Assembly: GCF_000174775.1 (NCBI RefSeq)
Contig: NZ_ACLR01000170.1
Span: 28,555-92,554 of the forward strand
Origin: Porphyromonas uenonis 60-3
GTDB taxonomy: Bacteria > Bacteroidota > Bacteroidia > Bacteroidales > Porphyromonadaceae
Reading direction: 5' to 3'
DNA: 64,000 bases
A program made the translations under genes and the position numbers. Positions 1 through 64,000 of the stretch are shown here, piece after piece. A model generated the notes under the pieces. That model was not told the origin of the DNA. It did not search any database and saw only the letters and a program-made list of their open reading frames with translations. The stretch's first letter is position 1; each line of letters begins with the position of its first letter.

Positions 1-885
1 ATGGTGAGTGCATGGCTGAGCGCTAGGATGCCAGGCTCGTAGGTAGTACCATTGCTTGTGTAGCCCTGTGGGTAATAACTGACTATGCTGAAGTTACCCT
101 TCTTCTTGTCCTTAGCTACGAAAGTCGCACGCTTAGGATCATTGAGCGACTTCTCCTGTCTGAGCCCTAGAGTAGCTTCATACTGACGGATCTCATCTAG
201 AGAGGTCTCCTCAGCTAGCTTGCTGGCAAGGGGAAGTCCTGGAGTGTCTTGTCTAGGTCTACCTCGGCGACCGACCCTGGCATCGGAAGGAAGGAAAGCT
301 GCGCATAGCCAGCTACTGCACCTCTTGATACGCCTACGATGAGGTTGCCCTTGCGATACATCGGAGACTTGCTGGAGCTTTCGTCCATAGCTTCAAAGCC
401 GTCATTGATGGTCATTATGTCAAAATCCCGTCTGACATCGCCCTTCTGGTCGTAGACGAGTTGCTCATCAATGAGCACGGTTGAGATCTGTAGCTTACCC
501 TCGCCAGAATTGCCGATGAGGTAGATGCGTAGAGGCTGCTTGCTACTCTTGTCTTGAGTGTTAAAGACGTAGTTCTTGAGGTTATTACCCTTTGCATCGG
601 TGATTACTTTCTCCGTTTGTAGCACGGAGCCATGAGCTGCCTCCCACTTTTGAGAGGATGCTCTCCTGCCGTAAAGTCTACGAAGGGTATTGGCAGATGC
701 TTTAGATTGCCATCAGCATCTAGCTCATAGATAGGCGTGTACTCGCCCTGCTGGATGGGATCCTCCTTGTTGGGGTCTTTCTTATTGGGATCGCCTCCAT
801 CATCGGGACAGTCTTGGTAACAACCGACCAGCCCAAAGCAAGTTGACATGATCAATGCGAGGATCAGAGAGATTTGTTTATTCAT
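1..885 (-). pseudogene. Frameshifted lipoprotein, runs off the window
   Basis: The start at 885 encodes a lipoprotein signal peptide ending in a lipobox (LVGC, Cys at about residue 22), then a Gly/Asp/Pro/Lys-rich linker (PNKKDPNKEDP). This frame stops at 604. A second frame continues the protein from about 645 (EAAHGSVLQTEKVIT) and stops at 215. A third frame then carries on to position 1 (LAEETSLDEIRQYEATLGL). The second switch lies by a CCCC run near 231-238, where one extra C would restore the frame. Three protein-like stretches in consecutive frames point to one gene with two frameshifts, or to two indel errors in the assembly. The function is unknown. The design (lipobox, acidic linker, globular domain) fits a surface lipoprotein of this phylum. 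Confidence 0.7.
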
Positions 886-1002
886 AGTTCTAACCTTGTT
901 AGTTTATATATCAGCGCTGGCATAGAGACCAAATAGCGAAGGAAGGTACCCATAGCAGATGACTGTCGTCAATCTTCTGAAGAAATAGACCTCCCTTGCG
1001 AA

Positions 1003-1010
1003 CAAAGATA
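1003..1010 (-). promoter_or_regulatory. -7 box for the frameshifted lipoprotein
   Basis: The minus strand reads TATCTTTG, matching the Bacteroidota -7 consensus TAnnTTTG. It lies about 118 bp upstream of the lipoprotein start at 885. No convincing -33 TTTG was found. Confidence 0.5.
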
Positions 1011-1045
1011 CAAAAAGAAAGAGAACTACGCTCGTCTGCTAAAAG

Positions 1046-1125
1046 GTTCCACCGCTGGAACCGAAGAGTTCCTCCGTTGGAACTAAAAAGTTCCAAGAGG
1101 GGAACTACTTTTGGAACTTGTAAGT
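1046..1125. repeat. 22-bp palindromic array, GTTCC-N6-GGAAC type
   Basis: Three GTTCC...GGAAC units start at 1046, 1068 and 1090, an exact 22-bp step, and are followed by a further GGAACTT. Each unit is a small palindrome. The last two units and their flank recur with few changes at about 48733-48795, so this is a dispersed family. The rest of 886-1262 holds only the promoter and the pepT terminator. Confidence 0.75.
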
Positions 1126-1198
1126 GTCAAGAGGATAGTGCGATACGAAGAAGCTTTGACAGCGCCCTTTGGCAGTAAGGGGACGATGAAAAGAGATG

Positions 1199-1238
1199 TA
1201 GCCCGCTGGTAGGAGAGATTTCCTATTAGCGGGCTACA
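1199..1238 (-). terminator. Intrinsic terminator after pepT
   Basis: The hairpin has a perfect 10-bp outer stem (GTAGCCCGCT / AGCGGGCTAC) around a shorter inner stem. On the minus strand it is followed by a T-rich stretch (ATCTCTTTTC). It closes the operon that ends with pepT at 1263. Confidence 0.65.
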
Positions 1239-1262
1239 CGTTTAATGTGTTGGGGTTGGCTT

Positions 1263-2495
1263 TTACTCTAAAGCTCCCGATGTGGCATAGCGACGGACTA
1301 GCTGCGTCACGATGGCTAGGCAGCGCTCCATAGCATCGAGCGAGCAGTACTCGTGGATGGAGTGGAAGTTGCCCCCGCTGGTGAAGATGTTGGGGCAGGG
1401 GATGCCTCGCTCCGAGAGGACCGCCCCATCGGTGCCGCCACGTATCGGCTGGATGATAGGCTTGACACCGACCGCCTCATAGGCTGCCACCGCATGCTCG
1501 ATGACCTCTGGGTGCGGAGCGATGTAGTCGTACATGTTGCGGTACTGGTAGGAGACTTCGACCGCTAGCTGTGCGGCGTGTGGCTCTTCGTTGATCTGCT
1601 GAGCCACCTCTCGGATGCATGCTATGCGCTCCTCTAGGAGCTGGCGGTCGTGGTCGCGGATGATGTACTCAGCGGTTGCGGACGAGACATCTCCCGCCAT
1701 GTGGCATAGGTGCAGGAAGCCCTCTCGTCCCTGGGTTACCTCGGGTCGCTCGTGCGTGTAACCTAGTCTGTAGTCGAGCTTGATGAGCGACTGGAGTGCG
1801 TGGCGCATCGTGTGGTAGGCACTGCCTGGGTGGACGTTGTGTCCTGTGGCGGTGATGCGTACGGAGGCTGCGTGAAAGCATTCGTACTCAAACTCGCCCT
1901 CAAGTCCTCCGTCGATGGTGTAAGCGTAGGTCGCCTGAAGCTGGCTCTCGTCAAAGGACTCTAGCCCTCGTCCCACTTCTTCGTCTGTCGTGAAGGCTAG
2001 TGCGATAGGTCCGTGCGCTAACTCGGGCTTGCTCTGTAGCTCCGCAGCGAGGGTCATCAAGATGGCGACGCCCGCCTTGTCGTCAGCTCCGAGGAGTGTC
2101 GTACCATCGCTCGTGATGAGCGTATGCCCCACATAGCGTAGCAGGTCGGGGTAGTCGCTGGGACTGAGTATGCTCCCCTTTAGCTGAATTGGCTTGCCGT
2201 CGTAGTTGGGGTGGAGACAGGGAGAGACCTTTTCGCCAGGAGCTTCGGGAGAGGTGTCTACATGAGCGAGGAGCGCGATGCGGGGAACCTTTTCGTAACC
2301 GGCCGTGGCGGGGATTTGCGCTATCACATAGCCCGCATCATAGCAAGTGGCAGGTATCTGTAGCGCCTCTAGCTCCGAGTGAAGCAGACGGAGCAAGTCC
2401 CACTGACAGGAGGTCGAGGGCTTCGTCGGACTATTTGGATCGGAGGTGGTGTGCACCTTTGCGTAGCGGAGGAATCGCTCTAGGAGTTGGCTCAT
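1263..2495 (-). CDS. pepT: Peptidase T (tripeptide aminopeptidase)
   Basis: A 410-residue M20-family zinc metallopeptidase that removes the N-terminal residue of tripeptides in the cytoplasm. The first metal ligand region is seen as LLAHVDTSPEAPG, the bridging Asp in LLGADDKAGVAILM, the catalytic Glu pair in TTDEEVGRG, and the last ligand in the C-terminal FTSGGNFHSIHEY. GGTDGAVLS is also typical of PepT. Length matches the family (about 405-410). It is the last gene of a minus-strand operon, 15 bp after the HAD-thioesterase gene, and is followed by a hairpin terminator. The asaccharolytic, peptide-based growth of many Porphyromonas fits this enzyme. Confidence 0.95.
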   Translation of the reverse strand: MSQLLERFLRYAKVHTTSDPNSPTKPSTSCQWDLLRLLHSELEALQIPATCYDAGYVIAQIPATAGYEKVPRIALLAHVDTSPEAPGEKVSPCLHPNYDGKPIQLKGSILSPSDYPDLLRYVGHTLITSDGTTLLGADDKAGVAILMTLAAELQSKPELAHGPIALAFTTDEEVGRGLESFDESQLQATYAYTIDGGLEGEFEYECFHAASVRITATGHNVHPGSAYHTMRHALQSLIKLDYRLGYTHERPEVTQGREGFLHLCHMAGDVSSATAEYIIRDHDRQLLEERIACIREVAQQINEEPHAAQLAVEVSYQYRNMYDYIAPHPEVIEHAVAAYEAVGVKPIIQPIRGGTDGAVLSERGIPCPNIFTSGGNFHSIHEYCSLDAMERCLAIVTQLVRRYATSGALE

Positions 2496-2510
2496 AGTGT
2501 GTGCAGAGGC

Positions 2511-3773
2511 TTAGCGCTGCTTGAGGATACTATTGATGACGCGGCAGGTGGAGATGAGCTTACCGCTCTGGGTGGAGTAGATATCCACGTTCCAGACGTG
2601 GGTGCTGCGCCCCTTGTGAAGTATCGTGGCGACGCCGCGCACGGTGTCTCCGACGACTGTCGAGGAGACGTGGTAGCCACTCACCTGCATGCCGACTTGT
2701 ATCTCGCCTTCGTTGGCTATAGCCACTGAACCTAGCCCCGCGAGGGTCTCGGCAAAGGCTAGCGAGGCGCCTCCGTGCAGGATGCCCATTGGCTGTCTCG
2801 TGCGACTGTCCACGGGCATCGTGCCAGTGACATAGCCCTGCGCTATCTCTGTGCAGCGCATGCCGAGCGCTCCCATGAGTGTGTTGGGCATGATAGCGTT
2901 GGCATCTTCTGGGTCAAAGGGAACCCCATCGTAGCGCAGCTTGATCTGCTTGGTGATCATGTGGGCTAAGCCCGCAGCATCGCAAGAGGTGGTGATATAG
3001 TCGGCGCAACTCTTGAGTGGCTCGGGAGCGTTTGCCATAGCTACGCCTAGTCCAGCGCGCTGTACCATGGCGACATCCTCTAGGGTGGTGCCGACGGCGA
3101 TGATGTTTTGCTGGTTAAGGTCTAGTCGGTCTAGGATAAAGTCCAGCGCACCCCGCAGGCTGACGCCAGAAGCCACGATCGAGAGCTCATTCATCGGCTC
3201 ATCGTAGAGGGTGGCGGTCAAGGTTTGCTCGGCTTTGAGCCGTTCGCTCAGCTTCTCCAGTCGATCCTGTCTGGCTAAGATGAGCGCTCTAAAGATTGGT
3301 TCGGAGGGCGCTTGGAAGGATTCGTCCGCTTCGGCCAATTCCAAGATCGGCATACCCCAGAGCTTGGCGAGCTGTAGGACACGAGGCTGATGGGTCTTGG
3401 TCGCGTAGAGCGCTTTCTCGCCAATGAGTGCGAGCGTGTAGTCGCTATTCACCAGCTCGTAGAGACGAGTGAGCTCGGCGGGGCGGAGTGGGCGAGAGGC
3501 CAGCTCACGACCCGTGCGACAGTTGTGAACGCGTGCGCCTAGATGGGAGATGATGTAGCCACTATTGCGTGGTAGTTGCAGCTGCTCGGAGAGCTTCAGG
3601 AGACTAGTCATAGGCGCTTCGCTGGCGATCGCCACACGTAGAGCGTACTCCTCCTGCACCTCTAGGAGAGCTTCGCGGTCCTCTAGCGCTATCTGCCCAT
3701 TGCTCCCGAGCAGACAGTCACGGTCTTTGATGGCGAGGAACTTATAGCCACCACTCTTTGCTTGATCTGTCAT
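2511..3773 (-). CDS. Degenerate Cof-type HAD domain fused to hotdog thioesterase
   Basis: A 420-residue two-domain protein. Residues about 11-275 align with Cof/HAD-IIB phosphatases, but the catalytic motifs are lost. Motif I DxDGT is KDRDC (16-20) with Lys at the nucleophile position, the motif III lysine of GVSK is Leu (GVSLRGAL, 203-210), and motif IV GDGxND is GTTLED (228-233). Residues about 290-420 form a PaaI/MenI-type hotdog thioesterase with intact HGGAS (333-337) and the catalytic acid E342 in AETLAG. The thioesterase is probably active on an acyl-CoA; DHNA-CoA in menaquinone synthesis is one possibility, given menA in the window. The HAD part may be structural or ligand-sensing. 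It lies in an operon with pepT and the two envelope genes upstream. Confidence 0.8.
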   Translation of the reverse strand: MTDQAKSGGYKFLAIKDRDCLLGSNGQIALEDREALLEVQEEYALRVAIASEAPMTSLLKLSEQLQLPRNSGYIISHLGARVHNCRTGRELASRPLRPAELTRLYELVNSDYTLALIGEKALYATKTHQPRVLQLAKLWGMPILELAEADESFQAPSEPIFRALILARQDRLEKLSERLKAEQTLTATLYDEPMNELSIVASGVSLRGALDFILDRLDLNQQNIIAVGTTLEDVAMVQRAGLGVAMANAPEPLKSCADYITTSCDAAGLAHMITKQIKLRYDGVPFDPEDANAIMPNTLMGALGMRCTEIAQGYVTGTMPVDSRTRQPMGILHGGASLAFAETLAGLGSVAIANEGEIQVGMQVSGYHVSSTVVGDTVRGVATILHKGRSTHVWNVDIYSTQSGKLISTCRVINSILKQR

Positions 3774-3784
3774 AGGACTCCTTA

Positions 3785-5593
3785 TTATAATGCGGACCAG
3801 TTAAACTGTACCCCGATGCGCCCGCTGTAGGGCTGCTTCATATTGTAAGTACCTAGTCCATAGTACTGACTGTCGAAAGTGGCAAAGAGCGTCCACATAT
3901 CCGTCAAGCGATACTGCGCTGTCACCTCAGCGGTAAACCTTGTGAGCGAAGCCCACGCTGCGCCCTCACGAAGCCCAGTCTTGGGAGCCTGAGCGGGGTG
4001 AAGGATCTTTGGTGAGAGGCAGGTGTCGTAGTAAACCACCCCACGAAGGTCTAGGCGACGCATAGGACGGACGGCCAACTTCGCATAGCTCTGGAAGTAA
4101 GGCTTGGGGACGCGGACGGAGAAGTTCGCCTGACGGTTGAACTGCGCTCCGAGGCTCAGCTCACACACCTTTGCGATGACCGTAGAGAGGTCTAGACCTG
4201 CGTAGAAGATGTCTAGCTTCGTGTAATCATTGCGCTGCGACTGTAGCCATGAGCAGTAAAGCTCTTCGCCAGTGTAGTAGGGTAGGAGGTTGAAGCCGTA
4301 AGTGCGGCCATAGTGATCGTACCCGCCGTACAGCTCGTAGGTGCCAGAGCCGAGCTGGAGCTTGACGCCTGTGCGGGAGCCGAGCTGCTGACGCTCAGGT
4401 CTAGGCAATGCGTTGAGCATGACACCTGGTATGCGAGCTAGGTAGTCAAAGGGGAGGACATCTTGTATTCCACCTGAAGCCCGCAGGTACCACTCCCAGC
4501 GCCTCTGATCAGAGAGCGACAGACGAACCTCTGGGTAGACCAGCACCTCTTGGTTGGCAAAGTCCACGCCGACACCGCCTGAGAAGTCTAGGTCGGCAAA
4601 GTTAACGAACCCACGATAGCGGAACTGCGGGTGTGCCCTTAGGAGAAAGAGCTGTGAGGGCTGACTCGTGCGGATGCGCATATCGGCGCTCAGTCCGAGA
4701 GACCAGTCTTCAGAGAGCTGCACAGCGGTAGCTCCATCAGCGTCAATCGTATGTAGATATTCGCTAGCCAGGAGGTCGCCTGGGGCTGGGCTAGGTAGTG
4801 AATGGTATAGGAAGGCGTAGCGTGCACCAAGGTCAAAGGTCCAGTTATGCGCCTGGAGGTTCTCTATGCGACCCGTTAGGCTATACTCGCGTAGCTTGTC
4901 TTGCCAACGGGTGCGGTCCAGTAGGGGGAGCGTACCCATCTGCATTCTATGCTGCGTAGGGGTGTGCGCAAAGATGTGACTACGGATGCCTCCCTGCAGC
5001 TTGACGGTGCTCTCCTTCCAGTGATAGCTGTAGCCTAGGACTCCCTCGGTAGCGTGGCGGTACATCTCCGTCTGTCGGGGAACTTCCTCAAGGTAGTGAT
5101 AGTCTGGATCGGACTGGTCCATAGGTCCATGCACGGAGCGGTTAGGCCCGTTCTTGCTGAGCGTGAAAAGCTCCGAGCGATGCGTCAGATCGAGAGAAAG
5201 GACATTGTGCTTGCTCCCAAAGTGCCACTGCCCCGCCAGATCCCCACCGAAAGCCGGTGCAAAGCCTCCGAAGAGCCGAGCCATGATCCCATTGTAAGGC
5301 TGAGGCACCTCACGGGCAAAGCTAGACAGCTGAGGCGTCGGCGCTGGCGAGAGGGTAGGTGTGAAGTCTCTCGTGGAGCGAGGTGTGGCTGGGTTGTAGC
5401 GCTCTATCTGAGGCTTCGTCAGAGGTATCAGCGTAAAGATAGGATTGGTGTCATCTATCTGTCTCACCTTTTCGCTCACCACGGTGACCTCACGGCTGAT
5501 CGTGTCACGCTTGGCGGGAGGGGTGGGCTTTTGAGCTAAAGCTGGGAGCAGACTGCTGAGCAGTACTGGGAGAAGTATGTATAGTCGTTTCAT
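3785..5593 (-). CDS. Outer-membrane beta-barrel protein, TonB-receptor-like
   Basis: A 602-residue protein with a Sec signal peptide (MKRLYILLPVLLSSLLPALAQ), a short Pro-rich periplasmic segment, and then long alternating hydrophobic/polar strands rich in Tyr and Trp to the C-terminus, ending GVQFNWSAL. This is the pattern of an outer-membrane barrel. No plug domain or TonB box is obvious, so it is shorter than a classic TonB-dependent receptor. It sits 43 bp after the large TPR gene and 11 bp before the HAD-thioesterase, in the same operon. Pairing with the TPR protein suggests a shared envelope role. The substrate is unknown. Confidence 0.65.
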   Translation of the reverse strand: MKRLYILLPVLLSSLLPALAQKPTPPAKRDTISREVTVVSEKVRQIDDTNPIFTLIPLTKPQIERYNPATPRSTRDFTPTLSPAPTPQLSSFAREVPQPYNGIMARLFGGFAPAFGGDLAGQWHFGSKHNVLSLDLTHRSELFTLSKNGPNRSVHGPMDQSDPDYHYLEEVPRQTEMYRHATEGVLGYSYHWKESTVKLQGGIRSHIFAHTPTQHRMQMGTLPLLDRTRWQDKLREYSLTGRIENLQAHNWTFDLGARYAFLYHSLPSPAPGDLLASEYLHTIDADGATAVQLSEDWSLGLSADMRIRTSQPSQLFLLRAHPQFRYRGFVNFADLDFSGGVGVDFANQEVLVYPEVRLSLSDQRRWEWYLRASGGIQDVLPFDYLARIPGVMLNALPRPERQQLGSRTGVKLQLGSGTYELYGGYDHYGRTYGFNLLPYYTGEELYCSWLQSQRNDYTKLDIFYAGLDLSTVIAKVCELSLGAQFNRQANFSVRVPKPYFQSYAKLAVRPMRRLDLRGVVYYDTCLSPKILHPAQAPKTGLREGAAWASLTRFTAEVTAQYRLTDMWTLFATFDSQYYGLGTYNMKQPYSGRIGVQFNWSAL

Positions 5594-5636
5594 CGATGAT
5601 AGGCTTAATCGTGAGAAATGGAAGGCGAGAGGCGCA

Positions 5637-8600
5637 TTAGCGAGCCGTACTTTGGCGAAGCTGTGCGAGCTTCTCTGTGGCGCGCTGACGTATCGGCGAA
5701 GTCTCGTCGGTGTAGTTCTTGAGCAAGCTCTCTAGGTATAGTCTTGCCGTGTCGGGATCCCCCTTGGCGAGGTACCAGTCGGAGAGCGTTATGATCGTCT
5801 CAGCAGATAGATCGGGGTCTGGGTAGGCTTCGTTGACCAGCTTGTCCAGTAGCTGCTTCGAGTAGCTTTGCTGCACCTTGTTGGAGACGTAGTACTGAGC
5901 TAATAGGAGCGTCCCCTGACTGCCAGCGTAAGTCCCTATGCGAGCGACAAGAGGCTTTAGCAAAGATTCGATCTGGTTGCCACGACCTGTCTTCAAGTAG
6001 CTGGTAGCTAGGCGACAAGTCAAGAGGTCTAGTTGCTCTTGGCTCCATCCCTTAGCTTTGTCTAGCTGAGGGGTTACGACCTTGATGACCCACGCATACT
6101 GTCCTGCGTGGAGTGCGCTCTCAGTAGCTGAGAGCAGTGTCGTCTGATAGCTCGCAGGGGCTAGCGGTAGTGTGAGTAGCTCTTGCTGCAAAGGCAATGC
6201 CTGCGCAAAGGCTCGCTGATGAAGGCGGATCGTAGACATCCTTTGGAGCAAACCAATGTGTAGCTCCTGCGACAGTTGCTTGCGACTGGGGTAGATGCGC
6301 TCATAGAGTGTCAGAGCGTCTGCCTCCTTACCAGCACGTTCGTAGAGATCGCCCAAGTAGTAGTGCGCTAAGAGCGAAGAAGCACCTTGTGGCTTCAGGG
6401 CTAGGTACTCCTTGAGCAAGCGCTCTGCCTGTGGCTGTCTGGACTGGTAAGCACGCTCGGCCGTCTCGAAGGAGATGCTCATCGCCTCGCTCTCGTTGAT
6501 GGCATAGCTGCCGCCGATGCTATTGGCGTACTGGACAAACTCAGTGGAGCGTCCCTCCTCGATGTAGATACTCTTCAGCGCTTCGTAAGCTTGCTTCGCC
6601 TCGCCACTCTGTGGCGCCTCTGCGAGGAGCGCCTTGTAAGTCTCGATGGCTCGGTTCGTTTCGTTCCTATTATAATATAGTAGTGCCAACTGCAAGGCAG
6701 CCTTGCGCCCATACTCGCTCTGCGGGTACTCCTGCGTCAGGCGTGTGAAAGTTCCGATAGCCTCCGCATGCTGTCCGTACAGTTCCATAGCTCGTCCCTG
6801 ATCATACATAGCGCGAGGCTTGTAAAGGCTGTTCGGATGGCGAGCGATCAATTTATCAAGTGCAGCTATCTGCGCCTTGTAGTCCTTCTTGAGACCCTCA
6901 ATGTCGGACAGCATATAGAGCGCATAGACCTGATTGTCAGGAGCGATCCTGTAAGCCTCCTCGTAGTAGCGTACGGCAGGTGTGTAGTGTCCCTGCATAT
7001 AGTGCGCATCGCCTAGGCGAGCGTGGACATCCGCCTGCAGCGTATTATCGAGCGTGCCCTCTTGGAGTAAGATAGAGAGCGTCTGCGTGGCAGCACTGTA
7101 CTGCTTCTGCTTGATCTGACTGTAGCCCAGTAGGTAGCGAGCTATCTGTAGCTGTGCGCTAGTAGCTGTGCGCTTATTGAGGATAGCAGTGAGGGCTTGT
7201 GAAGCACGCTTGTAGGCTCCCTGCTGAGAGAGGAGTTGCGCCCCTAGTAGCTCCGCTTCAGTGTGGTGTGTGGAGCGCGTGCCGAGCCCTTGCGCTTGCT
7301 GGTTGTAGTGCTGTGCTAGGGCTAGGTCGCCCGCCTGTTGCGCCTGCTGTGTGAGCTGATTCAGCAGATAGCACTGCGCCTCTACAATAACGGGCGAAGG
7401 ATTCTTGATACGTCCTATCGAGGCTAGACTAGTCAGGTAATCGGGGCTGCGGTAGTAGCTCTCAATGAGGAAGTGCTCCATCGCCTCACGGTGTGCCGAC
7501 TGGGCGAATGTATTGAGAAACTCCTCGCAGAGCCTCACCTCCTGACCAAACGACCCGCCCGCCTTACTGCGCATCAGCAATACCTGCTCATAGATGGCAG
7601 CTTCACGGATCGTAGGAGCTACAGCTCTATCTGCTGCCACCTGATAGGAGGCCAAAGCTTCGGAGTAAAGCCCCATATCTCTACGAGCACGGGCTAGGTA
7701 AAGGTTGGCCACCCCGCTCGTCTCCGCATCGCCACGGGTCGCTAGGAGTAGATGCGGGATCGCTTGCTCCGTGCGCTCCGTCTCCATGTAAGCCGCTGCG
7801 AGGATAAGTTGGTCTTCGGGTGTTAGGGCATTAGCCTTTTGCTCTGCTAGTGGAGCGAGACGCTCGATAGCTTTGCTCGGCTCCTCCAGACGATACCACG
7901 CGTTTGCCTCTAGGATCTGACTCTCCGTGCGCTGCTCCTCCGAGAGGCGTGCCGTAGCAAGTGCCTCGGTGTGCGTGAGCACCGACTGATAGTTTTGCCG
8001 ATAGAGGGCTATCCGCGCCAGTCCTAGACGAGCGTCATACTGCAGGTCGCCCTGATCCTGTATCGGGAGGAGCGTGCGCTCAGCCTTGTCTAGATTGTTT
8101 TGCGCTATGTATAGTTGCGCTAGATAGAGCCTAGCCACATCGCCCCAGTAACCTCCATTGTCAGCAGTCAACTCAAAGAGTCGCTCGACCTGATCTACAG
8201 AGCGACCAGACAGTAGGAGCGCATAGGCCATCTTGACCTGCCACTCGCTCCGCGCCTCACGTGTCAAGGTGCGCTCACGCACCTGCTCTAGCGTATGGCG
8301 AGCACGATTGTACTCCTTATTATATAGGTAGTGTGTGGCACGAGCTATGCGCGCTATCTGCGCCTGACGGGAGACGGGCTCTCTGGTGATATACTCCTCC
8401 AGCTCGGCTGCAGCACTCGGACGACCCAGCAGATGCGCCCCATAAGTGGCAAACCACCCATCCGCCTCGCTCAGACGTCGTGTAGAAGAGAGGAGCGTCA
8501 TGGTGCGTAGGGGCGAGCCAGCTGCGAGAGTCACCTCGATGGCATGCTGCTCGGTGGGTCTGCTAAAGGTCTCTTGCGCCTGTAGTGGATAGGCTAGTGG

Positions 8601-8648
8601 CAAGCTACCACAGAGCAGTAGCGTATATAGGTATCCTTTGTAGTTCAT
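5637..8648 (-). CDS. Large periplasmic tetratricopeptide-repeat protein
   Basis: A 1003-residue protein with an N-terminal signal peptide (LLLCGSLPLAYPLQAQ) and tandem TPR helices over nearly the whole length, for example the repeat at about 540-600 with YYEEAYRIAPDNQVYALYML and the one with FTRLTQEYPQSEYGRKAALQ. It has no enzymatic domain. Proteins of this layout (a long exported TPR solenoid beside a barrel protein) are common in Bacteroidota and are thought to act as scaffolds at the cell envelope. It is the first gene of the four-gene operon that also carries the barrel protein, the HAD-thioesterase fusion and pepT. Confidence 0.8.
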   Translation of the reverse strand: MNYKGYLYTLLLCGSLPLAYPLQAQETFSRPTEQHAIEVTLAAGSPLRTMTLLSSTRRLSEADGWFATYGAHLLGRPSAAAELEEYITREPVSRQAQIARIARATHYLYNKEYNRARHTLEQVRERTLTREARSEWQVKMAYALLLSGRSVDQVERLFELTADNGGYWGDVARLYLAQLYIAQNNLDKAERTLLPIQDQGDLQYDARLGLARIALYRQNYQSVLTHTEALATARLSEEQRTESQILEANAWYRLEEPSKAIERLAPLAEQKANALTPEDQLILAAAYMETERTEQAIPHLLLATRGDAETSGVANLYLARARRDMGLYSEALASYQVAADRAVAPTIREAAIYEQVLLMRSKAGGSFGQEVRLCEEFLNTFAQSAHREAMEHFLIESYYRSPDYLTSLASIGRIKNPSPVIVEAQCYLLNQLTQQAQQAGDLALAQHYNQQAQGLGTRSTHHTEAELLGAQLLSQQGAYKRASQALTAILNKRTATSAQLQIARYLLGYSQIKQKQYSAATQTLSILLQEGTLDNTLQADVHARLGDAHYMQGHYTPAVRYYEEAYRIAPDNQVYALYMLSDIEGLKKDYKAQIAALDKLIARHPNSLYKPRAMYDQGRAMELYGQHAEAIGTFTRLTQEYPQSEYGRKAALQLALLYYNRNETNRAIETYKALLAEAPQSGEAKQAYEALKSIYIEEGRSTEFVQYANSIGGSYAINESEAMSISFETAERAYQSRQPQAERLLKEYLALKPQGASSLLAHYYLGDLYERAGKEADALTLYERIYPSRKQLSQELHIGLLQRMSTIRLHQRAFAQALPLQQELLTLPLAPASYQTTLLSATESALHAGQYAWVIKVVTPQLDKAKGWSQEQLDLLTCRLATSYLKTGRGNQIESLLKPLVARIGTYAGSQGTLLLAQYYVSNKVQQSYSKQLLDKLVNEAYPDPDLSAETIITLSDWYLAKGDPDTARLYLESLLKNYTDETSPIRQRATEKLAQLRQSTAR

Positions 8649-8709
8649 CGGTAGTAGTCTTATCTGATGGGGGGCGAAGTCCTCTGGATACGCCCAATCG
8701 ATTCTAACG

Positions 8710-8740
8710 CAAATCTACTGAAATAACTCTTGAGGGCAAA
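8710..8740 (-). promoter_or_regulatory. Promoter of the TPR-barrel-HAD-pepT operon
   Basis: The minus strand carries TTTG (8737-8740), a 19-bp spacer, and TAGATTTG (8710-8717). Both boxes and the spacing match the Bacteroidota sigma factor consensus (-33 TTTG, -7 TAnnTTTG). The 5' leader would be about 55 nt. Confidence 0.65.
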
Positions 8741-8789
8741 ATATAGTCAAGCCTGACACCTGATACAAGATGACTTCATCGATGGCACT

Positions 8790-8969
8790 ATCAAGGAAAT
8801 CGGACAATTCCTCGGTGGAGATTGTTGATTATCCTGCGAGGAAACGAAAAATTCTTCGGAACTTCGAAATCTTTCTTCCGAAGTTTCATTTCATTCTTCC
8901 GAACTTTTATTTCCCGGTTCCGTGGGGAATTTTCATTTGCTCCTTGGAAATCCACGATTTCCTCGGTAG
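8790..8969 (+). mobile_element. MITE-like 180-bp repeat, copy A
   Basis: A non-coding element with related ends (AAGGAAATCG at the left, GATTTCCTCGGTAG at the right) and a core of 21-bp units beginning TTCCGAA (about 8876-8912). Three further copies lie at about 24910-25092, 42319-42500 (inverted) and 56092-56212 (inverted, shortened). Inside the terminal arms each copy has a second inverted pair of the type CCACGG / CCGTGG. The rest of 8649-9178 shows no gene. Confidence 0.75.
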
Positions 8970-9178
8970 AATTTGGAATCAGCGGAGATGTAGGAGTCAC
9001 TGTGGAGTGAGGTTAGAGCGCTATATAGCGAGGATCTAGCCATATTTTCCAGGTTTGTCACTGTATGTAGCTCCTAGAGGGGAGGATTACAATGCCACTT
9101 TCAGGACTCTCTACGGATAATATATCTAGAAAGCAATCTTTTTCGCTACCTAATGGTAGGTATTCAAAATATTATTCG

Positions 9179-9186
9179 TAACTTTG
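9179..9186 (+). promoter_or_regulatory. -7 box of the 2-oxoacid oxidoreductase operon
   Basis: TAACTTTG matches TAnnTTTG. It predicts transcription from about 9193 and a leader of about 78 nt before the ATG at 9271. There is no clear -33 element. Confidence 0.5.
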
Positions 9187-9270
9187 AGGGCGAAGAACTA
9201 ATTGTATCACGGTACTCGACTTTTATCCGTTGAGATGAGAGGGGGTACAACAATCTATAAAGTACTACAC

Positions 9271-9498
9271 ATGGCAAAATTTAGAGGAGCAATCGTAGTC
9301 AACGAGCAGCGCTGCAAGGGGTGCAACCTCTGCGTTGTAGCATGCCCTACTACGAGTATCTCGCTTCACCCTGATGAGGTGAACGATAAGGGGTATCACT
9401 ACTGCTACATGAGTAGCCCCGAAACGTGCATTGGCTGCGCAAACTGTGGCGTGGTTTGTCCCGACGGTTGTATCAGCGTCTATAAAGTAACCCTTTAA
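9271..9498 (+). CDS. 2-oxoacid:ferredoxin oxidoreductase, ferredoxin (delta) subunit
   Basis: A 75-residue protein with two 4Fe-4S motifs, CKGCNLCVVACP and CIGCANCGVVCP, each of the CxxCxxCxxxCP type. It accepts electrons from the TPP-bound catalytic subunits that follow and passes them to free ferredoxin. I chose the ATG at 9271 (MAKFRGAIVVNEQ), which begins at the conserved part. A TTG at 9202 would add 23 residues without similarity to the family. It lies 14 bp before the alpha subunit, so the four genes form one operon in the order delta, alpha, beta, gamma. Confidence 0.9.
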   Translation: MAKFRGAIVVNEQRCKGCNLCVVACPTTSISLHPDEVNDKGYHYCYMSSPETCIGCANCGVVCPDGCISVYKVTL

Positions 9499-9512
9499 TC
9501 CTAATAGCTATC

Positions 9513-10592
9513 ATGGCAGAAGTAAAACTGATGAAGGGCAACGAGGCCCTGGCACACTCGGCAATCCTCAACGGACTGGATGGCTATTTCGGATATCCTA
9601 TCACACCTCAGTCTGAGGTCCTCGAGACTCTTATGTCGCTACGCCCCTGGGAGAAGACTGGCATGGTCGTCCTACAGGCTGAGAGCGAGGTCTCTTCTAT
9701 TAACATGGTATACGGAGGTGCTGGCGCTGGTAAGCGTGTTATGACCTCCTCCTCTAGCCCTGGTATCAGCCTTATGGCTGAGGGTATCAGCTACATCGCT
9801 GGTGCTGAGCTACCTACTCTGATTGTCAACGTCATGCGTGGTGGCCCTGGTCTAGGTACGATCCAGCCAAGTCAGGCTGACTACTTCCAGACCACTAAGG
9901 GTGGTGGTCACGGTGACTACCGCCTCATCGTACTAGCTCCTTACTCTGTACAGGAGATGGTAGACTTCGTAGGTCTCGGTATGGATCTAGCATTTAAGTA
10001 TCGCAACCCCGTCATGATGCTTAGCGATGGTATCATCGGACAGATGATGGAGAAGGTGGTACTACCCGATCAGAAGCCTCGTCACACCGATGAGGAGATC
10101 GCTGCTAGTTGCCCCTGGGCTACTACGGGTCATACACCTGACAAGCGTGCTATCATCACTTCTCTCGAGCTAGACTCAGCTGTGATGGAGCAAAACAACC
10201 TACGCTTCCAGGAGAAGTATCGCAAGATCGAGGAGAACGAGATCCGCTACGAGGAGACGATGACGGAGGATGCTGACTACGTACTCGTAGCTTTTGGCTC
10301 TTCTGCACGTATCTGTCAGAAGGTCGTTCAGGTGGCTCGCCAAGAGGGTCTCAAAGTAGGTCTCGTACGTCCTATCACGCTATGGCCTTATCCATACGAG
10401 GTGATTTCCAAGCTCGCTGAGCGTGGTGTCAAGGGCTTCCTCTCTGTCGAGCTCAACGCTGGTCAGATGGTCGAGGATGTCAGACTAGCCGTCAACGGCC
10501 GTTGCCCTGTAGAGCACTTCGGACGTATGGGTGGTATGCTATTCTCTCCAGATGAGGTCCTCAACGCTCTGCGTACGAAGCTCGTCAAGTAA
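9513..10592 (+). CDS. vorB: 2-oxoacid:ferredoxin oxidoreductase, alpha subunit
   Basis: A 359-residue subunit of the family annotated as 3-methyl-2-oxobutanoate (VorB) or 2-oxoglutarate (KorA) oxidoreductase. It starts with the pyrimidine-binding domain (MKGNEALAHSAILNGLDGYF, GYPITPQSE) and has the conserved block TSSSSPGISLMAEGISYIAGAELP at about residues 84-107. A C-terminal transketolase-like domain follows (VALVRP-like GLVRPITLWPYP). With the beta subunit it binds TPP and CoA and oxidatively decarboxylates a 2-oxoacid to acyl-CoA, an anaerobic counterpart of 2-oxoacid dehydrogenases. Whether the substrate is branched-chain 2-oxoacid or 2-oxoglutarate cannot be told from sequence. Confidence 0.88.
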   Translation: MAEVKLMKGNEALAHSAILNGLDGYFGYPITPQSEVLETLMSLRPWEKTGMVVLQAESEVSSINMVYGGAGAGKRVMTSSSSPGISLMAEGISYIAGAELPTLIVNVMRGGPGLGTIQPSQADYFQTTKGGGHGDYRLIVLAPYSVQEMVDFVGLGMDLAFKYRNPVMMLSDGIIGQMMEKVVLPDQKPRHTDEEIAASCPWATTGHTPDKRAIITSLELDSAVMEQNNLRFQEKYRKIEENEIRYEETMTEDADYVLVAFGSSARICQKVVQVARQEGLKVGLVRPITLWPYPYEVISKLAERGVKGFLSVELNAGQMVEDVRLAVNGRCPVEHFGRMGGMLFSPDEVLNALRTKLVK

Positions 10593-10634
10593 GCTTACCC
10601 TCTTATCAATAACCAGTAATAGACAACGAATATC

Positions 10635-11438
10635 ATGGATATAAAGGATATAACCAAACCAGAGAACTTGGTATATCAGAAGCCAAGTCTGCTCAATAAT
10701 AATACGATGCACTACTGCCCTGGCTGTAGCCACGGTGTCGTGCACAAGCTGGTTGCAGAGGTCCTCGAGGAGATGGGCATGGGCGACCAGGCCGTCGGTA
10801 TAGCTCCTGTGGGCTGCTCCGTCTTCGCATACAACTATATAGACATTGACTGGCAGGAGGCTGCTCATGGACGTGCGCCCGCTGTCGCTACTGCTATCAA
10901 GCGTCTCTATCCTAATAAGCTCGTCTTCACCTATCAGGGTGATGGTGACCTAGCTGCTATCGGTACCGCTGAGACGATCCACGCTGCAAACCGTGGTGAG
11001 AACATCGTCATCATCTTCATCAACAACGGTATCTATGGTATGACTGGTGGTCAGATGGCTCCTACCACACTACTCGGTATGAAGACTGTCACCTGCCCTG
11101 ATGGTCGTACACCTGAGCTCAACGGCTACCCACTCGTCATCTCTAAGATCCTCTCTGAGCTAGACGGTACTTGCTACGTCACACGTCAGAGTGTACACAC
11201 GGCTGGTGCTGTTCGCAAGGCTAAGAAGGCGCTACGCAAGGCTTTTGAGAACTCACTCGCAGGCAAGGGTACCAGCGTCGTTGAGTTTGTCTCAACCTGC
11301 AATACGGGCTGGAAGATGACTCCTGCTAAGGCTAATGAGTGGATGTCGAAGTTTATGGTCGACAAGTACGCTCTCGGTGACATCAAGGATGTCGAGTCTA
11401 AGGGTAGCAACGACGAGGTGGTTACAATGAAAATCTAA
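10635..11438 (+). CDS. 2-oxoacid:ferredoxin oxidoreductase, beta (TPP) subunit
   Basis: A 267-residue TPP-binding subunit. CPGCSHG near the N-terminus supplies Cys ligands typical of the family. GIAPVGCSVF and GDGDLAAIGTAETIHAANR form the TPP/Mg2+ site (GDGD...), followed by INNGIYGMTGGQMAPTT, a near-invariant block of KorB/VorA proteins. It catalyses decarboxylation together with the alpha subunit encoded 42 bp upstream. The gamma subunit gene follows after 19 bp. Confidence 0.9.
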   Translation: MDIKDITKPENLVYQKPSLLNNNTMHYCPGCSHGVVHKLVAEVLEEMGMGDQAVGIAPVGCSVFAYNYIDIDWQEAAHGRAPAVATAIKRLYPNKLVFTYQGDGDLAAIGTAETIHAANRGENIVIIFINNGIYGMTGGQMAPTTLLGMKTVTCPDGRTPELNGYPLVISKILSELDGTCYVTRQSVHTAGAVRKAKKALRKAFENSLAGKGTSVVEFVSTCNTGWKMTPAKANEWMSKFMVDKYALGDIKDVESKGSNDEVVTMKI

Positions 11439-11457
11439 TCAGACGAAAGGAACAACT

Positions 11458-12003
11458 ATGAATTACGAAATAGTCATATCTGGCTTCGGAGGTCAGGGTG
11501 TACTCTCTATGGGTAAGATCATTGCTTACTCTGGTATCATGGAGAATAAGGAGGTATCCTGGATGCCTTCTTACGGACCTGAGCAGCGTGGTGGTACGAG
11601 TAACGTCACGGTCATCGTCAGCGATGAGCCTGTGAGCTCACCCGTTGTCAACGAGTATGATGTCGTCATCGTGCTCAACCAACCATCACTCGACAAGTTC
11701 GGTCCTCGTGTCAAGAAGGGCGGTATCCTGATCTACGACCCAGCTCTCATCCAGCACAAGTCTGATCGCAAGGACATCAACATCTACGAGGTCCCCGCTA
11801 CGGAGCAGAGTATGGAGATGGGTAATGACAAGATCTTCAACATGATCATACTCGGTGGTATGCTTAAGGCCGCTCCTATGCTAAAGCTCGAGAGCATCAT
11901 CGCAGGTCTTAAGAAGTCTCTGCCTGAGCGTCACCACAAGCTGATCCCCCTCAACGAGGAGGCTATTAAGCGCGGTATGAATAGTCTGAGCAAGGTCAAC
12001 TAA
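11458..12003 (+). CDS. 2-oxoacid:ferredoxin oxidoreductase, gamma subunit
   Basis: A 181-residue subunit of the PFOR-gamma family. It opens with the signature ISGFGGQGVLSMGKIIAYSG, followed by MPSYGPEQRGGTSNVTVIVS, which is almost invariant in KorC/VorC. It completes the complex by linking the catalytic and ferredoxin parts. It is the last gene of the operon, with a strong intrinsic terminator 40 bp downstream. Confidence 0.9.
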   Translation: MNYEIVISGFGGQGVLSMGKIIAYSGIMENKEVSWMPSYGPEQRGGTSNVTVIVSDEPVSSPVVNEYDVVIVLNQPSLDKFGPRVKKGGILIYDPALIQHKSDRKDINIYEVPATEQSMEMGNDKIFNMIILGGMLKAAPMLKLESIIAGLKKSLPERHHKLIPLNEEAIKRGMNSLSKVN

Positions 12004-12040
12004 TCTAGGGAGACCCGCACACACTATATAATATAATGTC

Positions 12041-12083
12041 AAGGCGTCCGCCGATCTACTCGTTAGATTGACGGACGCCTTTC
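12041..12083 (+). terminator. Intrinsic terminator of the oxidoreductase operon
   Basis: Stem AAGGCGTCCG pairs with CGGACGCCTT around a loop with a small inner stem, then TTCTCTTTTC. The spacing after the gamma subunit stop (40 bp) and the T-run fit a rho-independent terminator. Confidence 0.8.
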
Positions 12084-12120
12084 TCTTTTCGGCTAAAGCG
12101 TTCGTTTCCTTATAAAAGAG

Positions 12121-12128
12121 TACCTTTG
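12121..12128 (+). promoter_or_regulatory. -7 box of topA
   Basis: TACCTTTG matches TAnnTTTG. It lies between the upstream terminator and the topA start at 12172, giving a leader of about 37 nt. Confidence 0.65.
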
Positions 12129-12171
12129 CACCGATTGAGACTGAGGCAACGGTCTCAGATAGCGTGAGAAT

Positions 12172-14625
12172 ATGGCAAAGCAGAAGAACTTAGTAATAGT
12201 AGAGTCCCCCGCAAAGGCGAAGACGATTGGCAAATTCCTCGGAGCTGACTACAAAGTGCTCTCGAGCTATGGACACATACGTGACCTCAAGCCGAGCAGC
12301 TTTAGTGTAGACGTGGAGCACCACTTCGCACCCATCTATGAGATCCCCGCAGATAAGCAGCGTCTCGTATCGGAGCTTCGCAAAGCGGCTAAGGCGAGTG
12401 ACGTCGTCTGGCTCGCATCCGATGAAGACCGCGAGGGAGAGGCGATCGCTTGGCACCTTTATCATGTGCTAGACCTACAGAACAAGGAGACACACCGTAT
12501 CGCATTCCATGAGATTACTAAGAGCGCCATACAGCACGCCATACAGAACCCACGCTCGATCAACGAAAACCTCGTAGATGCTCAGCAGGCGCGCCGTGTC
12601 CTAGATCGTATCGTAGGCTTTGAGCTCTCGCCAGTCCTCTGGCGACGTGTCGGCCCCTCGCTCTCGGCTGGACGTGTGCAGAGCGTAGCCGTGCGTCTCA
12701 TCGTAGAGCGGGAGCGCGAGATACTAGCCTTCCAGCCCGAGACCTCTTTTGCCATCTCATCTCGCCTAGAGACCAAGGGCGGAGAAACCTTTACTGCGAC
12801 ACTCCCTGACAACCTTCCCTCCGAGGAAGCTGCTCGCCAACTCATGCAGCGAGCTATCGATAGTCAGTCCACCTTTGCTGTGCAGCAGGTTGAGCAGAAG
12901 CCTGGGCGTCGCTCGCCATCGGCACCATTCACCACGAGTACGCTCCAGCAGGAGGCTTCTCGCAAGCTCGGTATGAGCGTTTCCAACACGATGCGTGTGG
13001 CGCAGGCTCTTTACGAGCGAGGTCTCATCACTTACATGCGTACCGACTCGGTCAATCTCTCCAGCCTCGCACTCCATGATGCCGAGACAGTAATCCTAGA
13101 GCAGTGGGGCGCCGACTACTATCAGCGCCGACATTACCACGTTAAGAGCAAAGGAGCGCAGGAGGCGCACGAAGCTATTCGCCCGACCTATCTGCGCAAT
13201 GCCACGATACAAGGGACCAAGCAGGAGCAAGCCCTCTACGATCTCATCCGCAAGCGCACGCTCGCTAGTCAGATGGCCGACGCACGCATTGAGCGGACGA
13301 TCGCGCAGATCGCTTCGCAGGGTGCAGAGCCCGTACGTCTAGAGGCTCGTGGCGAGGTCATCGTCTTCGACGGCTTCATCAGCGCTTACACGGAGAGCCG
13401 TGATGATGAGGAGGATACTAGTAGCAATGAGCTTCCCAAGCTGAAGGCCGGAGACCTGCTACAGCTACGAGAGATAGAGGGGCGCCAATCCTTTACCAAG
13501 CCCAAGCCCCGCTACACCGAAGCATCCCTCGTTCGCAAGATGGAGGAGCTAGGCATCGGTCGCCCGTCTACTTACGCACCGACGATTCAGACGATCCAAA
13601 ACAGAGATTACGTTCGTCGTGGCGAGAGCCAAGGCGAGAGTCGCGCTGTGCTGTACCTCAGCTGGCAGCACAGCGCAGGAAATACAACTATCCAGTCGCA
13701 CCAGCAGAAGGAGCGCTACGGTGGCGACCGTGGACGGCTGGTCCCCACTGATATGGGCATTGTGGTGACCGACTTCCTGACGGAAAACTTTTCCCGTGTC
13801 GTGGACTACAACTTCACGGCCGATGTCGAGGAGCGCTTTGACAAAGTTGCCGAGGGCGAGGCCCAGTGGCAGGATCTGATTGGAACGTTTTACGATAAGT
13901 TCCACCCGATGATCGAGGAGCAAAGCCAGTCAGGTGCCAAGCGCTATACAGGCGAGCGTCTGCTCGGCACCGATCCCGTCAGTGGCAAACCAGTTATCGC
14001 GCGCATCGGTCGCTACGGTCCGATGGTACAGATCGGAGAGGCGCCCGACAATGATCTGCCCGAGGCGGAGCGGGAGCGCTTGAAGCCACGCTTCGCCAGT
14101 ATCCCCAGCAATCTGCTCATAGAGACCATCACGCTAGAGGAGGCGCTGAAACTCTTTGATTTGCCTCGCACGGTCGGTGAGTTTGAGGGAGGTGACGTAG
14201 TCGCTGCCGTAGGTCGCTTCGGCCCTTATCTACGGCACAAAGGAGCCTTCACCTCAATCCCCAAGAGCAGTGGCCTGACGCCCGAGGAGATAACGCTCCA
14301 GGAGGCGATTGAGCTGATTGAGGAGAAGCGTCGCAAGGACGCTGCCAGTCTGCTCAAGAGCTTCCCCGAGGACCCCGACATTGCAATCCGTGACGGACGC
14401 TGGGGCGCTTACATCAAGGCGGGCAAGAAGAACTACAAGCTCACCAAGGAGCAGAAAGCTGACCCCACGAAGCTGACATACGCCGAGGTCGTCGCCATCA
14501 TCGCTGAGCAAGACAAAGAGACCCCGAAGAAGGGACGTACCACGACGAAGAAGACTACAACGAAGAAGGCGACTACCACTGCCAAGAAGGCGGCGCCTAA
14601 GCGTAGTGCAGCCTCTAAGTCTTGA
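12172..14625 (+). CDS. topA: DNA topoisomerase I (type IA)
   Basis: An 817-residue enzyme that relaxes negative supercoils by single-strand passage. The TOPRIM domain begins at once (NLVIVESPAKAKTIGKFLG) and holds the acidic DEDREGEAIAWH at about 84-95. The catalytic tyrosine lies in GLITYMRTDSVNLS (Tyr about 288). The C-terminal zinc ribbons of E. coli TopA are replaced by repeated topoisomerase C-terminal units (RFGPYLRHKG, GRWGAYIKAGKKNYKL) and a Lys/Thr/Ala-rich basic tail. I see no cysteine in the whole protein. The tail probably binds DNA without zinc. Confidence 0.96.
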   Translation: MAKQKNLVIVESPAKAKTIGKFLGADYKVLSSYGHIRDLKPSSFSVDVEHHFAPIYEIPADKQRLVSELRKAAKASDVVWLASDEDREGEAIAWHLYHVLDLQNKETHRIAFHEITKSAIQHAIQNPRSINENLVDAQQARRVLDRIVGFELSPVLWRRVGPSLSAGRVQSVAVRLIVEREREILAFQPETSFAISSRLETKGGETFTATLPDNLPSEEAARQLMQRAIDSQSTFAVQQVEQKPGRRSPSAPFTTSTLQQEASRKLGMSVSNTMRVAQALYERGLITYMRTDSVNLSSLALHDAETVILEQWGADYYQRRHYHVKSKGAQEAHEAIRPTYLRNATIQGTKQEQALYDLIRKRTLASQMADARIERTIAQIASQGAEPVRLEARGEVIVFDGFISAYTESRDDEEDTSSNELPKLKAGDLLQLREIEGRQSFTKPKPRYTEASLVRKMEELGIGRPSTYAPTIQTIQNRDYVRRGESQGESRAVLYLSWQHSAGNTTIQSHQQKERYGGDRGRLVPTDMGIVVTDFLTENFSRVVDYNFTADVEERFDKVAEGEAQWQDLIGTFYDKFHPMIEEQSQSGAKRYTGERLLGTDPVSGKPVIARIGRYGPMVQIGEAPDNDLPEAERERLKPRFASIPSNLLIETITLEEALKLFDLPRTVGEFEGGDVVAAVGRFGPYLRHKGAFTSIPKSSGLTPEEITLQEAIELIEEKRRKDAASLLKSFPEDPDIAIRDGRWGAYIKAGKKNYKLTKEQKADPTKLTYAEVVAIIAEQDKETPKKGRTTTKKTTTKKATTTAKKAAPKRSAASKS

Positions 14626-14647
14626 TAGCTCCCCACCCTCAAAAGCC

Positions 14648-15436
14648 ATGGAGGCTCCCATACAGCGTGTATTCCTCGAGGTAGCTTACGACGGCACCAA
14701 CTACTGTGGCTGGCAGGTACAGCCCCGTGGTGTTTCGGTGCAGTCTGAGCTAGAGCGCGCCCTGTCCATGCTCTTTCGCCAGCCGATCTCGGTCACGGGA
14801 GCTGGTCGCACAGACGCTGGGGTGCACGCCTACAGTATGATGGCACATGCCGACCTTCCGATCCCGCACCCACCGCTAGCACAGATACAGAGAGGCTTGT
14901 GTGGCATACTGCGTGGTGGCATATCCGTTCGCTCTGTCACGCCCGTCATCCCGACAGCGCACGCCCGCTTTGACGCTACCTCACGAAGGTATCACTACTA
15001 CATATCGGCTTGTAGCAACCCCTTCTGGGGTGACTACTGCTGGGAGCGACGCACGCTCCCCGATATGGAGCTGATGAACGAAGCTTGTCGCCACTTCATC
15101 GGTGAGCACGACTTCACCTCCTTTAGCAAGTTACACACGCAGACGAAGCACAATCGCTGTACCGTCTACACAGCGCATTGGGAGCAGGTCGAGATGCCTG
15201 GTCTCTGGGATGCGATGCGCTACGAGGTGTGTGCCAATCGCTTCCTCCACGGCATGGTGCGTACGATGGTTGGGACGCTCCTTGAGGTGGGCTACGGACA
15301 GCGCACACCAGACTCTATCGCAGAGCTGATCCAGAGAGAAGACCGCACGCTAGCCGGCTCGGCAGCTCCAGCCCGTGCGCTCTTCTTCGTCGAGGCCACC
15401 TATCCCGACTCGATCTATAGCCTAGATCCTCAGTAA
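14648..15436 (+). CDS. truA: tRNA pseudouridine(38-40) synthase TruA
   Basis: A 262-residue pseudouridine synthase that modifies U38-U40 in the tRNA anticodon arm. The family start is FLEVAYDGTNYCGWQVQP, and the catalytic Asp is in GAGRTDAGVHA. The C-terminal FLHGMVRTMVGTLLEVGYG is conserved. The ATG at 14648 fits the family start. A GTG at 14606 would overlap topA by 20 bp and add unrelated residues. It is 22 bp after topA and probably cotranscribed. Confidence 0.93.
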   Translation: MEAPIQRVFLEVAYDGTNYCGWQVQPRGVSVQSELERALSMLFRQPISVTGAGRTDAGVHAYSMMAHADLPIPHPPLAQIQRGLCGILRGGISVRSVTPVIPTAHARFDATSRRYHYYISACSNPFWGDYCWERRTLPDMELMNEACRHFIGEHDFTSFSKLHTQTKHNRCTVYTAHWEQVEMPGLWDAMRYEVCANRFLHGMVRTMVGTLLEVGYGQRTPDSIAELIQREDRTLAGSAAPARALFFVEATYPDSIYSLDPQ

Positions 15437-15533
15437 GAGCCTCATCGGCTACACACGCTCTCGTCACATTCACTTCCTAAAAACAGCTCTTCAAGGGTTG
15501 TCGTACCTACGGCAACTCCCATGTCGTTTGCGC

Positions 15534-15710
15534 AAATTCCAGTTTCTTCCGCATGAAACTCCAGTTTCTTCCGTATGAAACTCCAGTTTCTTCCGTATGA
15601 AACTCCAGTTTCTCTCGTATGAAACTCCAGTTTCCCCCGTATGAAACTCTAGTTTCACCCATATGAAACTTTAGTGCCAAAGGGGGATGAAACTTTAGTT
15701 TCACTAGGTG
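15534..15710. repeat. 22-bp tandem array, GAAACT-SS-AGTTTC type
   Basis: About eight units with a 22-bp step (consensus AAACTCCAGTTTCTTCCGTATG split at the unit boundary; inner palindrome GAAACT-N2-AGTTTC). The first units are nearly identical and the last two degenerate. The same unit occurs at 56213-56308 and at 63935-64000. Units contain stops in some frames and no RBS, so the array is non-coding. Confidence 0.85.
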
Positions 15711-15790
15711 AAACCAAGGTTTGGCGTGGTTTTGCTCCGACGGCTCAGAGGCATTCGTCGCGTACCGCTCCAACCAAAGGCATAAAGGTC

Positions 15791-15824
15791 AAAACAAAAA
15801 ACGGCCACAAGAGTGACCGTTCTC
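15791..15824 (-). terminator. Intrinsic terminator downstream of tadA
   Basis: The hairpin AACGGCCAC-AAGA-GTGACCGTT (one mismatched pair) is followed on the minus strand by TTTTTTGTTTT. It ends the long minus-strand run whose last gene is tadA (stop at 15966). Confidence 0.65.
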
Positions 15825-15896
15825 CGTTCAATAACTATTTAATTGATGATTCCTACAAGCTACCTCTTGGTCTAGTACACTTATCGGAGTAAGAAT

Positions 15897-15956
15897 ATCA
15901 AGTGCACTTGGAATTTCTCTGTAAATAGGGGCATTTATCAAGTATACTTGAAAATT
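15897..15956. other. Paired palindromic sites, 40 bp apart
   Basis: Two copies of TATCAAGTRYACTTGRAAW lie with palindromic cores CAAGTGCACTTG (15899-15910) and CAAGTATACTTG (15939-15950). Their centres are exactly 40 bp apart. They lie directly after the tadA stop. They could be binding sites of a dimeric regulator or part of the 3' end processing signal. No function can be assigned. Confidence 0.5.
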
Positions 15957-15965
15957 CTGGAGCGG

Positions 15966-16433
15966 TTAGCGAGAGCGGCGCTTGCGCTGGAAGTAGGAGA
16001 CCATCAGTTCGCGGCACTCCTCCTCACAGACACCTCCCATGACGACACTCTTGGGGTGGGGGAGCGTACTGCTGTAGCGCATGTAGCCGCCCTTGGGGTC
16101 AGCAGCGCCATAGACGATACGTCCTATCTGTGTCCATCGCAAGGCACCCATACACATGGGGCAGGGCTCGACGGTCACGTAGAGCGTGCACTGCGGGAGG
16201 TACTTGCCTCCGATGGCTGCAGTGGCCTGCGTGATGGCAAGCATCTCGGCGTGTGCCGTGGGGTCGTTGAGCAGCTCAACTTGATTATGACTCTTTGCTA
16301 AGATGCGTGTGCCGACCGCTATGACAGCTCCGATGGGCACTTCGTCAGCTTCGTAAGCTACGAGAGCCTGCTGGAGGGCTAGCTGCATCATGCGCTCGTC
16401 TAGGAGTGGATCTATGGGAGGGAGCCCAGTCAT
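15966..16433 (-). CDS. tadA: tRNA(adenine34) deaminase TadA
   Basis: A 155-residue zinc deaminase converting A34 to inosine in tRNA-Arg(ACG). The zinc and proton-shuttle motif HAEMLAI and the second zinc motif PCPMCMGAL are both present, with the usual spacing. It is 3 bp after the TlpA-like lipoprotein gene and is the last gene of the minus-strand run starting near 24.5 kb. Confidence 0.93.
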   Translation of the reverse strand: MTGLPPIDPLLDERMMQLALQQALVAYEADEVPIGAVIAVGTRILAKSHNQVELLNDPTAHAEMLAITQATAAIGGKYLPQCTLYVTVEPCPMCMGALRWTQIGRIVYGAADPKGGYMRYSSTLPHPKSVVMGGVCEEECRELMVSYFQRKRRSR

Positions 16434-16436
16434 ACC

Positions 16437-17546
16437 TTAGCGATGATAGATTGACTCGAGCGTGTCGAAGAGCTCGGCACCACGTAGGGAGCGTGCGGAG
16501 ATTGTCCCGTCGGGCGCTATCAGCATGATCTCGGGGATGCTATAGATCCCGTAAGTGATGGATGTATGGGCGGTAGGCTCATAGAGTTGTGGCCACTGGA
16601 GCTGGTACTCGGACTGTAGCATCTTTAGATTGTACCGATCGTCCCAGAGGAAGATGCCGACCATGTTTAGTCCGCGCTCATGGTAGATTTTGTAAGCTTT
16701 GATCAGGTTAGGCATCTCGTCTAGGCAAGGTTTGCACCAGCCAGCCCAGCAGTGCAGGAGGGTGTAGCAGCCTGGGAGCAACTGCTCGGATAGGGAGGTC
16801 GTATCGCCCTCTAGTGTCTCTAGGGGAAGGTCTATGATGGGGGTGCCAGGAGCAGTACGGTAGAAGTTGTCTACGGTGCTTAGGTAGAGATCTATCTCTT
16901 TATTCTTCAAGACGAGGGGTCCCATATGGCTTCGCACGAAAGGCGCCGTCTCGAGGAGGCTCTCATAGTTGATCGTCAGGAGCATTACCGAGGCGATGAT
17001 TCCGACGGGGTCGTTGGGGTGGCGCAGGCAGTAGTCTTTAGCCAGTGCGGTGTAGTTGTCGATAGCGGACTTAAAGCCTTGATCGAAGGCGTCATAGAGC
17101 GCACTGTCGGGCGGTACGTTGGCCAGCTTTCGCTTGAAGTCTCCTCCCAAGCTGTCGAGGGAAACGTAGAGGCGGTCGAGCTCTTGATTGAGATAGTCAC
17201 CCTCGATTAGTCTACGCTTGATGAAGTCAATAACGAGTGGCTGTGTCGAGAGGACGATTGGGATAGGTTGCTCTCCAGTTATCTCTAGGTAAGCGATGTC
17301 TTGGCCCATGCTGTCCACATAGTCTCCCTTGAGGTGAAACTCCCCTTTGTACACAAAGCAACTGTCGATGGTTTTACCGTCTAGAGTCAACTTGAGCAAA
17401 GGCGGGTCGGCACCTTCCTGCGCATCGGTGTATCCTGATATGTGGTATCTCTGTTGCTTGTGGCAACTGCAGAGGAGGCTCAGCACAAGGATGAGGAGCA
17501 GGAGGAGTGTCCTAGAGAGGCGTCGCTGTGTGGTGTGAGTAGACAT
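16437..17546 (-). CDS. Thioredoxin-like (TlpA/ResA family) lipoprotein
   Basis: A 369-residue protein with a hydrophobic signal peptide ending in a lipobox (LLCSC, Cys about 28). An N-terminal DUF4369-like beta domain (SGYTDAQEG...LKLTLDGKTIDSCFVYKGEFHLKG) is followed by a helical middle and a C-terminal thioredoxin fold with the active-site CxxC in WAGWCKPCLDEMP (about 270). It is probably anchored in the periplasmic face of a membrane and reduces or isomerises disulfides. This architecture is very common in Bacteroidota and individual substrates are unknown. Confidence 0.82.
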   Translation of the reverse strand: MSTHTTQRRLSRTLLLLLILVLSLLCSCHKQQRYHISGYTDAQEGADPPLLKLTLDGKTIDSCFVYKGEFHLKGDYVDSMGQDIAYLEITGEQPIPIVLSTQPLVIDFIKRRLIEGDYLNQELDRLYVSLDSLGGDFKRKLANVPPDSALYDAFDQGFKSAIDNYTALAKDYCLRHPNDPVGIIASVMLLTINYESLLETAPFVRSHMGPLVLKNKEIDLYLSTVDNFYRTAPGTPIIDLPLETLEGDTTSLSEQLLPGCYTLLHCWAGWCKPCLDEMPNLIKAYKIYHERGLNMVGIFLWDDRYNLKMLQSEYQLQWPQLYEPTAHTSITYGIYSIPEIMLIAPDGTISARSLRGAELFDTLESIYHR

Positions 17547-17564
17547 GAGCGGAGGAAAGGACTA

Positions 17565-18284
17565 TTACGACTGAGGCATCAAGATGTCGAGCAACTCTTT
17601 GACCCCTTGCGTGGCAACCTTCTGAATGTGTGTGACATGAGCGATGCCGTGCGTATTGACCTCTTTGGGATCAATGAGGTAGATGGGAGTCCCGTTGGGA
17701 ACGTAAGCGAGGAGGCTCGCAGCGGGGTAGACATTGAGCGAGGTGCCGACGACCACCATAATGTCTGCCTGGCTTGCCTCACGGATGGCTGGCTCGATCA
17801 TGGGGACTGCCTCGCCAAACCATACAATAAAAGGTCTCAGCTGCGACCCGTCGGGAGCGAGATCGCCCACATGCAGGTCGGGATGCTTGGGATCGACGGG
17901 GTAAGTCTTCTGGGTATTGCGCACGGAGCAGTTTTTCATCAACTCGCCATGGAGGTGGATCACTTTGCTGCTGCCAGCACGCTCGTGGAGGTTGTCCACA
18001 TTTTGCGTCACGACGGTCACATCGTACTGACGCTCCAGCTCGGCCAGTCCATAGTGTGCCGCATTGGGCTCGCAGCCTACATAGTCACGACGACGAGCAT
18101 TGTAAAAGTCTAGCACCAACTGAGGATTGCGTACGAAGCCCTCGATGGAGGCTACGTCCTGGACGGGGTAGTTCTCCCACAGCCCGTCACTATCTCTAAA
18201 GGTGGATATGCCACTCTCGGCACTGACGCCAGCACCGGTGAGGATGACCAGCTTGCGCTTCGCTTGATTGCTTGGATTAGTCAT
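17565..18284 (-). CDS. cobB: NAD-dependent protein deacylase, sirtuin (class III-like)
   Basis: A 239-residue Sir2 protein with all NAD-binding motifs: LTGAGVSAESGISTFRD, TQNVDNLHERAG and HLHGE with the catalytic His. YNAR at about 58-61 occupies the YxxR position that in class III sirtuins (SIRT5, E. coli CobB) reads succinyl/malonyl groups, so acidic acyl-lysines are likely substrates. The zinc-ribbon cysteines are not there. Between HLHGE and RPFIVWFGE only one Cys remains, so the small domain must fold without the usual Zn2+. It lies within the tadA-ftsE gene run. Confidence 0.88.
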   Translation of the reverse strand: MTNPSNQAKRKLVILTGAGVSAESGISTFRDSDGLWENYPVQDVASIEGFVRNPQLVLDFYNARRRDYVGCEPNAAHYGLAELERQYDVTVVTQNVDNLHERAGSSKVIHLHGELMKNCSVRNTQKTYPVDPKHPDLHVGDLAPDGSQLRPFIVWFGEAVPMIEPAIREASQADIMVVVGTSLNVYPAASLLAYVPNGTPIYLIDPKEVNTHGIAHVTHIQKVATQGVKELLDILMPQS

Positions 18285-18325
18285 AGTGTCTGTCTTTTTT
18301 ATAGTGTGCGCCTAAGGTACGAAAC

Positions 18326-18940
18326 TTATTTCTCAAGGTCAAATAAGGGCTCGGGCTGCAAGAGTTGAAAGCCCTGTCGGTGTAATGGACAGGAGCCGTG
18401 CTGGCGGATCCCCTCACGGTGCTGCGCTGTCGGGTAACCTTTGTTTTGCTCCCAGCCGTAGTGCGGGTATTCTAGCGCTTGCTGTGTCATATACTCGTCT
18501 CGGTGCGTCTTGGCAAGGATAGAGGCGGCAGCGATGGCTAGATAGCGGTCGTCGCCCTTGACGATGGTGTGGTACTCAACCTCGTCGGGGCGTGGGTCGT
18601 AGTAGTTACCATCGATGAGCAGACGCTCCGGTGTGCAGGACAAAGCCTCGATGGCGCGCTGCATGGCAAGCATAGAGGCATGGAGGATGTTGATCTGCTG
18701 GATCTCCTGAACGGTTGCCACGCCCACGGCCCACGCTGTGGCGTGCTCCTCGATGAAGTGGCGTAGCTCTTCGCGTTGCTTTGCGGTGAGCTTCTTACTA
18801 TCTCGCAGATGCGGGTGGTCTAGCGTGTCGGGCCAGATGACTGCTGCCGCGTAGAGGTCGCCAGCGAGGGCTCCTCGTCCAGCCTCGTCACAGCCGCACT
18901 CGATGAGTCCGTCCGATGCGTAGCGATGTAGTAAGGACAT
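18326..18940 (-). CDS. rnhB: Ribonuclease HII
   Basis: A 204-residue RNase HII cleaving RNA in RNA-DNA hybrids and misincorporated ribonucleotides. The catalytic DEAGRGALAGDLYAAAVIW motif lies near the N-terminus, with the further acidic residues in LLIDGNYY and ILAKTHRDEYM. I chose the ATG at 18940; a GTG two codons upstream is possible. It starts 8 bp after the sufS stop. Confidence 0.94.
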   Translation of the reverse strand: MSLLHRYASDGLIECGCDEAGRGALAGDLYAAAVIWPDTLDHPHLRDSKKLTAKQREELRHFIEEHATAWAVGVATVQEIQQINILHASMLAMQRAIEALSCTPERLLIDGNYYDPRPDEVEYHTIVKGDDRYLAIAAASILAKTHRDEYMTQQALEYPHYGWEQNKGYPTAQHREGIRQHGSCPLHRQGFQLLQPEPLFDLEK

Positions 18941-18948
18941 AGCCACCT

Positions 18949-20175
18949 TTAGCCTAGCATGGTGAGCGCACGGTGTAGCGCTTTCGCAAAGATCTCTAGA
19001 TCCTCGTGCGTGTTGTACAGACCGAGGGAAGCTCTGATCGTGGCGTGGTGTCCCATACCCTCGATGAGCGGGATGGCGCAGTGATGGCCCGTGCGGAGTG
19101 CTACACCCTGCTGGTCTAGGAGCAGACCGAGATCGTAAGCGTGTGCCTGATGGCTGATGAAGGTGACGACGGCTCCCTTGCTAGGGGCGGTACCGAGGAT
19201 CTCAAGCGAAGGCTCCTGACTGATGATCTGCGTGAGATGCTCTAGGAGCTCGGTCTCGTAAGCGTGGATGCGGTCCAGGCCTATAGCGGAGATGTACTCA
19301 ACGGCTGTGGCGAAGGCGTGCGAGCCGATGAAGTCGGGCGTACCTGCCTCAAACTTGTACGGCAGTTCGTTGAAGGTGGTCTCCTCAAAGGATACGTGCT
19401 CGATCATTTCGCCACCATACTGGTAGGGCGGTATCTGCTCAAGGAGCTTGCGCCGTCCCCATACGATGCCAATGCCTGTGGGGCCGTACACTTTGTGAGA
19501 TGAGCAGACGTAAGCGTCGATGCCGAGCTCCTGCACATTGACCGACATGTGGGGCGCGGACTGTGCTCCATCGACGATGATGATGGCGCCTTTGTCGTGG
19601 GCCAGACGAGCTAGCTGTGCGATAGGATTGACCGTGCCGAGGACGTTGCTCACATGTGCCACGGAGACGATCTTAGTGCGGTCGGAGAGTAGCGCCTCAA
19701 AGGCGGGGAGGTCCAGCGAACCGTCCTCTAGAAGCGGAGCGACACGCAGATGCGCTCCTTTGCGTAGGCAGAGCTGTTGCCACGGCACGAGGTTAGCGTG
19801 GTGCTCCATGGCGGTGATGAGCACTTCGTCATCGGGACCGACGAGCGTTTCGCCAGCCGTAGAGGCTAGCAGGTTGAGCCCTTCGGTGGTGCCACGTGTG
19901 AAGATTACTTCGTTAGGGTCGGACGCACCGATGAAGTGTGCCAGCGTGGCACGCGCAGCTTCGTGACGATCGGTCGCCTCACGGCTAAGTTGGTAGACGC
20001 CTCTGTGGACGTTGGCGTTGTATCGTGTGTAGCCCTCGGTGATAGCATCGATGACCACTTGGGGCTTTTGTGTAGTGGCACCGCTGTCTAGGTAGACCCA
20101 GCCAGGCTGCGCTGAGGCGTAGTGCTGTATGAGCGGGAAGTCTAGACGATATGAGGAGAGGTCTGTGGAAGACAT
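18949..20175 (-). CDS. sufS: Cysteine desulfurase SufS
   Basis: A 408-residue group II PLP-dependent cysteine desulfurase giving persulfide sulfur for Fe-S clusters. The start MSSTDLSSYRLDFPLIQ was chosen because a further upstream ATG would run into menA. The PLP lysine lies in SSHKVYGPTGIG, PLP-phosphate contacts in TRGTTEGLN, and the active-site Cys in RTGHHCAIP. No other suf genes are in the window. Its supply may serve the ferredoxin-dependent enzymes and the thiamine radical-SAM enzymes. Confidence 0.92.
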   Translation of the reverse strand: MSSTDLSSYRLDFPLIQHYASAQPGWVYLDSGATTQKPQVVIDAITEGYTRYNANVHRGVYQLSREATDRHEAARATLAHFIGASDPNEVIFTRGTTEGLNLLASTAGETLVGPDDEVLITAMEHHANLVPWQQLCLRKGAHLRVAPLLEDGSLDLPAFEALLSDRTKIVSVAHVSNVLGTVNPIAQLARLAHDKGAIIIVDGAQSAPHMSVNVQELGIDAYVCSSHKVYGPTGIGIVWGRRKLLEQIPPYQYGGEMIEHVSFEETTFNELPYKFEAGTPDFIGSHAFATAVEYISAIGLDRIHAYETELLEHLTQIISQEPSLEILGTAPSKGAVVTFISHQAHAYDLGLLLDQQGVALRTGHHCAIPLIEGMGHHATIRASLGLYNTHEDLEIFAKALHRALTMLG

Positions 20176-20197
20176 AAGGATAAGAGAAATGTTTTGA

Positions 20198-21079
20198 CTA
20201 AAGCAACAGCCCGTCAATCAGATAGGCTGCTATATGTACGACGGCTAGCAAGACGACCCCTAGGGAGGTGCGCCTGAGCACAGCGTTGAGCTGGCTGCCA
20301 GTCACATGGATCATCTGACGGTATACGGATAGCGCGTAGAGAAGGTAGGGGAGGAGTAGGACGATGCCCCAGATGTTTCCCTTGAAGGCAACGATGGAGA
20401 GGAGCCATGCGAGGAGTATGTTGGCCAAGTAAAACTTCGGGGCGAACTCTTGGCCGAGACGTACGATGCTCGTTCGCTTATTGTTTTTGCGATCCTCCTC
20501 GTAGTCTCGGTAGTTGTTGACCACAAGGATATTGACCGCCACCGCTCCCATGGCTGTTGCCACGAGAAAGCTCTGTGTCGTGACCGCTCCTGTCAGCAGG
20601 TAGTAAGTGGTTATCACAGCGACCCAGCCGTAGAAGGTCATCACCGCCACGTCACCTAGCCCAAGGTAAGCGAGCGGGAAGGGGCCACCTGTGTACATCC
20701 AGGCGAAGAGTATGATGAGCGCCCCGAGGAGTAGTAGCCATGGGCTAGTCAGCAGGCAAAGGGTCACCCCCGACACGGCTGCGATGAGCCCCCAAAAGAG
20801 AGCCACCCCGATGATGTCACGCTCTCGCAATTGACCCGAAGCGAGCGGACGGCTAAAGCCTACGCGCTCCTCGCCATCAGCGCCACGCTTGAAGTCGTAG
20901 TAGTCGTTGCAACAGTTCGAAAAGGATTGCGCCGACAGCCCCACGACAAGGCAGAGCGTCCCGATGAGCCAGTTAGAGTCGCCCTGTAACCAAGCCAAAG
21001 CGATGGCAACGGCTATCGGTGCTAGCGAAGCTGGCCAACTGTACGGTCGTGAGACCGAGATGAATTGCTTGAGGGTCAT
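20198..21079 (-). CDS. menA: 1,4-dihydroxy-2-naphthoate polyprenyltransferase MenA
   Basis: A 293-residue UbiA-family membrane prenyltransferase that makes demethylmenaquinone. The first Asp-rich motif is NCCNDYYDFKRGADGEER and the second is NNYRDYEEDRKNNKRT. About eight hydrophobic segments run through the protein. It lies 33 bp after lysC and 22 bp before sufS. The thioesterase fused to the HAD domain at 2.5 kb might serve the preceding DHNA-CoA step. Confidence 0.93.
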   Translation of the reverse strand: MTLKQFISVSRPYSWPASLAPIAVAIALAWLQGDSNWLIGTLCLVVGLSAQSFSNCCNDYYDFKRGADGEERVGFSRPLASGQLRERDIIGVALFWGLIAAVSGVTLCLLTSPWLLLLGALIILFAWMYTGGPFPLAYLGLGDVAVMTFYGWVAVITTYYLLTGAVTTQSFLVATAMGAVAVNILVVNNYRDYEEDRKNNKRTSIVRLGQEFAPKFYLANILLAWLLSIVAFKGNIWGIVLLLPYLLYALSVYRQMIHVTGSQLNAVLRRTSLGVVLLAVVHIAAYLIDGLLL

Positions 21080-21112
21080 AACGTAGAGCGAGTGTCTCCA
21101 GGCTACACTTTA

Positions 21113-22489
21113 TTATAGTACCTCTGGTCCTGGCGTACGCAGATGAGCGAAGAGGTGATCCGAGAGATAGACCATCGCACGCTTCTTCTCTTCCGTTGCG
21201 ATGACTAGGTCAATGCTGTTGCTGCTAGTCCCATAACAGATAAGCCGTACAGCGACATCGTCCACCGCCTCGAGGATACGCGCCTCAAAGCCTATGCGAT
21301 GCCAACCCATATCTCCGACAATTGCCAGGATCGAGAGGTCGCTCTGCACGGAGCCCTCTGCCCAGGGAGTCATCTCCTTGATCAACGTATCTATAGCCCC
21401 CGAGTCCTCCTCCGTGACGATGACGTAGCCATCGCCCGAAGCCATCAAGATGTCCGGCTCTATGTGCAGACGGTGCATAGCCTCCGTCAGCGTAATGAGG
21501 AATTGCCCCGTAGAGACGTCGCTATTGCTCAGATGTTTCAGCAGAAGCGTCACGACACACATCCCGTCCTTTGCCGAGATTGCTTTGATCATATCTCTGT
21601 TTGTCACATGAGATATGAGCGTGCCAGGGGCCGAGGGGTCGAGCGTGTTGAGCAGTCGCACTGGGATACCCGCACGTCGTGCTGGCTCGATGCAAGCAGG
21701 GTGCAATATCTTAGCACCGCAACGCGCTAGCTCGGCTGCCTCGCCAAAGCTCAGACGACGCACTGGCGACGTCATATTGACCACCCGCGGATCGTTGTTG
21801 TGTAGCCCGTCAATGTCGGTCCATATCTGTATCTCCTCAGCTTGTACCGCCTCGCCAATGAGCGTAGCGCTGTAGTCGCTTCCGCCACGACGTAGGTTGT
21901 CCACCTCGCCGAAAGCGTTGCGACAGATGTACCCCTCCGTGAGAAAGAGCGCCTCCGCATCGCGCACCCCCTCGACCATCGGACGCAACCGCTGAGCGAT
22001 GTACTCGATGTCTGGTCGTCCCTCGTGAGTAATGCGCATGAAGTCTAGCGCCAAGAGCTTGTGCGGTGTGATCCCCTCGTAGAGCTGTAGCGTGAGCGCC
22101 ATCAGAGCGGTACACATCATCTCTCCGCAGGCGAGGATCTGCTTCTCGTCGTTGTGGGTAAAAGCCTCGTTGAGCGTCTGTAGCAAGAGGCTATCCAAGA
22201 TTGGGGTCAAAGCCTCCTCCGCCAGTTGCTGGTGTAGCTCATGCCCCGCAAAAAGCTCCGGCACCACATTGTCTATGTAGCGGCTGCGGAGCATCTCCAC
22301 ATGACGGGTCGCACGGTCACGCTCGCCAGAGGTAATCAGCTGCGTCAGCGTCACGAGATCGTTCGTCGTGCCTGCCATAGCCGAGAGTACCAGCGTCTTG
22401 CGCCCTGGTATACATGCCACTAGATGCGCTACCGAGCGTATGCGATCTGGTGAACCGACAGAGGTGCCGCCAAACTTCAGTACGATCAT
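21113..22489 (-). CDS. lysC: Aspartate kinase
   Basis: A 458-residue monofunctional aspartokinase, first step to lysine, threonine, methionine and diaminopimelate. It starts with MIVLKFGGTSVGSPDRI and has the kinase motif LTEGYICRNAFGEVDNLRRGGSDYS cut at the catalytic GGSD (about residue 228-231). The C-terminal third is two ACT domains (SNSDVSTGQFLITLTE, ILAIVGDMG), expected to bind a feedback amino acid. Its ATG overlaps the ftsE stop by 4 bp, so the two are translationally coupled. Confidence 0.94.
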   Translation of the reverse strand: MIVLKFGGTSVGSPDRIRSVAHLVACIPGRKTLVLSAMAGTTNDLVTLTQLITSGERDRATRHVEMLRSRYIDNVVPELFAGHELHQQLAEEALTPILDSLLLQTLNEAFTHNDEKQILACGEMMCTALMALTLQLYEGITPHKLLALDFMRITHEGRPDIEYIAQRLRPMVEGVRDAEALFLTEGYICRNAFGEVDNLRRGGSDYSATLIGEAVQAEEIQIWTDIDGLHNNDPRVVNMTSPVRRLSFGEAAELARCGAKILHPACIEPARRAGIPVRLLNTLDPSAPGTLISHVTNRDMIKAISAKDGMCVVTLLLKHLSNSDVSTGQFLITLTEAMHRLHIEPDILMASGDGYVIVTEEDSGAIDTLIKEMTPWAEGSVQSDLSILAIVGDMGWHRIGFEARILEAVDDVAVRLICYGTSSNSIDLVIATEEKKRAMVYLSDHLFAHLRTPGPEVL

Positions 22490-23235
22490 AGCGCTACTTC
22501 AATAGGATCTGTAAAAGGCTCAGAGCTAGTTCCCTCAACTTGCTCTAGGGTAGGGGATAAGTCAATGCGCTCCAGCGTACGACTCTCCAGGTTGATATGG
22601 TATCTCGTAGCGGGTAGCTCCTGTATGAGCGTCTCATTGTGCGTGCTCATCAGCACTGCTACGCCCTCCTTAGCCAGGGACTGGATCAGTTGACCGATCA
22701 GTAGCGACGTCTCACTGTCTAGTCCCGTCGTAGGCTCATCAAGTAGGATCAGACGTGGACGTACGACTAGGGCACGCGCTATGCAGATACGCTCAGCCTC
22801 GCCACCGCTCAGCTCGTGCGGGTACTTGTAGTGCTTGCCCTCCATGCCGACCTGCTTCAGCGCCTCCTCGATACGCATAGCACGCTGCTCTCGCTTTTTC
22901 ACTCCCACAGCACGCAAGACGAAGTCTAGGTTGCCCTGCACCGTGTAGTTATATAGGAGCTGCGCCTGTGACTGGAAGACGATCCCCAGCGAGCGCCTCA
23001 GAGCTTGTCGCTGACGTACGGACATGCGGTGCAGGTTGTAGTCCAGCACTTTAGCGACGCCTCCCTTAGGCGCCAGCTCGCCATAGAGTAGCTCTAGAAG
23101 CGAACTCTTGCCACTCCCCACGGGTCCCGTAAGGTAGGCAAAGTCCCCCGCTTCGAGCGATAGTGTGACGTCTCGTAGTAGTTCATGCTCCTGGCGTGAT
23201 ACCGTGACGCCCTGTAGGTCAATGATCGTACTCAT
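22486..23235 (-). CDS. ftsE: Cell-division ABC ATPase FtsE
   Basis: A 249-residue ATP-binding protein with Walker A GPVGSGKSS, signature LSGGEAERICIARAL, Walker B LILLDEPTTGLD and the H-loop STHNE. The leading GVTVSRQEHELLRDVTLSLEAGDF and the Q-loop region GIVFQSQAQLLYNYTVQGNL agree with FtsE, which with FtsX controls peptidoglycan hydrolases at the septum. ftsX is not next to it. A C-terminal tail of about 25 residues is specific. It could instead serve another lipoprotein/macrolide-type exporter. Confidence 0.8.
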   Translation of the reverse strand: MSTIIDLQGVTVSRQEHELLRDVTLSLEAGDFAYLTGPVGSGKSSLLELLYGELAPKGGVAKVLDYNLHRMSVRQRQALRRSLGIVFQSQAQLLYNYTVQGNLDFVLRAVGVKKREQRAMRIEEALKQVGMEGKHYKYPHELSGGEAERICIARALVVRPRLILLDEPTTGLDSETSLLIGQLIQSLAKEGVAVLMSTHNETLIQELPATRYHINLESRTLERIDLSPTLEQVEGTSSEPFTDPIEVAL

Positions 23236-23261
23236 AAGTGGCTAACGTCTAGATTAAATGT

Positions 23262-23789
23262 TTACTGTAGCGCAAAGCGCAGATACGCCTCGCAGTTTGC
23301 TGGCAACCTCTCGGCGACCGTATCGCTATAAGTATCGTAAAAGGCGTGATGCCCTATATAGTCAGCTCGTGCGAAAGCTGCTAGCCCCTCATATGGTGTG
23401 AGGAAAGTCGCTAGCGTATGCTTTTGAGATCCGCCCTCGCAGAAGTTTGCCTCAGCGCTACCGCATGAGACAGCAACACCGAGCTGACGACCAACCCATG
23501 CGTCGCCCCCCTCACCGAAGGCCCAGCCCTCGCCAAAGACCTCGTCAGTCCACTGCTTCAAGATCGCTGGAGCGGAGTACCAGTAGAGGGGGAACTGTAG
23601 TATCACACGATCGTGACGCTCCACGAGCGCACGCTCATGCGCCACATCTATAGGCGTCCCCGTGGGGTAAGCGTCACAGAGGCTATGTATCGTAGCGTGC
23701 CCCGTGAGCGCCTCCATCCAAGCTTTGTTGATGACAGAGTGCTCCAAGTCGGGGTGCGCTACGATGATCAGCGTATTATGATTCTTCAT
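23262..23789 (-). CDS. NAD(P)H oxidoreductase, flavodoxin-2 family (KefF/MdaB-like)
   Basis: A 175-residue FMN-dependent quinone reductase-like protein. It has the phosphate-binding start LIIVAHPDLEHSVINKAW and the flavodoxin-2 block ILQFPLYWYSAPAILKQWTDEVF, followed by a GW(A)FG(E)GG loop. Such enzymes reduce quinones by two electrons in the cytoplasm. It lies 6 bp after the outer-membrane protein gene. The precise substrate is unknown. Confidence 0.85.
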   Translation of the reverse strand: MKNHNTLIIVAHPDLEHSVINKAWMEALTGHATIHSLCDAYPTGTPIDVAHERALVERHDRVILQFPLYWYSAPAILKQWTDEVFGEGWAFGEGGDAWVGRQLGVAVSCGSAEANFCEGGSQKHTLATFLTPYEGLAAFARADYIGHHAFYDTYSDTVAERLPANCEAYLRFALQ

Positions 23790-23795
23790 AAGGAC

Positions 23796-24485
23796 TTAGA
23801 ATGTAAAGCCAGCACCGAGATAGAAGGAGGTATTGCGCATAGCCTTCTGACCAAGCTTCTCTATCTTGGGATCATTCTTCTCAAGCTTCAGTTCATCGAC
23901 GAAGCCCAAGTCAGCACCTAGCATACCGTACCACGAGCCGAAGGTTACCTTAGCCTTAGCACCCAGACCGATGTCGTAGCGCTTGAGCTTGGCGCTATCC
24001 ATTCCGAGGATACCATCCTTGTAGACGTTGTAAGTCTTCTGGATATCGTCTAGGATCTTGCCCTGGCTAACGGTCGCTCCTAGAGCGTAAGCAAAGTAAG
24101 GACCAGCCTCTATGGAGCAACCGATGCGAGGCGTCACGTTCAGGCGCACACCCACGTTGATGGGGATCTGCATATAGTGGCTGTAAACCTTGATGTCGCC
24201 ACTCTTCCCCATCAAGTCGAGGACTGTATACTGATTTCCCTTCATCGCAAGAGATAGTCCCGTGCCGACGTACATCATCTTGCCCACGTTGACATCCAGT
24301 CCAGCACCGAGACGGTAGCCGACGAAAACCTTGTTTTCAGAGACATCTTGGAGAGTCTTGGCTTGTGAAAGGTTAAAGAGCGGAGCTGCGTCAACGTAGA
24401 TACGCAGAGGCATCTGAGCCTGCGCCGTGCCACCGAGAGCGCAGAGCGCCACGAGTGAAAGTAGTAGTGTACGTAGTCTTGTCAT
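23796..24485 (-). CDS. Outer-membrane beta-barrel protein (PorT/OmpW-like size)
   Basis: A 229-residue protein with a signal peptide (LLLSLVALCALGGTAQAQ) and alternating strands ending in FYLGAGFTF, an aromatic C-terminus typical of outer-membrane barrels. Segments such as VGTGLSLAMKGNQYTVLDL and VGVRLNVTPRIGCSIEAGPYF are in the style of the Bacteroidota outer-membrane beta-barrel (PorT-like) family. It heads the long minus-strand gene run. No specific role can be given. Confidence 0.7.
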   Translation of the reverse strand: MTRLRTLLLSLVALCALGGTAQAQMPLRIYVDAAPLFNLSQAKTLQDVSENKVFVGYRLGAGLDVNVGKMMYVGTGLSLAMKGNQYTVLDLMGKSGDIKVYSHYMQIPINVGVRLNVTPRIGCSIEAGPYFAYALGATVSQGKILDDIQKTYNVYKDGILGMDSAKLKRYDIGLGAKAKVTFGSWYGMLGADLGFVDELKLEKNDPKIEKLGQKAMRNTSFYLGAGFTF

Positions 24486-24522
24486 AGTAGTATATGTATA
24501 AGCTAAAGTTGCAATTACTCCT

Positions 24523-24530
24523 CAAAAGTA
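24523..24530 (-). promoter_or_regulatory. -7 box for the barrel-flavodoxin-ftsE... run
   Basis: The minus strand reads TACTTTTG, a match to TAnnTTTG, giving a leader of about 32 nt before 24485. It is the only clear promoter seen for the ten genes down to tadA, although internal promoters cannot be excluded. Confidence 0.5.
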
Positions 24531-24534
24531 CAAC

Positions 24535-24790
24535 AATCTTGCGAGATGAGTAACGATGAGACGTGTACCCCGCCGTGGAAACGCTCGGTCGATACGTGTA
24601 ACCCGCTGTGGGGACGCACGGGAGTGTCTAGCGGGAGGGCGTCCGTTGTAGTACAGCAAGACGTGTGACGGTTGTAGGAACGCTCGGTCGAGCGTCCGTT
24701 GTGTCAAAGCAAGACGTGTAATCCGCCGTATGGACGCACGGGAGTGTCTACAAAGGGTTACACGTCCCGTGTGACCCCCACAACGGGTTA
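24535..24790. repeat. Composite GC-rich repeat block
   Basis: Short units recur inside the block. GCGTCCGTTGT followed by AGCAAGACGTGT occurs twice, GACGCACGGGAGTGTCTA twice, and ACGCTCGGTCGA twice. The last part, CTACAAAGGGTTACACGTC (24748-24766), is found again at 56046-56064 in the arm of the large inverted repeat. No ORF with family support lies here. Confidence 0.7.
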
Positions 24791-24794
24791 CTTG

Positions 24795-24868
24795 TCCGAT
24801 CCCTCCGACCTCTAACCTCTAATCTCTCATCTCTAACCTCTAATTTCTCATCGTCTAACCTCTAACTC
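24795..24868. repeat. Degenerate heptamer array (CTCTAAY)
   Basis: A run of 7-bp units, CTCTAAC, CTCTAAT, CTCTCAT, on the plus strand. Its first 21 bp (24795-24815) are the exact reverse complement of 49481-49501 in another heptamer block, including a unique GGTCGGAGGGATCGGA, so the blocks share ancestry. Confidence 0.75.
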
Positions 24869-24909
24869 CCTCAATGCACTTCGAAACCCTTCGACACCCT
24901 AGACCCCAC

Positions 24910-25092
24910 ACCTCCGAGGAAATCGAAAATCTCCAGGGAGCAAACGAAAATCCTCCACGGAGGCATAAAAAAAATCTTCCGAACTTTGATTTGCTTCTTC
25001 CGAAGTTTCATTTCATTCTTCCGAACTTTTATTTCGGCCCTCCGTGGAGAAAATTCGTTTTCTATCGAGCTATCCGCAATTTCCTCCGTAGG
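24910..25092 (+). mobile_element. MITE-like 180-bp repeat, copy B
   Basis: The left end CCGAGGAAATCGAAAATCTC and the right end (TTTCCTCCGTAGG) are imperfect inverted repeats. Inner arms contain CTCCACGGAGG and CCTCCGTGGAG. The core has three 21-bp units starting TTCCGAA, the last two in common with copy A. It lies just upstream of the defence cassette promoter. Confidence 0.78.
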
Positions 25093-25140
25093 CGACGAAA
25101 ACTAGATCAGTTCGGACACGCTACTCTCTTCTTTTAATGT

Positions 25141-25148
25141 TATCTTTG
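25141..25148 (+). promoter_or_regulatory. -7 box of the defence cassette
   Basis: TATCTTTG matches TAnnTTTG and lies 19 bp before the ATG at 25167. This leader decides against an upstream start at 25137, which would lie before the promoter. Confidence 0.65.
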
Positions 25149-25166
25149 CAGAGTAGTACGACAGCT

Positions 25167-26225
25167 ATGGCACAAAATAAGATTGAGGTAGACATATTAG
25201 AGGACAAGCTCCCCACGTCTCTCCTAGAGATACTCCTGCAGGATCACACTACGGAGAAGAATATCTTTTGGGCTTGCAATGACTATGAGGAGCTCGGGGC
25301 GGGTTACGCCTTTTCCGACCCCATCACCCTAGGCTCTATCCGGGGGGAGCATGGGCGGGTCATCATGCCCCGTGTTATGAAGCATCGTGACCTGAAGCGA
25401 CGTCGTACCAAGGAAAAGGCGGAGATATTTACCCCAGCGTGGGTCTGCAACCTACAGTGTAACTGTGGCGACGATGGGTACCTCGCTGAGGGGAGCAGCT
25501 TCAACTACAATCTAGATGCCGAGGGTCGTGAGTGGGAGGCTACGACTGAGCCTATTCGCTTTGCCGAGGGGGTGACGTGGCAGGACTATATCCTTAGGAC
25601 CTGTATGGAGATCACCTGTGGCGAGGCCCCTTACTTGGCCAGTCGCTACGATGCAGTCACGGGTGAGACGATACCTATATACAAGCGCATCGGGCTCCTC
25701 GACCGCAAGCTACGTGTCGTCGGCGAAAACGTCTCAGACCGTGCCGACTGGCTCGTCTGGGTGACTAAGTCCTTCCAGAGTGTCTACGGCTACGAGTGGC
25801 AGGGGGACAATATCCTCCTAGCTCGTGAGAATATGCTCTACACCTTCATCGAGTACTATCGTGACCGCTGGGGCGAGGAGCCTACGCTGGAGGAGCAGAC
25901 GGAGATCGCAGAGGTCATAGCGTGGAATATTTTCCAGATGGATGGTCTCAAGTTTGTCATCCCTAACTCCTGCCATGAAGAAGTGCAGCACTCAGGTCTA
26001 TTCGAGGCAGATGTCAAGCGTGTCCCTTGTCCTGGCTGTAAGAAGAATGACCCGCTCCTGCACAACGGCATCTATGCCAAGATCAGAGATTGGCAGCAGG
26101 ATGGAGTGCTTCACCTCGTCGATGTCTATCGCCAAGGCAAGGCACGCAATGAGCGTGAAGCAATGGAAGCTAAGAAGGCGGAGGCGGAGCAACGTCAATC
26201 AAAGCAACGTAAGAAGAAGCAATGA
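25167..26225 (+). CDS. Conserved companion protein of the R-M-like cassette
   Basis: A 352-residue protein of a Bacteroidota family that I recall being named 'restriction endonuclease subunit M'; its activity is not established. Visible features are FTPAWVCN (88-95), reminiscent of the FTP motif X of N6-adenine methyltransferases, CGEAPYLASRYD (151-162), GLLDRKLRVV (176-185), WQGDN followed by an aliphatic helix, and a CPGC pair near the C-terminus before a highly charged Lys/Arg/Gln/Glu tail. There is no NPPY and no clear SAM-binding glycine loop, so it may be a degenerate methylase or a DNA-binding partner. The last codons overlap the next gene (ATGA), which indicates coupled translation. 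The start at 25167 is set by the promoter. Confidence 0.75.
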   Translation: MAQNKIEVDILEDKLPTSLLEILLQDHTTEKNIFWACNDYEELGAGYAFSDPITLGSIRGEHGRVIMPRVMKHRDLKRRRTKEKAEIFTPAWVCNLQCNCGDDGYLAEGSSFNYNLDAEGREWEATTEPIRFAEGVTWQDYILRTCMEITCGEAPYLASRYDAVTGETIPIYKRIGLLDRKLRVVGENVSDRADWLVWVTKSFQSVYGYEWQGDNILLARENMLYTFIEYYRDRWGEEPTLEEQTEIAEVIAWNIFQMDGLKFVIPNSCHEEVQHSGLFEADVKRVPCPGCKKNDPLLHNGIYAKIRDWQQDGVLHLVDVYRQGKARNEREAMEAKKAEAEQRQSKQRKKKQ

Positions 26226-29200
26226 GTGAAGAACTGATTGATACGTTAATTATTGGGAGGGTAGAACCTTATATTTACGCTTTCTCGACGGAGAGTGTAC
26301 CCAACTATCTCAAGGTTGGGGATACTTACCGACCAGTCTTACAACGGCTGGATGAGTGGAGACGCTACTTCCCCAATTTGCGTTCTCGCTATAGTGCCGT
26401 AGCTAAGGTCGATGAGGAGACCTACTTCCGAGACTTTGCGGTGCATCGCTATCTAGAGCATCAGTTACAGCGTAGTCGGTTGCGTCCGAGCGACCTGTCT
26501 GAGGAACTTTACTACTCGCGGGAGTTCTTTCGAGAAGCTACGGAGGAAGACCTGCGCCAAGCGATGGCAGACATTGAGCAATCTTATGAGCGTGGAGAGG
26601 GTCGGTATGATTTCTTCAAGTTTGAGGAGAGTCGTATTCCTGTGAAACACACCTATAAGCGTACAGAGAGCTTTGAACCACGACCAAACCAGCGGGAGAC
26701 AATCGAGCGATTTAAGAAGGCCATATCACAAGGGCGTAGCAACCTGCTGATGTATGCGGTGATGCGCTTTGGTAAGAGCTTTACCTCGCTCTGCTGTGCG
26801 GTTGAGATGCAAGCGAAACTTGTCCTTGTGGTCTCTGCAAAGGCAGATGTCCGCGAGGAGTGGAAATGCTCAGTCGAGAGCCACGTGAAGTTTGCCGAGT
26901 ACAGCTTCCTAGACAAAGACAAGCTCATGGAGAGTGAGACAGTTCTAGAGGATACGTTAGCTACAGGGCGTGCCGTAGTCTTCTTGACGCTACAAGACTT
27001 GATGGGTAGTGAGATCAAGCAGCGTCATCATGCACTCTTCGACCGTGAGATAGATCTCCTACTCATTGATGAGACTCACTATGGAGCTAGAGCCGCAGAG
27101 TATGGTCGTGTTCTGAAGCTCAACAAGAGAGAGCTCAAACAGGAGACTTACGAGCTGGACAGTGCTGAGCAGTACGATGATTGTACAGAGCTAAAGCAAC
27201 TGCGTAGCCGTGTCCGTATTCACCTATCGGGGACTCCTTATCGCATCTTGATGGGGAGTGAGTTTGAGGCGGAAGATATTATCGCCTTCTACCAGTTCTC
27301 AGACATTGTCGAGGAGCAGGCAGAGTGGGACCGTGAGCATATACTCTCGGATGAGGTGAAAGAGTGGGACAATCCCTACTACGGCTTCCCCCAGATGGTG
27401 CGCTTTGCCTTCCTACCTAATGAAAGCTCGCTACGTGTTATGGAGACATTGCGGGCAGACGGCTATGAGATGGGTCTGTCAGAGCTCTTTCGTCCTCGCT
27501 CTATCTTGCGAGACAATAAGGAGGGACGGCACCGCCTATTCGTCCACGAGGATGAGATCTTGGAGTTTTTACAGGCGATTGATGGCGTGCAGAAGGATGC
27601 GCATCTATTGCCTTTCCTTGATTTGGAGCAGATCAAGCGAGGGCAGATGTGTAGGCATCTCGTTTTCGTCTTACCCTACAGAGCTTCGTGCGATGCCATG
27701 GAGCATCTATTGACGGAGTATAAAGAACTCTTCCGCAATCTATCTGACTACACCATAGTCAATATAGCTGGTGTCGATGATCCCAAGCGATATTGTAGCA
27801 CCGAAGATGTCAAAGCTCAGATAGCTGACTGCGAGAGAAAGGGCGAGAAGAGTATCACCCTAACGGTCAATCGTATGCTAACGGGTAGCACCATCCCTGA
27901 GTGGGATACGATGCTCTATCTCAAGGATTGTGCCTCGCCACAAGAGTACGACCAGGCTATCTTCCGACTTCAGAATCAGTACATACGGACGCTGACGACA
28001 GAGGATGGCTCGGAGCAGGTCAAGTACAATATGAAGCCTCAGACGCTTTTGGTAGACTTTGACCCGCAGCGGATGTTTCGCCTACAGGAGCAACGAGCGC
28101 AGATCTACAATGTCAATACGGATCAAGCTGGCAATAAGAAGCTTCAGGAGCGCATTGAGACGGAGCTACGCCACTCGCCGATAGCTACAATCGGAGCCGA
28201 AGGCTTACAGCGTGTAGAGGCTAGTGACATAATGGATTCCGTGCGCTCCTACAGTGCTGAGCGCAGTGTGATGGATGAGGCTACCGAGATACCGATAGAC
28301 TATACGCTACTGGCTGACGAGCGGATGCGCTCTGTCATCTCGCAGCTGAATCCGATAGATGCCTCTAAGGGAATAGAGATACAGGCGGTCACGGGCGAGG
28401 AGAGCGAACTAGAGCTAGAGACACATGACACGCCTAAGGGAGGCGGTGCTACCTCTACGCAGGTAGCTCCCTCCGCAGAGACTGATGAAGGTCGCTTGCT
28501 GGGCAAGCAGTTGGCGACTTACTATGCGCAGATACTCTTTTACGCTTTTCTGACAGAGACTCCAGTCTCCTCGCTAGAGGATCTGATAGCTTCGATCAGT
28601 CAGGGTGCAGACAATAAGCGCATAGCACGCAATGTGGGGTTACAAGCCTCTATCCTACAGATCATACAGACCGTGAGCAATCCTTTTGTCTTGCGAGCTC
28701 TGGACTATAAGATTGCGAATATCAACACGCTGATGAGTGACACGTCGCTTATCCCGAGTGAGCGTGTAGCTGTGGCGATGAAGAAGTTCGGACGACTCTC
28801 CTCATCGGAGATAGTCACGCCACAGGCTGTCGCACTAGAGATGATCGATGCGCTAGACGAAGGTGTCATCACGTCAGAGACACGTATATTAGACATAGCG
28901 TCCAAGCAGGGCGAGTTTACCAGAGCTTTGGTCAGCAGGTTTGGCATGGCAGTCGGACGCAATGTCTATGCTCTCCCCACCTCCACGGTGAGTTACGAGT
29001 TTACCCTCAAGGTCTATCGTCTCCTCGGATTAGACACCGACCATGTCATTTCAGACTTTACGACCTATGATATCCTTGATAAAGAAAAGAAAGACAGAAT
29101 CATGCAGCAACTCATAGATATGAACTTCGAGATAGTAATTGGAAATCCTCCATACCAAGAGTCAGATGGAGGAGCGGGAGCAAGCTCTAAACCAATTTAT

Positions 29201-30151
29201 CAAGAGTTTGTGTATGCTTCCAATGAAGTCGCAAAGTCGCATTCAGTAATGATTATGCCCGCTCGTTGGTATACAGGAGGAAAAGGTCTAGACCAATTTC
29301 GAGAGGATATGCTTACAGATAAGCATATAAAACTCCTCTACGACTATCAACGTCCTGACGAAGTCTTCCCAAACACAAACAATCGTGGTGGGGTTTGCTT
29401 TGTTGTTAGGGATCGTCGCTTCGATAACTCCAAGGGGCAAACGACAATTGTATCTAATTATGGAGGAGGAAAAACGTCTATGCAGCATCGTAGCTTAAAA
29501 ACGAAAGGGCTGAAGATTTTCATCCGCCATCAAGAGTCTATAACTATTCTAACTAAGGTGACGAAGCATCCTGATTTTAGTTCTATAGCCAATTACATTT
29601 CATCTCGAAAGCCGTTTGGTATAGAAGGAAATGTTGTTGAGGATAACAGCCTATTTAAGAGACAACGGACAAAGAGCAACCCTATTTTGTGCTATGGTCG
29701 TTCTTCAGCGAGAGGGTATGTGCCTTTGTCGTTGGTAAAGACTAATGTAGATTGGATAGAAAGGTACAAAGTCTATATACCATATGCAAACAATATTGGC
29801 ACTGAGCTTAGTGATGACAACTTGAATGCTTTTATAGGGGCACCAAACACTGTTTGTTCAGAGACTTTCCTAGCGGTAGGCGTTGACTTAAACTTATTAG
29901 AAAAAGAGGCAACCAACATAGTCTTGTACCTTAAGACTAAGATGGTTCGATTTTTACATAGTTTGAGTAAGTCAAGCCAACATGGTACGAGTAAGACTTA
30001 TCGGTTCGTGCCACTGCAAGACTTCACCGCAGATTCTGACATCGACTGGAGTCAGTCGGTCACCGATATAGACCGTCAGCTCTACAAGAAGTATGCCCTC
30101 ACCCCCGACGAAATAGCCTTCATCGAGGAGAAGGTTCGCCCTATGGTGTAA
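26222..30151 (+). CDS. GIY-YIG nuclease - SF2 helicase - Eco57I-type methyltransferase polypeptide
   Basis: A 1309-residue single-chain restriction-modification-like enzyme. Residues 14-80 look like a T5orf172/GIY-YIG nuclease (YIYAF at 17-21, YLKVGDT at 29-35, R37, acidic and His residues in 65-80). Residues about 150-680 are a superfamily 2 helicase with Walker A MRFGKSFT (181-188), DETH (283-286) and motif III HLSGTPYR. After a low-complexity linker (about 690-750), residues about 840-1060 are an N6-adenine methyltransferase: a motif I variant LDIASKQGEF (about 888-897) and NPPY in IGNPPYQES (about 972). The last 250 residues are a likely target-recognition domain, in clearly AT-richer DNA. 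The order resembles Type ISP enzymes, but these carry an Mrr-type nuclease. Confidence 0.85.
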   Translation: MSEELIDTLIIGRVEPYIYAFSTESVPNYLKVGDTYRPVLQRLDEWRRYFPNLRSRYSAVAKVDEETYFRDFAVHRYLEHQLQRSRLRPSDLSEELYYSREFFREATEEDLRQAMADIEQSYERGEGRYDFFKFEESRIPVKHTYKRTESFEPRPNQRETIERFKKAISQGRSNLLMYAVMRFGKSFTSLCCAVEMQAKLVLVVSAKADVREEWKCSVESHVKFAEYSFLDKDKLMESETVLEDTLATGRAVVFLTLQDLMGSEIKQRHHALFDREIDLLLIDETHYGARAAEYGRVLKLNKRELKQETYELDSAEQYDDCTELKQLRSRVRIHLSGTPYRILMGSEFEAEDIIAFYQFSDIVEEQAEWDREHILSDEVKEWDNPYYGFPQMVRFAFLPNESSLRVMETLRADGYEMGLSELFRPRSILRDNKEGRHRLFVHEDEILEFLQAIDGVQKDAHLLPFLDLEQIKRGQMCRHLVFVLPYRASCDAMEHLLTEYKELFRNLSDYTIVNIAGVDDPKRYCSTEDVKAQIADCERKGEKSITLTVNRMLTGSTIPEWDTMLYLKDCASPQEYDQAIFRLQNQYIRTLTTEDGSEQVKYNMKPQTLLVDFDPQRMFRLQEQRAQIYNVNTDQAGNKKLQERIETELRHSPIATIGAEGLQRVEASDIMDSVRSYSAERSVMDEATEIPIDYTLLADERMRSVISQLNPIDASKGIEIQAVTGEESELELETHDTPKGGGATSTQVAPSAETDEGRLLGKQLATYYAQILFYAFLTETPVSSLEDLIASISQGADNKRIARNVGLQASILQIIQTVSNPFVLRALDYKIANINTLMSDTSLIPSERVAVAMKKFGRLSSSEIVTPQAVALEMIDALDEGVITSETRILDIASKQGEFTRALVSRFGMAVGRNVYALPTSTVSYEFTLKVYRLLGLDTDHVISDFTTYDILDKEKKDRIMQQLIDMNFEIVIGNPPYQESDGGAGASSKPIYQEFVYASNEVAKSHSVMIMPARWYTGGKGLDQFREDMLTDKHIKLLYDYQRPDEVFPNTNNRGGVCFVVRDRRFDNSKGQTTIVSNYGGGKTSMQHRSLKTKGLKIFIRHQESITILTKVTKHPDFSSIANYISSRKPFGIEGNVVEDNSLFKRQRTKSNPILCYGRSSARGYVPLSLVKTNVDWIERYKVYIPYANNIGTELSDDNLNAFIGAPNTVCSETFLAVGVDLNLLEKEATNIVLYLKTKMVRFLHSLSKSSQHGTSKTYRFVPLQDFTADSDIDWSQSVTDIDRQLYKKYALTPDEIAFIEEKVRPMV

Positions 30152-30175
30152 TATGAACTATAAAAACTAGGTAAT

Positions 30176-31585
30176 ATGTACCAAATCCGAACAACAGATA
30201 TAGAAATCCCAGTTGGAGACCCTTTCCGTAACTGTAAACTGGGACGTCAACAATATGCAGAGGTCTTGAAGACTTTGACGATAGGGAACAATAACGGTTG
30301 CGTGATCTCTCTAAATGGAGCTTGGGGAACAGGTAAGACTACTTTCATCCAGATGTTTAAGCAAATGATGAACAATGAAGGGTATCCTACGCTCTACTTC
30401 AATGCTTGGGAAACTGATTATATTTCAGACCCAATCATTGGACTAATAGGAGAACTGAAAAAGCTGGAAGGGAAAGGAACTAAATCTAGAGTTAAAGATA
30501 TGGCTCAGAAAATAGGCCCTATTCTTGTCAAGAGAGCAATCCCCGAGTTTCTCAAACACGTTCTAAAAAAACATGCTGGAGAAGAATGTGCAGACATTCT
30601 TAAGGAAGTAGCAAAAGGAGGTGCAGAACTATTTGAAGCGGAGATCGAGAACTACGAAAACCAAAAGAAAAGCATTGAGGGGTTCAAAAAGGTATTAGGA
30701 GAGTACGTATCTACATTAGGTGAAAAGGCACCTCTCATCTTTATTGTAGATGAACTAGATCGATGTAATCCTCACTATGCTGTAATGGTCTTGGAGCGAA
30801 TCAAGCACCTGTTCTCCATTCCTCAGATAGTATTTGTGCTAGCGATAGACAAGGAGCAACTTTGTAACTCTATCAAGGGGTATTATGGAAGTGATAGAAT
30901 TGATGCGGCGGAGTATCTACGTCGATTTATAGATATAGAGTACACCTTGCCCAGTCCTGACTATAGAAGCTTTATCAAAGTGGAATTAGAAAGATTGGAT
31001 TTCCAAGCTCTCTTCAAAGGAAGTCAGAAGATGAATACCTGGGAAGAGACTATTACTAGCATACTAGTATCCTTCGCGGAGAAGTCACATTTAAGTTTAC
31101 GTCAGGTACAGAAAATGATGAACCAGGTTAGGTTAACATATTCTACGATAGATGTAAACAACGAGAACTATACCAATCGTGTTATCGCTCTTTTTCTACT
31201 AGTGTACATTAGATCTTTTCATAGTGAGGTATATGACCTAATTACGAAGAAAGAGGCTACGTTGCAAGAGGTTGCTAGTCAAATCGAAAGATGCTTGCCG
31301 TTGTCGCTATTCAATAAAGAAGCAGAGAGTAATCGTGCTCCAAAATCTTTGGCGCATGCTTTTACAGTTATCCTGCTCATGTACTCAAACGATGAAAATG
31401 GATACCCCAAATATTCATTGTTTGAAAAGAACGAAGAGGGCTTAAAGATCAAGTTCTCCGTTGAAAGATTTCATGAAGACGATATAGTCGAGGCTTTGAA
31501 GGTTTACGCTGGCATGCCAATTTATATAACCCTAGATTCTTTGATAAGTAAGGTAGAGCTGTACGACAATGTTCGAGTGAATTAA
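30176..31585 (+). CDS. KAP-family P-loop NTPase
   Basis: A 469-residue protein with Walker A NGAWGTGKTT (47-56), the KAP-typical FNAWETDY just after it, and Walker B FIVDELDRCNP (about 188-198). LAIDKEQLCNSIKGYYG and AAEYLRRFIDIEYTLP further downstream are also KAP marks. No membrane segments are obvious, so it is a soluble type. KAP NTPases are recurrent members of anti-phage loci. It begins 24 bp after the methyltransferase gene, in AT-rich DNA like the 3' end of that gene, and is probably part of the same transcript. Its partner activity here is unknown. Confidence 0.85.
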   Translation: MYQIRTTDIEIPVGDPFRNCKLGRQQYAEVLKTLTIGNNNGCVISLNGAWGTGKTTFIQMFKQMMNNEGYPTLYFNAWETDYISDPIIGLIGELKKLEGKGTKSRVKDMAQKIGPILVKRAIPEFLKHVLKKHAGEECADILKEVAKGGAELFEAEIENYENQKKSIEGFKKVLGEYVSTLGEKAPLIFIVDELDRCNPHYAVMVLERIKHLFSIPQIVFVLAIDKEQLCNSIKGYYGSDRIDAAEYLRRFIDIEYTLPSPDYRSFIKVELERLDFQALFKGSQKMNTWEETITSILVSFAEKSHLSLRQVQKMMNQVRLTYSTIDVNNENYTNRVIALFLLVYIRSFHSEVYDLITKKEATLQEVASQIERCLPLSLFNKEAESNRAPKSLAHAFTVILLMYSNDENGYPKYSLFEKNEEGLKIKFSVERFHEDDIVEALKVYAGMPIYITLDSLISKVELYDNVRVN

Positions 31586-31806
31586 TTCCACCTTTAGCCC
31601 ACTAGAGTTTTCGTCTTGAAGATGACTCGCTTTAACCTATTCAACTTTCCCTTATGAAAGAACTTTGTGGAAGTTGTTAGTCCTGGTCGATACATTACAA
31701 AAATGCAAAGGATAGCTGGAAGTCACTCAGAGCAGTGAGATGCATAATTACTATTAGCTATGATGTACCTTTGTGGCTGGTAAATAATAGCTGGTGGTGG
31801 GTCGTG
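31586..31806. other. Intergenic, no gene seen
   Basis: AT-rich spacer between the convergent KAP and thiF genes. A TACCTTTG occurs at 31766-31773 on the plus strand but no plus-strand gene follows. No clear terminator was found for either gene. Confidence 0.5.
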
Positions 31807-32550
31807 TCAGGCGAGGTCGAAGGTGTGCCACGAGCCGTGCCACAGGTCGACGGTGAGGAGTTTGCCGAGGAGGGCGGGCGTCTGCCCTAAGGCTAGCTGG
31901 AGCGTTTGGCTCGCTTGGATGCTGCCGATGACGCCAGCGGTGGCGCCGATGACGCCGGGCGGTACGGTCTTCTCTGCGCTGTGCGGCTCGCTGTACAGGT
32001 CGCGGTAACGCAGACTACTAGAGGGTGCAAAGATGGTGCATTGTCCCCTCCATCCTTCGATGGCTCCATGCACAAGTGGCTTGGCGGTGCTGCGGGTGTA
32101 GTCGTCTAGGAGGTAGCGTGTGGGGTAGTTGTCCGTAGCATCAACGATGATTTGGTAGTCGGCTAGTAAGGTCGCTACATTGGTCTCATTGAGTCGCTCG
32201 GTGATGGCCTCGATATGGAGGGTACTATTGAGCGCGATGAGACGCTTTTGCGCTTGGATAGCTTTGGGGTGTGCGAGGTCGGACTCACAGTAGAGGATCT
32301 GACGCTGGAGGTTGGACGGGGAGACGACATCGCAGTCGATGATGGCGATGCGCCCGATGCCTGCAGCTGTGAGGTAATAAAGTATAGGAGCCCCCAAGCC
32401 CCCAGCGCCAACGACCGCCACGCTCGTCTGAGCGAGGAGTCGCTGACCCTCGGGACCTATCTCGGGGAGCTGTAGCTGACGCTCGTATCGTGCGCTGTCA
32501 GCGATGCCCTTGTTGCCCGTATTGTTTTGGGGCGTGCGGGTTACATCCAC
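31807..32550 (-). CDS. thiF: HesA/MoeB/ThiF-family adenylyltransferase
   Basis: A 247-residue E1-like protein, probably activating the ThiS C-terminus by adenylation. RYERQLQLPEIGPEGQ and VAVVGAGGLGAPILYYL (nucleotide loop) are typical, as is DCDVVSPSNLQRQILY. The two zinc CxxC pairs and the sulfur-linking Cys of E. coli ThiF are absent. Where the first pair and that Cys are expected it reads RYRDLYSEPHS and PPGVIGATAGVIG, and only three Cys occur, none placed in a metal site. It overlaps thiH by 10 bp and is the last gene of the thiamine operon. Confidence 0.85.
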   Translation of the reverse strand: MDVTRTPQNNTGNKGIADSARYERQLQLPEIGPEGQRLLAQTSVAVVGAGGLGAPILYYLTAAGIGRIAIIDCDVVSPSNLQRQILYCESDLAHPKAIQAQKRLIALNSTLHIEAITERLNETNVATLLADYQIIVDATDNYPTRYLLDDYTRSTAKPLVHGAIEGWRGQCTIFAPSSSLRYRDLYSEPHSAEKTVPPGVIGATAGVIGSIQASQTLQLALGQTPALLGKLLTVDLWHGSWHTFDLA

Positions 32551-33647
32551 TGGTCCCAGTCTTTCCAGATGACTTCGTATCCCTGTGCTTTGATAGCAGC
32601 GATCATCTCTTCGGGAGAGCGTGAGTCGTTGATAGAGAATTGCTCGAGCTCAGGATTAGGATCGACATAACCGCCAGGCTGTGTGCTACTGCCGGCACTC
32701 ATAGAGTTGGCGCCGATGCGTACCGCCATATCTCTGAAGGCACTGCTCTCGCGTGTGGATAGCGAGATCTCGACCTCGGGGTCAAAGATGCGGTAAGCAC
32801 AGATGAGCTGTACCATCTGACGGTCGTTGATCGGGTCTGCGGGCATGTAGGAGCCTACGTGTGGACGCAGACGGGGTAGCGAGATAGAGTACTTGGTCTG
32901 CCAGTGGTGGCTCTCTAGATAGTCTAGGTGTAGCGCGGTGAAGAAAGCGTCCGTGCGCCAGTTGTCTAGTCCTAGGAGAGCACCGATACCGACCTTGCGA
33001 AAGCCTGCCTCAGCGGCTCTGTCGGGCGTCTCTAAGCGGAAACGGTAGTTAGCCTTGAGCCCCTTGGGGTGAAAGCGTGGGTAGCTCTCCTCGTTGTAGG
33101 TCTCCTGGTAGACGCAGACGTAGTGAGCGCCCGCCTCGACGAGAACTTTGTAATCCTCGACAGACATAGGCTGTACCTCGATCGATATTTGCGCAAACAT
33201 GGGGCGGATGAGCTCGATGACCTGACGGTAGTAGTCGACGCCAGCATGCTTGGGCGACTCGCCAGCCACGAGAAGGATATGGGTGAAGCCCATGTCGGCA
33301 ATAGCTTTTGCCTCAGCCTGCACCTCCTCCATGGTGAGTACCTTGCGGACGATCTTGTTCTCCTGATTGAACCCACAGTAGACGCAGTGGTTGTGGCAAT
33401 AGTTAGAGAGGTAGAGAGGCTCGTACATGCGTATGGTTTTGCCAAAACGCTCGATGCTGAGCTGCTGTGCTTTGGTCGCCATAGCGTCTAGGTAAGCATC
33501 TCCTGCGGGGGAGATGAGCGCCTTGAAGTCGCGTAGAGTAGGCGTAGCTGTGGCGATGGCGTGCTCTACATCTTGAGCAGTAAAGGTGTCAAACTCAGCA
33601 CACTCCTGCTCCCAATTGTACTGCTGCTTATAATCGTAGAATGTCAT
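32541..33647 (-). CDS. thiH: 2-iminoacetate synthase ThiH
   Basis: A 368-residue radical-SAM tyrosine lyase that splits tyrosine to dehydroglycine (2-iminoacetate) and p-cresol for the thiazole ring. The 4Fe-4S motif is CHNHCVYCGF (CxxxCxxC) in YLSNYCHNHCVYCGFNQENK. The C-terminal region (ISLSTRESSAFRDMAVRIGA, SAGSSTQPGGY) follows family consensus. Its use fits the anaerobic way of life. It overlaps thiF and its start abuts the thiG stop. Confidence 0.95.
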   Translation of the reverse strand: MTFYDYKQQYNWEQECAEFDTFTAQDVEHAIATATPTLRDFKALISPAGDAYLDAMATKAQQLSIERFGKTIRMYEPLYLSNYCHNHCVYCGFNQENKIVRKVLTMEEVQAEAKAIADMGFTHILLVAGESPKHAGVDYYRQVIELIRPMFAQISIEVQPMSVEDYKVLVEAGAHYVCVYQETYNEESYPRFHPKGLKANYRFRLETPDRAAEAGFRKVGIGALLGLDNWRTDAFFTALHLDYLESHHWQTKYSISLPRLRPHVGSYMPADPINDRQMVQLICAYRIFDPEVEISLSTRESSAFRDMAVRIGANSMSAGSSTQPGGYVDPNPELEQFSINDSRSPEEMIAAIKAQGYEVIWKDWDQWM

Positions 33648-34429
33648 TAGTCAAAGAATCCTTGGAGTGGTGAAGTGGCGGTGGCAGTCATATCGGTAGC
33701 GGGCTGGTGCAGTCCCATCTCGTAAGCTGAGCGACCAGCCTCGACAGCTTTTCTAAAGGCGATGGCCATAGCTACTGGGTCGGCAGCGGTGGAGATGGCG
33801 GTATTGACGAGTACCGCATCGGCTCCTAGCTCCATAGCCTCGGCAGCGTGCGAGGGACGACCGATACCAGCGTCTACAACTACGGGAACGGTGCTCTCAG
33901 CGATGATGATGCGTAGCATGTCTCTCGTGGTGAGTCCCATATTGCTGCCGATCGGAGCGCCAAGGGGCATGACGCAAGGTGCACCGACCTCCTCGAGTCG
34001 CTTACAGAGTACGGGGTCTGCCTGTATGTATGGCATGACGATGAAGCCCTCCTTGACGAGTTGCTCGGTGGCGCGGAGCGTCTCCATAGCATCGGGGAGA
34101 AGGTACTTGGGATCGGGGTGTACCTCTAGTTTGATCCAGTTGGTCTGTAACGCCTCACGGGCTAACTGTGCTGCGTAGACCGCTTCGTCGGCAGTGCGTG
34201 CGCCAGAGGTGTTGGGTAGGATGATGACATTGGGGCGTGTGATGCTCTCAATGAGTGTGTCGTGGAGGCCTGCAGAGGTCTCTACTCGGCGAAGCGCGAC
34301 AGTGATAAGCTCGCTGCCAGAAGCGTCGAGTGCGTCTGACATTAGTTGATTGTTGGCAAATTTGCCAGTTCCGATGAAGAGGCGCGAGGTGAAGTCGTGG
34401 TCTCCGATTTTCAATGACTTAGTCTGCAT
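33647..34429 (-). CDS. thiG: Thiazole synthase ThiG
   Basis: A 260-residue TIM-barrel enzyme joining DXP, 2-iminoacetate and ThiS thiocarboxylate into the thiazole phosphate. The Schiff-base lysine is in [17 protein letters not shown], and [17 protein letters not shown] and [20 protein letters not shown] bind the phosphate. Start and stop are shared in an ATGA-like junction with thiH. It is 25 bp after the ThiD/E fusion gene. Confidence 0.96.
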
Positions 34430-34454
34430 GTGTATAGTAGATTAGAATGTATGT

Positions 34455-36476
34455 CTAATTAGGAAAGCTTGATGTGTCACGCAGTAACTGCGATACGGTA
34501 TGGCCCATATCGGTGGCGTGCTCGATGGCACCGCTCACGGCGATGCCGTCAATGTCTTTGTTGCTAAAGAGAGTCTCAGCATCTTCTGGTCGTATGCCTC
34601 CGATAGCTACAATCTGAGGAACGATGAACTGTCGGTTCGTCTCTTTGACTTGCTGAGCTATCTGCGAGATACCCTCTAAGCCTAGGATGGGAGCGAGGAG
34701 TGCTTTGGTCTGTGTGTCTCGATAGGGACCCACACCGATGTAGTCAATGTTGGCCGCCAAGGCACGAGGTAGGTCGTCAAGACTATTGACCGTATAGCCG
34801 ATGATGTACTCATCGCCTAGGATACGCCGCGCCTCTTGTGGAGGGCAGTCTCGCTTGCCGAGGTGAACCCCGTCAGCGTCTACAGCGATGGTGGCGATGA
34901 TGTCGTCGTCGATGAGCAAGCAGGCATCGTAGCAATCGGTCAGCCTGCGGAGGCGCAGTCCCATCTCGATGCGCTCTTCGGTGGTCGCCTCCTTGAGTCG
35001 TAGCTGCACCCAGCGCCCGCCCGCCTCAAGGTATTGGGATACCTTATTATATAGTCTGTCGGGGTCCGACTCGTTGGTCACGTACTGTAGATCAAAGTCA
35101 AAGTACAGATGCTGCTTCTTCCGACTTCCTCTAAATATCTTGGGACAAAGTAGCTGTCGCTCGGGGAGGTTGGGTTGCCCCGCAAAGATAGTGGCGAGGT
35201 AGTGGCAAGCACGCTGCACGGAGCTAACGAGGCTGTACTCCATAGCCCAGTAGCTGGCGATTGCTGCGGAGAGCATACAGCCAGTCCCGTGGATTGACTT
35301 GTCGTAGCGATGCGTGTAGTAGGGGTGGATGCCGTCGCTAGTGATCAGTTGGTTGACCACAAGATGTGGCGAAGTGGTGTCGTGTCCACCCTTTAGTAGA
35401 ATAGCCACATCGTGCTTCTGAGCAATGCGCTGGAGCTCTGCGGGATCGTCTGTACCGAAGAGTGCCTGAGCCTCGGGCTTATTGGGCGTGACAAGGCTTA
35501 CTTCATTCAGTAGGGTAGCGAGCTTGTCCTGCTCCTCTGTCCAAAGGTTGGGTTGCGTCACCTCTGTTGCTGTGGGTTGGAGGATAGGGTCCCATATGAT
35601 TCGCTTGACGCCTAGCGCCTTCATCTGCGCAACGATATGTACCGCCTGCTGTAAGTCTTGCACCATACCGAGCTTAGCCACGGTGACGGGGTGGTCGGTG
35701 AGGAGCGTCGTTAGCGATGCCTGTAGTTGGTCGGACGGAGTGGCGGTAGTGGAGACGAAGCGGTGCAGGCTTTGTGCCGTGAGCGTAGAAATAACGCTGT
35801 AGCACTGCACGCTCAGATCATTTGCGATGCGGGTGTCTACGCTGATGCCAGCTCCCGATGTGGGGTCGTGACCCGCAACGGTTAGGATGGCGGGCAATTG
35901 GTACTGAGCTAGTCGCTCTGGCAGTTGTTTCCACGGTTGCGACCAGATGTCTCCCAGCACAGCGACCCCAGCGTAGCCAGCCTTTGCGACAGCCTCTTGC
36001 TTTTCGGGGGTGATGCCTCCAAGCGCGTAGACGGGGTAAGGAAGTTTGATCAATGCCTCACGACACGAAAGTAACGCAGGGTTGCCCTGATAGCCCTCTT
36101 TGCTAATGCTATCAAAGAGCGGGCTGAGCAAAGCGTAGTGTGGTGTGAAAGGTAACTCCTGTAGCTCTTGGATCGAATGGGCACCGACCGCTATCGTCTG
36201 GTGAGGAGCGAGAGGGATATTCCTCCACTCCGCCACGCGACGATAGGGTAGGTAGACGCCCGCCACGTCATACTCCGCCAGTAGCGCATAGTGGTCACAC
36301 AGCACGACATGCTGGTGGTAGGCGGGCTCTAGACTGTCTAAGACTTTTCTAAAGTCCGCCTCAGAAGCTCCTGGCATGCGCAGATGTACCTTACAGATGC
36401 AACTACTTGCGACATCAATGATATCGCCAGCTACATCTTCTACAAGCTGACGTTCGGGCGGCGTGATAACGATCAT
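34455..36476 (-). CDS. thiE: TenI-ThiD-ThiE fusion protein
   Basis: A 673-residue three-part protein. Residues 1-190 are a TenI/ThiE-like barrel (KVHLRMPGASEAD, LLSPLFDSISKEGY, YALGGITPE). Residues about 195-445 are ThiD, the HMP/HMP-P kinase (TVAGHDPTSGAG, KLGMVQD, GTGCMLSAAIASY). Residues about 458-673 are a full thiamine-phosphate synthase ThiE (WVQLRLKEA, ADGVHLGKRDCP, IGVGPYRDTQTK, IGGI). ThiD makes HMP-PP and ThiE joins it to thiazole phosphate, so two consecutive steps are physically linked. The N-terminal barrel resembles TenI, the thiazole tautomerase of Bacillus, and would prepare the other substrate. Confidence 0.9.
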   Translation of the reverse strand: MIVITPPERQLVEDVAGDIIDVASSCICKVHLRMPGASEADFRKVLDSLEPAYHQHVVLCDHYALLAEYDVAGVYLPYRRVAEWRNIPLAPHQTIAVGAHSIQELQELPFTPHYALLSPLFDSISKEGYQGNPALLSCREALIKLPYPVYALGGITPEKQEAVAKAGYAGVAVLGDIWSQPWKQLPERLAQYQLPAILTVAGHDPTSGAGISVDTRIANDLSVQCYSVISTLTAQSLHRFVSTTATPSDQLQASLTTLLTDHPVTVAKLGMVQDLQQAVHIVAQMKALGVKRIIWDPILQPTATEVTQPNLWTEEQDKLATLLNEVSLVTPNKPEAQALFGTDDPAELQRIAQKHDVAILLKGGHDTTSPHLVVNQLITSDGIHPYYTHRYDKSIHGTGCMLSAAIASYWAMEYSLVSSVQRACHYLATIFAGQPNLPERQLLCPKIFRGSRKKQHLYFDFDLQYVTNESDPDRLYNKVSQYLEAGGRWVQLRLKEATTEERIEMGLRLRRLTDCYDACLLIDDDIIATIAVDADGVHLGKRDCPPQEARRILGDEYIIGYTVNSLDDLPRALAANIDYIGVGPYRDTQTKALLAPILGLEGISQIAQQVKETNRQFIVPQIVAIGGIRPEDAETLFSNKDIDGIAVSGAIEHATDMGHTVSQLLRDTSSFPN

Positions 36477-36497
36477 AGAGCGTCTGGCGGTTACTGA

Positions 36498-38282
<1,785 letters not shown>

Positions 38283-38311
38283 TTAAGTGTGTTTGGAAGA
38301 AGAGGTGTGTC

Positions 38312-38512
38312 TTAGCCACCCATAGCTGCGGTAATGATCGTGACAGCATCACCCTCGCAGAGCTGGTGCGTAGCCCAGGCATCACGTGGTATGACACGAT
38401 GATTGACCGCTAGCGCCGTGTGGTCGAGCGTAGCGACGACAGGCGATACCGCCTCTAGTAGCGAGGTCCCTGCTGGCAGGTCATGTGGAGTCTTATTGAT
38501 CGTTACTTGCAT
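38312..38512 (-). CDS. thiS: Sulfur carrier protein ThiS
   Basis: A 66-residue ubiquitin-fold protein ending in Gly-Gly (ITAAMGG), the site of adenylation and thiocarboxylate formation. The N-terminal strand MQVTINKTPHDLPAG and VNHRVIPRDAW are family-like. It is the first gene of the thiamine operon, directly after the terminator-like hairpin of the riboswitch leader. Confidence 0.93.
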   Translation of the reverse strand: MQVTINKTPHDLPAGTSLLEAVSPVVATLDHTALAVNHRVIPRDAWATHQLCEGDAVTIITAAMGG

Positions 38513-38520
38513 AAGCCATA

Positions 38521-38575
38521 TAAAAAGAAAAAGAGCCTACATACCTTCATCAGTTTGGTATGTAAAACTCTTAGT
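38521..38575 (-). terminator. Intrinsic terminator in the thi leader (expression platform)
   Basis: On the minus strand AAGAGTTTTACATACC pairs with GGTATGTAGGCTCTT around an 11-nt loop, followed by TTTCTTTTT. It lies between the TPP riboswitch and thiS, which suggests control by premature termination. Confidence 0.7.
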
Positions 38576-38647
38576 GTGTACCGCCAAGCTCAAGGGCTTG
38601 ACAAGTAGGGTGTCCCAGTATGAGAGTCTGCACGGTCAGCGTGTAGT

Positions 38648-38735
38648 CGTTCTCTTTGCCTACGCCAGTATTATCTGGATCAGGTCGAGGGTCTCATCTC
38701 AGCCACCACGCAGTCGCACTGTGGCACCCCTAAGA
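38648..38735 (-). promoter_or_regulatory. TPP riboswitch (THI element)
   Basis: The minus strand carries the conserved blocks in order: AGGGGTGCC, CTGAGATGAGACCC, CGACCTGATCCAGATAATA and CTGGCGTAGGCAAAG. CTGAGA and CTGATC...ATAAT...GCGTAGGCA are the TPP-contacting pyrimidine and pyrophosphate arms. It governs the six-gene thi operon that follows. Confidence 0.95.
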
Positions 38736-38743
38736 GTCTGATG

Positions 38744-38751
38744 CAAAGGTA
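38744..38751 (-). promoter_or_regulatory. -7 box of the thiamine operon
   Basis: The minus strand reads TACCTTTG, 9 bp before the first conserved riboswitch bases, as expected for a transcript starting about 38738. Confidence 0.7.
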
Positions 38752-38821
38752 ATGAAAATATCTCAGAGTAGAGCTATCTCATCCGAGTACCTCGGAAGAT
38801 ATAGCTCTAGGGGTGGATACA

Positions 38822-38888
38822 ATAAAAAAGGGGCTGTCCTAAGACAGCCCCTTCTCATTAACCTTAAAATCTAACACCATGAAAAACA
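38822..38888 (-). ncRNA. Probable small RNA with its own promoter and terminator
   Basis: A minus-strand TACCTTTG (38894-38901) is followed by about 65 nt (CAACGTGTTTTTCATGG, TTTTAAGGTTAATGAG) and a perfect hairpin AAGGGGCTGTC-CTAA-GACAGCCCC with TTTTTTATT. Nothing coding lies on this stretch. A promoter and terminator this close together form a complete unit for a short RNA. I recall similar AACGTGTTTTTCAT leaders elsewhere in Bacteroidales but cannot confirm it. Confidence 0.55.
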
Positions 38889-38893
38889 CGTTG

Positions 38894-38901
38894 CAAAGGT
38901 A
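38894..38901 (-). promoter_or_regulatory. -7 box of the small RNA
   Basis: TACCTTTG on the minus strand. It has no gene closer than the terminator hairpin at 38829-38853, which makes the small-RNA reading likely. Confidence 0.55.
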
Positions 38902-39023
38902 AGACTTATTCTTCATATATGCAACACGCTGGCGCAACATCTTCGTAATTTCTTTTGACTTAGGGCTCCTCAAGTCCCAGACTTAGCGATACTACTTGGC
39001 TAGAGACTGGGACTAATACAGTG

Positions 39024-39069
39024 AGAGCGAGTAACTCGGAGGGGGTGAGACCCTAGAGTTACTCGCTCT
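39024..39069. terminator. Hairpin downstream of the M16 peptidase gene
   Basis: GAGCGAGTAACTC pairs with GAGTTACTCGCTC around an 18-nt loop that can form a small stem of its own. A second GC-rich hairpin (AGGCGTCT / AGACGCC) at 39098-39127 lies closer to the stop codon. Together they probably end the minus-strand peptidase transcript. Confidence 0.5.
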
Positions 39070-39148
39070 TGCTATTTGTTGTGCTAGTGTCTTACGGAGG
39101 CGTCTGTCACGAAGTGTGGTAGACGCCCCGTAGGAGTGTTAGCTTCAT

Positions 39149-41986
39149 TTACTTAGCTTTCTTAGCATCGCGGATGATTACCTCGATGAGGTTGTTCTGC
39201 TTGAGGAGCTCCTGAGCAATCTTCTGGACGTCTGCAGGCTTGATGCTGTTGAGCGTCTTCTCGTAGTCTGTCTGGAAGTCACGACCGTAGAAGAAGAAGT
39301 CAACCATATGATCGAGCCAGTAGTCGTTCTTCTTGAGATCCTCAGCGTGGTCCTTCTTCATATTGAGGATTGTCTTGTCAAACATCTCCTTGTCGGGACC
39401 ATTCTTAGCTACCTTCTCGAGCTCTGCGTAGATGATCTTGTTGAGTCTGTCTACCTTCTCAGGGTCTGTCTGGTAGAAGATCTGGAAGACCGTCTCGCCC
39501 TTAGGATTGTCGCTGATAGAGCCACCCGAGCTGACACCGTATGTGCCACCCTCGTCCTCACGGACGGTAGCTGTGTAGACCTGATCCATGACTGCTCCGA
39601 GTACCTCCATGGCTAGCTCGTTGTGGAGCGTGTAGGGTAGCTTGCCCGTATAAGCAGCCATGACCATAGCCATAGGAGTAGCAAGCTCCTTCTTGAAGTC
39701 AATGTGCATAGAGCCCTGACGTACTGCGGGTACGAGCTCCTTGTGCATGTTGTGCTTGCGACCCTTGGTAGGTACAGAGGCTACATACTTCTCTAGGTAA
39801 GGAATGAGTTGCTCTGGAGTTACATTACCGATGAAGTATAGCTGTAGGTCACCTAGGTCTGCGATGCGCTCCTTCCAGATCTTCATCACACGGTCATAGT
39901 TGACAGCCTCGATGTCGGCGATGGTAGCACGCTTCATCAATGGATTGTTGTTGTAGAGCGCATAGGTGAGCGAGTCTTGGAAGGGAACCATAGGATTGGA
40001 CTCCATGTTCTTGATCTGCTCGATCATGTTGGTGCGCCAGTTTGCAAAGGCATCAGCATCCTGTCTAGGCTGTGTCATGCGGAGGTAGAGGAGCTGGAAG
40101 AAGGTCTCCATATCCTCAAGCGTAGAGATACCACTGAAGTAAGTTCTCGTGCCACCCATAGAGCCCGAAGCAGAGACGCTACGACCCGTGAGTGCCTTGG
40201 AGAGGGTAGGATTGTCAAACTTGCCTACACCACCCAGTGCGACGACGCTACTGAGGTTCTTGATGTTGGGTAGATCCTTAGCGTTCTTAAGGTAAGCGTT
40301 GGTGCCACCAGGAGCGACAGCTGTGAGTGAGATCTGATTCTTCTTGTAGTCGGTCGTTTTGAGATAGACTACCATGCCGTTGCTCAGGGTGAGGCGCGTC
40401 GTACCAAACTTAAGGTTGTCCTCACGCTTGGTTACTTTGCCAGCCTTGGGCGCCTTATCCATCAGCTTCATATCAGAGACGGCATCCTTGATAGGCTCTA
40501 CGGGGAGCTTGCGGTACTCGTTGACCTTAGCGACTAGCTCAGCCTCGGTGGGTAGTACGAGTCCCTTCTTGTCTGGAGCCGTGAGCATAAGAACCATGTT
40601 CTTGTCCCCGATGAGAGACTGTACCATCTGGTTGACTACATCTAGGGGTATATTTTTAGCAACTTGCTCCATGATGGCCTTCTCCATCTCAATGCCTGGG
40701 ATGTAGCCACCTGTGGTGAAGTAATTCTTATACTCGTTGGCGTAAGCACTATTCTTACGAGTCTCACGCTCGTTGTAGCTATTCTCATAAGCCTTGAGGA
40801 GACCAGTGCGAGCACGCTCATACTCACCCTGAGTGAAGCCATACTGGCGTATGCGCTCTATCTCAGCCATGAGAGCCTTGAGTGCTACATCTAGCTCGCC
40901 CTCACGTGCTGTAACGTCAAAGGTAAGAGCGTCTTTCGTCTGAGCGAGGAAGAAGTTGCTTATATAGCCATTAGCGCTAGTGAAAGCGGGATTTGGCTTG
41001 TGCATTAGGTCTGTGAAGCGCTCATCGATGATGCGGTTTGTGATACCATATAGGTAGTTCTTCATAACGCCAGCGATGGTGCGTGTCATCTCGACAGGCA
41101 TAGCGTCTGTCTTGAACATAACCATTAGGTTCGTGCTGGTAGCCTCCTTGTCCTTTTCGATAGCTACGAGAGGAGCATCGTTGTCCTCTACGGGGAAGTA
41201 GACACGCTCTGCTGCATTGACAGGAGCGGGGATGTCGGCAAACATCTCTTTGATCTTCTTCTCTACGTAGTCTACGTCGACATCGCCGACCACGATGATG
41301 GCCTGTAGGTCGGGGCGATACCACTTGTGATAGTAGTCGCGTAGCTCGTTGTACTTAAAGCCGTTGACCACGCTCATCAGACCGATAGGCATGCGTACGC
41401 CGTAGCGGTTGTTGGGGTAGATCTTGGGGAGTGCGGTATTGAGCATACGCATCTGCGCATTGTCTCGTGAGCGCCACTCCTCGGTGATGACCCCGCGCTC
41501 CTTGTCTATCTCCTGGTCAGCTAGGGTCACGAAGCCACTCCAGTCATGTAGGATGAGTAGGCAGCTGTCGATGAATCCCTTGCGCTCTGTGGGAGCTTCC
41601 ATCAGCGTGTAGACTGTCTCGTCAATACCCGTATAGGCGTTGAGGTTGTAGCCGAAGCGCATACCGTTTGACTCAAGGTAGCTAATGAGTGTCTTGTCAG
41701 GGAAGTTCTTCGTGCCGTTGAAGCACATGTGCTCTAGGAAGTGAGCCAGACCGCGCTGATTCTCCTCCTCAAGGATAGATCCGACCCGCTGAGCAATGTA
41801 AAACTCTGCACGATTCTTCGGCTGCTCGTTGTGACGGATGAAGTAGGTTAGCCCATTGGCGAGCTTGCCCGTACGGACTTGTGGGTCTATGGGCAGTGGT
41901 TGACTCATGTCCTGAGCAAAGGCTACACGAGGTAGCAGCATGGTCAGGAGGACCACAGCCATAGACAGCATTCGCTTTAGATTCAT
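39149..41986 (-). CDS. M16 (insulinase/pitrilysin) family zinc peptidase
   Basis: A 945-residue exported peptidase. The start at 41986 gives a proper signal peptide (RMLSMAVVLLTMLLPRVAFAQ cut by Sec). A start at 42184 would add 66 residues lying upstream of it. The inverted zinc motif HFLEHMCFNGT (HxxEH) lies about residue 76 of the mature chain, with the distal Glu in the downstream helix (DETVYTLMEA). A second, inactive M16 module (residues about 500-945) pairs with the first to close the chamber. It probably cleaves peptides in the periplasm, which fits peptide-based nutrition. A -7 box lies 158 bp upstream. Confidence 0.88.
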   Translation of the reverse strand: MNLKRMLSMAVVLLTMLLPRVAFAQDMSQPLPIDPQVRTGKLANGLTYFIRHNEQPKNRAEFYIAQRVGSILEEENQRGLAHFLEHMCFNGTKNFPDKTLISYLESNGMRFGYNLNAYTGIDETVYTLMEAPTERKGFIDSCLLILHDWSGFVTLADQEIDKERGVITEEWRSRDNAQMRMLNTALPKIYPNNRYGVRMPIGLMSVVNGFKYNELRDYYHKWYRPDLQAIIVVGDVDVDYVEKKIKEMFADIPAPVNAAERVYFPVEDNDAPLVAIEKDKEATSTNLMVMFKTDAMPVEMTRTIAGVMKNYLYGITNRIIDERFTDLMHKPNPAFTSANGYISNFFLAQTKDALTFDVTAREGELDVALKALMAEIERIRQYGFTQGEYERARTGLLKAYENSYNERETRKNSAYANEYKNYFTTGGYIPGIEMEKAIMEQVAKNIPLDVVNQMVQSLIGDKNMVLMLTAPDKKGLVLPTEAELVAKVNEYRKLPVEPIKDAVSDMKLMDKAPKAGKVTKREDNLKFGTTRLTLSNGMVVYLKTTDYKKNQISLTAVAPGGTNAYLKNAKDLPNIKNLSSVVALGGVGKFDNPTLSKALTGRSVSASGSMGGTRTYFSGISTLEDMETFFQLLYLRMTQPRQDADAFANWRTNMIEQIKNMESNPMVPFQDSLTYALYNNNPLMKRATIADIEAVNYDRVMKIWKERIADLGDLQLYFIGNVTPEQLIPYLEKYVASVPTKGRKHNMHKELVPAVRQGSMHIDFKKELATPMAMVMAAYTGKLPYTLHNELAMEVLGAVMDQVYTATVREDEGGTYGVSSGGSISDNPKGETVFQIFYQTDPEKVDRLNKIIYAELEKVAKNGPDKEMFDKTILNMKKDHAEDLKKNDYWLDHMVDFFFYGRDFQTDYEKTLNSIKPADVQKIAQELLKQNNLIEVIIRDAKKAK

Positions 41987-42143
41987 ATCCAGTTGTCTAA
42001 AAGTTATTGATGTATTACTAGTTGTCTGTTCAAAAGATCGTGAGTGTAGAGCTAGAGAGACACACCCTTTGTTATATAGACGAGTAGGAACCCGTATATG
42101 TTGCAAGAGGTCTTCACTGAGATCTAGCACATTCACCCAAATG

Positions 42144-42151
42144 CAAAGATA
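42144..42151 (-). promoter_or_regulatory. -7 box of the M16 peptidase gene
   Basis: TATCTTTG on the minus strand. The transcript would have a leader of about 150 nt, which supports the start at 41986 rather than 42184. Confidence 0.5.
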
Positions 42152-42318
42152 CTCACTTTTTACAAACCATGGATTGTCCCTCAAGGCTGACGCATCCTAA
42201 TCTCTCTTCTAGGGTCTACATAAGGTAACCTCTAGGGAAAGAATATGGCTAGAACCTCGCTACACAGCGCTATAGCCCCACTTTATAGCCACTCTAGCAT
42301 ATCGGCTGATTGTGCTCT

Positions 42319-42500
42319 CTACCGAGGAATTCGGAAATCTCCAGGGAGCAAACGAAAATTCCCCACGGAGGGCCGAAATAAAAGTTCGGAAGAATGAAAT
42401 GAAACTTCGGAAGAATGAAATCAAAGTTCCGATGATTTTTTTTATTCCTCGGTGGAGGATTCGGGACCCCTCCATGGATAATCCCGATTTCCCAGGGAGG
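42319..42500 (-). mobile_element. MITE-like 180-bp repeat, copy C (inverted core)
   Basis: Left arm TACCGAGGAATTCGGAAATC followed by CTCCAGGGAGCAAACGAAAA, as in copy B. The core units here read GTTCGGAAGAATGAAAT on the plus strand, so they are inverted against copies A and B relative to the same left arm. The right arm (GATTTCCCAGGGAGGG) is degenerate. Confidence 0.75.
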
Positions 42501-42526
42501 GTGCTCAACGGGGGTGCTTTTAAAGA

Positions 42527-42565
42527 AAAAAGGGGAGGACACCATCGCTTGGTATCCTCCCCATA
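42527..42565 (-). terminator. Intrinsic terminator of the small barrel gene
   Basis: GGGGAGGATACCAAGC pairs with the complementary GGTGTCCTCCCC, followed by TTTTTTCTTT on the minus strand. It lies 24 bp after the stop of the gene at 42589. Confidence 0.75.
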
Positions 42566-42588
42566 GAAATAGGATGACGTATGTGTGC

Positions 42589-43200
42589 TTAGAAGCGGTA
42601 GCCCACGGAGATAGCTGGGTGGACGTAGACGTCGTCAAAGTCTTCGCCCTTCACAAGATTGCGTCCCACACGTATACTGATCTCGCCACTCCAGTTGCTC
42701 CGAGAGACGAACTTCCAGCCACCACCGAGACCGATACCCCAAGAGGTACTTCGTTTGTTCTCGCTTGTCGTTTGCTCGTTCGTGGGGTTGTAGTGTCTTA
42801 TGGTATAGCGATTGTAGTTGATCGCCGTGTTTGCCTCTATAAAGAAGCCTGAGTTAAGCCTTGTCATCGAGAGCTTCTTGCCACCGAAGTACCAGCGAGC
42901 ATAAGGCATCACGCCAAAGGCGGGAAAGAGCGAGGCCTCATAGTCTTCCCCCTGGGCAAAGCTGGCGCTGATGGTAGCTCCGAAGCCTAGGTCTTTGACC
43001 TTGGTCGTGGCGCGCTCGTACTCGAGTGAGACAGCCTTGAAGGCTACGGGTGCTAGGAGGTTGAGGCGTACCTCGTTGAGTGTCTGTGGTAGTGGAGCCT
43101 CTGGCTCGCCCTGCACGACGACTACCTGTGCAGAGAGACAGTATCCCGTAGCGAGGACGAGGGCGCAGAGTGCGAAGGCTTTCTTGAGTAGGTTGTTCAT
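42589..43200 (-). CDS. Small outer-membrane beta-barrel protein
   Basis: A 203-residue protein with a signal peptide (FALCALVLATGYCLSAQ) and repeating amphipathic strands, ending in VGYRF. The final Tyr-Arg-Phe and segments such as GIGLGGGWKFVSRSNWSGEI indicate an outer-membrane barrel of about eight strands. It has its own promoter and terminator, so it is monocistronic. No function can be assigned. Confidence 0.7.
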   Translation of the reverse strand: MNNLLKKAFALCALVLATGYCLSAQVVVVQGEPEAPLPQTLNEVRLNLLAPVAFKAVSLEYERATTKVKDLGFGATISASFAQGEDYEASLFPAFGVMPYARWYFGGKKLSMTRLNSGFFIEANTAINYNRYTIRHYNPTNEQTTSENKRSTSWGIGLGGGWKFVSRSNWSGEISIRVGRNLVKGEDFDDVYVHPAISVGYRF

Positions 43201-43241
43201 AAGGGTACTTATATTTGATAGGTTATACGTGCTTGTGGAGC

Positions 43242-43249
43242 CAAAGGTA
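43242..43249 (-). promoter_or_regulatory. -7 box of the small barrel gene
   Basis: TACCTTTG on the minus strand, about 41 bp upstream of the start at 43200. Confidence 0.6.
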
Positions 43250-43325
43250 GCAAATAGTTTTCAAATAGTCACAGATTCGTCTGGCTAGAGTAATGCACAG
43301 ATGGGCTTCTTTCGTTATCCTGTTG

Positions 43326-43333
43326 TATCTTTG
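43326..43333 (+). promoter_or_regulatory. -7 box of the four-TM protein gene
   Basis: TATCTTTG on the plus strand, 30 bp before the ATG at 43364. It rules out a start at 43301. Confidence 0.6.
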
Positions 43334-43363
43334 TGGTGCAATAACTATAAGTCTACCTGTACT

Positions 43364-43987
43364 ATGAAACAAGACGCTACTGCTACAAAGCAAAACTCGA
43401 CGAAAAGCTATACTTGGCTCATCTATCTAGCTGCATGGCTCGTCATCGTGCTGATCCAGTCCATCCTGATCGGGCAGAGCAGTACGATGGCTAAGTCCTT
43501 ATTCCAGGCACCATCACACTATCTCTCTACATGGTTTCTGGATATCTTTCTGATCGCAATCTTCTACCTCAACTACTACTATGTCGCTGGGCACATGATG
43601 CGCCGTCGTCACTTCGGGGGCTACATCGCTTTTGTGGTGGTCGTGGCTGTGGTTGCGCTCTTTATGCCGATCCTCTGCAAGGCGCTCTTCGGATGGCGTA
43701 CGCCTACGCAGGATCTACCCTTTGTCACGGTCTCTTGGTCGGGCGCTATCGGGGCAGTCACGGTCATCACGATCGGACTGGCGGTGCGTGCGCTCCTAGA
43801 GTGGCTCAAGCTCAACAAGCTCACGGCTGAGCAACGTGAAGAGCTGATCAAGCTACGCAATGAGGTGACCTCGCATAAGATGCAAGCGAAGAGTGACACA
43901 ATCAAGCCCACCACGGAGATAACGCCTACACCAGCAGAGCTTGCAGCACAAGAGCCAAAGCCTATCGCTCCCGCTCAGCCTGACTAA
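43364..43987 (+). CDS. Four-helix membrane protein, resembles the sensor part of a LytS-like kinase
   Basis: A 207-residue protein with hydrophobic stretches at about 17-37, 55-78, 91-112 and 128-150, then a charged, probably coiled-coil segment (LLEWLKLNKLTAEQREELIKL) and a Pro/Glu-rich tail. The four helices followed by the linker KLNKLTAEQREEL are like the front half of Bacteroidota sensor histidine kinases of the LytS/YehU type. The kinase half is missing: no H-box or ATPase motif follows. It could be a stand-alone sensor or a scaffold. It is convergent with the O-methyltransferase gene (4 bp overlap). Confidence 0.6.
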   Translation: MKQDATATKQNSTKSYTWLIYLAAWLVIVLIQSILIGQSSTMAKSLFQAPSHYLSTWFLDIFLIAIFYLNYYYVAGHMMRRRHFGGYIAFVVVVAVVALFMPILCKALFGWRTPTQDLPFVTVSWSGAIGAVTVITIGLAVRALLEWLKLNKLTAEQREELIKLRNEVTSHKMQAKSDTIKPTTEITPTPAELAAQEPKPIAPAQPD

Positions 43988-44631
43988 GCGGACAGAATGC
44001 GAATGATCGTGAGTCCATCACGAAGTGGGAGGAGGAGCTGCTCCACTCCGCTGTCCTGAGCTACCAGTGCGTTGAAGTGCTGGATCCCTTCCAGCTGAAG
44101 GTCGTGATGGGTCGTTGGGGCGGTTACTTTACCGTCCCAAAGGGTATTGTCGGCCAAGATGATAGCTCCTGGGCGTAAGTGCTTGCGCAGTAGCTGGTAG
44201 TAGTCGGGGTACTGACGCTTGTTGGCATCAATGTAGACAAGATCGTAGTCGTGCTGTGCAAGTAGTGCGGGCATCAGCTCTAGAGCCTGACCGTGGTGTA
44301 TGTGAATGCGCTCGGCACACCCGCTGCGTGCTACAAAAGGGGAGAGGAAGTGGATCATCTCTGCATCGCACTCGATGGAGTCAATTTCGCCAGACACAGG
44401 TTCGAGCGCTATCGCCATGGCTATCGTTGAGTAACCACTATAAGCGCCCAGCTCTAGGACACGCTTGGCACTACTGAGCTTGATGAGCATCGAGAGTAGC
44501 CCCGCCTGCGTAGCTCCACAGACCATCCTCGGCTGAAGGAGGCGCACATAGGCAGTGCGGAGCAATTCGTCTAGTAGGGGATCCCCGAAGGAGCTGTGCT
44601 GCTGGGCATAAAGCTCTAGCTCTGCGTCCAT
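43984..44631 (-). CDS. Class I SAM-dependent O-methyltransferase
   Basis: A 215-residue methyltransferase of the catechol/caffeoyl-CoA type. SAM-binding motif LELGAYSGYSTIAMA, acidic loop IDSIECD, and metal/substrate residues in YDLVYIDANKRQYPDYYQ and ADNTLWDGKV. Such enzymes use a divalent metal. The substrate in bacteria is usually unknown. It follows aroQ by 20 bp under the same promoter. Confidence 0.88.
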   Translation of the reverse strand: MDAELELYAQQHSSFGDPLLDELLRTAYVRLLQPRMVCGATQAGLLSMLIKLSSAKRVLELGAYSGYSTIAMAIALEPVSGEIDSIECDAEMIHFLSPFVARSGCAERIHIHHGQALELMPALLAQHDYDLVYIDANKRQYPDYYQLLRKHLRPGAIILADNTLWDGKVTAPTTHHDLQLEGIQHFNALVAQDSGVEQLLLPLRDGLTIIRILSA

Positions 44632-44651
44632 AGTCTATATAATATAAGGTG

Positions 44652-45131
44652 TCAACGGCTCAGCTGAAGAGCTGCCCGTACGGCTAAGTCGTAGCTGGCC
44701 ACGCCAAAGCCAGCGATACTACCACGGCAATAGGGCGCTATGAGTGAAGTGTGGCGGTAAGTCTCACGAGCTAGTGGCTGGGAGATGTGCACCTCGATGA
44801 CTGGTAGAGAGATAGCACGTATCGTGTCTGCGATAGCTACGGAGGTATGCGTGTAGCCCCCCGCATTGAGTATGACCGCTTGGTAGCCTAGTTCCTGAGC
44901 CATGTAGAGGTACTCGATGAGTGCGCCCTCGTAGTGCGAGTAGCGTATGGCGATTGTCACCGCTGTGGTAGCATTTGCTAGCTGCTCCAAGTAGGGGACT
45001 AGAGGCGTCGATCCGTAGATCTCGGCTTCGCGCTGACCCACCTGGATTAGGTTAGGACCATTGAGGATGAGTATGGCTGGCTTGCCCGTGGTCGGGGTAG
45101 AGAGGGGTTCGATCAAACTATTTGTAGACAT
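44652..45131 (-). CDS. aroQ: Type II 3-dehydroquinate dehydratase
   Basis: A 159-residue enzyme of the shikimate pathway. The active-site lid carries Arg and Tyr in GQREAEIYG. NAGGYTHTSVAIADTI carries the substrate-binding Asn and catalytic His side, and VIEVHISQPLARETYRHTS closes the site. The start is behind a -7 box at 45175-45182. It forms a two-gene unit with the O-methyltransferase. Confidence 0.93.
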   Translation of the reverse strand: MSTNSLIEPLSTPTTGKPAILILNGPNLIQVGQREAEIYGSTPLVPYLEQLANATTAVTIAIRYSHYEGALIEYLYMAQELGYQAVILNAGGYTHTSVAIADTIRAISLPVIEVHISQPLARETYRHTSLIAPYCRGSIAGFGVASYDLAVRAALQLSR

Positions 45132-45174
45132 AGTAAACTTGTCGATTTAGATGCAAATGGCTAACTTCGTAGCG

Positions 45175-45182
45175 CAAAGATA
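45175..45182 (-). promoter_or_regulatory. -7 box of aroQ
   Basis: TATCTTTG on the minus strand, about 44 bp upstream of the aroQ start. Confidence 0.6.
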
Positions 45183-45200
45183 GTAAGAAACTCCCTTGCA

Positions 45201-46130
45201 ATGAGTCTAGAACCAAGACAGCAACTGATACAGCGCTACAAAACTTATCTGAGGCTGGAGCAACACCTCTCGGACAATAGTATCGACTCCTACCTCTACG
45301 ACGTGGACAAGCTCTACACCTACATAGGTGACATGGGGCTGAGTCTGCGCGAGGTAACTCTGCAGCATCTCAACAACTTTGCGGCGCATCTGCTGGACTT
45401 AGGTATCTCGATGCGTTCGCTGGCTCGTGTGTTGAGCGGGGTCAAGAGTTTCTTTCGCTTTCTATCGCTAGAGGAGGAGATAGAGCGTGACCCGACGGAT
45501 ATGCTACAGACGCCACCGATACCTAAGAAGCTCCCGGAGGTGCTTACGCTGGCAGAGATAGACAGCCTCCTCGGAGCTATCGACGAGGAGCGCCCCGAAG
45601 CCTCACGAGACACGGCTATCATAGAGGTGCTCTACAGTTGCGGGCTACGTGTGTCGGAGCTTTGCGGGCTGACCTATTCCGACGTCTTCCTCGACGAAGG
45701 CTATCTGCACGTCTGGGGCAAGGGACGCAAAGAGCGTCTGGTGCCGATGAGTCCCAAGGCGGTCTCTGACGTGCAGCGCTATCTCAACGATCCCTGTCGC
45801 TATAATGCGAAGCCTGAGTATGATCAGTACATCTTCATCTCACGTCGTGGTCAACCGATCTCTCGCATCACGGTCTTCTGTCTGATCCGCACGCTGGCTG
45901 AGCTGGCGGGTATACATAAGGAGATCAGTCCGCACACGTTGCGTCACAGCTTTGCTACGCACCTGCTCGAGGGAGGTGCCGACCTGCACGCTATCCAGCT
46001 GATGATGGGGCACGAAAGCATCGCAACGACGGAGATCTACACCCACGTGGACCGCACAGCACTCCGTGCCGACATCCTGCGTTACCACCCTCGCAATCAA
46101 CAGCACCCTACGTCTCACGATGCCGAGTGA
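45201..46130 (+). CDS. xerD: Tyrosine recombinase XerC/XerD
   Basis: A 309-residue integrase-family protein. The N-terminal SAM-like DNA-binding domain (YKTYLRLEQHLSDNSIDSYLYD) is followed by the catalytic domain with Arg in YSCGLRVSEL, HxLRH in SPHTLRHSFATHLLEGGADL, the His of MMGHESIATTE and the nucleophile in IYTHVD. Size and single-copy housekeeping context (opposite aroQ, bidirectional terminator behind it) suggest the chromosome-dimer resolvase rather than an element integrase. XerC versus XerD is not certain. Confidence 0.88.
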   Translation: MSLEPRQQLIQRYKTYLRLEQHLSDNSIDSYLYDVDKLYTYIGDMGLSLREVTLQHLNNFAAHLLDLGISMRSLARVLSGVKSFFRFLSLEEEIERDPTDMLQTPPIPKKLPEVLTLAEIDSLLGAIDEERPEASRDTAIIEVLYSCGLRVSELCGLTYSDVFLDEGYLHVWGKGRKERLVPMSPKAVSDVQRYLNDPCRYNAKPEYDQYIFISRRGQPISRITVFCLIRTLAELAGIHKEISPHTLRHSFATHLLEGGADLHAIQLMMGHESIATTEIYTHVDRTALRADILRYHPRNQQHPTSHDAE

Positions 46131-46148
46131 CCCAATCAAGTTCTAAAA

Positions 46149-46186
46149 GCAAAAGCAGGAGACAGCCCGTGAGCCGTCTCCTGCTT
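46149..46186. terminator. Bidirectional intrinsic terminator
   Basis: AAAGCAGGAGAC pairs with GTCTCCTGCTTT around AGCCCGTGAGCC, with A-rich and T-rich flanks. It lies between convergent xerD and the barrel gene at 46215 and can serve both. Confidence 0.8.
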
Positions 46187-46214
46187 TGATTGTGTTGTAG
46201 CGCTTCGCTAAGAC

Positions 46215-46769
46215 TTAGAAGCGATAGGTAGCACCGAGTGTTAGGAAGGTTAGTCCATAACCCAACTCACCCATGACAGCCCAGCGGTCGGAGAGATAGT
46301 AGCGAGCGCCGATGTGTGCGCTCCAACCGAAGCCAGCTGCAGTGTCCTTGTCCTTGATTGCGTTATCAGCCACCTTCATATTATAGTTCCAGCTGATGAT
46401 GTTTACACCAAGCATCAAGCTGAAGTAGGTGTCTAGCTTGTCTACAAACTGATAGTGTAGAGAGCCACGAGGTCCGACGAGTGTCTGGCTCCATACAGAG
46501 CTGTCGAAACCTTTGTAGCGATAGACCTCAGCGCCTAGGTAACCACCTACGCCGATAGAGCCGTTGCCATCAAAGAGGCCACTGGCTACGCTGTGGTCAA
46601 TTCCTACAGATAGAGGGGGGAGTAGAACACTGAAATCCTTGTCAAAGAGGGTACTTCCGATGCCTAGTCCGATGTTGGCCGTTGTCGTTCCCTTGGTAAA
46701 GGTAGACTGAGCCTGCGCTGCAAAGCCAAGCGTGAGCATGGCGATGATGAGTAGTGCGATTCTTTTCAT
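46215..46769 (-). CDS. Small outer-membrane beta-barrel protein
   Basis: A 184-residue protein with a signal peptide (LLIIAMLTLGFAAQAQ) and strands such as TANIGLGIGSTLFDKDF and ARYYLSDRWAVMGELGYGL, ending in TLGATYRF. The aromatic C-terminus marks an outer-membrane barrel. It is 27 bp after typA and could be cotranscribed. Role unknown. Confidence 0.7.
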   Translation of the reverse strand: MKRIALLIIAMLTLGFAAQAQSTFTKGTTTANIGLGIGSTLFDKDFSVLLPPLSVGIDHSVASGLFDGNGSIGVGGYLGAEVYRYKGFDSSVWSQTLVGPRGSLHYQFVDKLDTYFSLMLGVNIISWNYNMKVADNAIKDKDTAAGFGWSAHIGARYYLSDRWAVMGELGYGLTFLTLGATYRF

Positions 46770-46796
46770 AGTTTGTTTATGAAGTGATTGGATTGT

Positions 46797-48599
46797 TTAT
46801 GCTTTGTTGGCGCGCTTGCGGTCTAGCTCGTTGAGGAGTATCTTGCGCAGACGCATGGACTTAGGCGTGACCTCAACATATTCATCAGCCTTGATATACT
46901 CAAGCGCATCCTCTAGGCTGAAGACGACGGGAGGAGCCAGTGCTACCTTGTCATCACTACCTGCAGCACGCATATTGGTGAGCTTCTTGCTCTTGCAGAC
47001 GTTGACCGTCAGGTCGTTGTCCTTCGTATGCTCACCGATCACCTGACCAGCGTAGACCTCCTCTTGGGGGGCGATGAAGAAGCGTCCGCGACTCTGGAGG
47101 TTGTTCAGCGCATAGGCAAAAGCGGTACCGCTCTCACCCGCTATGATGCTACCATTGTTACGACGCTCGATATCTCCACGCCAAGGACCAAACTCTAGGA
47201 AGCGGTGTGCTATGACAGCCTCACCAGCCGAAGCAGTCAAGACGCTGTTGTTGAGCCCGATGATACCACGCGAAGGTATTGTGAAGACGAGGTGCGTACG
47301 ACCGTTCTTGCTTTCCATGGCGGTCATCTCGCCCTTGCGCTGTATGACCATATCAATGATACGACTACTGGTCTCGTCGGGGAGATTGATCGTCAGCTCT
47401 TCAATCGGCTCGCACTTCACGCCGTCTATCTCTTTGATAATGACCTGAGGCTGACCCACCTGTAGCTCGTAACCCTCACGGCGCATCGTCTCGATTAGCA
47501 CGGAGAGGTGCAGGACACCACGGCCGAATACGTTCCACGAGTCTGCCTGATCGGTCGTCTCGACACGCAGAGCAAGGTTCTTGTCCAGCTCACGCATCAG
47601 ACGCTCATGGATATGGCGAGAGGTAACAAACTTACCTTCCCGTCCGTAGAAGGGGGAGTTATTGATCGTGAAAAGCATCGACATCGTCGGCTCATCGACC
47701 GAAATCGTGTCTAGCGCCTCGGCATGCTCAGGGTCAGCGATCGTGTCGCCAATCTCAAAGTGGTCAAAGCCCACGATGGCGCAAATGTCGCCACTGGAGA
47801 CCGAGTCTGCCTTTGCCTTGCCAATGCCTTCAAAAGTGTAGAGCTCCTTGACCTTCTCCCGATGAGGCTCACGGTCTTTGTGGCAGAGGAGCACGGTGTC
47901 GCCGTTGTGTATAGTGCCACGATGCACGCGTCCTACGGCGATACGTCCTACGTAGGAGCTGTAGTCCAGCGAGGTGATGAGCATCTGCAGAGGGCCGTCT
48001 AACTGTTGTGGTGCGGGGATCTCAGAGATGATCGCATCGAGTAGGGGCGTGATGTCTTCCGTAGGCTTCTCCACGTCACGGCTCATCCAGCCCTGCTTGG
48101 CGCTACCGAAGAGGGTGACGAAGTCAAGCTGCTCATCGGTCGCTTCCAGCGAAGCCATCAAGTCGAAGACCATGTCCTGCACCTCCATGGGGCGGCAGTT
48201 GGGCTTGTCCACTTTGTTGATGACGACGATCGGCTTAAGTCCTATGGCGAGGGCTTTCTGCAGTACGAAGCGGGTCTGAGGCATTGGCCCCTCGAAGGCA
48301 TCTACGAGTAGCAGGCACCCGTCGGCCATGTTGAGCACGCGCTCCACCTCACCGCCGAAGTCCGCGTGTCCTGGGGTGTCTATAACGTTGATCTTGACCC
48401 CTTTGTAGGTGATGCTGACATTTTTAGAAACGATCGTGATGCCTCGCTCTCGCTCTAGGTCGTTGTTGTCTAGAAAGGTGTCAACCTCAGCAGCTTTGTC
48501 CTCTCGAAAGAGCTTGGCCGCGAGGAGCATTTTGTCGACAAGGGTCGTCTTACCGTGGTCGACGTGAGCGATGATAGCGATGTTTCTTAGTTCTTGCAT
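46797..48599 (-). CDS. typA: Ribosome-associated GTPase TypA/BipA
   Basis: A 600-residue translational GTPase. G1 [10 protein letters not shown], switch [15 protein letters not shown] and G4 NKVDKP lie in order near the N-terminus. EF-G-like domains II, III and V follow, and the BipA-specific C-terminal domain ends in [17 protein letters not shown]. It binds the 70S ribosome and helps 50S assembly and stress responses. Its -7 box is at 48635-48642. Confidence 0.95.
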
Positions 48600-48634
48600 G
48601 TGTGTGGAGCTTCTGTCCTATAGTTATACGGGTG

Positions 48635-48642
48635 CAAAGGTA
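48635..48642 (-). promoter_or_regulatory. -7 box of typA
   Basis: TACCTTTG on the minus strand, 36 bp upstream of the typA start. Confidence 0.6.
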
Positions 48643-48660
48643 CGAAAAACGGCGGGGAGA

Positions 48661-48715
48661 GATAGGGGTTAGAGGTTAGAAGTTAGAGATTAGAGGTGAG
48701 AGGGTAGAGATTGGG
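48661..48715. repeat. Degenerate heptamer array (TTAGAGR)
   Basis: Units GTTAGAG, GTTAGAA, GTTAGAG, ATTAGAG on a 7-bp step, then degenerate copies. It is one of five such blocks in the window and sits directly before a GTTCC array. Confidence 0.7.
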
Positions 48716-48732
48716 ACCACAGTTTGCGTCTT

Positions 48733-48795
48733 GTTCCTCCGCTGGAACTGAAAAGTTCCAAGAGAGGAACTATTTTTGGAACTCGTATGTGTTTC
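48733..48795. repeat. 22-bp palindromic array, second copy of the GTTCC type
   Basis: GTTCCTCCGCTGGAAC and AGTTCCAAGAGAGGAACT with a following TTTTGGAACT are close relatives of 1068-1120 in order and spacing. The flank (ACT-CGTATGTGT against ACTTGTAAGTGT) is also related, so the repeat extends past the palindromes. Confidence 0.75.
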
Positions 48796-48837
48796 GGAAA
48801 CAGCGCGATAGGAGCGATACTGTCTATGCCCTGAAAT

Positions 48838-48878
48838 GATAAAAGTCCCTAGCGCTAGAGATAGCACTAGGGACTTGT
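48838..48878 (-). terminator. Intrinsic terminator of ribH
   Basis: AAGTCCCTAGTGCTAT pairs with the complementary CGCTAGGGACTT, followed by TTATCATTT on the minus strand. It lies 20 bp after the ribH stop. Confidence 0.75.
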
Positions 48879-48897
48879 CGTAATATAGGTCAGGGAG

Positions 48898-49404
48898 TTA
48901 CCCTTGTATCATAGCTCTGATGTCAATCATCTGGAGCGCAGCGATGGCGCACTCGGAGCCTTTGTTGCCTACGGCACCACCAGAGCGGGCACGAGCCTGC
49001 TCGATGTTTTCGACGGTGACGAGCCCAAAGATAACGGGCGCCTTGCCTCGTAGATTGAGCTCGGTAGCTCCCTCGGTGACGCTGTTGCAGATGAGGTCGT
49101 AGTGCGAGGTCTCGCCACGTATGACGCAACCAATGATGATGATAGCATCGTAGGGCTGGGTTGCCTCACTGAGTAGATTCGCTGTATAGGTGAGCTCGAA
49201 GGCTCCTGGCACGGAGAAGGTCTCAATCTGCTGGCGCTCTAGGCCGCACTCTAGGAGTGTCGTGACAGCTCCATCGCGGAGCGCATGGGTGATCTCAGCG
49301 TTCCACTCCGAGTAGACGACAGCGATGCAACGAATGTCCGCCGTATGTCTGTGCTGGAGCGTGTAGTGAGCTGGTGTCTGCTGGCTGTGGAGTTGTGAAG
49401 ACAT
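48898..49404 (-). CDS. ribH: 6,7-dimethyl-8-ribityllumazine synthase
   Basis: A 168-residue lumazine synthase, penultimate step of riboflavin synthesis. VVYSEWNAEITHAL aligns with the substrate aromatic contact, FSVPGAFELTYTA and GCVIRGETSHYDLICNSVTEG hold the phosphate site and the catalytic His, and FGLVTVENIEQARARSG completes the core. It probably assembles a 60-mer or pentamer. It lies between a heptamer block and its terminator. Confidence 0.95.
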   Translation of the reverse strand: MSSQLHSQQTPAHYTLQHRHTADIRCIAVVYSEWNAEITHALRDGAVTTLLECGLERQQIETFSVPGAFELTYTANLLSEATQPYDAIIIIGCVIRGETSHYDLICNSVTEGATELNLRGKAPVIFGLVTVENIEQARARSGGAVGNKGSECAIAALQMIDIRAMIQG

Positions 49405-49409
49405 GGATT

Positions 49410-49577
49410 TTTAGAGGTGAGAGGTTAGAGATTAGACTTTAGAAGTTAGAGATTAGAGGTTAGAGGTTAGACTTTAGAGGTTAGAGGTCGGAGGGATCGG
49501 AGTGTTCGGAAGTCCAATCTCTTGCTTCTAATCTCTAACTTCTAAAGTCTAATCTCTAAAGTCTAACATCTAAGTTT
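49410..49577. repeat. Two opposed heptamer arrays able to form a long hairpin
   Basis: 49410-49488 carries TTAGAGR-type heptamers on the plus strand. 49515-49577 carries the complementary CTCTAAY type. They flank GGTCGGAGGGATCGGA (also at 24795-24810, complemented). The transcript from the TPR gene to ribH would fold this into an imperfect hairpin with arms of about 60 nt. No RBS-independent feature other than this lies between the two genes. Confidence 0.75.
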
Positions 49578-50267
49578 CTATTTCTTAAGCTTAGCCTCTA
49601 CGCGTATGATCGAAGCCTCGATGCTCTCAGACTCAGGCGCTGTGTAGTACTTCTCCTGTATCTCTTTGTAAGCCTTGAGTGCCTTGTCATACTGACCTAG
49701 CTCCTCGTAGACATGGCCTGCCTTGATGAGACAGCTCGGAGAGATGACAGGGTTGTCGGCAGCCTTGGCAGCGTCCATAAAGTACTTGGCAGCCTCGTCG
49801 TACTTGCCTAGCTCTACGTAGCAGTCGCCGATGAGACGGGTGATAGAGGGAGCGACCATCTTCTCCTTAGCCTTGAACTCTTTGAGCTCGCGGATAGCCT
49901 CCTCGTACTTACCCTCGTCGTAGTAGATGATACCAGCGTAAGCGTGAGCTAGCTTGCCAGCATCGGTGCTACTGTACTTGTCTGCAATCGCTAGGAGTCC
50001 CATGGCTCCAGCCGCGGGAGCATTGAGCGCAGCGCTATCAGCACCAGCCATAAACTGCTCCTCAGCAAGGTATAGCTCTGCAGCTGCCTTGTCACCACGG
50101 GGCTTGACCACCTTGTCGATGTAGAGCCAGATGCCCACACCTAGCACGATGACGCCCAGCACACACCAGATGATGGTCTTGCTGTACTTCTCAATGAAAC
50201 GCTCGCTACGAGACACGATCTCCTCAGAGTGGTGAGAGCCTTGTGACCCAGATTCTTTTAATGCCAT
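49578..50267 (-). CDS. Membrane-anchored TPR protein (YfgM-like)
   Basis: A 229-residue protein with a charged N-terminus, one membrane segment (IIWCVLGVIVLGVGIWLYI, about 34-52) and a C-terminal set of TPR helices (YDEGKYEEAIRELKEF, YVELGKYDEAAKYFMDAA, YEELGQYDKALKAYKEI). The topology resembles E. coli YfgM, an inner-membrane partner of the Sec translocon and of periplasmic chaperones. Whether the role is the same here is inference. It has its own -7 box and precedes ribH. Confidence 0.75.
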   Translation of the reverse strand: MALKESGSQGSHHSEEIVSRSERFIEKYSKTIIWCVLGVIVLGVGIWLYIDKVVKPRGDKAAAELYLAEEQFMAGADSAALNAPAAGAMGLLAIADKYSSTDAGKLAHAYAGIIYYDEGKYEEAIRELKEFKAKEKMVAPSITRLIGDCYVELGKYDEAAKYFMDAAKAADNPVISPSCLIKAGHVYEELGQYDKALKAYKEIQEKYYTAPESESIEASIIRVEAKLKK

Positions 50268-50317
50268 ACTATATCAATTCGTTTTATGTTATTCTATATG
50301 GAATGAGCTATTGCCTG

Positions 50318-50325
50318 CAAAGTTA
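50318..50325 (-). promoter_or_regulatory. -7 box of the YfgM-like gene
   Basis: TAACTTTG on the minus strand, 51 bp upstream of the start at 50267. Confidence 0.6.
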
Positions 50326-50378
50326 GCAGTTTCGGAGGAATAAATCACTCTTTTGCCTTTTTGACCTTCACAAATGGC

Positions 50379-51254
50379 TCAATCAATGTAGCGACGGGTG
50401 ATCTCTCCGTAGCTATCTATGCGCCGATCACGCAGGTAAGGCCACCAGCGTCGGACGAGCTCGGTACGCTCTAGGTCCAGCTCCACGACAACGCCCGCCT
50501 CCTCGGTCTGGCTCAGATCGCAAAGCATCTCGCCCTGCTGACCTGTGACGAAGCTGTGACCCCAAAACTGTATCCCCTCGGTGACGCCTGAGGGGTCGGG
50601 TTCGAAGCCGACACGATTCACCGCAATGACGGGGAGGTTGTTGGCGACGGCATGACCACGCTGCACCAGTTGCCACGCATCGATCTGGCGCTGCTGCTCT
50701 TCGGGCGTATCGTAAGCAGCGGTGCCTATAGCGGTCGGGTAGATGAGTAGCTCGGCACCCTTGAGAGCCATAAGCCGTGCAGCCTCGGGGTACCACTGAT
50801 CCCAGCAAATGAGGATGCCGAGGCGACCTACGGAGGTGTCGATCGGCTCGAAGCCTAGGTCGCCAGGGGTGAAGTAAAACTTCTCGTAGTAGGCGGGGTC
50901 GTCCGGTATGTGCATCTTGCGATAGCGACCTGCTATGGAGCCGTCTCGCTCGAGCACTACGGCGGTGTTGTGGTAAAGACCCGTGGCGCGCTTCTCAAAG
51001 AGTGAGAGAACGATCACAACGCCCAGTTCACGTGCTAAGGCTCCGAAGCTTTCGGTGGATGGACCGGGTATCGTCTCCGCTTGGTCAAAGAGAGCGACAT
51101 CTTCGGTTTGGCAGAAGTACAATCCGTTGTGTAGCTCCTGTAGGACGATCAGTTCGGCCCCTTCGTGGGCTAGCTGGCGGATGCGCTCTTGGAGGCGGTG
51201 GATATTGTTCGTATGGTCAGCACCGTTGTGCTGCTGTATGATACCTACTTTCAT
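50379..51254 (-). CDS. aguB: N-carbamoylputrescine amidohydrolase
   Basis: A 291-residue nitrilase-superfamily enzyme hydrolysing N-carbamoylputrescine to putrescine, CO2 and ammonia. The Glu-Lys-Cys triad is visible in VLQELHNGLYF (Glu about 41), YRKMHIPD (Lys about 115) and ILICWDQWYPEAARL (Cys about 152). The start overlaps the aguA stop by 4 bp, and the two act in sequence in the agmatine route to putrescine. Confidence 0.93.
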   Translation of the reverse strand: MKVGIIQQHNGADHTNNIHRLQERIRQLAHEGAELIVLQELHNGLYFCQTEDVALFDQAETIPGPSTESFGALARELGVVIVLSLFEKRATGLYHNTAVVLERDGSIAGRYRKMHIPDDPAYYEKFYFTPGDLGFEPIDTSVGRLGILICWDQWYPEAARLMALKGAELLIYPTAIGTAAYDTPEEQQRQIDAWQLVQRGHAVANNLPVIAVNRVGFEPDPSGVTEGIQFWGHSFVTGQQGEMLCDLSQTEEAGVVVELDLERTELVRRWWPYLRDRRIDSYGEITRRYID

Positions 51255-52321
51255 CTTGTTATGGTGTTTAGAAGTGAAGGGTTGAGGAAGCCTTGCGGTA
51301 TCTGCATGGAGATGCAGTGCAGGCTACCGTGCTGCTCGAGCAGTATGGAGCAGTCGATCGGCACGACCTCGAGGTGAGGTAGTGCTTGCTGGAGGATGCG
51401 CTGCGCCTCGCTGTCGGTGCTGCGCCCGTAGATGGGGAGGAGGAGTGCGCCGTTGACGAGGAGGAAGTTCGCATAGGTGGCCGGTATGAGGCAGTCCGGC
51501 TCATAGCGTGAGGGAAAGTCGCCCACATCGGGCAAGGCGATCAGTCGCAAGGCGGGACGCTGACGAGCTAGCTCTTGTAGCTGACGCTCTAGCTGTGTCA
51601 AGGCGACGAAGCTTTGCGCCGTAGGGTCGCTCGGGGAGACATATATAATGGTGTCTGGGTCGACGAAGCGGGCGATCGTGTCTATATGTCCATCGGTGTC
51701 GTCGCCTGGTAGGGGAGCGACTTCGAGCGAGCAGTAGTCGGTCAGGCCGAGACATTGTAGCAGTGCCTCATATATATAAGGAGTCTCGCAGAGATGCGGA
51801 TTGCGGAGCGGGTCCTCTACGCAGGACTTGGTGGTCAAGAGAAGGCCCTCGCCATTGCACTCCAAAGCTCCCCCCTCGAAGGTTAAACTTGATGCCTCAA
51901 AGTAAGCGACATCCAGCGCAAAGAGTTCCTTCATCATGAGGCGACGCACCACTAGATTGTCAAGTGCCGAGACAAACTTACCGCCCCATGCGTTGAAGGT
52001 GAAGTCAACGAGGACGCGCGCGCCACTAGGACTCTGGAGAGCCAGCGGACCGTAGTCACGGCACCACGTATCATTGGTAGGGCAGGGGACGAGCAGACAG
52101 CGCGAGCGTAGCTCCGACGGCAGAGAGGCATACTCGTTTGGATCCTCTGGCACGAGTAGCACGACAGGCTCGAAGCGTGTCACCTGCTCAATAATGTTGC
52201 AGTAGGTGCACTGTACCTCGTGTAGGATCGGAGCCCAGTCGCTTTGGTTGTGTGGCCAGGCGAGGAGGATCGCATCTTGTGGCGCCCACTCGGGGAGCAT
52301 TTGTATAGTCTCTTGTGTCAT
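51251..52321 (-). CDS. aguA: Agmatine deiminase
   Basis: A 356-residue guanidine-modifying enzyme turning agmatine into N-carbamoylputrescine. WCRDYGPLAL, LEGGALECNGEG-like FEGGALECNGEG and GDDTDGHIDTIARFV are family blocks. The catalytic Cys lies in HGSLHCISMQIP near the C-terminus. It is coupled to aguB by a 4-bp overlap and lies 15 bp after the DUF4249 gene. Confidence 0.93.
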   Translation of the reverse strand: MTQETIQMLPEWAPQDAILLAWPHNQSDWAPILHEVQCTYCNIIEQVTRFEPVVLLVPEDPNEYASLPSELRSRCLLVPCPTNDTWCRDYGPLALQSPSGARVLVDFTFNAWGGKFVSALDNLVVRRLMMKELFALDVAYFEASSLTFEGGALECNGEGLLLTTKSCVEDPLRNPHLCETPYIYEALLQCLGLTDYCSLEVAPLPGDDTDGHIDTIARFVDPDTIIYVSPSDPTAQSFVALTQLERQLQELARQRPALRLIALPDVGDFPSRYEPDCLIPATYANFLLVNGALLLPIYGRSTDSEAQRILQQALPHLEVVPIDCSILLEQHGSLHCISMQIPQGFLNPSLLNTITR

Positions 52322-52336
52322 AAGTCTCTCACCGCA

Positions 52337-53368
52337 TTAGCGTGTTATGATCTTAAGGTCCTGACGCAGGCTCGTAGCCATGCTGCCGAGTATGCCAAGG
52401 CCGTCGTGGATATTGTTGTAGATGAGGTTCGGCTCCGAGATGCCCGTATTGCCTAGACCATTATAGCGCTTTGCTGTAACCGTCTGCCAGTAGTGATAGA
52501 GGTCGCCTGTGATAGCATAAACGGTGACACGCAGGGCGACATACTCTGATATTCCTTTAGCCGTCCGCTCATCGTCTGTGGATCCATCGGCTTTGCACAC
52601 CCTTGTGGCAAAGGAGAGCGTCGTCTTGAGCGTGCAGTCGCTCGCTGAAACGTTAGAACCAGCCAATAGATTCATCACTCGACCTCTGCTAGACTCAAAG
52701 ATCAGGTCGCCATTGCCAAACTGCGTCATACGTGGGTCGTCAATCTTCTCTTGACTCCAAGCGTAAGGACTCTCTTGGAACTCGCGCTCAGGATCCACTG
52801 CTTGCTTCTCTACGATGATGCGGTAGTAGCTATCCTTCGTGATGCCCTGAAGCGGGATGGATAGTTCGTAGTCTTGAACCTCGACATATCTACCATCTGG
52901 CATATCTATCCTACCTGGCATATTGTACGCATAGGGCGCGCGATGTGTCTTGTCCAGCTTCTTGACCGCTATGACGCCTACGGTAGGCTGTGCGGGCACC
53001 GTGGTAGTGGCCGAAGCAGTCTTGAGCCCAGCCTTCTCTACCGAGATCGCTATGCGGTCGCCCGCTTGTGGCTTGTATTGCTTCACCTCGCTGATCGGTA
53101 CGAGCTGATCGTTGACCTGGAGCGTCATACGATAGGGGCAGTCGGGGTGGTCGTAGTTGTAGTTGACTTCAACCTTAGGCGAAGCGACACCCGTCGGCTT
53201 GCTCTGAGATAAGGATATATCGATGCCCTGCTGCGCCGTAGCGATCGCATTGATGACGATGCGAGGCGTGTTGTCGCCTAGGTCGAGGGGAATGGTCGTC
53301 TGACAGGCCGTGAGGAGCGTGATGAGTAGTGCGCTGCTGGCTAACTGGATATATTGTATAGGTCTCAT
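52337..53368 (-). CDS. DUF4249 lipoprotein, partner of the TonB receptor
   Basis: A 343-residue lipoprotein (LLITLLTAC lipobox, Cys about 22) with the DUF4249 start TTIPLDLGDNTPRIVINAIA and mainly beta segments after it. In Bacteroidota DUF4249 genes regularly follow a TonB-dependent receptor with an N-terminal carboxypeptidase-like domain, as here (12 bp apart). It probably sits at the outer membrane and helps substrate capture. The substrate is unknown. Confidence 0.87.
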   Translation of the reverse strand: MRPIQYIQLASSALLITLLTACQTTIPLDLGDNTPRIVINAIATAQQGIDISLSQSKPTGVASPKVEVNYNYDHPDCPYRMTLQVNDQLVPISEVKQYKPQAGDRIAISVEKAGLKTASATTTVPAQPTVGVIAVKKLDKTHRAPYAYNMPGRIDMPDGRYVEVQDYELSIPLQGITKDSYYRIIVEKQAVDPEREFQESPYAWSQEKIDDPRMTQFGNGDLIFESSRGRVMNLLAGSNVSASDCTLKTTLSFATRVCKADGSTDDERTAKGISEYVALRVTVYAITGDLYHYWQTVTAKRYNGLGNTGISEPNLIYNNIHDGLGILGSMATSLRQDLKIITR

Positions 53369-53380
53369 AGTGGTCTTAGG

Positions 53381-55801
53381 CTAAAAGGAGTAGGTGTAGC
53401 TGATGTTGGGCATGATCGGGAAAATCGTCACCTGACGCAAGACGGTGCGGTAGGAGTTGTCGCTTCCGAGTTCGCTCACAGGGGTTACGATGAAGGGGTT
53501 CATCTGATTGTAAACGTTGTAGACGCTTAGGTTCCACAAGCTCTTGCCCCGCTTGTGATGCTTCGTATAGGTGATGCTCAGATCCAGTCGGTGGTAAGGC
53601 TTAAAGCGGTAGTTATTTCGCTCAGCCACATATTCGAGAGATCCATTTACACTCTCCCATGAGAGCGGATCTTTCAGCCCATCGTACTCATGCGTTGCGA
53701 TAGTGCCCGTCTGACCCGAGGCAAAGACCCAAGTAGCGGCAAAGTCCCAGCTCTTGCCCAGCTGATACATCGCAGTAATCTTAAAGTCGTGAATGCGGTC
53801 ATACTTAGCGGGGAAGGTGCGTCCGAAGTTCAGTTCCTCGCCTGGCTGGTCAAAGGTGCGCCACGTGCGAGCCCAGGCGTAGCTCACCCAGCCCGTTAGC
53901 TTGCCCACCTTACGCTGCCAGAGTAGCTCCAGACCGTAAGCCGTGCCACGTCCCATGGCGACCATCTGCTCCCAGTTTGTCGAGACACCATAGAAGAAAG
54001 AACCCTCCTTGTACTCCAGCACATTGCTCATCGGCTTGTAGTAGCCCTCTACCGAGAAGTCTCCCCACTGAGGCACATGGAGGAATAGCCCCGCCGTAAA
54101 GTGGTGCACGTGCATCGGTTTGATGCGGTCCGTCGAGGGCACCCACAGATCCGTAGGCAGGCTCAGACTATTGTTCGTCAGGAGGTGCACATGCTGCGTC
54201 ATCAGAGCGTAGCCCACCTTGGCCGTTAGGGCAGGCGTGATGCGCCAAGCCGCACTCACACGAGGCTCTATATTATGGTAGCCCTTGCCACGCACGTGGT
54301 AGAAACTGTAGCGTAGCCCCGTATTAAAGGTCCACTTGTCCCCCAGCTTCATCTCATCCTCAGCGTAGAGCGAGGCCTCGTGGGCGTAGATCTTAGGATT
54401 GTTGCCGAAGACATTAAAGTCCGTCCCAGTTAAGTCCGAAAGGTCCTTGCCGTTTACCTTTATCGAAGTCATCTCAGGGCGAAAGGTGTGGAAGGTGTAG
54501 TTAGCCCCGAAGAGTAACTGATGCTGCTCCACAGGTGAGTAGTGCAGTTCGCTCGTCAGGAGCCAGTCCTGGATGCCCGAGTCGTAACTCATCGCTACGG
54601 GAGGCTCATCCTTGTCCTCCTGCATCTTCATGCGTAGCCTAGAGCGGTACTGCGTATAGGAGGCTGTGGTATTGAGAAAGAGCTGTCCGTTGATGACATG
54701 GTTCCACCGTAGCGAACCCATCGCATTGCCCCACAGCCAAGACATCTGCTGCTTGTCATCTCTATGAGCATAGCGCGTCCAGACACGGTCGTTGCCGTAA
54801 TAGCCGAAGAGGTACAGCTGGTCTCTATCAGAGAAGCGGTGTGTCACCTTCAAGTTCAGATCGTGAAAGTCATACCCGCCCTTCATCTTCTCGCCATCCT
54901 CACCCTCCTGGCGGTTACGTATCGCAAAAGCCATCGCAGCCAGCAGGTCTAGGTAGGTGCGCCGTGCCGAGAAGTTGAAGGTAGTGCGATCCTTGACTAT
55001 CGGTCCCTCCACATTGATCTTTGAGGAGATCAGTCCGATGCTTGCATTGCCGTGGTACTCCTGCATGTCGCCATCCTTGAGACGTACATCCACGACCGAG
55101 GAGAGACGCCCTCCGAAGCGGGCGGGAAAGGTACCCTTATACAGCGTCACCGACTTGACCGCATCGGGGTTGAAGGTTGAGAAAGCTCCCAGCATGTGAT
55201 TCGGATTGTAGAGCGAGATGCCGTCCATGAGGATCAAGTTTTGGTCTGGATCACCACCACGCACGAAGAGTCCCGACGAACCCTCCGAACCGCTCTGTAC
55301 GCCAGGTAGCAGTTGTAGCGCCTTGATCACATCCTGCTCTCCAAAGAAAGCGGGCAGTCGCTTGATCTCGCTCGCCGATATGTGTTGCGCACCGATCGTA
55401 GCAGTCTCAACACCCGAGGGGTTCGGACTCCCCACCACGACCACCTCGCCGAGTAGCTGACCCTCGATGAGCGAAGCCGAGAGTGTCGTATCGGACGAGA
55501 GGTGCAGACGTATCGTGTCGCTCTGATAGCCCACATAGGAAAACTGTAGGCGCACCTCTCCCGCTGGGAGCGTCAGCGAGTAGTGGCCGAACTCATTCGT
55601 CACGGCACCCGTACGGCTGTTGAGCTCCATCACATTGGCAGCAATCAGCGTCTCGCCACTCTGCGCATCATGCACGAAGCCATTGACCGTGTACTTGCGC
55701 TGCGCTTGCTTTTGTGCTTGCCCGCTAAGTGGCGTGGCGAGCATCATCAGAAGGAGAGCCAGAAGCCCCACTGCAAAGTTATATCGACGTAAATAGGTCA
55801 T
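53381..55801 (-). CDS. TonB-dependent receptor with CarboxypepD_reg-like N-terminus
   Basis: An 806-residue outer-membrane transporter. After the signal peptide (AVGLLALLLMMLATPLSGQAQ) comes a carboxypeptidase-regulatory-like domain (YTVNGFVHDAQSGETLIAANV), then the plug (LPAFFGEQDVIKALQLLPGVQ, GLFVRGGDPDQNLILMDGI cut at the plug core), and a 22-strand-type barrel ending in PNISYTYSF. It imports an unidentified ligand with energy from TonB. It is the first gene of a unit with the DUF4249 lipoprotein and possibly aguA/aguB. Confidence 0.92.
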   Translation of the reverse strand: MTYLRRYNFAVGLLALLLMMLATPLSGQAQKQAQRKYTVNGFVHDAQSGETLIAANVMELNSRTGAVTNEFGHYSLTLPAGEVRLQFSYVGYQSDTIRLHLSSDTTLSASLIEGQLLGEVVVVGSPNPSGVETATIGAQHISASEIKRLPAFFGEQDVIKALQLLPGVQSGSEGSSGLFVRGGDPDQNLILMDGISLYNPNHMLGAFSTFNPDAVKSVTLYKGTFPARFGGRLSSVVDVRLKDGDMQEYHGNASIGLISSKINVEGPIVKDRTTFNFSARRTYLDLLAAMAFAIRNRQEGEDGEKMKGGYDFHDLNLKVTHRFSDRDQLYLFGYYGNDRVWTRYAHRDDKQQMSWLWGNAMGSLRWNHVINGQLFLNTTASYTQYRSRLRMKMQEDKDEPPVAMSYDSGIQDWLLTSELHYSPVEQHQLLFGANYTFHTFRPEMTSIKVNGKDLSDLTGTDFNVFGNNPKIYAHEASLYAEDEMKLGDKWTFNTGLRYSFYHVRGKGYHNIEPRVSAAWRITPALTAKVGYALMTQHVHLLTNNSLSLPTDLWVPSTDRIKPMHVHHFTAGLFLHVPQWGDFSVEGYYKPMSNVLEYKEGSFFYGVSTNWEQMVAMGRGTAYGLELLWQRKVGKLTGWVSYAWARTWRTFDQPGEELNFGRTFPAKYDRIHDFKITAMYQLGKSWDFAATWVFASGQTGTIATHEYDGLKDPLSWESVNGSLEYVAERNNYRFKPYHRLDLSITYTKHHKRGKSLWNLSVYNVYNQMNPFIVTPVSELGSDNSYRTVLRQVTIFPIMPNISYTYSF

Positions 55802-55888
55802 GAGTAAGTTGCTATACGTTGCTAAATGAGAGTTTAAAGTGTGGTTACCGACTGTCAGTTCACGCTCCGACCCCGTAGTTAATGGCTA

Positions 55889-55896
55889 CAAAGATA
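55889..55896 (-). promoter_or_regulatory. -7 box of the TonB receptor
   Basis: TATCTTTG on the minus strand, about 88 bp upstream of the receptor start. Confidence 0.55.
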
Positions 55897-55903
55897 CTGA
55901 ATT

Positions 55904-55937
55904 AGAGGTTAGAAGTTAGAGATTAGAGGTTAGAGAC
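55904..55937. repeat. Degenerate heptamer array (TTAGAGR)
   Basis: GTTAGAA, GTTAGAG, ATTAGAG, GTTAGAG on a 7-bp step, directly before the large inverted repeat. Confidence 0.7.
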
Positions 55938-55939
55938 CA

Positions 55940-56059
55940 GTAACCCTTTGTAGGGACGCTCGCTCTGAGCGTCCGTTGTATCAAAAGTTACGAAGTCAGT
56001 ACTCGTTTTGTTCTGTTCGACAACGGACGCTCAGAGCGAGCGTCCCTACAAAGGGTTAC
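55940..56059. repeat. Perfect 40-bp inverted repeat with 40-nt loop
   Basis: The left arm 55940-55979 (begins GTAACCCTTTGTAGGGACGC) is the exact reverse complement of the right arm 56020-56059. The loop 55980-56019 is AT-richer. Each arm itself contains GACGCTC / GAGCGTC. No mismatches in 40 bp means recent or selected symmetry. The arm ends share 19 bp with the repeat block at 24748-24766. Confidence 0.85.
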
Positions 56060-56091
56060 ACGTCTCGCTTTGATGCGTACGTGGATATTTT

Positions 56092-56212
56092 CAAACCGCC
56101 ACGTGGAAAACGAAAATTCTCCACGGAGCCAAGAAATAAAAGTTCGGAAGAATGAAATCAAAGTTCCGAGGAATTTGTCCGTTCCTCCGTGGAGATTTTC
56201 GATTTCCTACCG
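56092..56212 (-). mobile_element. MITE-like repeat, copy D (short, inverted core)
   Basis: Contains the inner arms TTCTCCACGGAG and CTCCGTGGAGA and core units GTTCGGAAGAATGAAATC. The outer left arm is degenerate. The right arm GATTTCCTACCGAGGAAACT runs straight into the 22-bp array. Confidence 0.65.
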
Positions 56213-56308
56213 AGGAAACTGGAGTTTCCTCCGTATGAAACTAGAGTTTCTCCCGCATGAAACTGGAGTTTCCTTCGCATGAAACTGGAGTTTCACCCGC
56301 ATGAAACT
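56213..56308. repeat. 22-bp tandem array, GAAACT-SS-AGTTTC type
   Basis: Four full units and a partial one, each with GAAACTGGAGTTTC or GAAACTAGAGTTTC and a CCGTATG/CCGCATG spacer. Same family as 15534-15710 and 63935-64000. Confidence 0.85.
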
Positions 56309-56375
56309 GTCGGAGCCTCTGAAAAAAGCGAAAGATTATCCCTTCCTGTGCTTCAATATGGCACACCCTGCGGTG

Positions 56376-56383
56376 TACCTTTG
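56376..56383 (+). promoter_or_regulatory. -7 box of the Trp-rich protein gene
   Basis: TACCTTTG on the plus strand, 30 bp before the ATG at 56414. It excludes the start at 56279, which lies inside the repeat array. Confidence 0.65.
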
Positions 56384-56413
56384 CACTGTGTTCAACAAAT
56401 CAGATTAAGAACT

Positions 56414-56950
56414 ATGGATACAAATGACTTACTAAAGAGGCAGCTGGACGAGACTGCTTGGAGAGAAATCACAGATGAGTTCCCCTGGACATTAGAGACC
56501 CTCAGGAAGTATGGCAAGAAGCTAGACTGGGAATTCGTCTCTAGCAACCCCGAGATCCTATGGACACCCGAGATGCTCGAGGAGTTCGAGCATTGGATAA
56601 ACTGGACGAGACTCTCTCAGACTGATTGCGACACCATTCTAACAGTAGACTGCTTGGAGCGGTTTGCAGACTACTGGGACTGGGATAAACTATCTGAGAA
56701 TGAGTCCATACCACTGGACTATGATACGATAGATCGCTTCATCGACAAGTGGAACTGGGCCGCGCTAATAGACCACAGTCACTGGAGGGGTGCAGACCTT
56801 GGGGCATCGCATCTGTACAGCTATGAATTCCTAGAGCGCTACGCTAGCCGCATCCCCGCAAATGCGCTGGAAGAGTCTCAGCTGTGGTTCACCATCAAGG
56901 AGCAGCGCAAGAAAGAGTTGCATCGCCAGATCGCCTGTGGAGAGGCGTAG
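56414..56950 (+). CDS. Unknown Trp-rich repeat protein
   Basis: A 178-residue acidic protein I do not recognise. It holds about four degenerate units of some 25-30 residues built on W.W/LS patterns: LDWEFVSSNPEILWTPEML, INWTRLSQTDCD, WDWDKLSENESIP and WNWAALIDHSHW. Spacing of the WxW parts is regular, which suggests a small helical solenoid. There is no signal peptide or membrane segment. Similar WDWxxLSxN repeats occur in uncharacterised Bacteroidota proteins, as far as I recall. The start is fixed by the promoter. Confidence 0.7.
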   Translation: MDTNDLLKRQLDETAWREITDEFPWTLETLRKYGKKLDWEFVSSNPEILWTPEMLEEFEHWINWTRLSQTDCDTILTVDCLERFADYWDWDKLSENESIPLDYDTIDRFIDKWNWAALIDHSHWRGADLGASHLYSYEFLERYASRIPANALEESQLWFTIKEQRKKELHRQIACGEA

Positions 56951-56956
56951 CTCGCT

Positions 56957-56992
56957 AGAGATTAGATGTTAGAAGTTAGAGATTAGAGGTGC
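56957..56992. repeat. Degenerate heptamer array (TTAGAGR)
   Basis: ATTAGAT, GTTAGAA, GTTAGAG, ATTAGAG directly after the Trp-rich gene, a fifth block of the family. Confidence 0.65.
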
Positions 56993-57026
56993 TTGCCTCT
57001 GGTCTCTATGCAACAAGAAAAAGTGT

Positions 57027-57221
57027 GCAGCCCACGCTCGCCCCGCTATTGTATGTTTCGGTAAAAGGTTGTACCTCAGTGGCGCAGTAGGGGAGCTCTC
57101 TCCTCACTGTCACATGAAACATACGAAGCGATTGTGCTTATCTCGAAGTCGGGAACGTAGGAAATTCAAGACTTGTTCGGAGAGTAGGCATAGTGGTTTC
57201 CACGCAAAGAGCGTGGGCTGC
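57027..57221. ncRNA. Candidate structured RNA of unknown class
   Basis: Nested complementary segments: GCAGCCCACGCTC (57027-57039) with GAGCGTGGGCTGC (57209-57221), perfect 13 bp. Inside, GTATGTTTC (57051-57059) pairs with GAAACATAC (57116-57124), with a further hairpin about CAGT...GGGGAG-CTCT-CTCC...ACTG. A second inner arm forms near 57143-57180 (CGAAGTC / GACTTGTTCG). The result is a three-way junction. CTGCT at 57218-57222 can also pair with AGCAG at 57279-57283 as an alternative, and CGTAGGA (57156-57162) with TCCTACG (57248-57254). No reverse transcriptase follows, so it is not a retron. Strand of transcription unknown. Confidence 0.45.
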
Positions 57222-57385
57222 TATCAACGTATCTCTGAATCAAGGTATCCTACGACCTCCGACTTAGAACGTAGTACAGCAGCACCACGCTTCTTTTGTT
57301 TTATGGAGCTCATCGAATAGAAATCAAAACGTAGGAAACGTGCTCTCCCTACCCCTACAGAGAGCCACTAAACAAACAAAACACT

Positions 57386-57625
57386 ATGTCACAGATGATC
57401 AATCGCACTAAGGAGCTAATCCGAATTAGCCCAAAAGACCCTAGAGTCCTTGAGTACTCCACTAATGATGGCAGAGTTTGGACGAGGCGCTATAAAGCCT
57501 CCTCCATTCAAGGAGACTTTGAGGATCTGACGGACAACGGAAAAGAAATCCTAGCAACTTGCGAAAAGGGATTGTTCTACTCGACTAATGAAGGGAGAGT
57601 CTGGACTAGGCGAAACAGCCGCTAA
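57386..57625 (+). CDS. Small protein with two Asp-box-like units
   Basis: A 79-residue basic protein. YSTNDGRVWTRR (24-35) and YSTNEGRVWTRR (65-76) are nearly identical and match the Asp-box (S-x-D/N-x-G-x-x-W) of BNR beta-propellers. GKEILATCEKGLF before the second unit looks like the preceding strand of a propeller blade. Two blades cannot make a propeller alone, so it may oligomerise or be a fragment. No signal peptide. It follows the structured region at 57.0-57.3 kb by about 100 bp. Confidence 0.65.
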   Translation: MSQMINRTKELIRISPKDPRVLEYSTNDGRVWTRRYKASSIQGDFEDLTDNGKEILATCEKGLFYSTNEGRVWTRRNSR

Positions 57626-57637
57626 CACGGTATGGTG

Positions 57638-57676
57638 GTAATAGGTCGGGACAACTAGTTCGTCCTGACCTATTAT
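57638..57676 (+). terminator. Hairpin after the Asp-box gene
   Basis: AATAGGTCGGGAC pairs with GTCCTGACCTATT (one mismatched pair) around AACTAGTTC. The tail is only weakly T-rich. Confidence 0.5.
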
Positions 57677-57694
57677 CTTACTTGTCCCTGCCGA

Positions 57695-57702
57695 TAACTT
57701 TG
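57695..57702 (+). promoter_or_regulatory. -7 box of the sodium channel gene
   Basis: TAACTTTG, 9 bp before the ATG at 57712. The leader would be very short, so the ATG at 57721 three codons on may be the real start. Confidence 0.5.
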
Positions 57703-57711
57703 CTGTGATCA

Positions 57712-58545
57712 ATGAAGCTTATGAAAGGGAGTAGATTGAAGCGTGGTAATAAGTCCGTTGCTCAGCTGAAGAAGATTGTCAAGCTACTTCGAGTGCTAGA
57801 CTGGGTAGCAGACTTGGTGATTATATCCAATGTCGTCTGCATCGTCATATTGCTAAATAATGAGACCTCGCCACAGATGACGAAGTGGATCGAGATCTTT
57901 CTTGACATTAGCCTAGTGGTACTTTTCATAGAGCTGGGGGTGCGTATGTACTACAAGCGCAACTTCTGGCGTACGCCTGGGGATGTCTTTGATCTCGTTG
58001 TCACGACAGTTTGTGCGGTGAGCTTTATGCCGAGCTTGATCTCGCTGAGAACACTGCGATTAGTCCGACTGATTCGCATGCTCCGCATCTTCTCGATCAA
58101 TAAGCACATGCGTCTCTTCTCAGAGGCGATGGTTAAGTCGTTGCCTCGTGTAGCTTGGTCGAGTGGCTTCTTTGGGATGACGCTACTCATCTATGCAATC
58201 ATAGGAATGGACAGCTATGGTGCGACGGCTCCTGAGTACTTTGGCTCTTTAAGCCGCTCGCTCTTTACGCTATTTCAAGTTATGTCGCTAGAGTCTTGGG
58301 CATCAGCTGTCGCTCGTCCTATCATGAGTGTGCATCCGCTGGCATGGCTCTATTTCGTCAGTTACATACTGATCGCCTCGTATATCCTACTGAGTCTTGT
58401 GGCTGGTGTGATCACCGCAACGACGGTAGAGGTCTACGAGCATGAGGAGTCTCACAAGGATATCCTCACTGCTATAAAAAAGCTACAGAAGCAGGTCGAT
58501 GAGCTCTCCAAGCGACTACCCTCAGAGAACGACAAGAAGGAATAG
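57712..58545 (+). CDS. Bacterial voltage-gated sodium channel (NaChBac family)
   Basis: A 277-residue six-helix channel subunit; four are expected to form the pore. S1-S3 lie at about 29-108. S4 (111-126) carries Arg at every third position (R113, R116, R119, R122, R125) as the voltage sensor. S5 is about 150-168. The selectivity filter LESWAS (193-198) matches the NaChBac TLESWAS motif, and S6 is about 211-238. A C-terminal coiled coil (ILTAIKKLQKQVDELSKRL) ends the protein as in known members. A possible start at M4 would shorten it by three residues. Such channels are unexpected in a gut or oral anaerobe and could serve Na+-linked bioenergetics or motility-free signalling. Confidence 0.9.
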   Translation: MKLMKGSRLKRGNKSVAQLKKIVKLLRVLDWVADLVIISNVVCIVILLNNETSPQMTKWIEIFLDISLVVLFIELGVRMYYKRNFWRTPGDVFDLVVTTVCAVSFMPSLISLRTLRLVRLIRMLRIFSINKHMRLFSEAMVKSLPRVAWSSGFFGMTLLIYAIIGMDSYGATAPEYFGSLSRSLFTLFQVMSLESWASAVARPIMSVHPLAWLYFVSYILIASYILLSLVAGVITATTVEVYEHEESHKDILTAIKKLQKQVDELSKRLPSENDKKE

Positions 58546-58587
58546 CTGTGTGGAGTCTTGTGCCACGGTTTGGCAGAGCCAATGTTG

Positions 58588-58595
58588 TATCTTTG
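58588..58595 (+). promoter_or_regulatory. -7 box of the WYL regulator gene
   Basis: TATCTTTG, 27 bp before the ATG at 58623, with TTTG at 58569-58572 as a possible upstream element at a short spacing. It excludes the start at 58548. Confidence 0.6.
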
Positions 58596-58622
58596 CCCTT
58601 AGAGAAAGAGACTAATAGTTGT

Positions 58623-59588
58623 ATGGCAAACAAATTCGGACGATATGTCTGGCTGATTGAGCAATTTCGCCAATACGGGCGACTGACCTTTGAGGAGATT
58701 AGTCGCCACTGGGTGGATAGCGGGCTGAGCTATGAGGAGCCTTTGCCGAAGCGCACCTTTCACAATCATCGGGCGGCGATCCTAGACATCTTTCAGGTGG
58801 ATATCTTATGTGACCCCCAGGATGGTTACCGCTACTACATTGATAATCCTGAGGAGCTGGAGCAGGACAACCTGCGCAGCTGGCTCATAGACTCCTACAC
58901 GGCGATGAATCAGATACAAGCCGACAGCAAGCTCCAGGGGCGAATTCTCTTCGAGCATGTCCCCTCTGGTCGTAAGTGGCTCAACGTGATTGCCGAGGCG
59001 ATGCGTCATGGCAAGGTTATCCAGATGACTTACCAAGCGTTTGGCAGACCCGAGGCTTACAGCTTTGAGGCGGAGCCTTACTACCTCAAAGTGGCGAATC
59101 GCAGATGGTATCTCCTGGCTCGTAGCCCTTACTACTCAGCTCGCAATGAGGAGCTCAACGCTGAGGACGGGGGCTCGCGCCCCAAGGATGTCTATCTAGT
59201 CTATGCTCTGGATCGCATCTTAGCTTGCGAACCGCTAGAGGAGAGCTTTGAGATGGATGAGACCTTTGATATAGAGGCTTACTACCGAGGCTGTTGTGGG
59301 GTGATTCACTCCGAGGAGGAGCCTGTGCGTCTGCTAGTCAATGCCTATGGTCAGGGTGCGGACTACCTTCGCACGCTACCGATACATGAGTCGCAGAGAG
59401 AGCTGCCCTCAGAGGTGGAGGGTGTGGCTTGCTTTGAGCTGGAGGTCTGTCCTACGTATGATCTTTATCAAGCTCTATTAGCAATGGGCGATCAGATTGA
59501 AGTGCTGGAGCCTCAGTCCGTACGAGAGGAGATGTATAACTTTGCCAAGAATCTTATGGCATACTACGAGCCAACCTCCGAAGCGTGA
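58623..59588 (+). CDS. WYL-domain transcriptional regulator
   Basis: A 321-residue protein. The N-terminal part (ANKFGRYVWLIEQFRQYGRLTFEEISRHW, split) is a winged-helix-like DNA-binding region. Residues about 115-220 form the WYL domain (VIQMTYQAFGRPEAYSFEAEPYYLKVANRRWYLLAR), with conserved Tyr/Trp/Leu positions. A WCX C-terminal extension (CCGVIHSEEEPVRLLVNAYGQGADYLR) follows. WYL proteins bind nucleic acid or nucleotide ligands and often regulate defence or DNA-repair genes. Its stop overlaps the exonuclease start. Confidence 0.85.
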   Translation: MANKFGRYVWLIEQFRQYGRLTFEEISRHWVDSGLSYEEPLPKRTFHNHRAAILDIFQVDILCDPQDGYRYYIDNPEELEQDNLRSWLIDSYTAMNQIQADSKLQGRILFEHVPSGRKWLNVIAEAMRHGKVIQMTYQAFGRPEAYSFEAEPYYLKVANRRWYLLARSPYYSARNEELNAEDGGSRPKDVYLVYALDRILACEPLEESFEMDETFDIEAYYRGCCGVIHSEEEPVRLLVNAYGQGADYLRTLPIHESQRELPSEVEGVACFELEVCPTYDLYQALLAMGDQIEVLEPQSVREEMYNFAKNLMAYYEPTSEA

Positions 59589-60157
59589 TGAATACATTAG
59601 ACTTTATAGCCATTGACTTTGAGACCGCCACGGGACAGCGCACCTCCATCTGTGAGGTGGGGATCTGTCTGGTCCGCAACGGAGAGATTGCTGAGACGCG
59701 CTCTTGGCTGGTGCAGCCTGAGGGCAACCGATACAGCTACTGGAATATGCAGTGCCATGGCATCCGTCCTGAGGATACGAAGAGGGCTCCTTCGTTTGCC
59801 GAGGTGTGGCAAGAGATAGCAGAGCAATACATAGGCGAGGGTGCCTTGCTGGTAGCGCACAATGTGCCGTTTGATCGAAGTTGCCTGGAGCAGGCAGCAC
59901 AGCTCTACGAGCTCACGCTCCCCGAGCTGCAGTGGGACTGCTCGCTACGCCGTGCTCGCCAGATCTACGACTACGGCTGCCATACGCTCGCCTACCTCTG
60001 CGAGCAACTATCCATCCCCGAGGGGAGGCACCACCGCGCAGGCGACGACGCCGAGATGTGCGCCCGCCTCTACCTACGCGAGCTACACGACAGTTACGAG
60101 AGCTACACGTCAGTACCCAATTCTAAGCTGTTTGAGATTGAGAGCGATCCTTTATGA
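59588..60157 (+). CDS. DEDDh 3'-5' exonuclease (DnaQ-like)
   Basis: A 189-residue exonuclease. Motif Exo I is DFIAIDFETATGQR (acidic pair), Exo II is in LLVAHNVPFDRSCLEQAA and Exo III in HHRAGDDAEMCARLYL with the His of the DEDDh type. It acts on DNA or RNA 3' ends; it is not obviously the polymerase III epsilon subunit. It starts within the stop of the WYL gene (TGATG junction), so the two are coupled and the WYL protein may control it. Confidence 0.9.
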   Translation: MNTLDFIAIDFETATGQRTSICEVGICLVRNGEIAETRSWLVQPEGNRYSYWNMQCHGIRPEDTKRAPSFAEVWQEIAEQYIGEGALLVAHNVPFDRSCLEQAAQLYELTLPELQWDCSLRRARQIYDYGCHTLAYLCEQLSIPEGRHHRAGDDAEMCARLYLRELHDSYESYTSVPNSKLFEIESDPL

Positions 60158-60247
60158 TTGCCTATAGATTAGCAAGCTTCTAGATCCCGCAAGTCGGGTA
60201 GCACGATGAGACGGGTGATGATTTGCGGCATTTAGGATTCATAATAG

Positions 60248-60296
60248 AGAGACTCCCCTCGGTCGGATCGTGTCCGGCTGAGGGGAGTCTCTTTTG
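60248..60296. terminator. Bidirectional intrinsic terminator
   Basis: AGAGACTCCCCTC pairs perfectly with GAGGGGAGTCTCT. The loop has a small stem (GGTCGGA / TCCGGCT), and TTTTGCG follows. It separates the exonuclease from the convergent lipoprotein gene at 60327. Confidence 0.8.
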
Positions 60297-60326
60297 CGTG
60301 TGGGGGAGGGTTAGTCCCTCGGAGCA

Positions 60327-61238
60327 TTATCTCCGACCATAGCTGATCTGGAAGGTCAGTCGAAAGCCAGGATGATCTTCTTCCCTTTCTGTAAACATAA
60401 CCCCTCTGAGCGGTGTCTTCGGGTCAAACTTCGTATTGTAAGCTACATAGGCATTGTCTCTTCCTAGCACAGTAAATTGAGCATCTTCCGTGAAGCCATA
60501 GTGCTCCATAATCTTAAGCAACTCCTTCTGCACTTTTAGGTCCTTAGGCTCTGTGAAAGTCTCAGGTTTTACCAGATAGTCCATAGCAAAGTGGCGGTAG
60601 AGCCCCATCCGAATGTAGACGGGTGCGCCTGGCATAGAGTGGTTGTAGGCGAGGAAGTCCATGCAGAACTGAGATTTCGTATCTATCTCCTTGCCATTTT
60701 CATCCTTTTTATTGGGAGACACAAATCGGTAGAATAACTTGCCCTCTGGATCTTTTGCGTCAGCCTCATAGATCCAGCCGAAGGGAGTTACGGCAGACTT
60801 GAAGAGGTCGAGCTTGTCGGGCTTGAAGTCCTCCTCCTTAGGGATGTAGATAGGTGCGAAGTACTGCTGATCTTCAGCAGAGGCATCCAGCCCTAAATAG
60901 CGCGACTTATCGATATTGTTAGGCTTCGTTACGGACACCTTACAGACTTTTGTTACGTTGCCAGCGGTCGCTTTAACCTCTGCCTCTCCCTCAGCGATAG
61001 CCTTCAGGACACCCTTCTCACATACGGTGACCACCTGCGTGTTGGTAGACTCGAAGGTGACCTTGAGATCTTTTGGGTAGACGTTTACTTCGAGTTTATA
61101 GGTCTCTCCGACGAGTAGCTTTACCGCTTCGGGGATGCTGATCTTCACCTCAACGGGTTTGTCTTTTTCCTTACAGGCTCCTAGTCCCATACAGCAGATG
61201 AGTATGGTGACGAGAGTTATGAGTTTCTTTTGTGTCAT
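60327..61238 (-). CDS. BIG2-domain lipoprotein
   Basis: A 303-residue lipoprotein. The start at 61238 gives the signal peptide LITLVTILICCMGLGAC with lipobox Cys about 23; a longer start would lie before the -7 box at 61283. Residues about 30-105 are a bacterial Ig-like group 2 domain (AVKLLVGETYKLEVNVYPKD, TQVVTVCEKGVLKAIAEGEA, VKATAGNVTKVCKVSV), and the last 190 residues are a domain I do not recognise, rich in Tyr and Phe. It probably sits on the cell surface or the outer membrane. No partner gene suggests a ligand. Confidence 0.8.
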   Translation of the reverse strand: MTQKKLITLVTILICCMGLGACKEKDKPVEVKISIPEAVKLLVGETYKLEVNVYPKDLKVTFESTNTQVVTVCEKGVLKAIAEGEAEVKATAGNVTKVCKVSVTKPNNIDKSRYLGLDASAEDQQYFAPIYIPKEEDFKPDKLDLFKSAVTPFGWIYEADAKDPEGKLFYRFVSPNKKDENGKEIDTKSQFCMDFLAYNHSMPGAPVYIRMGLYRHFAMDYLVKPETFTEPKDLKVQKELLKIMEHYGFTEDAQFTVLGRDNAYVAYNTKFDPKTPLRGVMFTEREEDHPGFRLTFQISYGRR

Positions 61239-61282
61239 GAGATTATTGTTTAAAGTGATGTGATTCAAACCGAATTGTGCTA

Positions 61283-61290
61283 CAAAGATA
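61283..61290 (-). promoter_or_regulatory. -7 box of the BIG2 lipoprotein
   Basis: TATCTTTG on the minus strand, about 45 bp upstream of the ATG at 61238. Confidence 0.6.
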
Positions 61291-61330
61291 TAGCCTTTTT
61301 CGAAGCCATGCAAGTAGAGACCGCACAGCA

Positions 61331-61376
61331 TAGAGGCTCTCTAGGCACCTGAGACTGTGATGCCGAGAGGCCTCTA
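61331..61376 (-). terminator. Hairpin after ahpF
   Basis: AGAGGCCTCTCGGCA pairs with TGCCTAGAGAGCCTCT across 13 nt. There is no T-run, so its role as a terminator is tentative. Confidence 0.4.
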
Positions 61377-61404
61377 CGCTTATGTAGGAAAGGAAAAGGA
61401 CACT

Positions 61405-62958
61405 TTACCCTTGCGTGCGAATGCGATCATCAAAGGCGGAGAGAGCAGCCTTGGCACCCTCGCCCATAGCGATCACCACTTGCTTGTAGGGGATGCTGGC
61501 ACAGTCGCCTGCGGCATAGATGCCAGGCACTGAGCTACGACAGTGGTCGTCGATGACGATCTCGCCCATACGGTTGCGCTCGACTAGACCGTCGAAGACA
61601 TCCGTATTCGCCTTGAGTCCGATCTGCACGAATACCCCAGCGACAGCTAGTTCGAAGGGAGCACTCCCGTCTCGAGGAGCTATGCGAAGTGCGGACACTT
61701 TGTTCCCATTGCCGATGACCTCTTCTGTTGCCACGTTCGTGTGGACAGTCACGTTCGGTAGCTTGGCCAGTTGCTCCTGCAGCACAGTGTCTGCCTTAAG
61801 GCTCTCCATAAACTCCAAGACGGTCACATGCTTGCAGATACCCGCCAAGTCGATAGCGGCCTCAATGCCTGAGTTACCACCGCCCACGACCGCTATATCT
61901 TGCCCCTTGAAGAACGGTCCGTCGCAGTGCGGGCAGAAGGCCACCCCGCGACCAATGTGCTCTGCTTCGCCAGGCACGCCTAGCTTGCGCCAGGAAGCTC
62001 CAGTGGCGATGATCACTTGTGGCGCTACGAGCGTCTCGCCGAGCGAAGTGACTACCTCCTTCTGGGTATCGACCAGTTTGATCTGCTCGACATGTCTCTG
62101 CTCCAGTATCTCTACGTGGTAGTGTAGCACATGCTGGCGCAGATCTTCGGCCAGTTGGGTACCTGTCGTGTGAAGTACGGAGGGAACGTTTTCGATAGCC
62201 GTCGTTTCATTCACCTGACCGCCCATGCGGTCCGCCACCAGTGCCACGTGTAGTCCTTTGCGAGCCGAGTATAGCGCAGCAGCTGCGCCAGCCGGACCAC
62301 CACCGATGACGATCTGGTCGTACTCCTTGCGCTCCGCCGTGACGGACGATGGCTCCACTCCGACAGCATCGGCTAGCTTGCCGAGTAGTTCACCCAGCGA
62401 ACTCTTGCCTATATGTAGCACCTGATCTCCCAGGTAGACCGTTGGTACGGCCGATATGTTTAGCTCCTTAGCCTCCTCTGTGTAGAGAGCCCCGTCGACC
62501 ATCTCGTGGGTCACTCCCTCACCAGCGATGAGCGTGATTAGGTTAAGGCTCTGCACCACGTCGGGGCAGTTGGTACAGCTGAGCGAAATGTAACTGCGCA
62601 GGTGAATAGGCTTGCGTAGCGAACGAATCTTGTCACAGATCGCTGCATCGGGGAGGTTCTTCCCCTGACCATCCGCATTGTATATGGCCAATATCAGACT
62701 GCTAAACTCATGCCCCGAGGGGATCGCTCTAAAGGTTATCCCCGTGGGCTGGTCGTCACGTAGTATCTCCACGCTGAGCTTGTCGCCCACGCCCATCTCT
62801 AGCGATATTTGCGGGGAGGTCGAGGCGAAGTCGCCGAGGAGCTGCTCTAGCTCGCCGTAGTGGTCGCCCTCGGGAGCCTTCGCTCTGAGCGTATATCGAT
62901 GCTTTAGCGAGGCAAAGATGCTTTGCAGTTGCTGTAAGGTATCTTGGTCTAGTCTCAT
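61405..62958 (-). CDS. ahpF: Alkyl hydroperoxide reductase subunit F
   Basis: A 517-residue flavoprotein passing electrons from NADH to AhpC. The N-terminal double-thioredoxin domain keeps a CxxC in SLSCTNCPDVV (about 129-132). FAD binding starts at IVIGGGPAGAAAALYSAR (about 211), the redox-active pair is CPHCDGPFFKG, and NAD binding is at VVGGGNSGIEAAIDL. The end GDCASIPYKQVVIAMGEGAKAAL is typical. It lies 270 bp after ahpC, the interval being mostly a MITE-like element, so the two may no longer be a simple operon. Confidence 0.95.
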   Translation of the reverse strand: MRLDQDTLQQLQSIFASLKHRYTLRAKAPEGDHYGELEQLLGDFASTSPQISLEMGVGDKLSVEILRDDQPTGITFRAIPSGHEFSSLILAIYNADGQGKNLPDAAICDKIRSLRKPIHLRSYISLSCTNCPDVVQSLNLITLIAGEGVTHEMVDGALYTEEAKELNISAVPTVYLGDQVLHIGKSSLGELLGKLADAVGVEPSSVTAERKEYDQIVIGGGPAGAAAALYSARKGLHVALVADRMGGQVNETTAIENVPSVLHTTGTQLAEDLRQHVLHYHVEILEQRHVEQIKLVDTQKEVVTSLGETLVAPQVIIATGASWRKLGVPGEAEHIGRGVAFCPHCDGPFFKGQDIAVVGGGNSGIEAAIDLAGICKHVTVLEFMESLKADTVLQEQLAKLPNVTVHTNVATEEVIGNGNKVSALRIAPRDGSAPFELAVAGVFVQIGLKANTDVFDGLVERNRMGEIVIDDHCRSSVPGIYAAGDCASIPYKQVVIAMGEGAKAALSAFDDRIRTQG

Positions 62959-63039
62959 GATTGTGCTGTTTTTTTAGAAAGAGTAGAGGGCTGTGCCGCT
63001 CGTGTGAGTATACGACACAACCCTCTCGTCTTGATATGT

Positions 63040-63213
63040 GAGACTGTTGCAAAGTCAACAGCCTCACAATCTTGCTTGCAAGATTGTCTAGACTTTGCAG
63101 AAAGGATGAAGCGCAAGGCGCTGAGGGTGAGGTCTGAAGGGAGCATACCTACGTATGTGACCGAAGCCGAATCCCGAAAGCAACACAGCGATTCGCCTTT
63201 ATGCAACAGTCTC
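63040..63213. mobile_element. MITE-like element between ahpC and ahpF
   Basis: A 174-bp segment bounded by perfect 12-bp inverted repeats GAGACTGTTGCA (63040-63051) and TGCAACAGTCTC (63202-63213). Inside there is a perfect hairpin CAATCTTGC-TT-GCAAGATTG and a GCATACCTACGTATGTGAC palindrome. It has no transposase and no obvious target duplication. A non-autonomous transposon remnant is most likely. Confidence 0.65.
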
Positions 63214-63228
63214 TTGTGGATCTAGGTG

Positions 63229-63798
63229 TTAGATCTTACCAACTAGGTCTATACTAGGCTTGAGAGTGGCATCGCCTTGTCTCCACTTAGCGGGGCACAC
63301 CTCACCTGGGTGCTCATAGATAAACTGAGCAGCGCGCACCTTGCGCAGTAGCTCCTGAGCGTCACGGCCTATGCCGTTGTCGTGGATCTCAGCCACACGC
63401 ACCTTGCCATCTGGATCAATGAGGAAAGTGCCGCGGTAAGCCTGCCCAGCCTCCTCGATCATCACGCCGAAGGCACGAGCCAACTCGAAGCGCATGTCAG
63501 CGAGCATCGTGTACTGCACCTTCTTGACCGCCTCGCTAGCATCCTGCCAAGCCTTGTGAACGAAGTGTGAGTCTGTGCTCACAGAGTAGATATCCACGCC
63601 GATCTGCTGAAACTCAGCATAGTTGTCGGCAAGGTCAGCTAGCTCCGTAGGACATACGAAGGTGAAGTCGCCAGGATAGAAGAAGAGTACGCTCCAGCGC
63701 CCCTTGAGATCCTCGTTAGAGACCTCGTGGAAGCCCTTGGACTTGGTATATGCGGGTACTTTGAACTCTGGTAAGTTGCTATTGATAATAGGTTGCAT
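63229..63798 (-). CDS. ahpC: Alkyl hydroperoxide reductase subunit C (peroxiredoxin)
   Basis: A 189-residue typical 2-Cys peroxiredoxin. The peroxidatic Cys lies in FYPGDFTFVCPTEL and the resolving Cys in HPGEVCPAKW. SVSTDSHFVHKAW and GIGRDAQELLRKV are conserved. Three in-frame ATGs occur (63798, 63804, 63810); I chose the last because MQPIINSNLPEFK fits the family start. It reduces peroxides with electrons from AhpF. Its -7 box is at 63866-63873. Confidence 0.95.
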   Translation of the reverse strand: MQPIINSNLPEFKVPAYTKSKGFHEVSNEDLKGRWSVLFFYPGDFTFVCPTELADLADNYAEFQQIGVDIYSVSTDSHFVHKAWQDASEAVKKVQYTMLADMRFELARAFGVMIEEAGQAYRGTFLIDPDGKVRVAEIHDNGIGRDAQELLRKVRAAQFIYEHPGEVCPAKWRQGDATLKPSIDLVGKI

Positions 63799-63865
63799 AG
63801 TCATTTGCATTTAAGTTTTGGATAAAGATTTATTGCCGTTGGTCGGACATCCCCACCAACAGCTA

Positions 63866-63873
63866 CAAAGATA
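63866..63873 (-). promoter_or_regulatory. -7 box of ahpC
   Basis: TATCTTTG on the minus strand, about 68 bp upstream of the chosen start. No obvious OxyR site was recognised. Confidence 0.6.
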
Positions 63874-63934
63874 GGGGTAAGCACCCAAAATAAAAAGCAA
63901 ACAGCATACCTAGAACAAGGTATTCTCCCCCTAA

Positions 63935-64000
63935 TGCGAGTAGTTTCTCCCATATGAAACTAGAGTTTCTCCCATATGAAACTAGAGTTTCCTCCGTATG
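63935..64000. repeat. 22-bp tandem array at the window edge
   Basis: Three units with GAAACTAGAGTTTC and TCCCATATG/CCTCCGTATG spacers, running off the end of the window. Same family as 15534-15710 and 56213-56308. Confidence 0.8.

What the first reader, a model, noticed from the sequence alone, without database searches (positions are those of the whole stretch)
25141..31585. Three-gene defence cassette: companion protein, GIY-YIG/helicase/methyltransferase polypeptide, KAP NTPase
Seen: one promoter, a 4-bp overlap between genes one and two, a 24-bp gap to gene three, and a MITE just upstream. The 1309-residue protein joins a nuclease-like domain (YIYAF, YLKVGDT), an SF2 helicase (MRFGKSFT, DETH) and an N6-adenine methyltransferase (NPPY). 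Known: Type ISP enzymes have nuclease, helicase, methylase and recognition domain in one chain, but with an Mrr-type nuclease. KAP NTPases recur in anti-phage loci. Inference: this is a Type ISP-like R-M variant with a GIY-YIG nuclease that needs a conserved companion and may work with, or be backed up by, the KAP protein.
Basis: partly seen in the sequence, partly recalled or inferred. Interest (0 to 1): 0.82.

Follow-up and report, generated by a model that had tools for sequence, protein, structure and literature searches.

The report
Motor restriction enzyme with dead-methylase partner
This is a bacterial DNA-restriction operon: one large protein carrying a predicted GIY-YIG nuclease, a helicase-like motor and an adenine methyltransferase, and a companion gene, found beside 77 of 79 relatives, that looks like a methyltransferase without its catalytic motif and likely serves as the large protein's methylation partner; the third gene, an ATPase, is likely a passenger, as it is rarely linked.

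Summary
The genes, overlap and gap are as reported. The 1309-aa protein joins a GIY-YIG-type nuclease (Pfam T5orf172), SF2 motor and m6A methyltransferase (NPPY); its model's best solved match is the Type ISP enzyme LlaBIII. The companion (no Pfam hit) is a predicted methyltransferase-fold protein with motifs X to III but no [DNS]PP[YFW] motif in any of 230 sequences. It sits beside the big gene in 77 of 79 informative relatives and 16 of 16 divergent ones; a shorter form accompanies 13 of 14 split versions. In the other two relatives a C5-cytosine methyltransferase fills its slot, and those two big proteins are the most changed of 80 just after motif IV. Best reading: a catalytically dead partner of the m6A methyltransferase in a GIY-YIG, Type ISP-like restriction system. 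Against: half of 20 companion loci on viral contigs show no big gene nearby. Motif IV and recognition domain form an exchangeable cassette. The KAP gene is beside 1 of 80 relatives: a passenger in a swapping hot spot. PADLOC already labels the parts Type IIG, Type II methyltransferase and PDC-S20, so this is a new variant, not a new kind. Methylation, translocation and defence are untested.

The parts
25141..25148 (+). candidate -7 box TAnnTTTG upstream of the companion start
   Evidence: sequence read; consensus recalled; the same box and the first companion codons are conserved in relative G295
25167..26225 (+). companion gene, 352 aa: methyltransferase-fold protein without motif IV (pseudo-methyltransferase)
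   Evidence: PADLOC PDLC03390 MTase_II 4e-135; model pLDDT 93.5; first 30 VIA-align rows are adenine DNA methyltransferases; 0 of 230 sequences carry [DNS]PP[YFW]
26222..30151 (+). large protein, 1309 aa: GIY-YIG nuclease, SF2 motor, coupler, m6A methyltransferase, recognition domain
   Evidence: Pfam, PADLOC PDLC03626 REase_MTase_IIG 1264 bits, Foldseek LlaBIII E 4.6e-20
26270..26569 (+). GIY-YIG (T5orf172) domain, residues 17-116; Y19, K31, G33, R42, H75, E101 kept in 79 of 79 legible rows
26669..28141 (+). SF2 helicase-like motor, residues about 150-640 (RFGKS, DETH, SGTP)
28757..29116 (+). methyltransferase motifs X to III, residues about 846-965 (fixed part)
29060..30010 (+). exchangeable cassette: motif IV (NPPY, 29144-29155) plus target recognition domain; boundaries approximate
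   Evidence: DNA identity to L011 falls from 92-100% to 41-57% here and returns after 30000; GC 0.39-0.42; distance correlation with the companion drops to 0.27-0.29
30176..31585 (+). KAP P-loop NTPase gene, 469 aa, read as a passenger gene
   Evidence: Pfam KAP_NTPase 4e-42; PADLOC PDC-S20 2e-143; beside 1 of 80 relatives
24594..24750 (.). dispersed intergenic repeat; the 301-bp query 24500-24800 has 68 matches in the own genome
24918..25091 (.). second dispersed, partly palindromic (MITE-like) repeat; copies near 8847, 42319 and 56106

Best explanation
The operon encodes a restriction-modification system in which the large protein is predicted to recognise DNA, methylate adenine, and move along and cut unmodified DNA with a GIY-YIG nuclease, while the companion, a methyltransferase-like protein without a catalytic motif, likely pairs with the large protein's methyltransferase half so that it works. 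Shown by sequence: domain order, kept catalytic residues, the companion's motifs X to III without motif IV, its presence beside nearly all relatives of the big gene, the swappable motif IV-recognition cassette, and a C5 methyltransferase in its slot in two relatives. Inferred: heterodimer, dependence of m6A on the companion, translocation and collision-type cutting as in Type ISP, and defence. The KAP gene is read as a facultative passenger.
Confidence: 0.5

Rival explanations
1. The companion is an active second DNA methyltransferase with an unusual active site, modifying the other strand or another base of an asymmetric target.
For: SAM-site motifs are kept; a genuine C5 methyltransferase can occupy the slot; some phage companions stand without a big gene nearby; PADLOC calls it MTase_II; Type IIG enzymes can be accompanied by one or two methyltransferases (PMC4081073 passages).
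Against: No [DNS]PP[YFW] in 230 of 230 sequences, and the slot differs between lineages: of 221 where it was located, P.[ST]C in 203, P[YFM] in 13 and other residues in 5, which is not what a conserved catalytic site looks like. The big protein's m6A domain is most changed where the C5 enzyme is present, which a simple second-strand enzyme does not predict.
Confidence: 0.23
2. The companion is a SAM-sensing or scaffold subunit that licenses the nuclease-motor rather than methylation.
For: Invariant residues at the SAM motifs and an invariant C269/C288/C291/H299 set in the 67-row alignment that looks like a metal site.
Against: It stays with the methyltransferase gene when the nuclease-motor is a separate gene, and the cysteine set is missing in several Bacillota and phage copies.
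Confidence: 0.14
3. All three genes form one functional system, with the KAP ATPase as partner or back-up.
For: 24-bp gap in the window and the same order in G316/L011; PDC-S20 match; both KAP carriers among 38 family genomes carry it beside the big gene.
Against: KAP beside 1 of 80 relatives; absent at G299, which has the other two genes; found in 1 of 295 class genomes, the own one. Elsewhere other genes (YhcG, Fic, RhuM) lie in these operons. L011's KAP reads GTDKT where the window has GTGKT at the P-loop.
Confidence: 0.06
4. It is an ordinary, fully known Type IIG enzyme with an accessory methyltransferase and nothing further to explain.
For: PADLOC models match the big protein and the companion; NCBI names such as 'restriction endonuclease subunit M' exist.
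Against: The companion lacks a catalytic motif in all 230 sequences examined, so 'accessory methyltransferase' is a label, not an explanation.
Confidence: 0.07

Closest known systems
Type ISP restriction-modification enzymes (LlaGI, LlaBIII)
   Same: Nuclease, SF2 motor, coupler, methyltransferase and recognition domain in one chain, in that order; top structural match of the big protein.
   Different: GIY-YIG-type instead of Mrr-type nuclease; a separate companion gene in nearly all relatives; split versions exist.
Type IIG restriction enzymes (MmeI, DrdV; PADLOC REase_MTase_IIG PDLC03626)
   Same: Restriction and gamma-class methyltransferase activity expected from one chain; PADLOC assigns the big protein here.
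   Different: Has a motor domain and a GIY-YIG nuclease; companion lacks motif IV.
METTL3-METTL14 adenine methyltransferase (analogy; that METTL14 is catalytically dead is recalled)
   Same: A catalytic adenine methyltransferase paired with a methyltransferase-fold partner.
   Different: Eukaryotic MT-A70 family; no evidence of common origin; pairing here is inferred.
GIY-YIG restriction enzymes Eco29kI, Cfr42I, Hpy188I (PMC4081073 passages)
   Same: GIY-YIG-type catalytic residues in a restriction enzyme.
   Different: The passages describe stand-alone homodimeric or tetrameric enzymes; no motor or methyltransferase in the chain is mentioned there.
PADLOC PDC-S20 / KAP P-loop NTPases
   Same: The third gene matches at E 2e-143.
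   Different: A candidate family only; link to this restriction system seen in two Porphyromonas genomes alone.

Membership tests
Type ISP | Mrr-family (PD-(D/E)XK) nuclease domain | tested here: not met
   Residues 17-116 match T5orf172 above cut-off and no Mrr family was listed at E <= 1; Y19, G33, R42, H75, E101 kept in 79 of 79 legible rows
Type ISP | SF2 motor, coupler, methyltransferase and recognition domain in one chain | tested here: met
   Foldseek LlaBIII E 4.6e-20 over 1141 columns (TM 0.30/0.25, so not one rigid superposition), LlaGI 2e-10; Pfam ResIII and Eco57I
Type ISP | single polypeptide is sufficient | tested here: inconclusive
   A companion gene is present in 77 of 79 relatives; sufficiency needs biochemistry
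Type ISP | unidirectional translocation and collision-activated cleavage | not testable with these tools
   needs purified enzyme
Type IIG | nuclease and gamma-class methyltransferase in one chain | tested here: met
   PADLOC PDLC03626, 1264 bits; Eco57I 1e-18
Type IIG | cleavage at a fixed distance, SAM-stimulated | not testable with these tools
   needs purified enzyme
GIY-YIG nucleases | beta-beta-alpha-beta-alpha core with conserved Tyr, Gly, Arg, Glu | tested here: met
   Pfam T5orf172 above cut-off (its place in the GIY-YIG clan is recalled); strands 17-22, 29-35, helix 39-46, strand 54-60, helix 71-81; invariant residues. The domain was not folded or searched alone; the profile has no GIY-YIG sequence match in PDB
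gamma-class m6A methyltransferase (companion) | motifs X, I, II, III of the SAM-binding half | tested here: met
   hhalign to the short form E 7.8e-16; motif table; VIA rows
gamma-class m6A methyltransferase (companion) | catalytic motif IV [DNS]PP[YFW] | tested here: not met
   0 of 230 sequences
Type III R-M | Mod subunit of the N6_N4_Mtase family plus Res with RE_endonuc domain | tested here: not met
   Neither family was listed for these proteins; both are present in the Type III system of relative G295
KAP NTPase | KAP_NTPase domain | tested here: met
   PF07693 E 4e-42

The most novel reading that the evidence does not exclude
A large family of bacterial and phage restriction systems uses a two-chain adenine methyltransferase: a catalytic chain carrying NPPY and a dead, SAM-site-bearing partner fixed beside it. 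It would be a prokaryotic counterpart of METTL3-METTL14, coupled to a GIY-YIG nuclease-motor, with the catalytic motif and recognition domain travelling together as a swappable cassette; phages that carry the dead partner alone might use it to interfere.
Probability: 0.42. Interest if true: 0.72.

Novelty: new variant of a known kind. Interest (0 to 1): 0.6.

Why it matters
If true, a widespread restriction family labelled only as 'Type IIG plus methyltransferase' depends on a pseudoenzyme. That would explain why a supposed second methyltransferase has no catalytic motif, would mean that methylome assignments made from single cloned genes can fail, and gives a natural experiment (the C5-slot loci) on how modification can be re-wired under an unchanged nuclease. 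It also puts a GIY-YIG nuclease on a Type ISP-like motor, a test of whether collision-activated cleavage needs an Mrr-type nuclease.

Tried and rejected
KAP as a system component: rejected on linkage. Type ISP membership: not filed, because the Mrr-type nuclease feature was tested and not met. Type III: not filed. The companion as a specificity subunit: rejected, since the recognition cassette is in the big protein and companion distances go with it only weakly (r 0.27, still above all 500 permutations; partial r 0.01 given motor distance). Sequence search of PDB with the companion gave one meaningless match (E 0.15) and with the big protein none; direct hhalign of the companion with the split-class methyltransferase gave nothing (prob 1.0), so its kinship to catalytic methyltransferases runs through the short form, whose profile does reach HsdM (E 0.0028). 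C5-slot loci: three viral scans found relatives and companions, and the loci were checked for companion, big and KAP only, not for C5 enzymes; a plasmid search with the C5 enzyme gave 2 records that I did not open. The third protein search was left unused. The P. intermedia 'Type IIG' pair of PMC5608340 (passages and part 2 of section 14 read) could not be tied to this family, although its stated relative Rikenella microfusus DSM 15922 is our locus L041. No paper describing this GIY-YIG-motor-methyltransferase plus companion family turned up (open-access PMC only; listings, with passages of five papers read).

Rows dropped before counts: class-A linkage uses 79 of 80 loci (L011 is cut by its contig end inside the big gene); several companions are themselves cut by contig ends. 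The motif IV count covers 74 class-A companion ORFs scoring above 200 bits, 16 class-B, 20 viral-contig sequences and the 120 listed of 7728 protein-search hits (230 in all; sets overlap in part, e.g. one phage contig counted twice); motif III was located in 73, 15, 13 and 120 of them, but the 'anywhere in the protein' count covers all 230. The short companions of class C are not in the 230; they were read by eye. The distance test used 69 loci, the tree 76 rows. One search's last HMM step failed and is not used.

Full report
OBSERVATION. Pfam gives T5orf172, ResIII and Eco57I for the big protein, KAP_NTPase for the third and nothing for the companion. PADLOC matches all three: companion MTase_II, big protein REase_MTase_IIG, KAP PDC-S20. 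So databases already hold the parts. The window lies in a 2.24-Mb, 250-contig genome that gave one match to the big protein.

THE COMPANION IS LINKED. One scan of genome contigs kept the best 80 of 195 relatives, from Bacteroidota, Bacillota, Campylobacterota, a Treponema, a Woesearchaeota MAG and others. A companion profile hits upstream of the big gene in 77; L011 is cut by its contig end, and L055 and L081 have another gene there. 73 of the 77 lie within 60 bp; in three of the other four a YhcG, Fic or RhuM gene lies between, and L076 has a 370-bp gap before a shortened ORF. A divergent class B (16 loci, mostly about 1320 aa; the class-A profile matches only from about residue 145, but the start has a GIY-YIG-like IY.F...LK[IV]G pattern in 14 of 16) has the companion in 16 of 16. 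A split class C has a separate methyltransferase gene of about 500-560 aa with recognition domain; a short companion is found at 13 of 14 such loci, and at the other (L127) another gene fills the flank; a separate motor gene is seen at 10 of the 14, and the two motor proteins scanned both have T5orf172. In class D (L136, L137) the companion lies downstream of a 1407- or 1417-aa protein. Searching from the companion's side, 4 of 295 class genomes have it, all next to or within 2 kb of a big-type gene. Three of 17 plasmid records were opened; all three show the companion with an Eco57I-type gene, one of them split by an insertion sequence. Against a strict rule: of 20 companion loci on viral contigs, 8 have the big gene right after, 2 more have related pieces beside, and 10 show none in the flank held; three of those ten contigs carry a distant big relative elsewhere.

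THE SLOT CAN BE TAKEN BY A C5 METHYLTRANSFERASE. In L055 and L081 a PF00145 enzyme stands where the companion should be. At 13 conserved columns from motif IV on (residues 966-1060) these two big proteins are the most changed of 80 rows (L081 6, L055 4; next 3), L081 having VPPF for NPPY, L055 keeping NPPY; the nuclease columns are intact (0 and 1 of 43) and the motor has 6 and 9 changes of 203, L055 being fourth highest there. They sit inside companion-bearing rows in a midpoint-rooted tree, and one origin is not excluded. The simplest reading is that companion and m6A domain serve one function, modification; when C5 methylation takes over, both are released. This is an inference from two loci that may be one event.

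THE CASSETTE. Against L011/G316 the DNA identity is 92-100% to about 29.0 kb, 41-57% over 29.1-30.0 kb and 92% or more again through most of the KAP gene, ending near 31.6 kb; GC is about 0.51 before, 0.39-0.42 in the cassette and about 0.39 in KAP. Companion distances go with motor (r 0.84), GIY-YIG (0.79) and motifs X-III (0.76), much less with motif IV (0.29) or recognition domain (0.27) over 69 loci; all of these exceed 500 permutations, and given motor distance the partial r is 0.23 for X-III and 0.01 for the recognition domain, so this shows co-inheritance of companion and core, not specific co-evolution. Related class-B loci carry inverted spare cassettes, in L145 and L146 next to a tyrosine recombinase, and L206 carries two spare cassettes. 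The own genome gave no second match.

THE KAP GENE. It is beside 1 of 80 relatives, in 2 of 38 family genomes (E <= 1e-15), both times beside the big gene, absent at G299 which has the pair, and in 1 of 295 class genomes (E <= 1e-20), the own one. The site is a swapping hot spot: G295 has a Type III Mod/Res pair between the same flanks, after a leftover of this operon's promoter region and first codons; in G319 the two longest ORFs there match nitroreductase and transglutaminase families, not restriction.

MECHANISM. Most likely the big protein binds its target; with the companion it methylates adenine on the host's DNA; on unmodified DNA the motor engages and the GIY-YIG nuclease cuts after long-range communication, as in Type ISP. 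Shown: parts, linkage, motif loss, cassette, slot swap. Inferred: pairing, dependence, translocation, cutting, defence. Type ISP and Type III enzymes methylate one strand and use orientation rules (PMC5737866 passages); whether this one does is open.

KNOWN OR NEW. GIY-YIG restriction enzymes described are few (PMC4081073 passages); the passages seen of the 2006 GIY-YIG survey show no such fusion (PMC1564403), though they mention a GIY-YIG domain in a putative Type I HsdR and GIY-YIG-methyltransferase fusions. Verdict: new variant of a known kind, with the pseudo-methyltransferase partner as the interesting claim.

Noticed in passing
L145:5935-11205, L146:5283-10951, L206:8217-14356: Spare recognition cassettes lie beside related class-B genes, in L145 and L146 inverted and next to a tyrosine recombinase: probable phase-variable specificity.
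   Followed up: partly
L198/L218, L199/L221, L195/L222: Three viral contigs of 233-412 kb carry a very large relative of the big protein and a companion homologue far apart on the same contig, so the pair can be unlinked in huge phages.
   Followed up: no
L213, L215, L216, L219, L220, L223, L224: Companion homologues on viral contigs with no big gene in the flank held; they could be stand-alone enzymes or counter-defence decoys.
   Followed up: partly
L176:4165-9551 (G295), window 25129-25205: At the same chromosomal site a close relative has a Type III R-M system preceded by a leftover of this operon's promoter region and first companion codons.
   Followed up: partly
window 24500-24800: Dispersed intergenic repeat with 68 matches in the own genome.
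   Followed up: partly
L024, L036, L075, L034: Other genes lie in the operon in relatives: YhcG/DUF1016 nuclease, Fic, RhuM; L034 has two tandem companions after a DUF559 gene.
   Followed up: partly
L011:2993-4417: The only other KAP copy found reads GTDKT instead of GTGKT at the P-loop, so it may be inactive (or a MAG error).
   Followed up: no
L138-L142, L153: A separate three-gene class: short half-methyltransferase, methyltransferase with recognition domain, and a GIY-YIG motor protein.
   Followed up: partly
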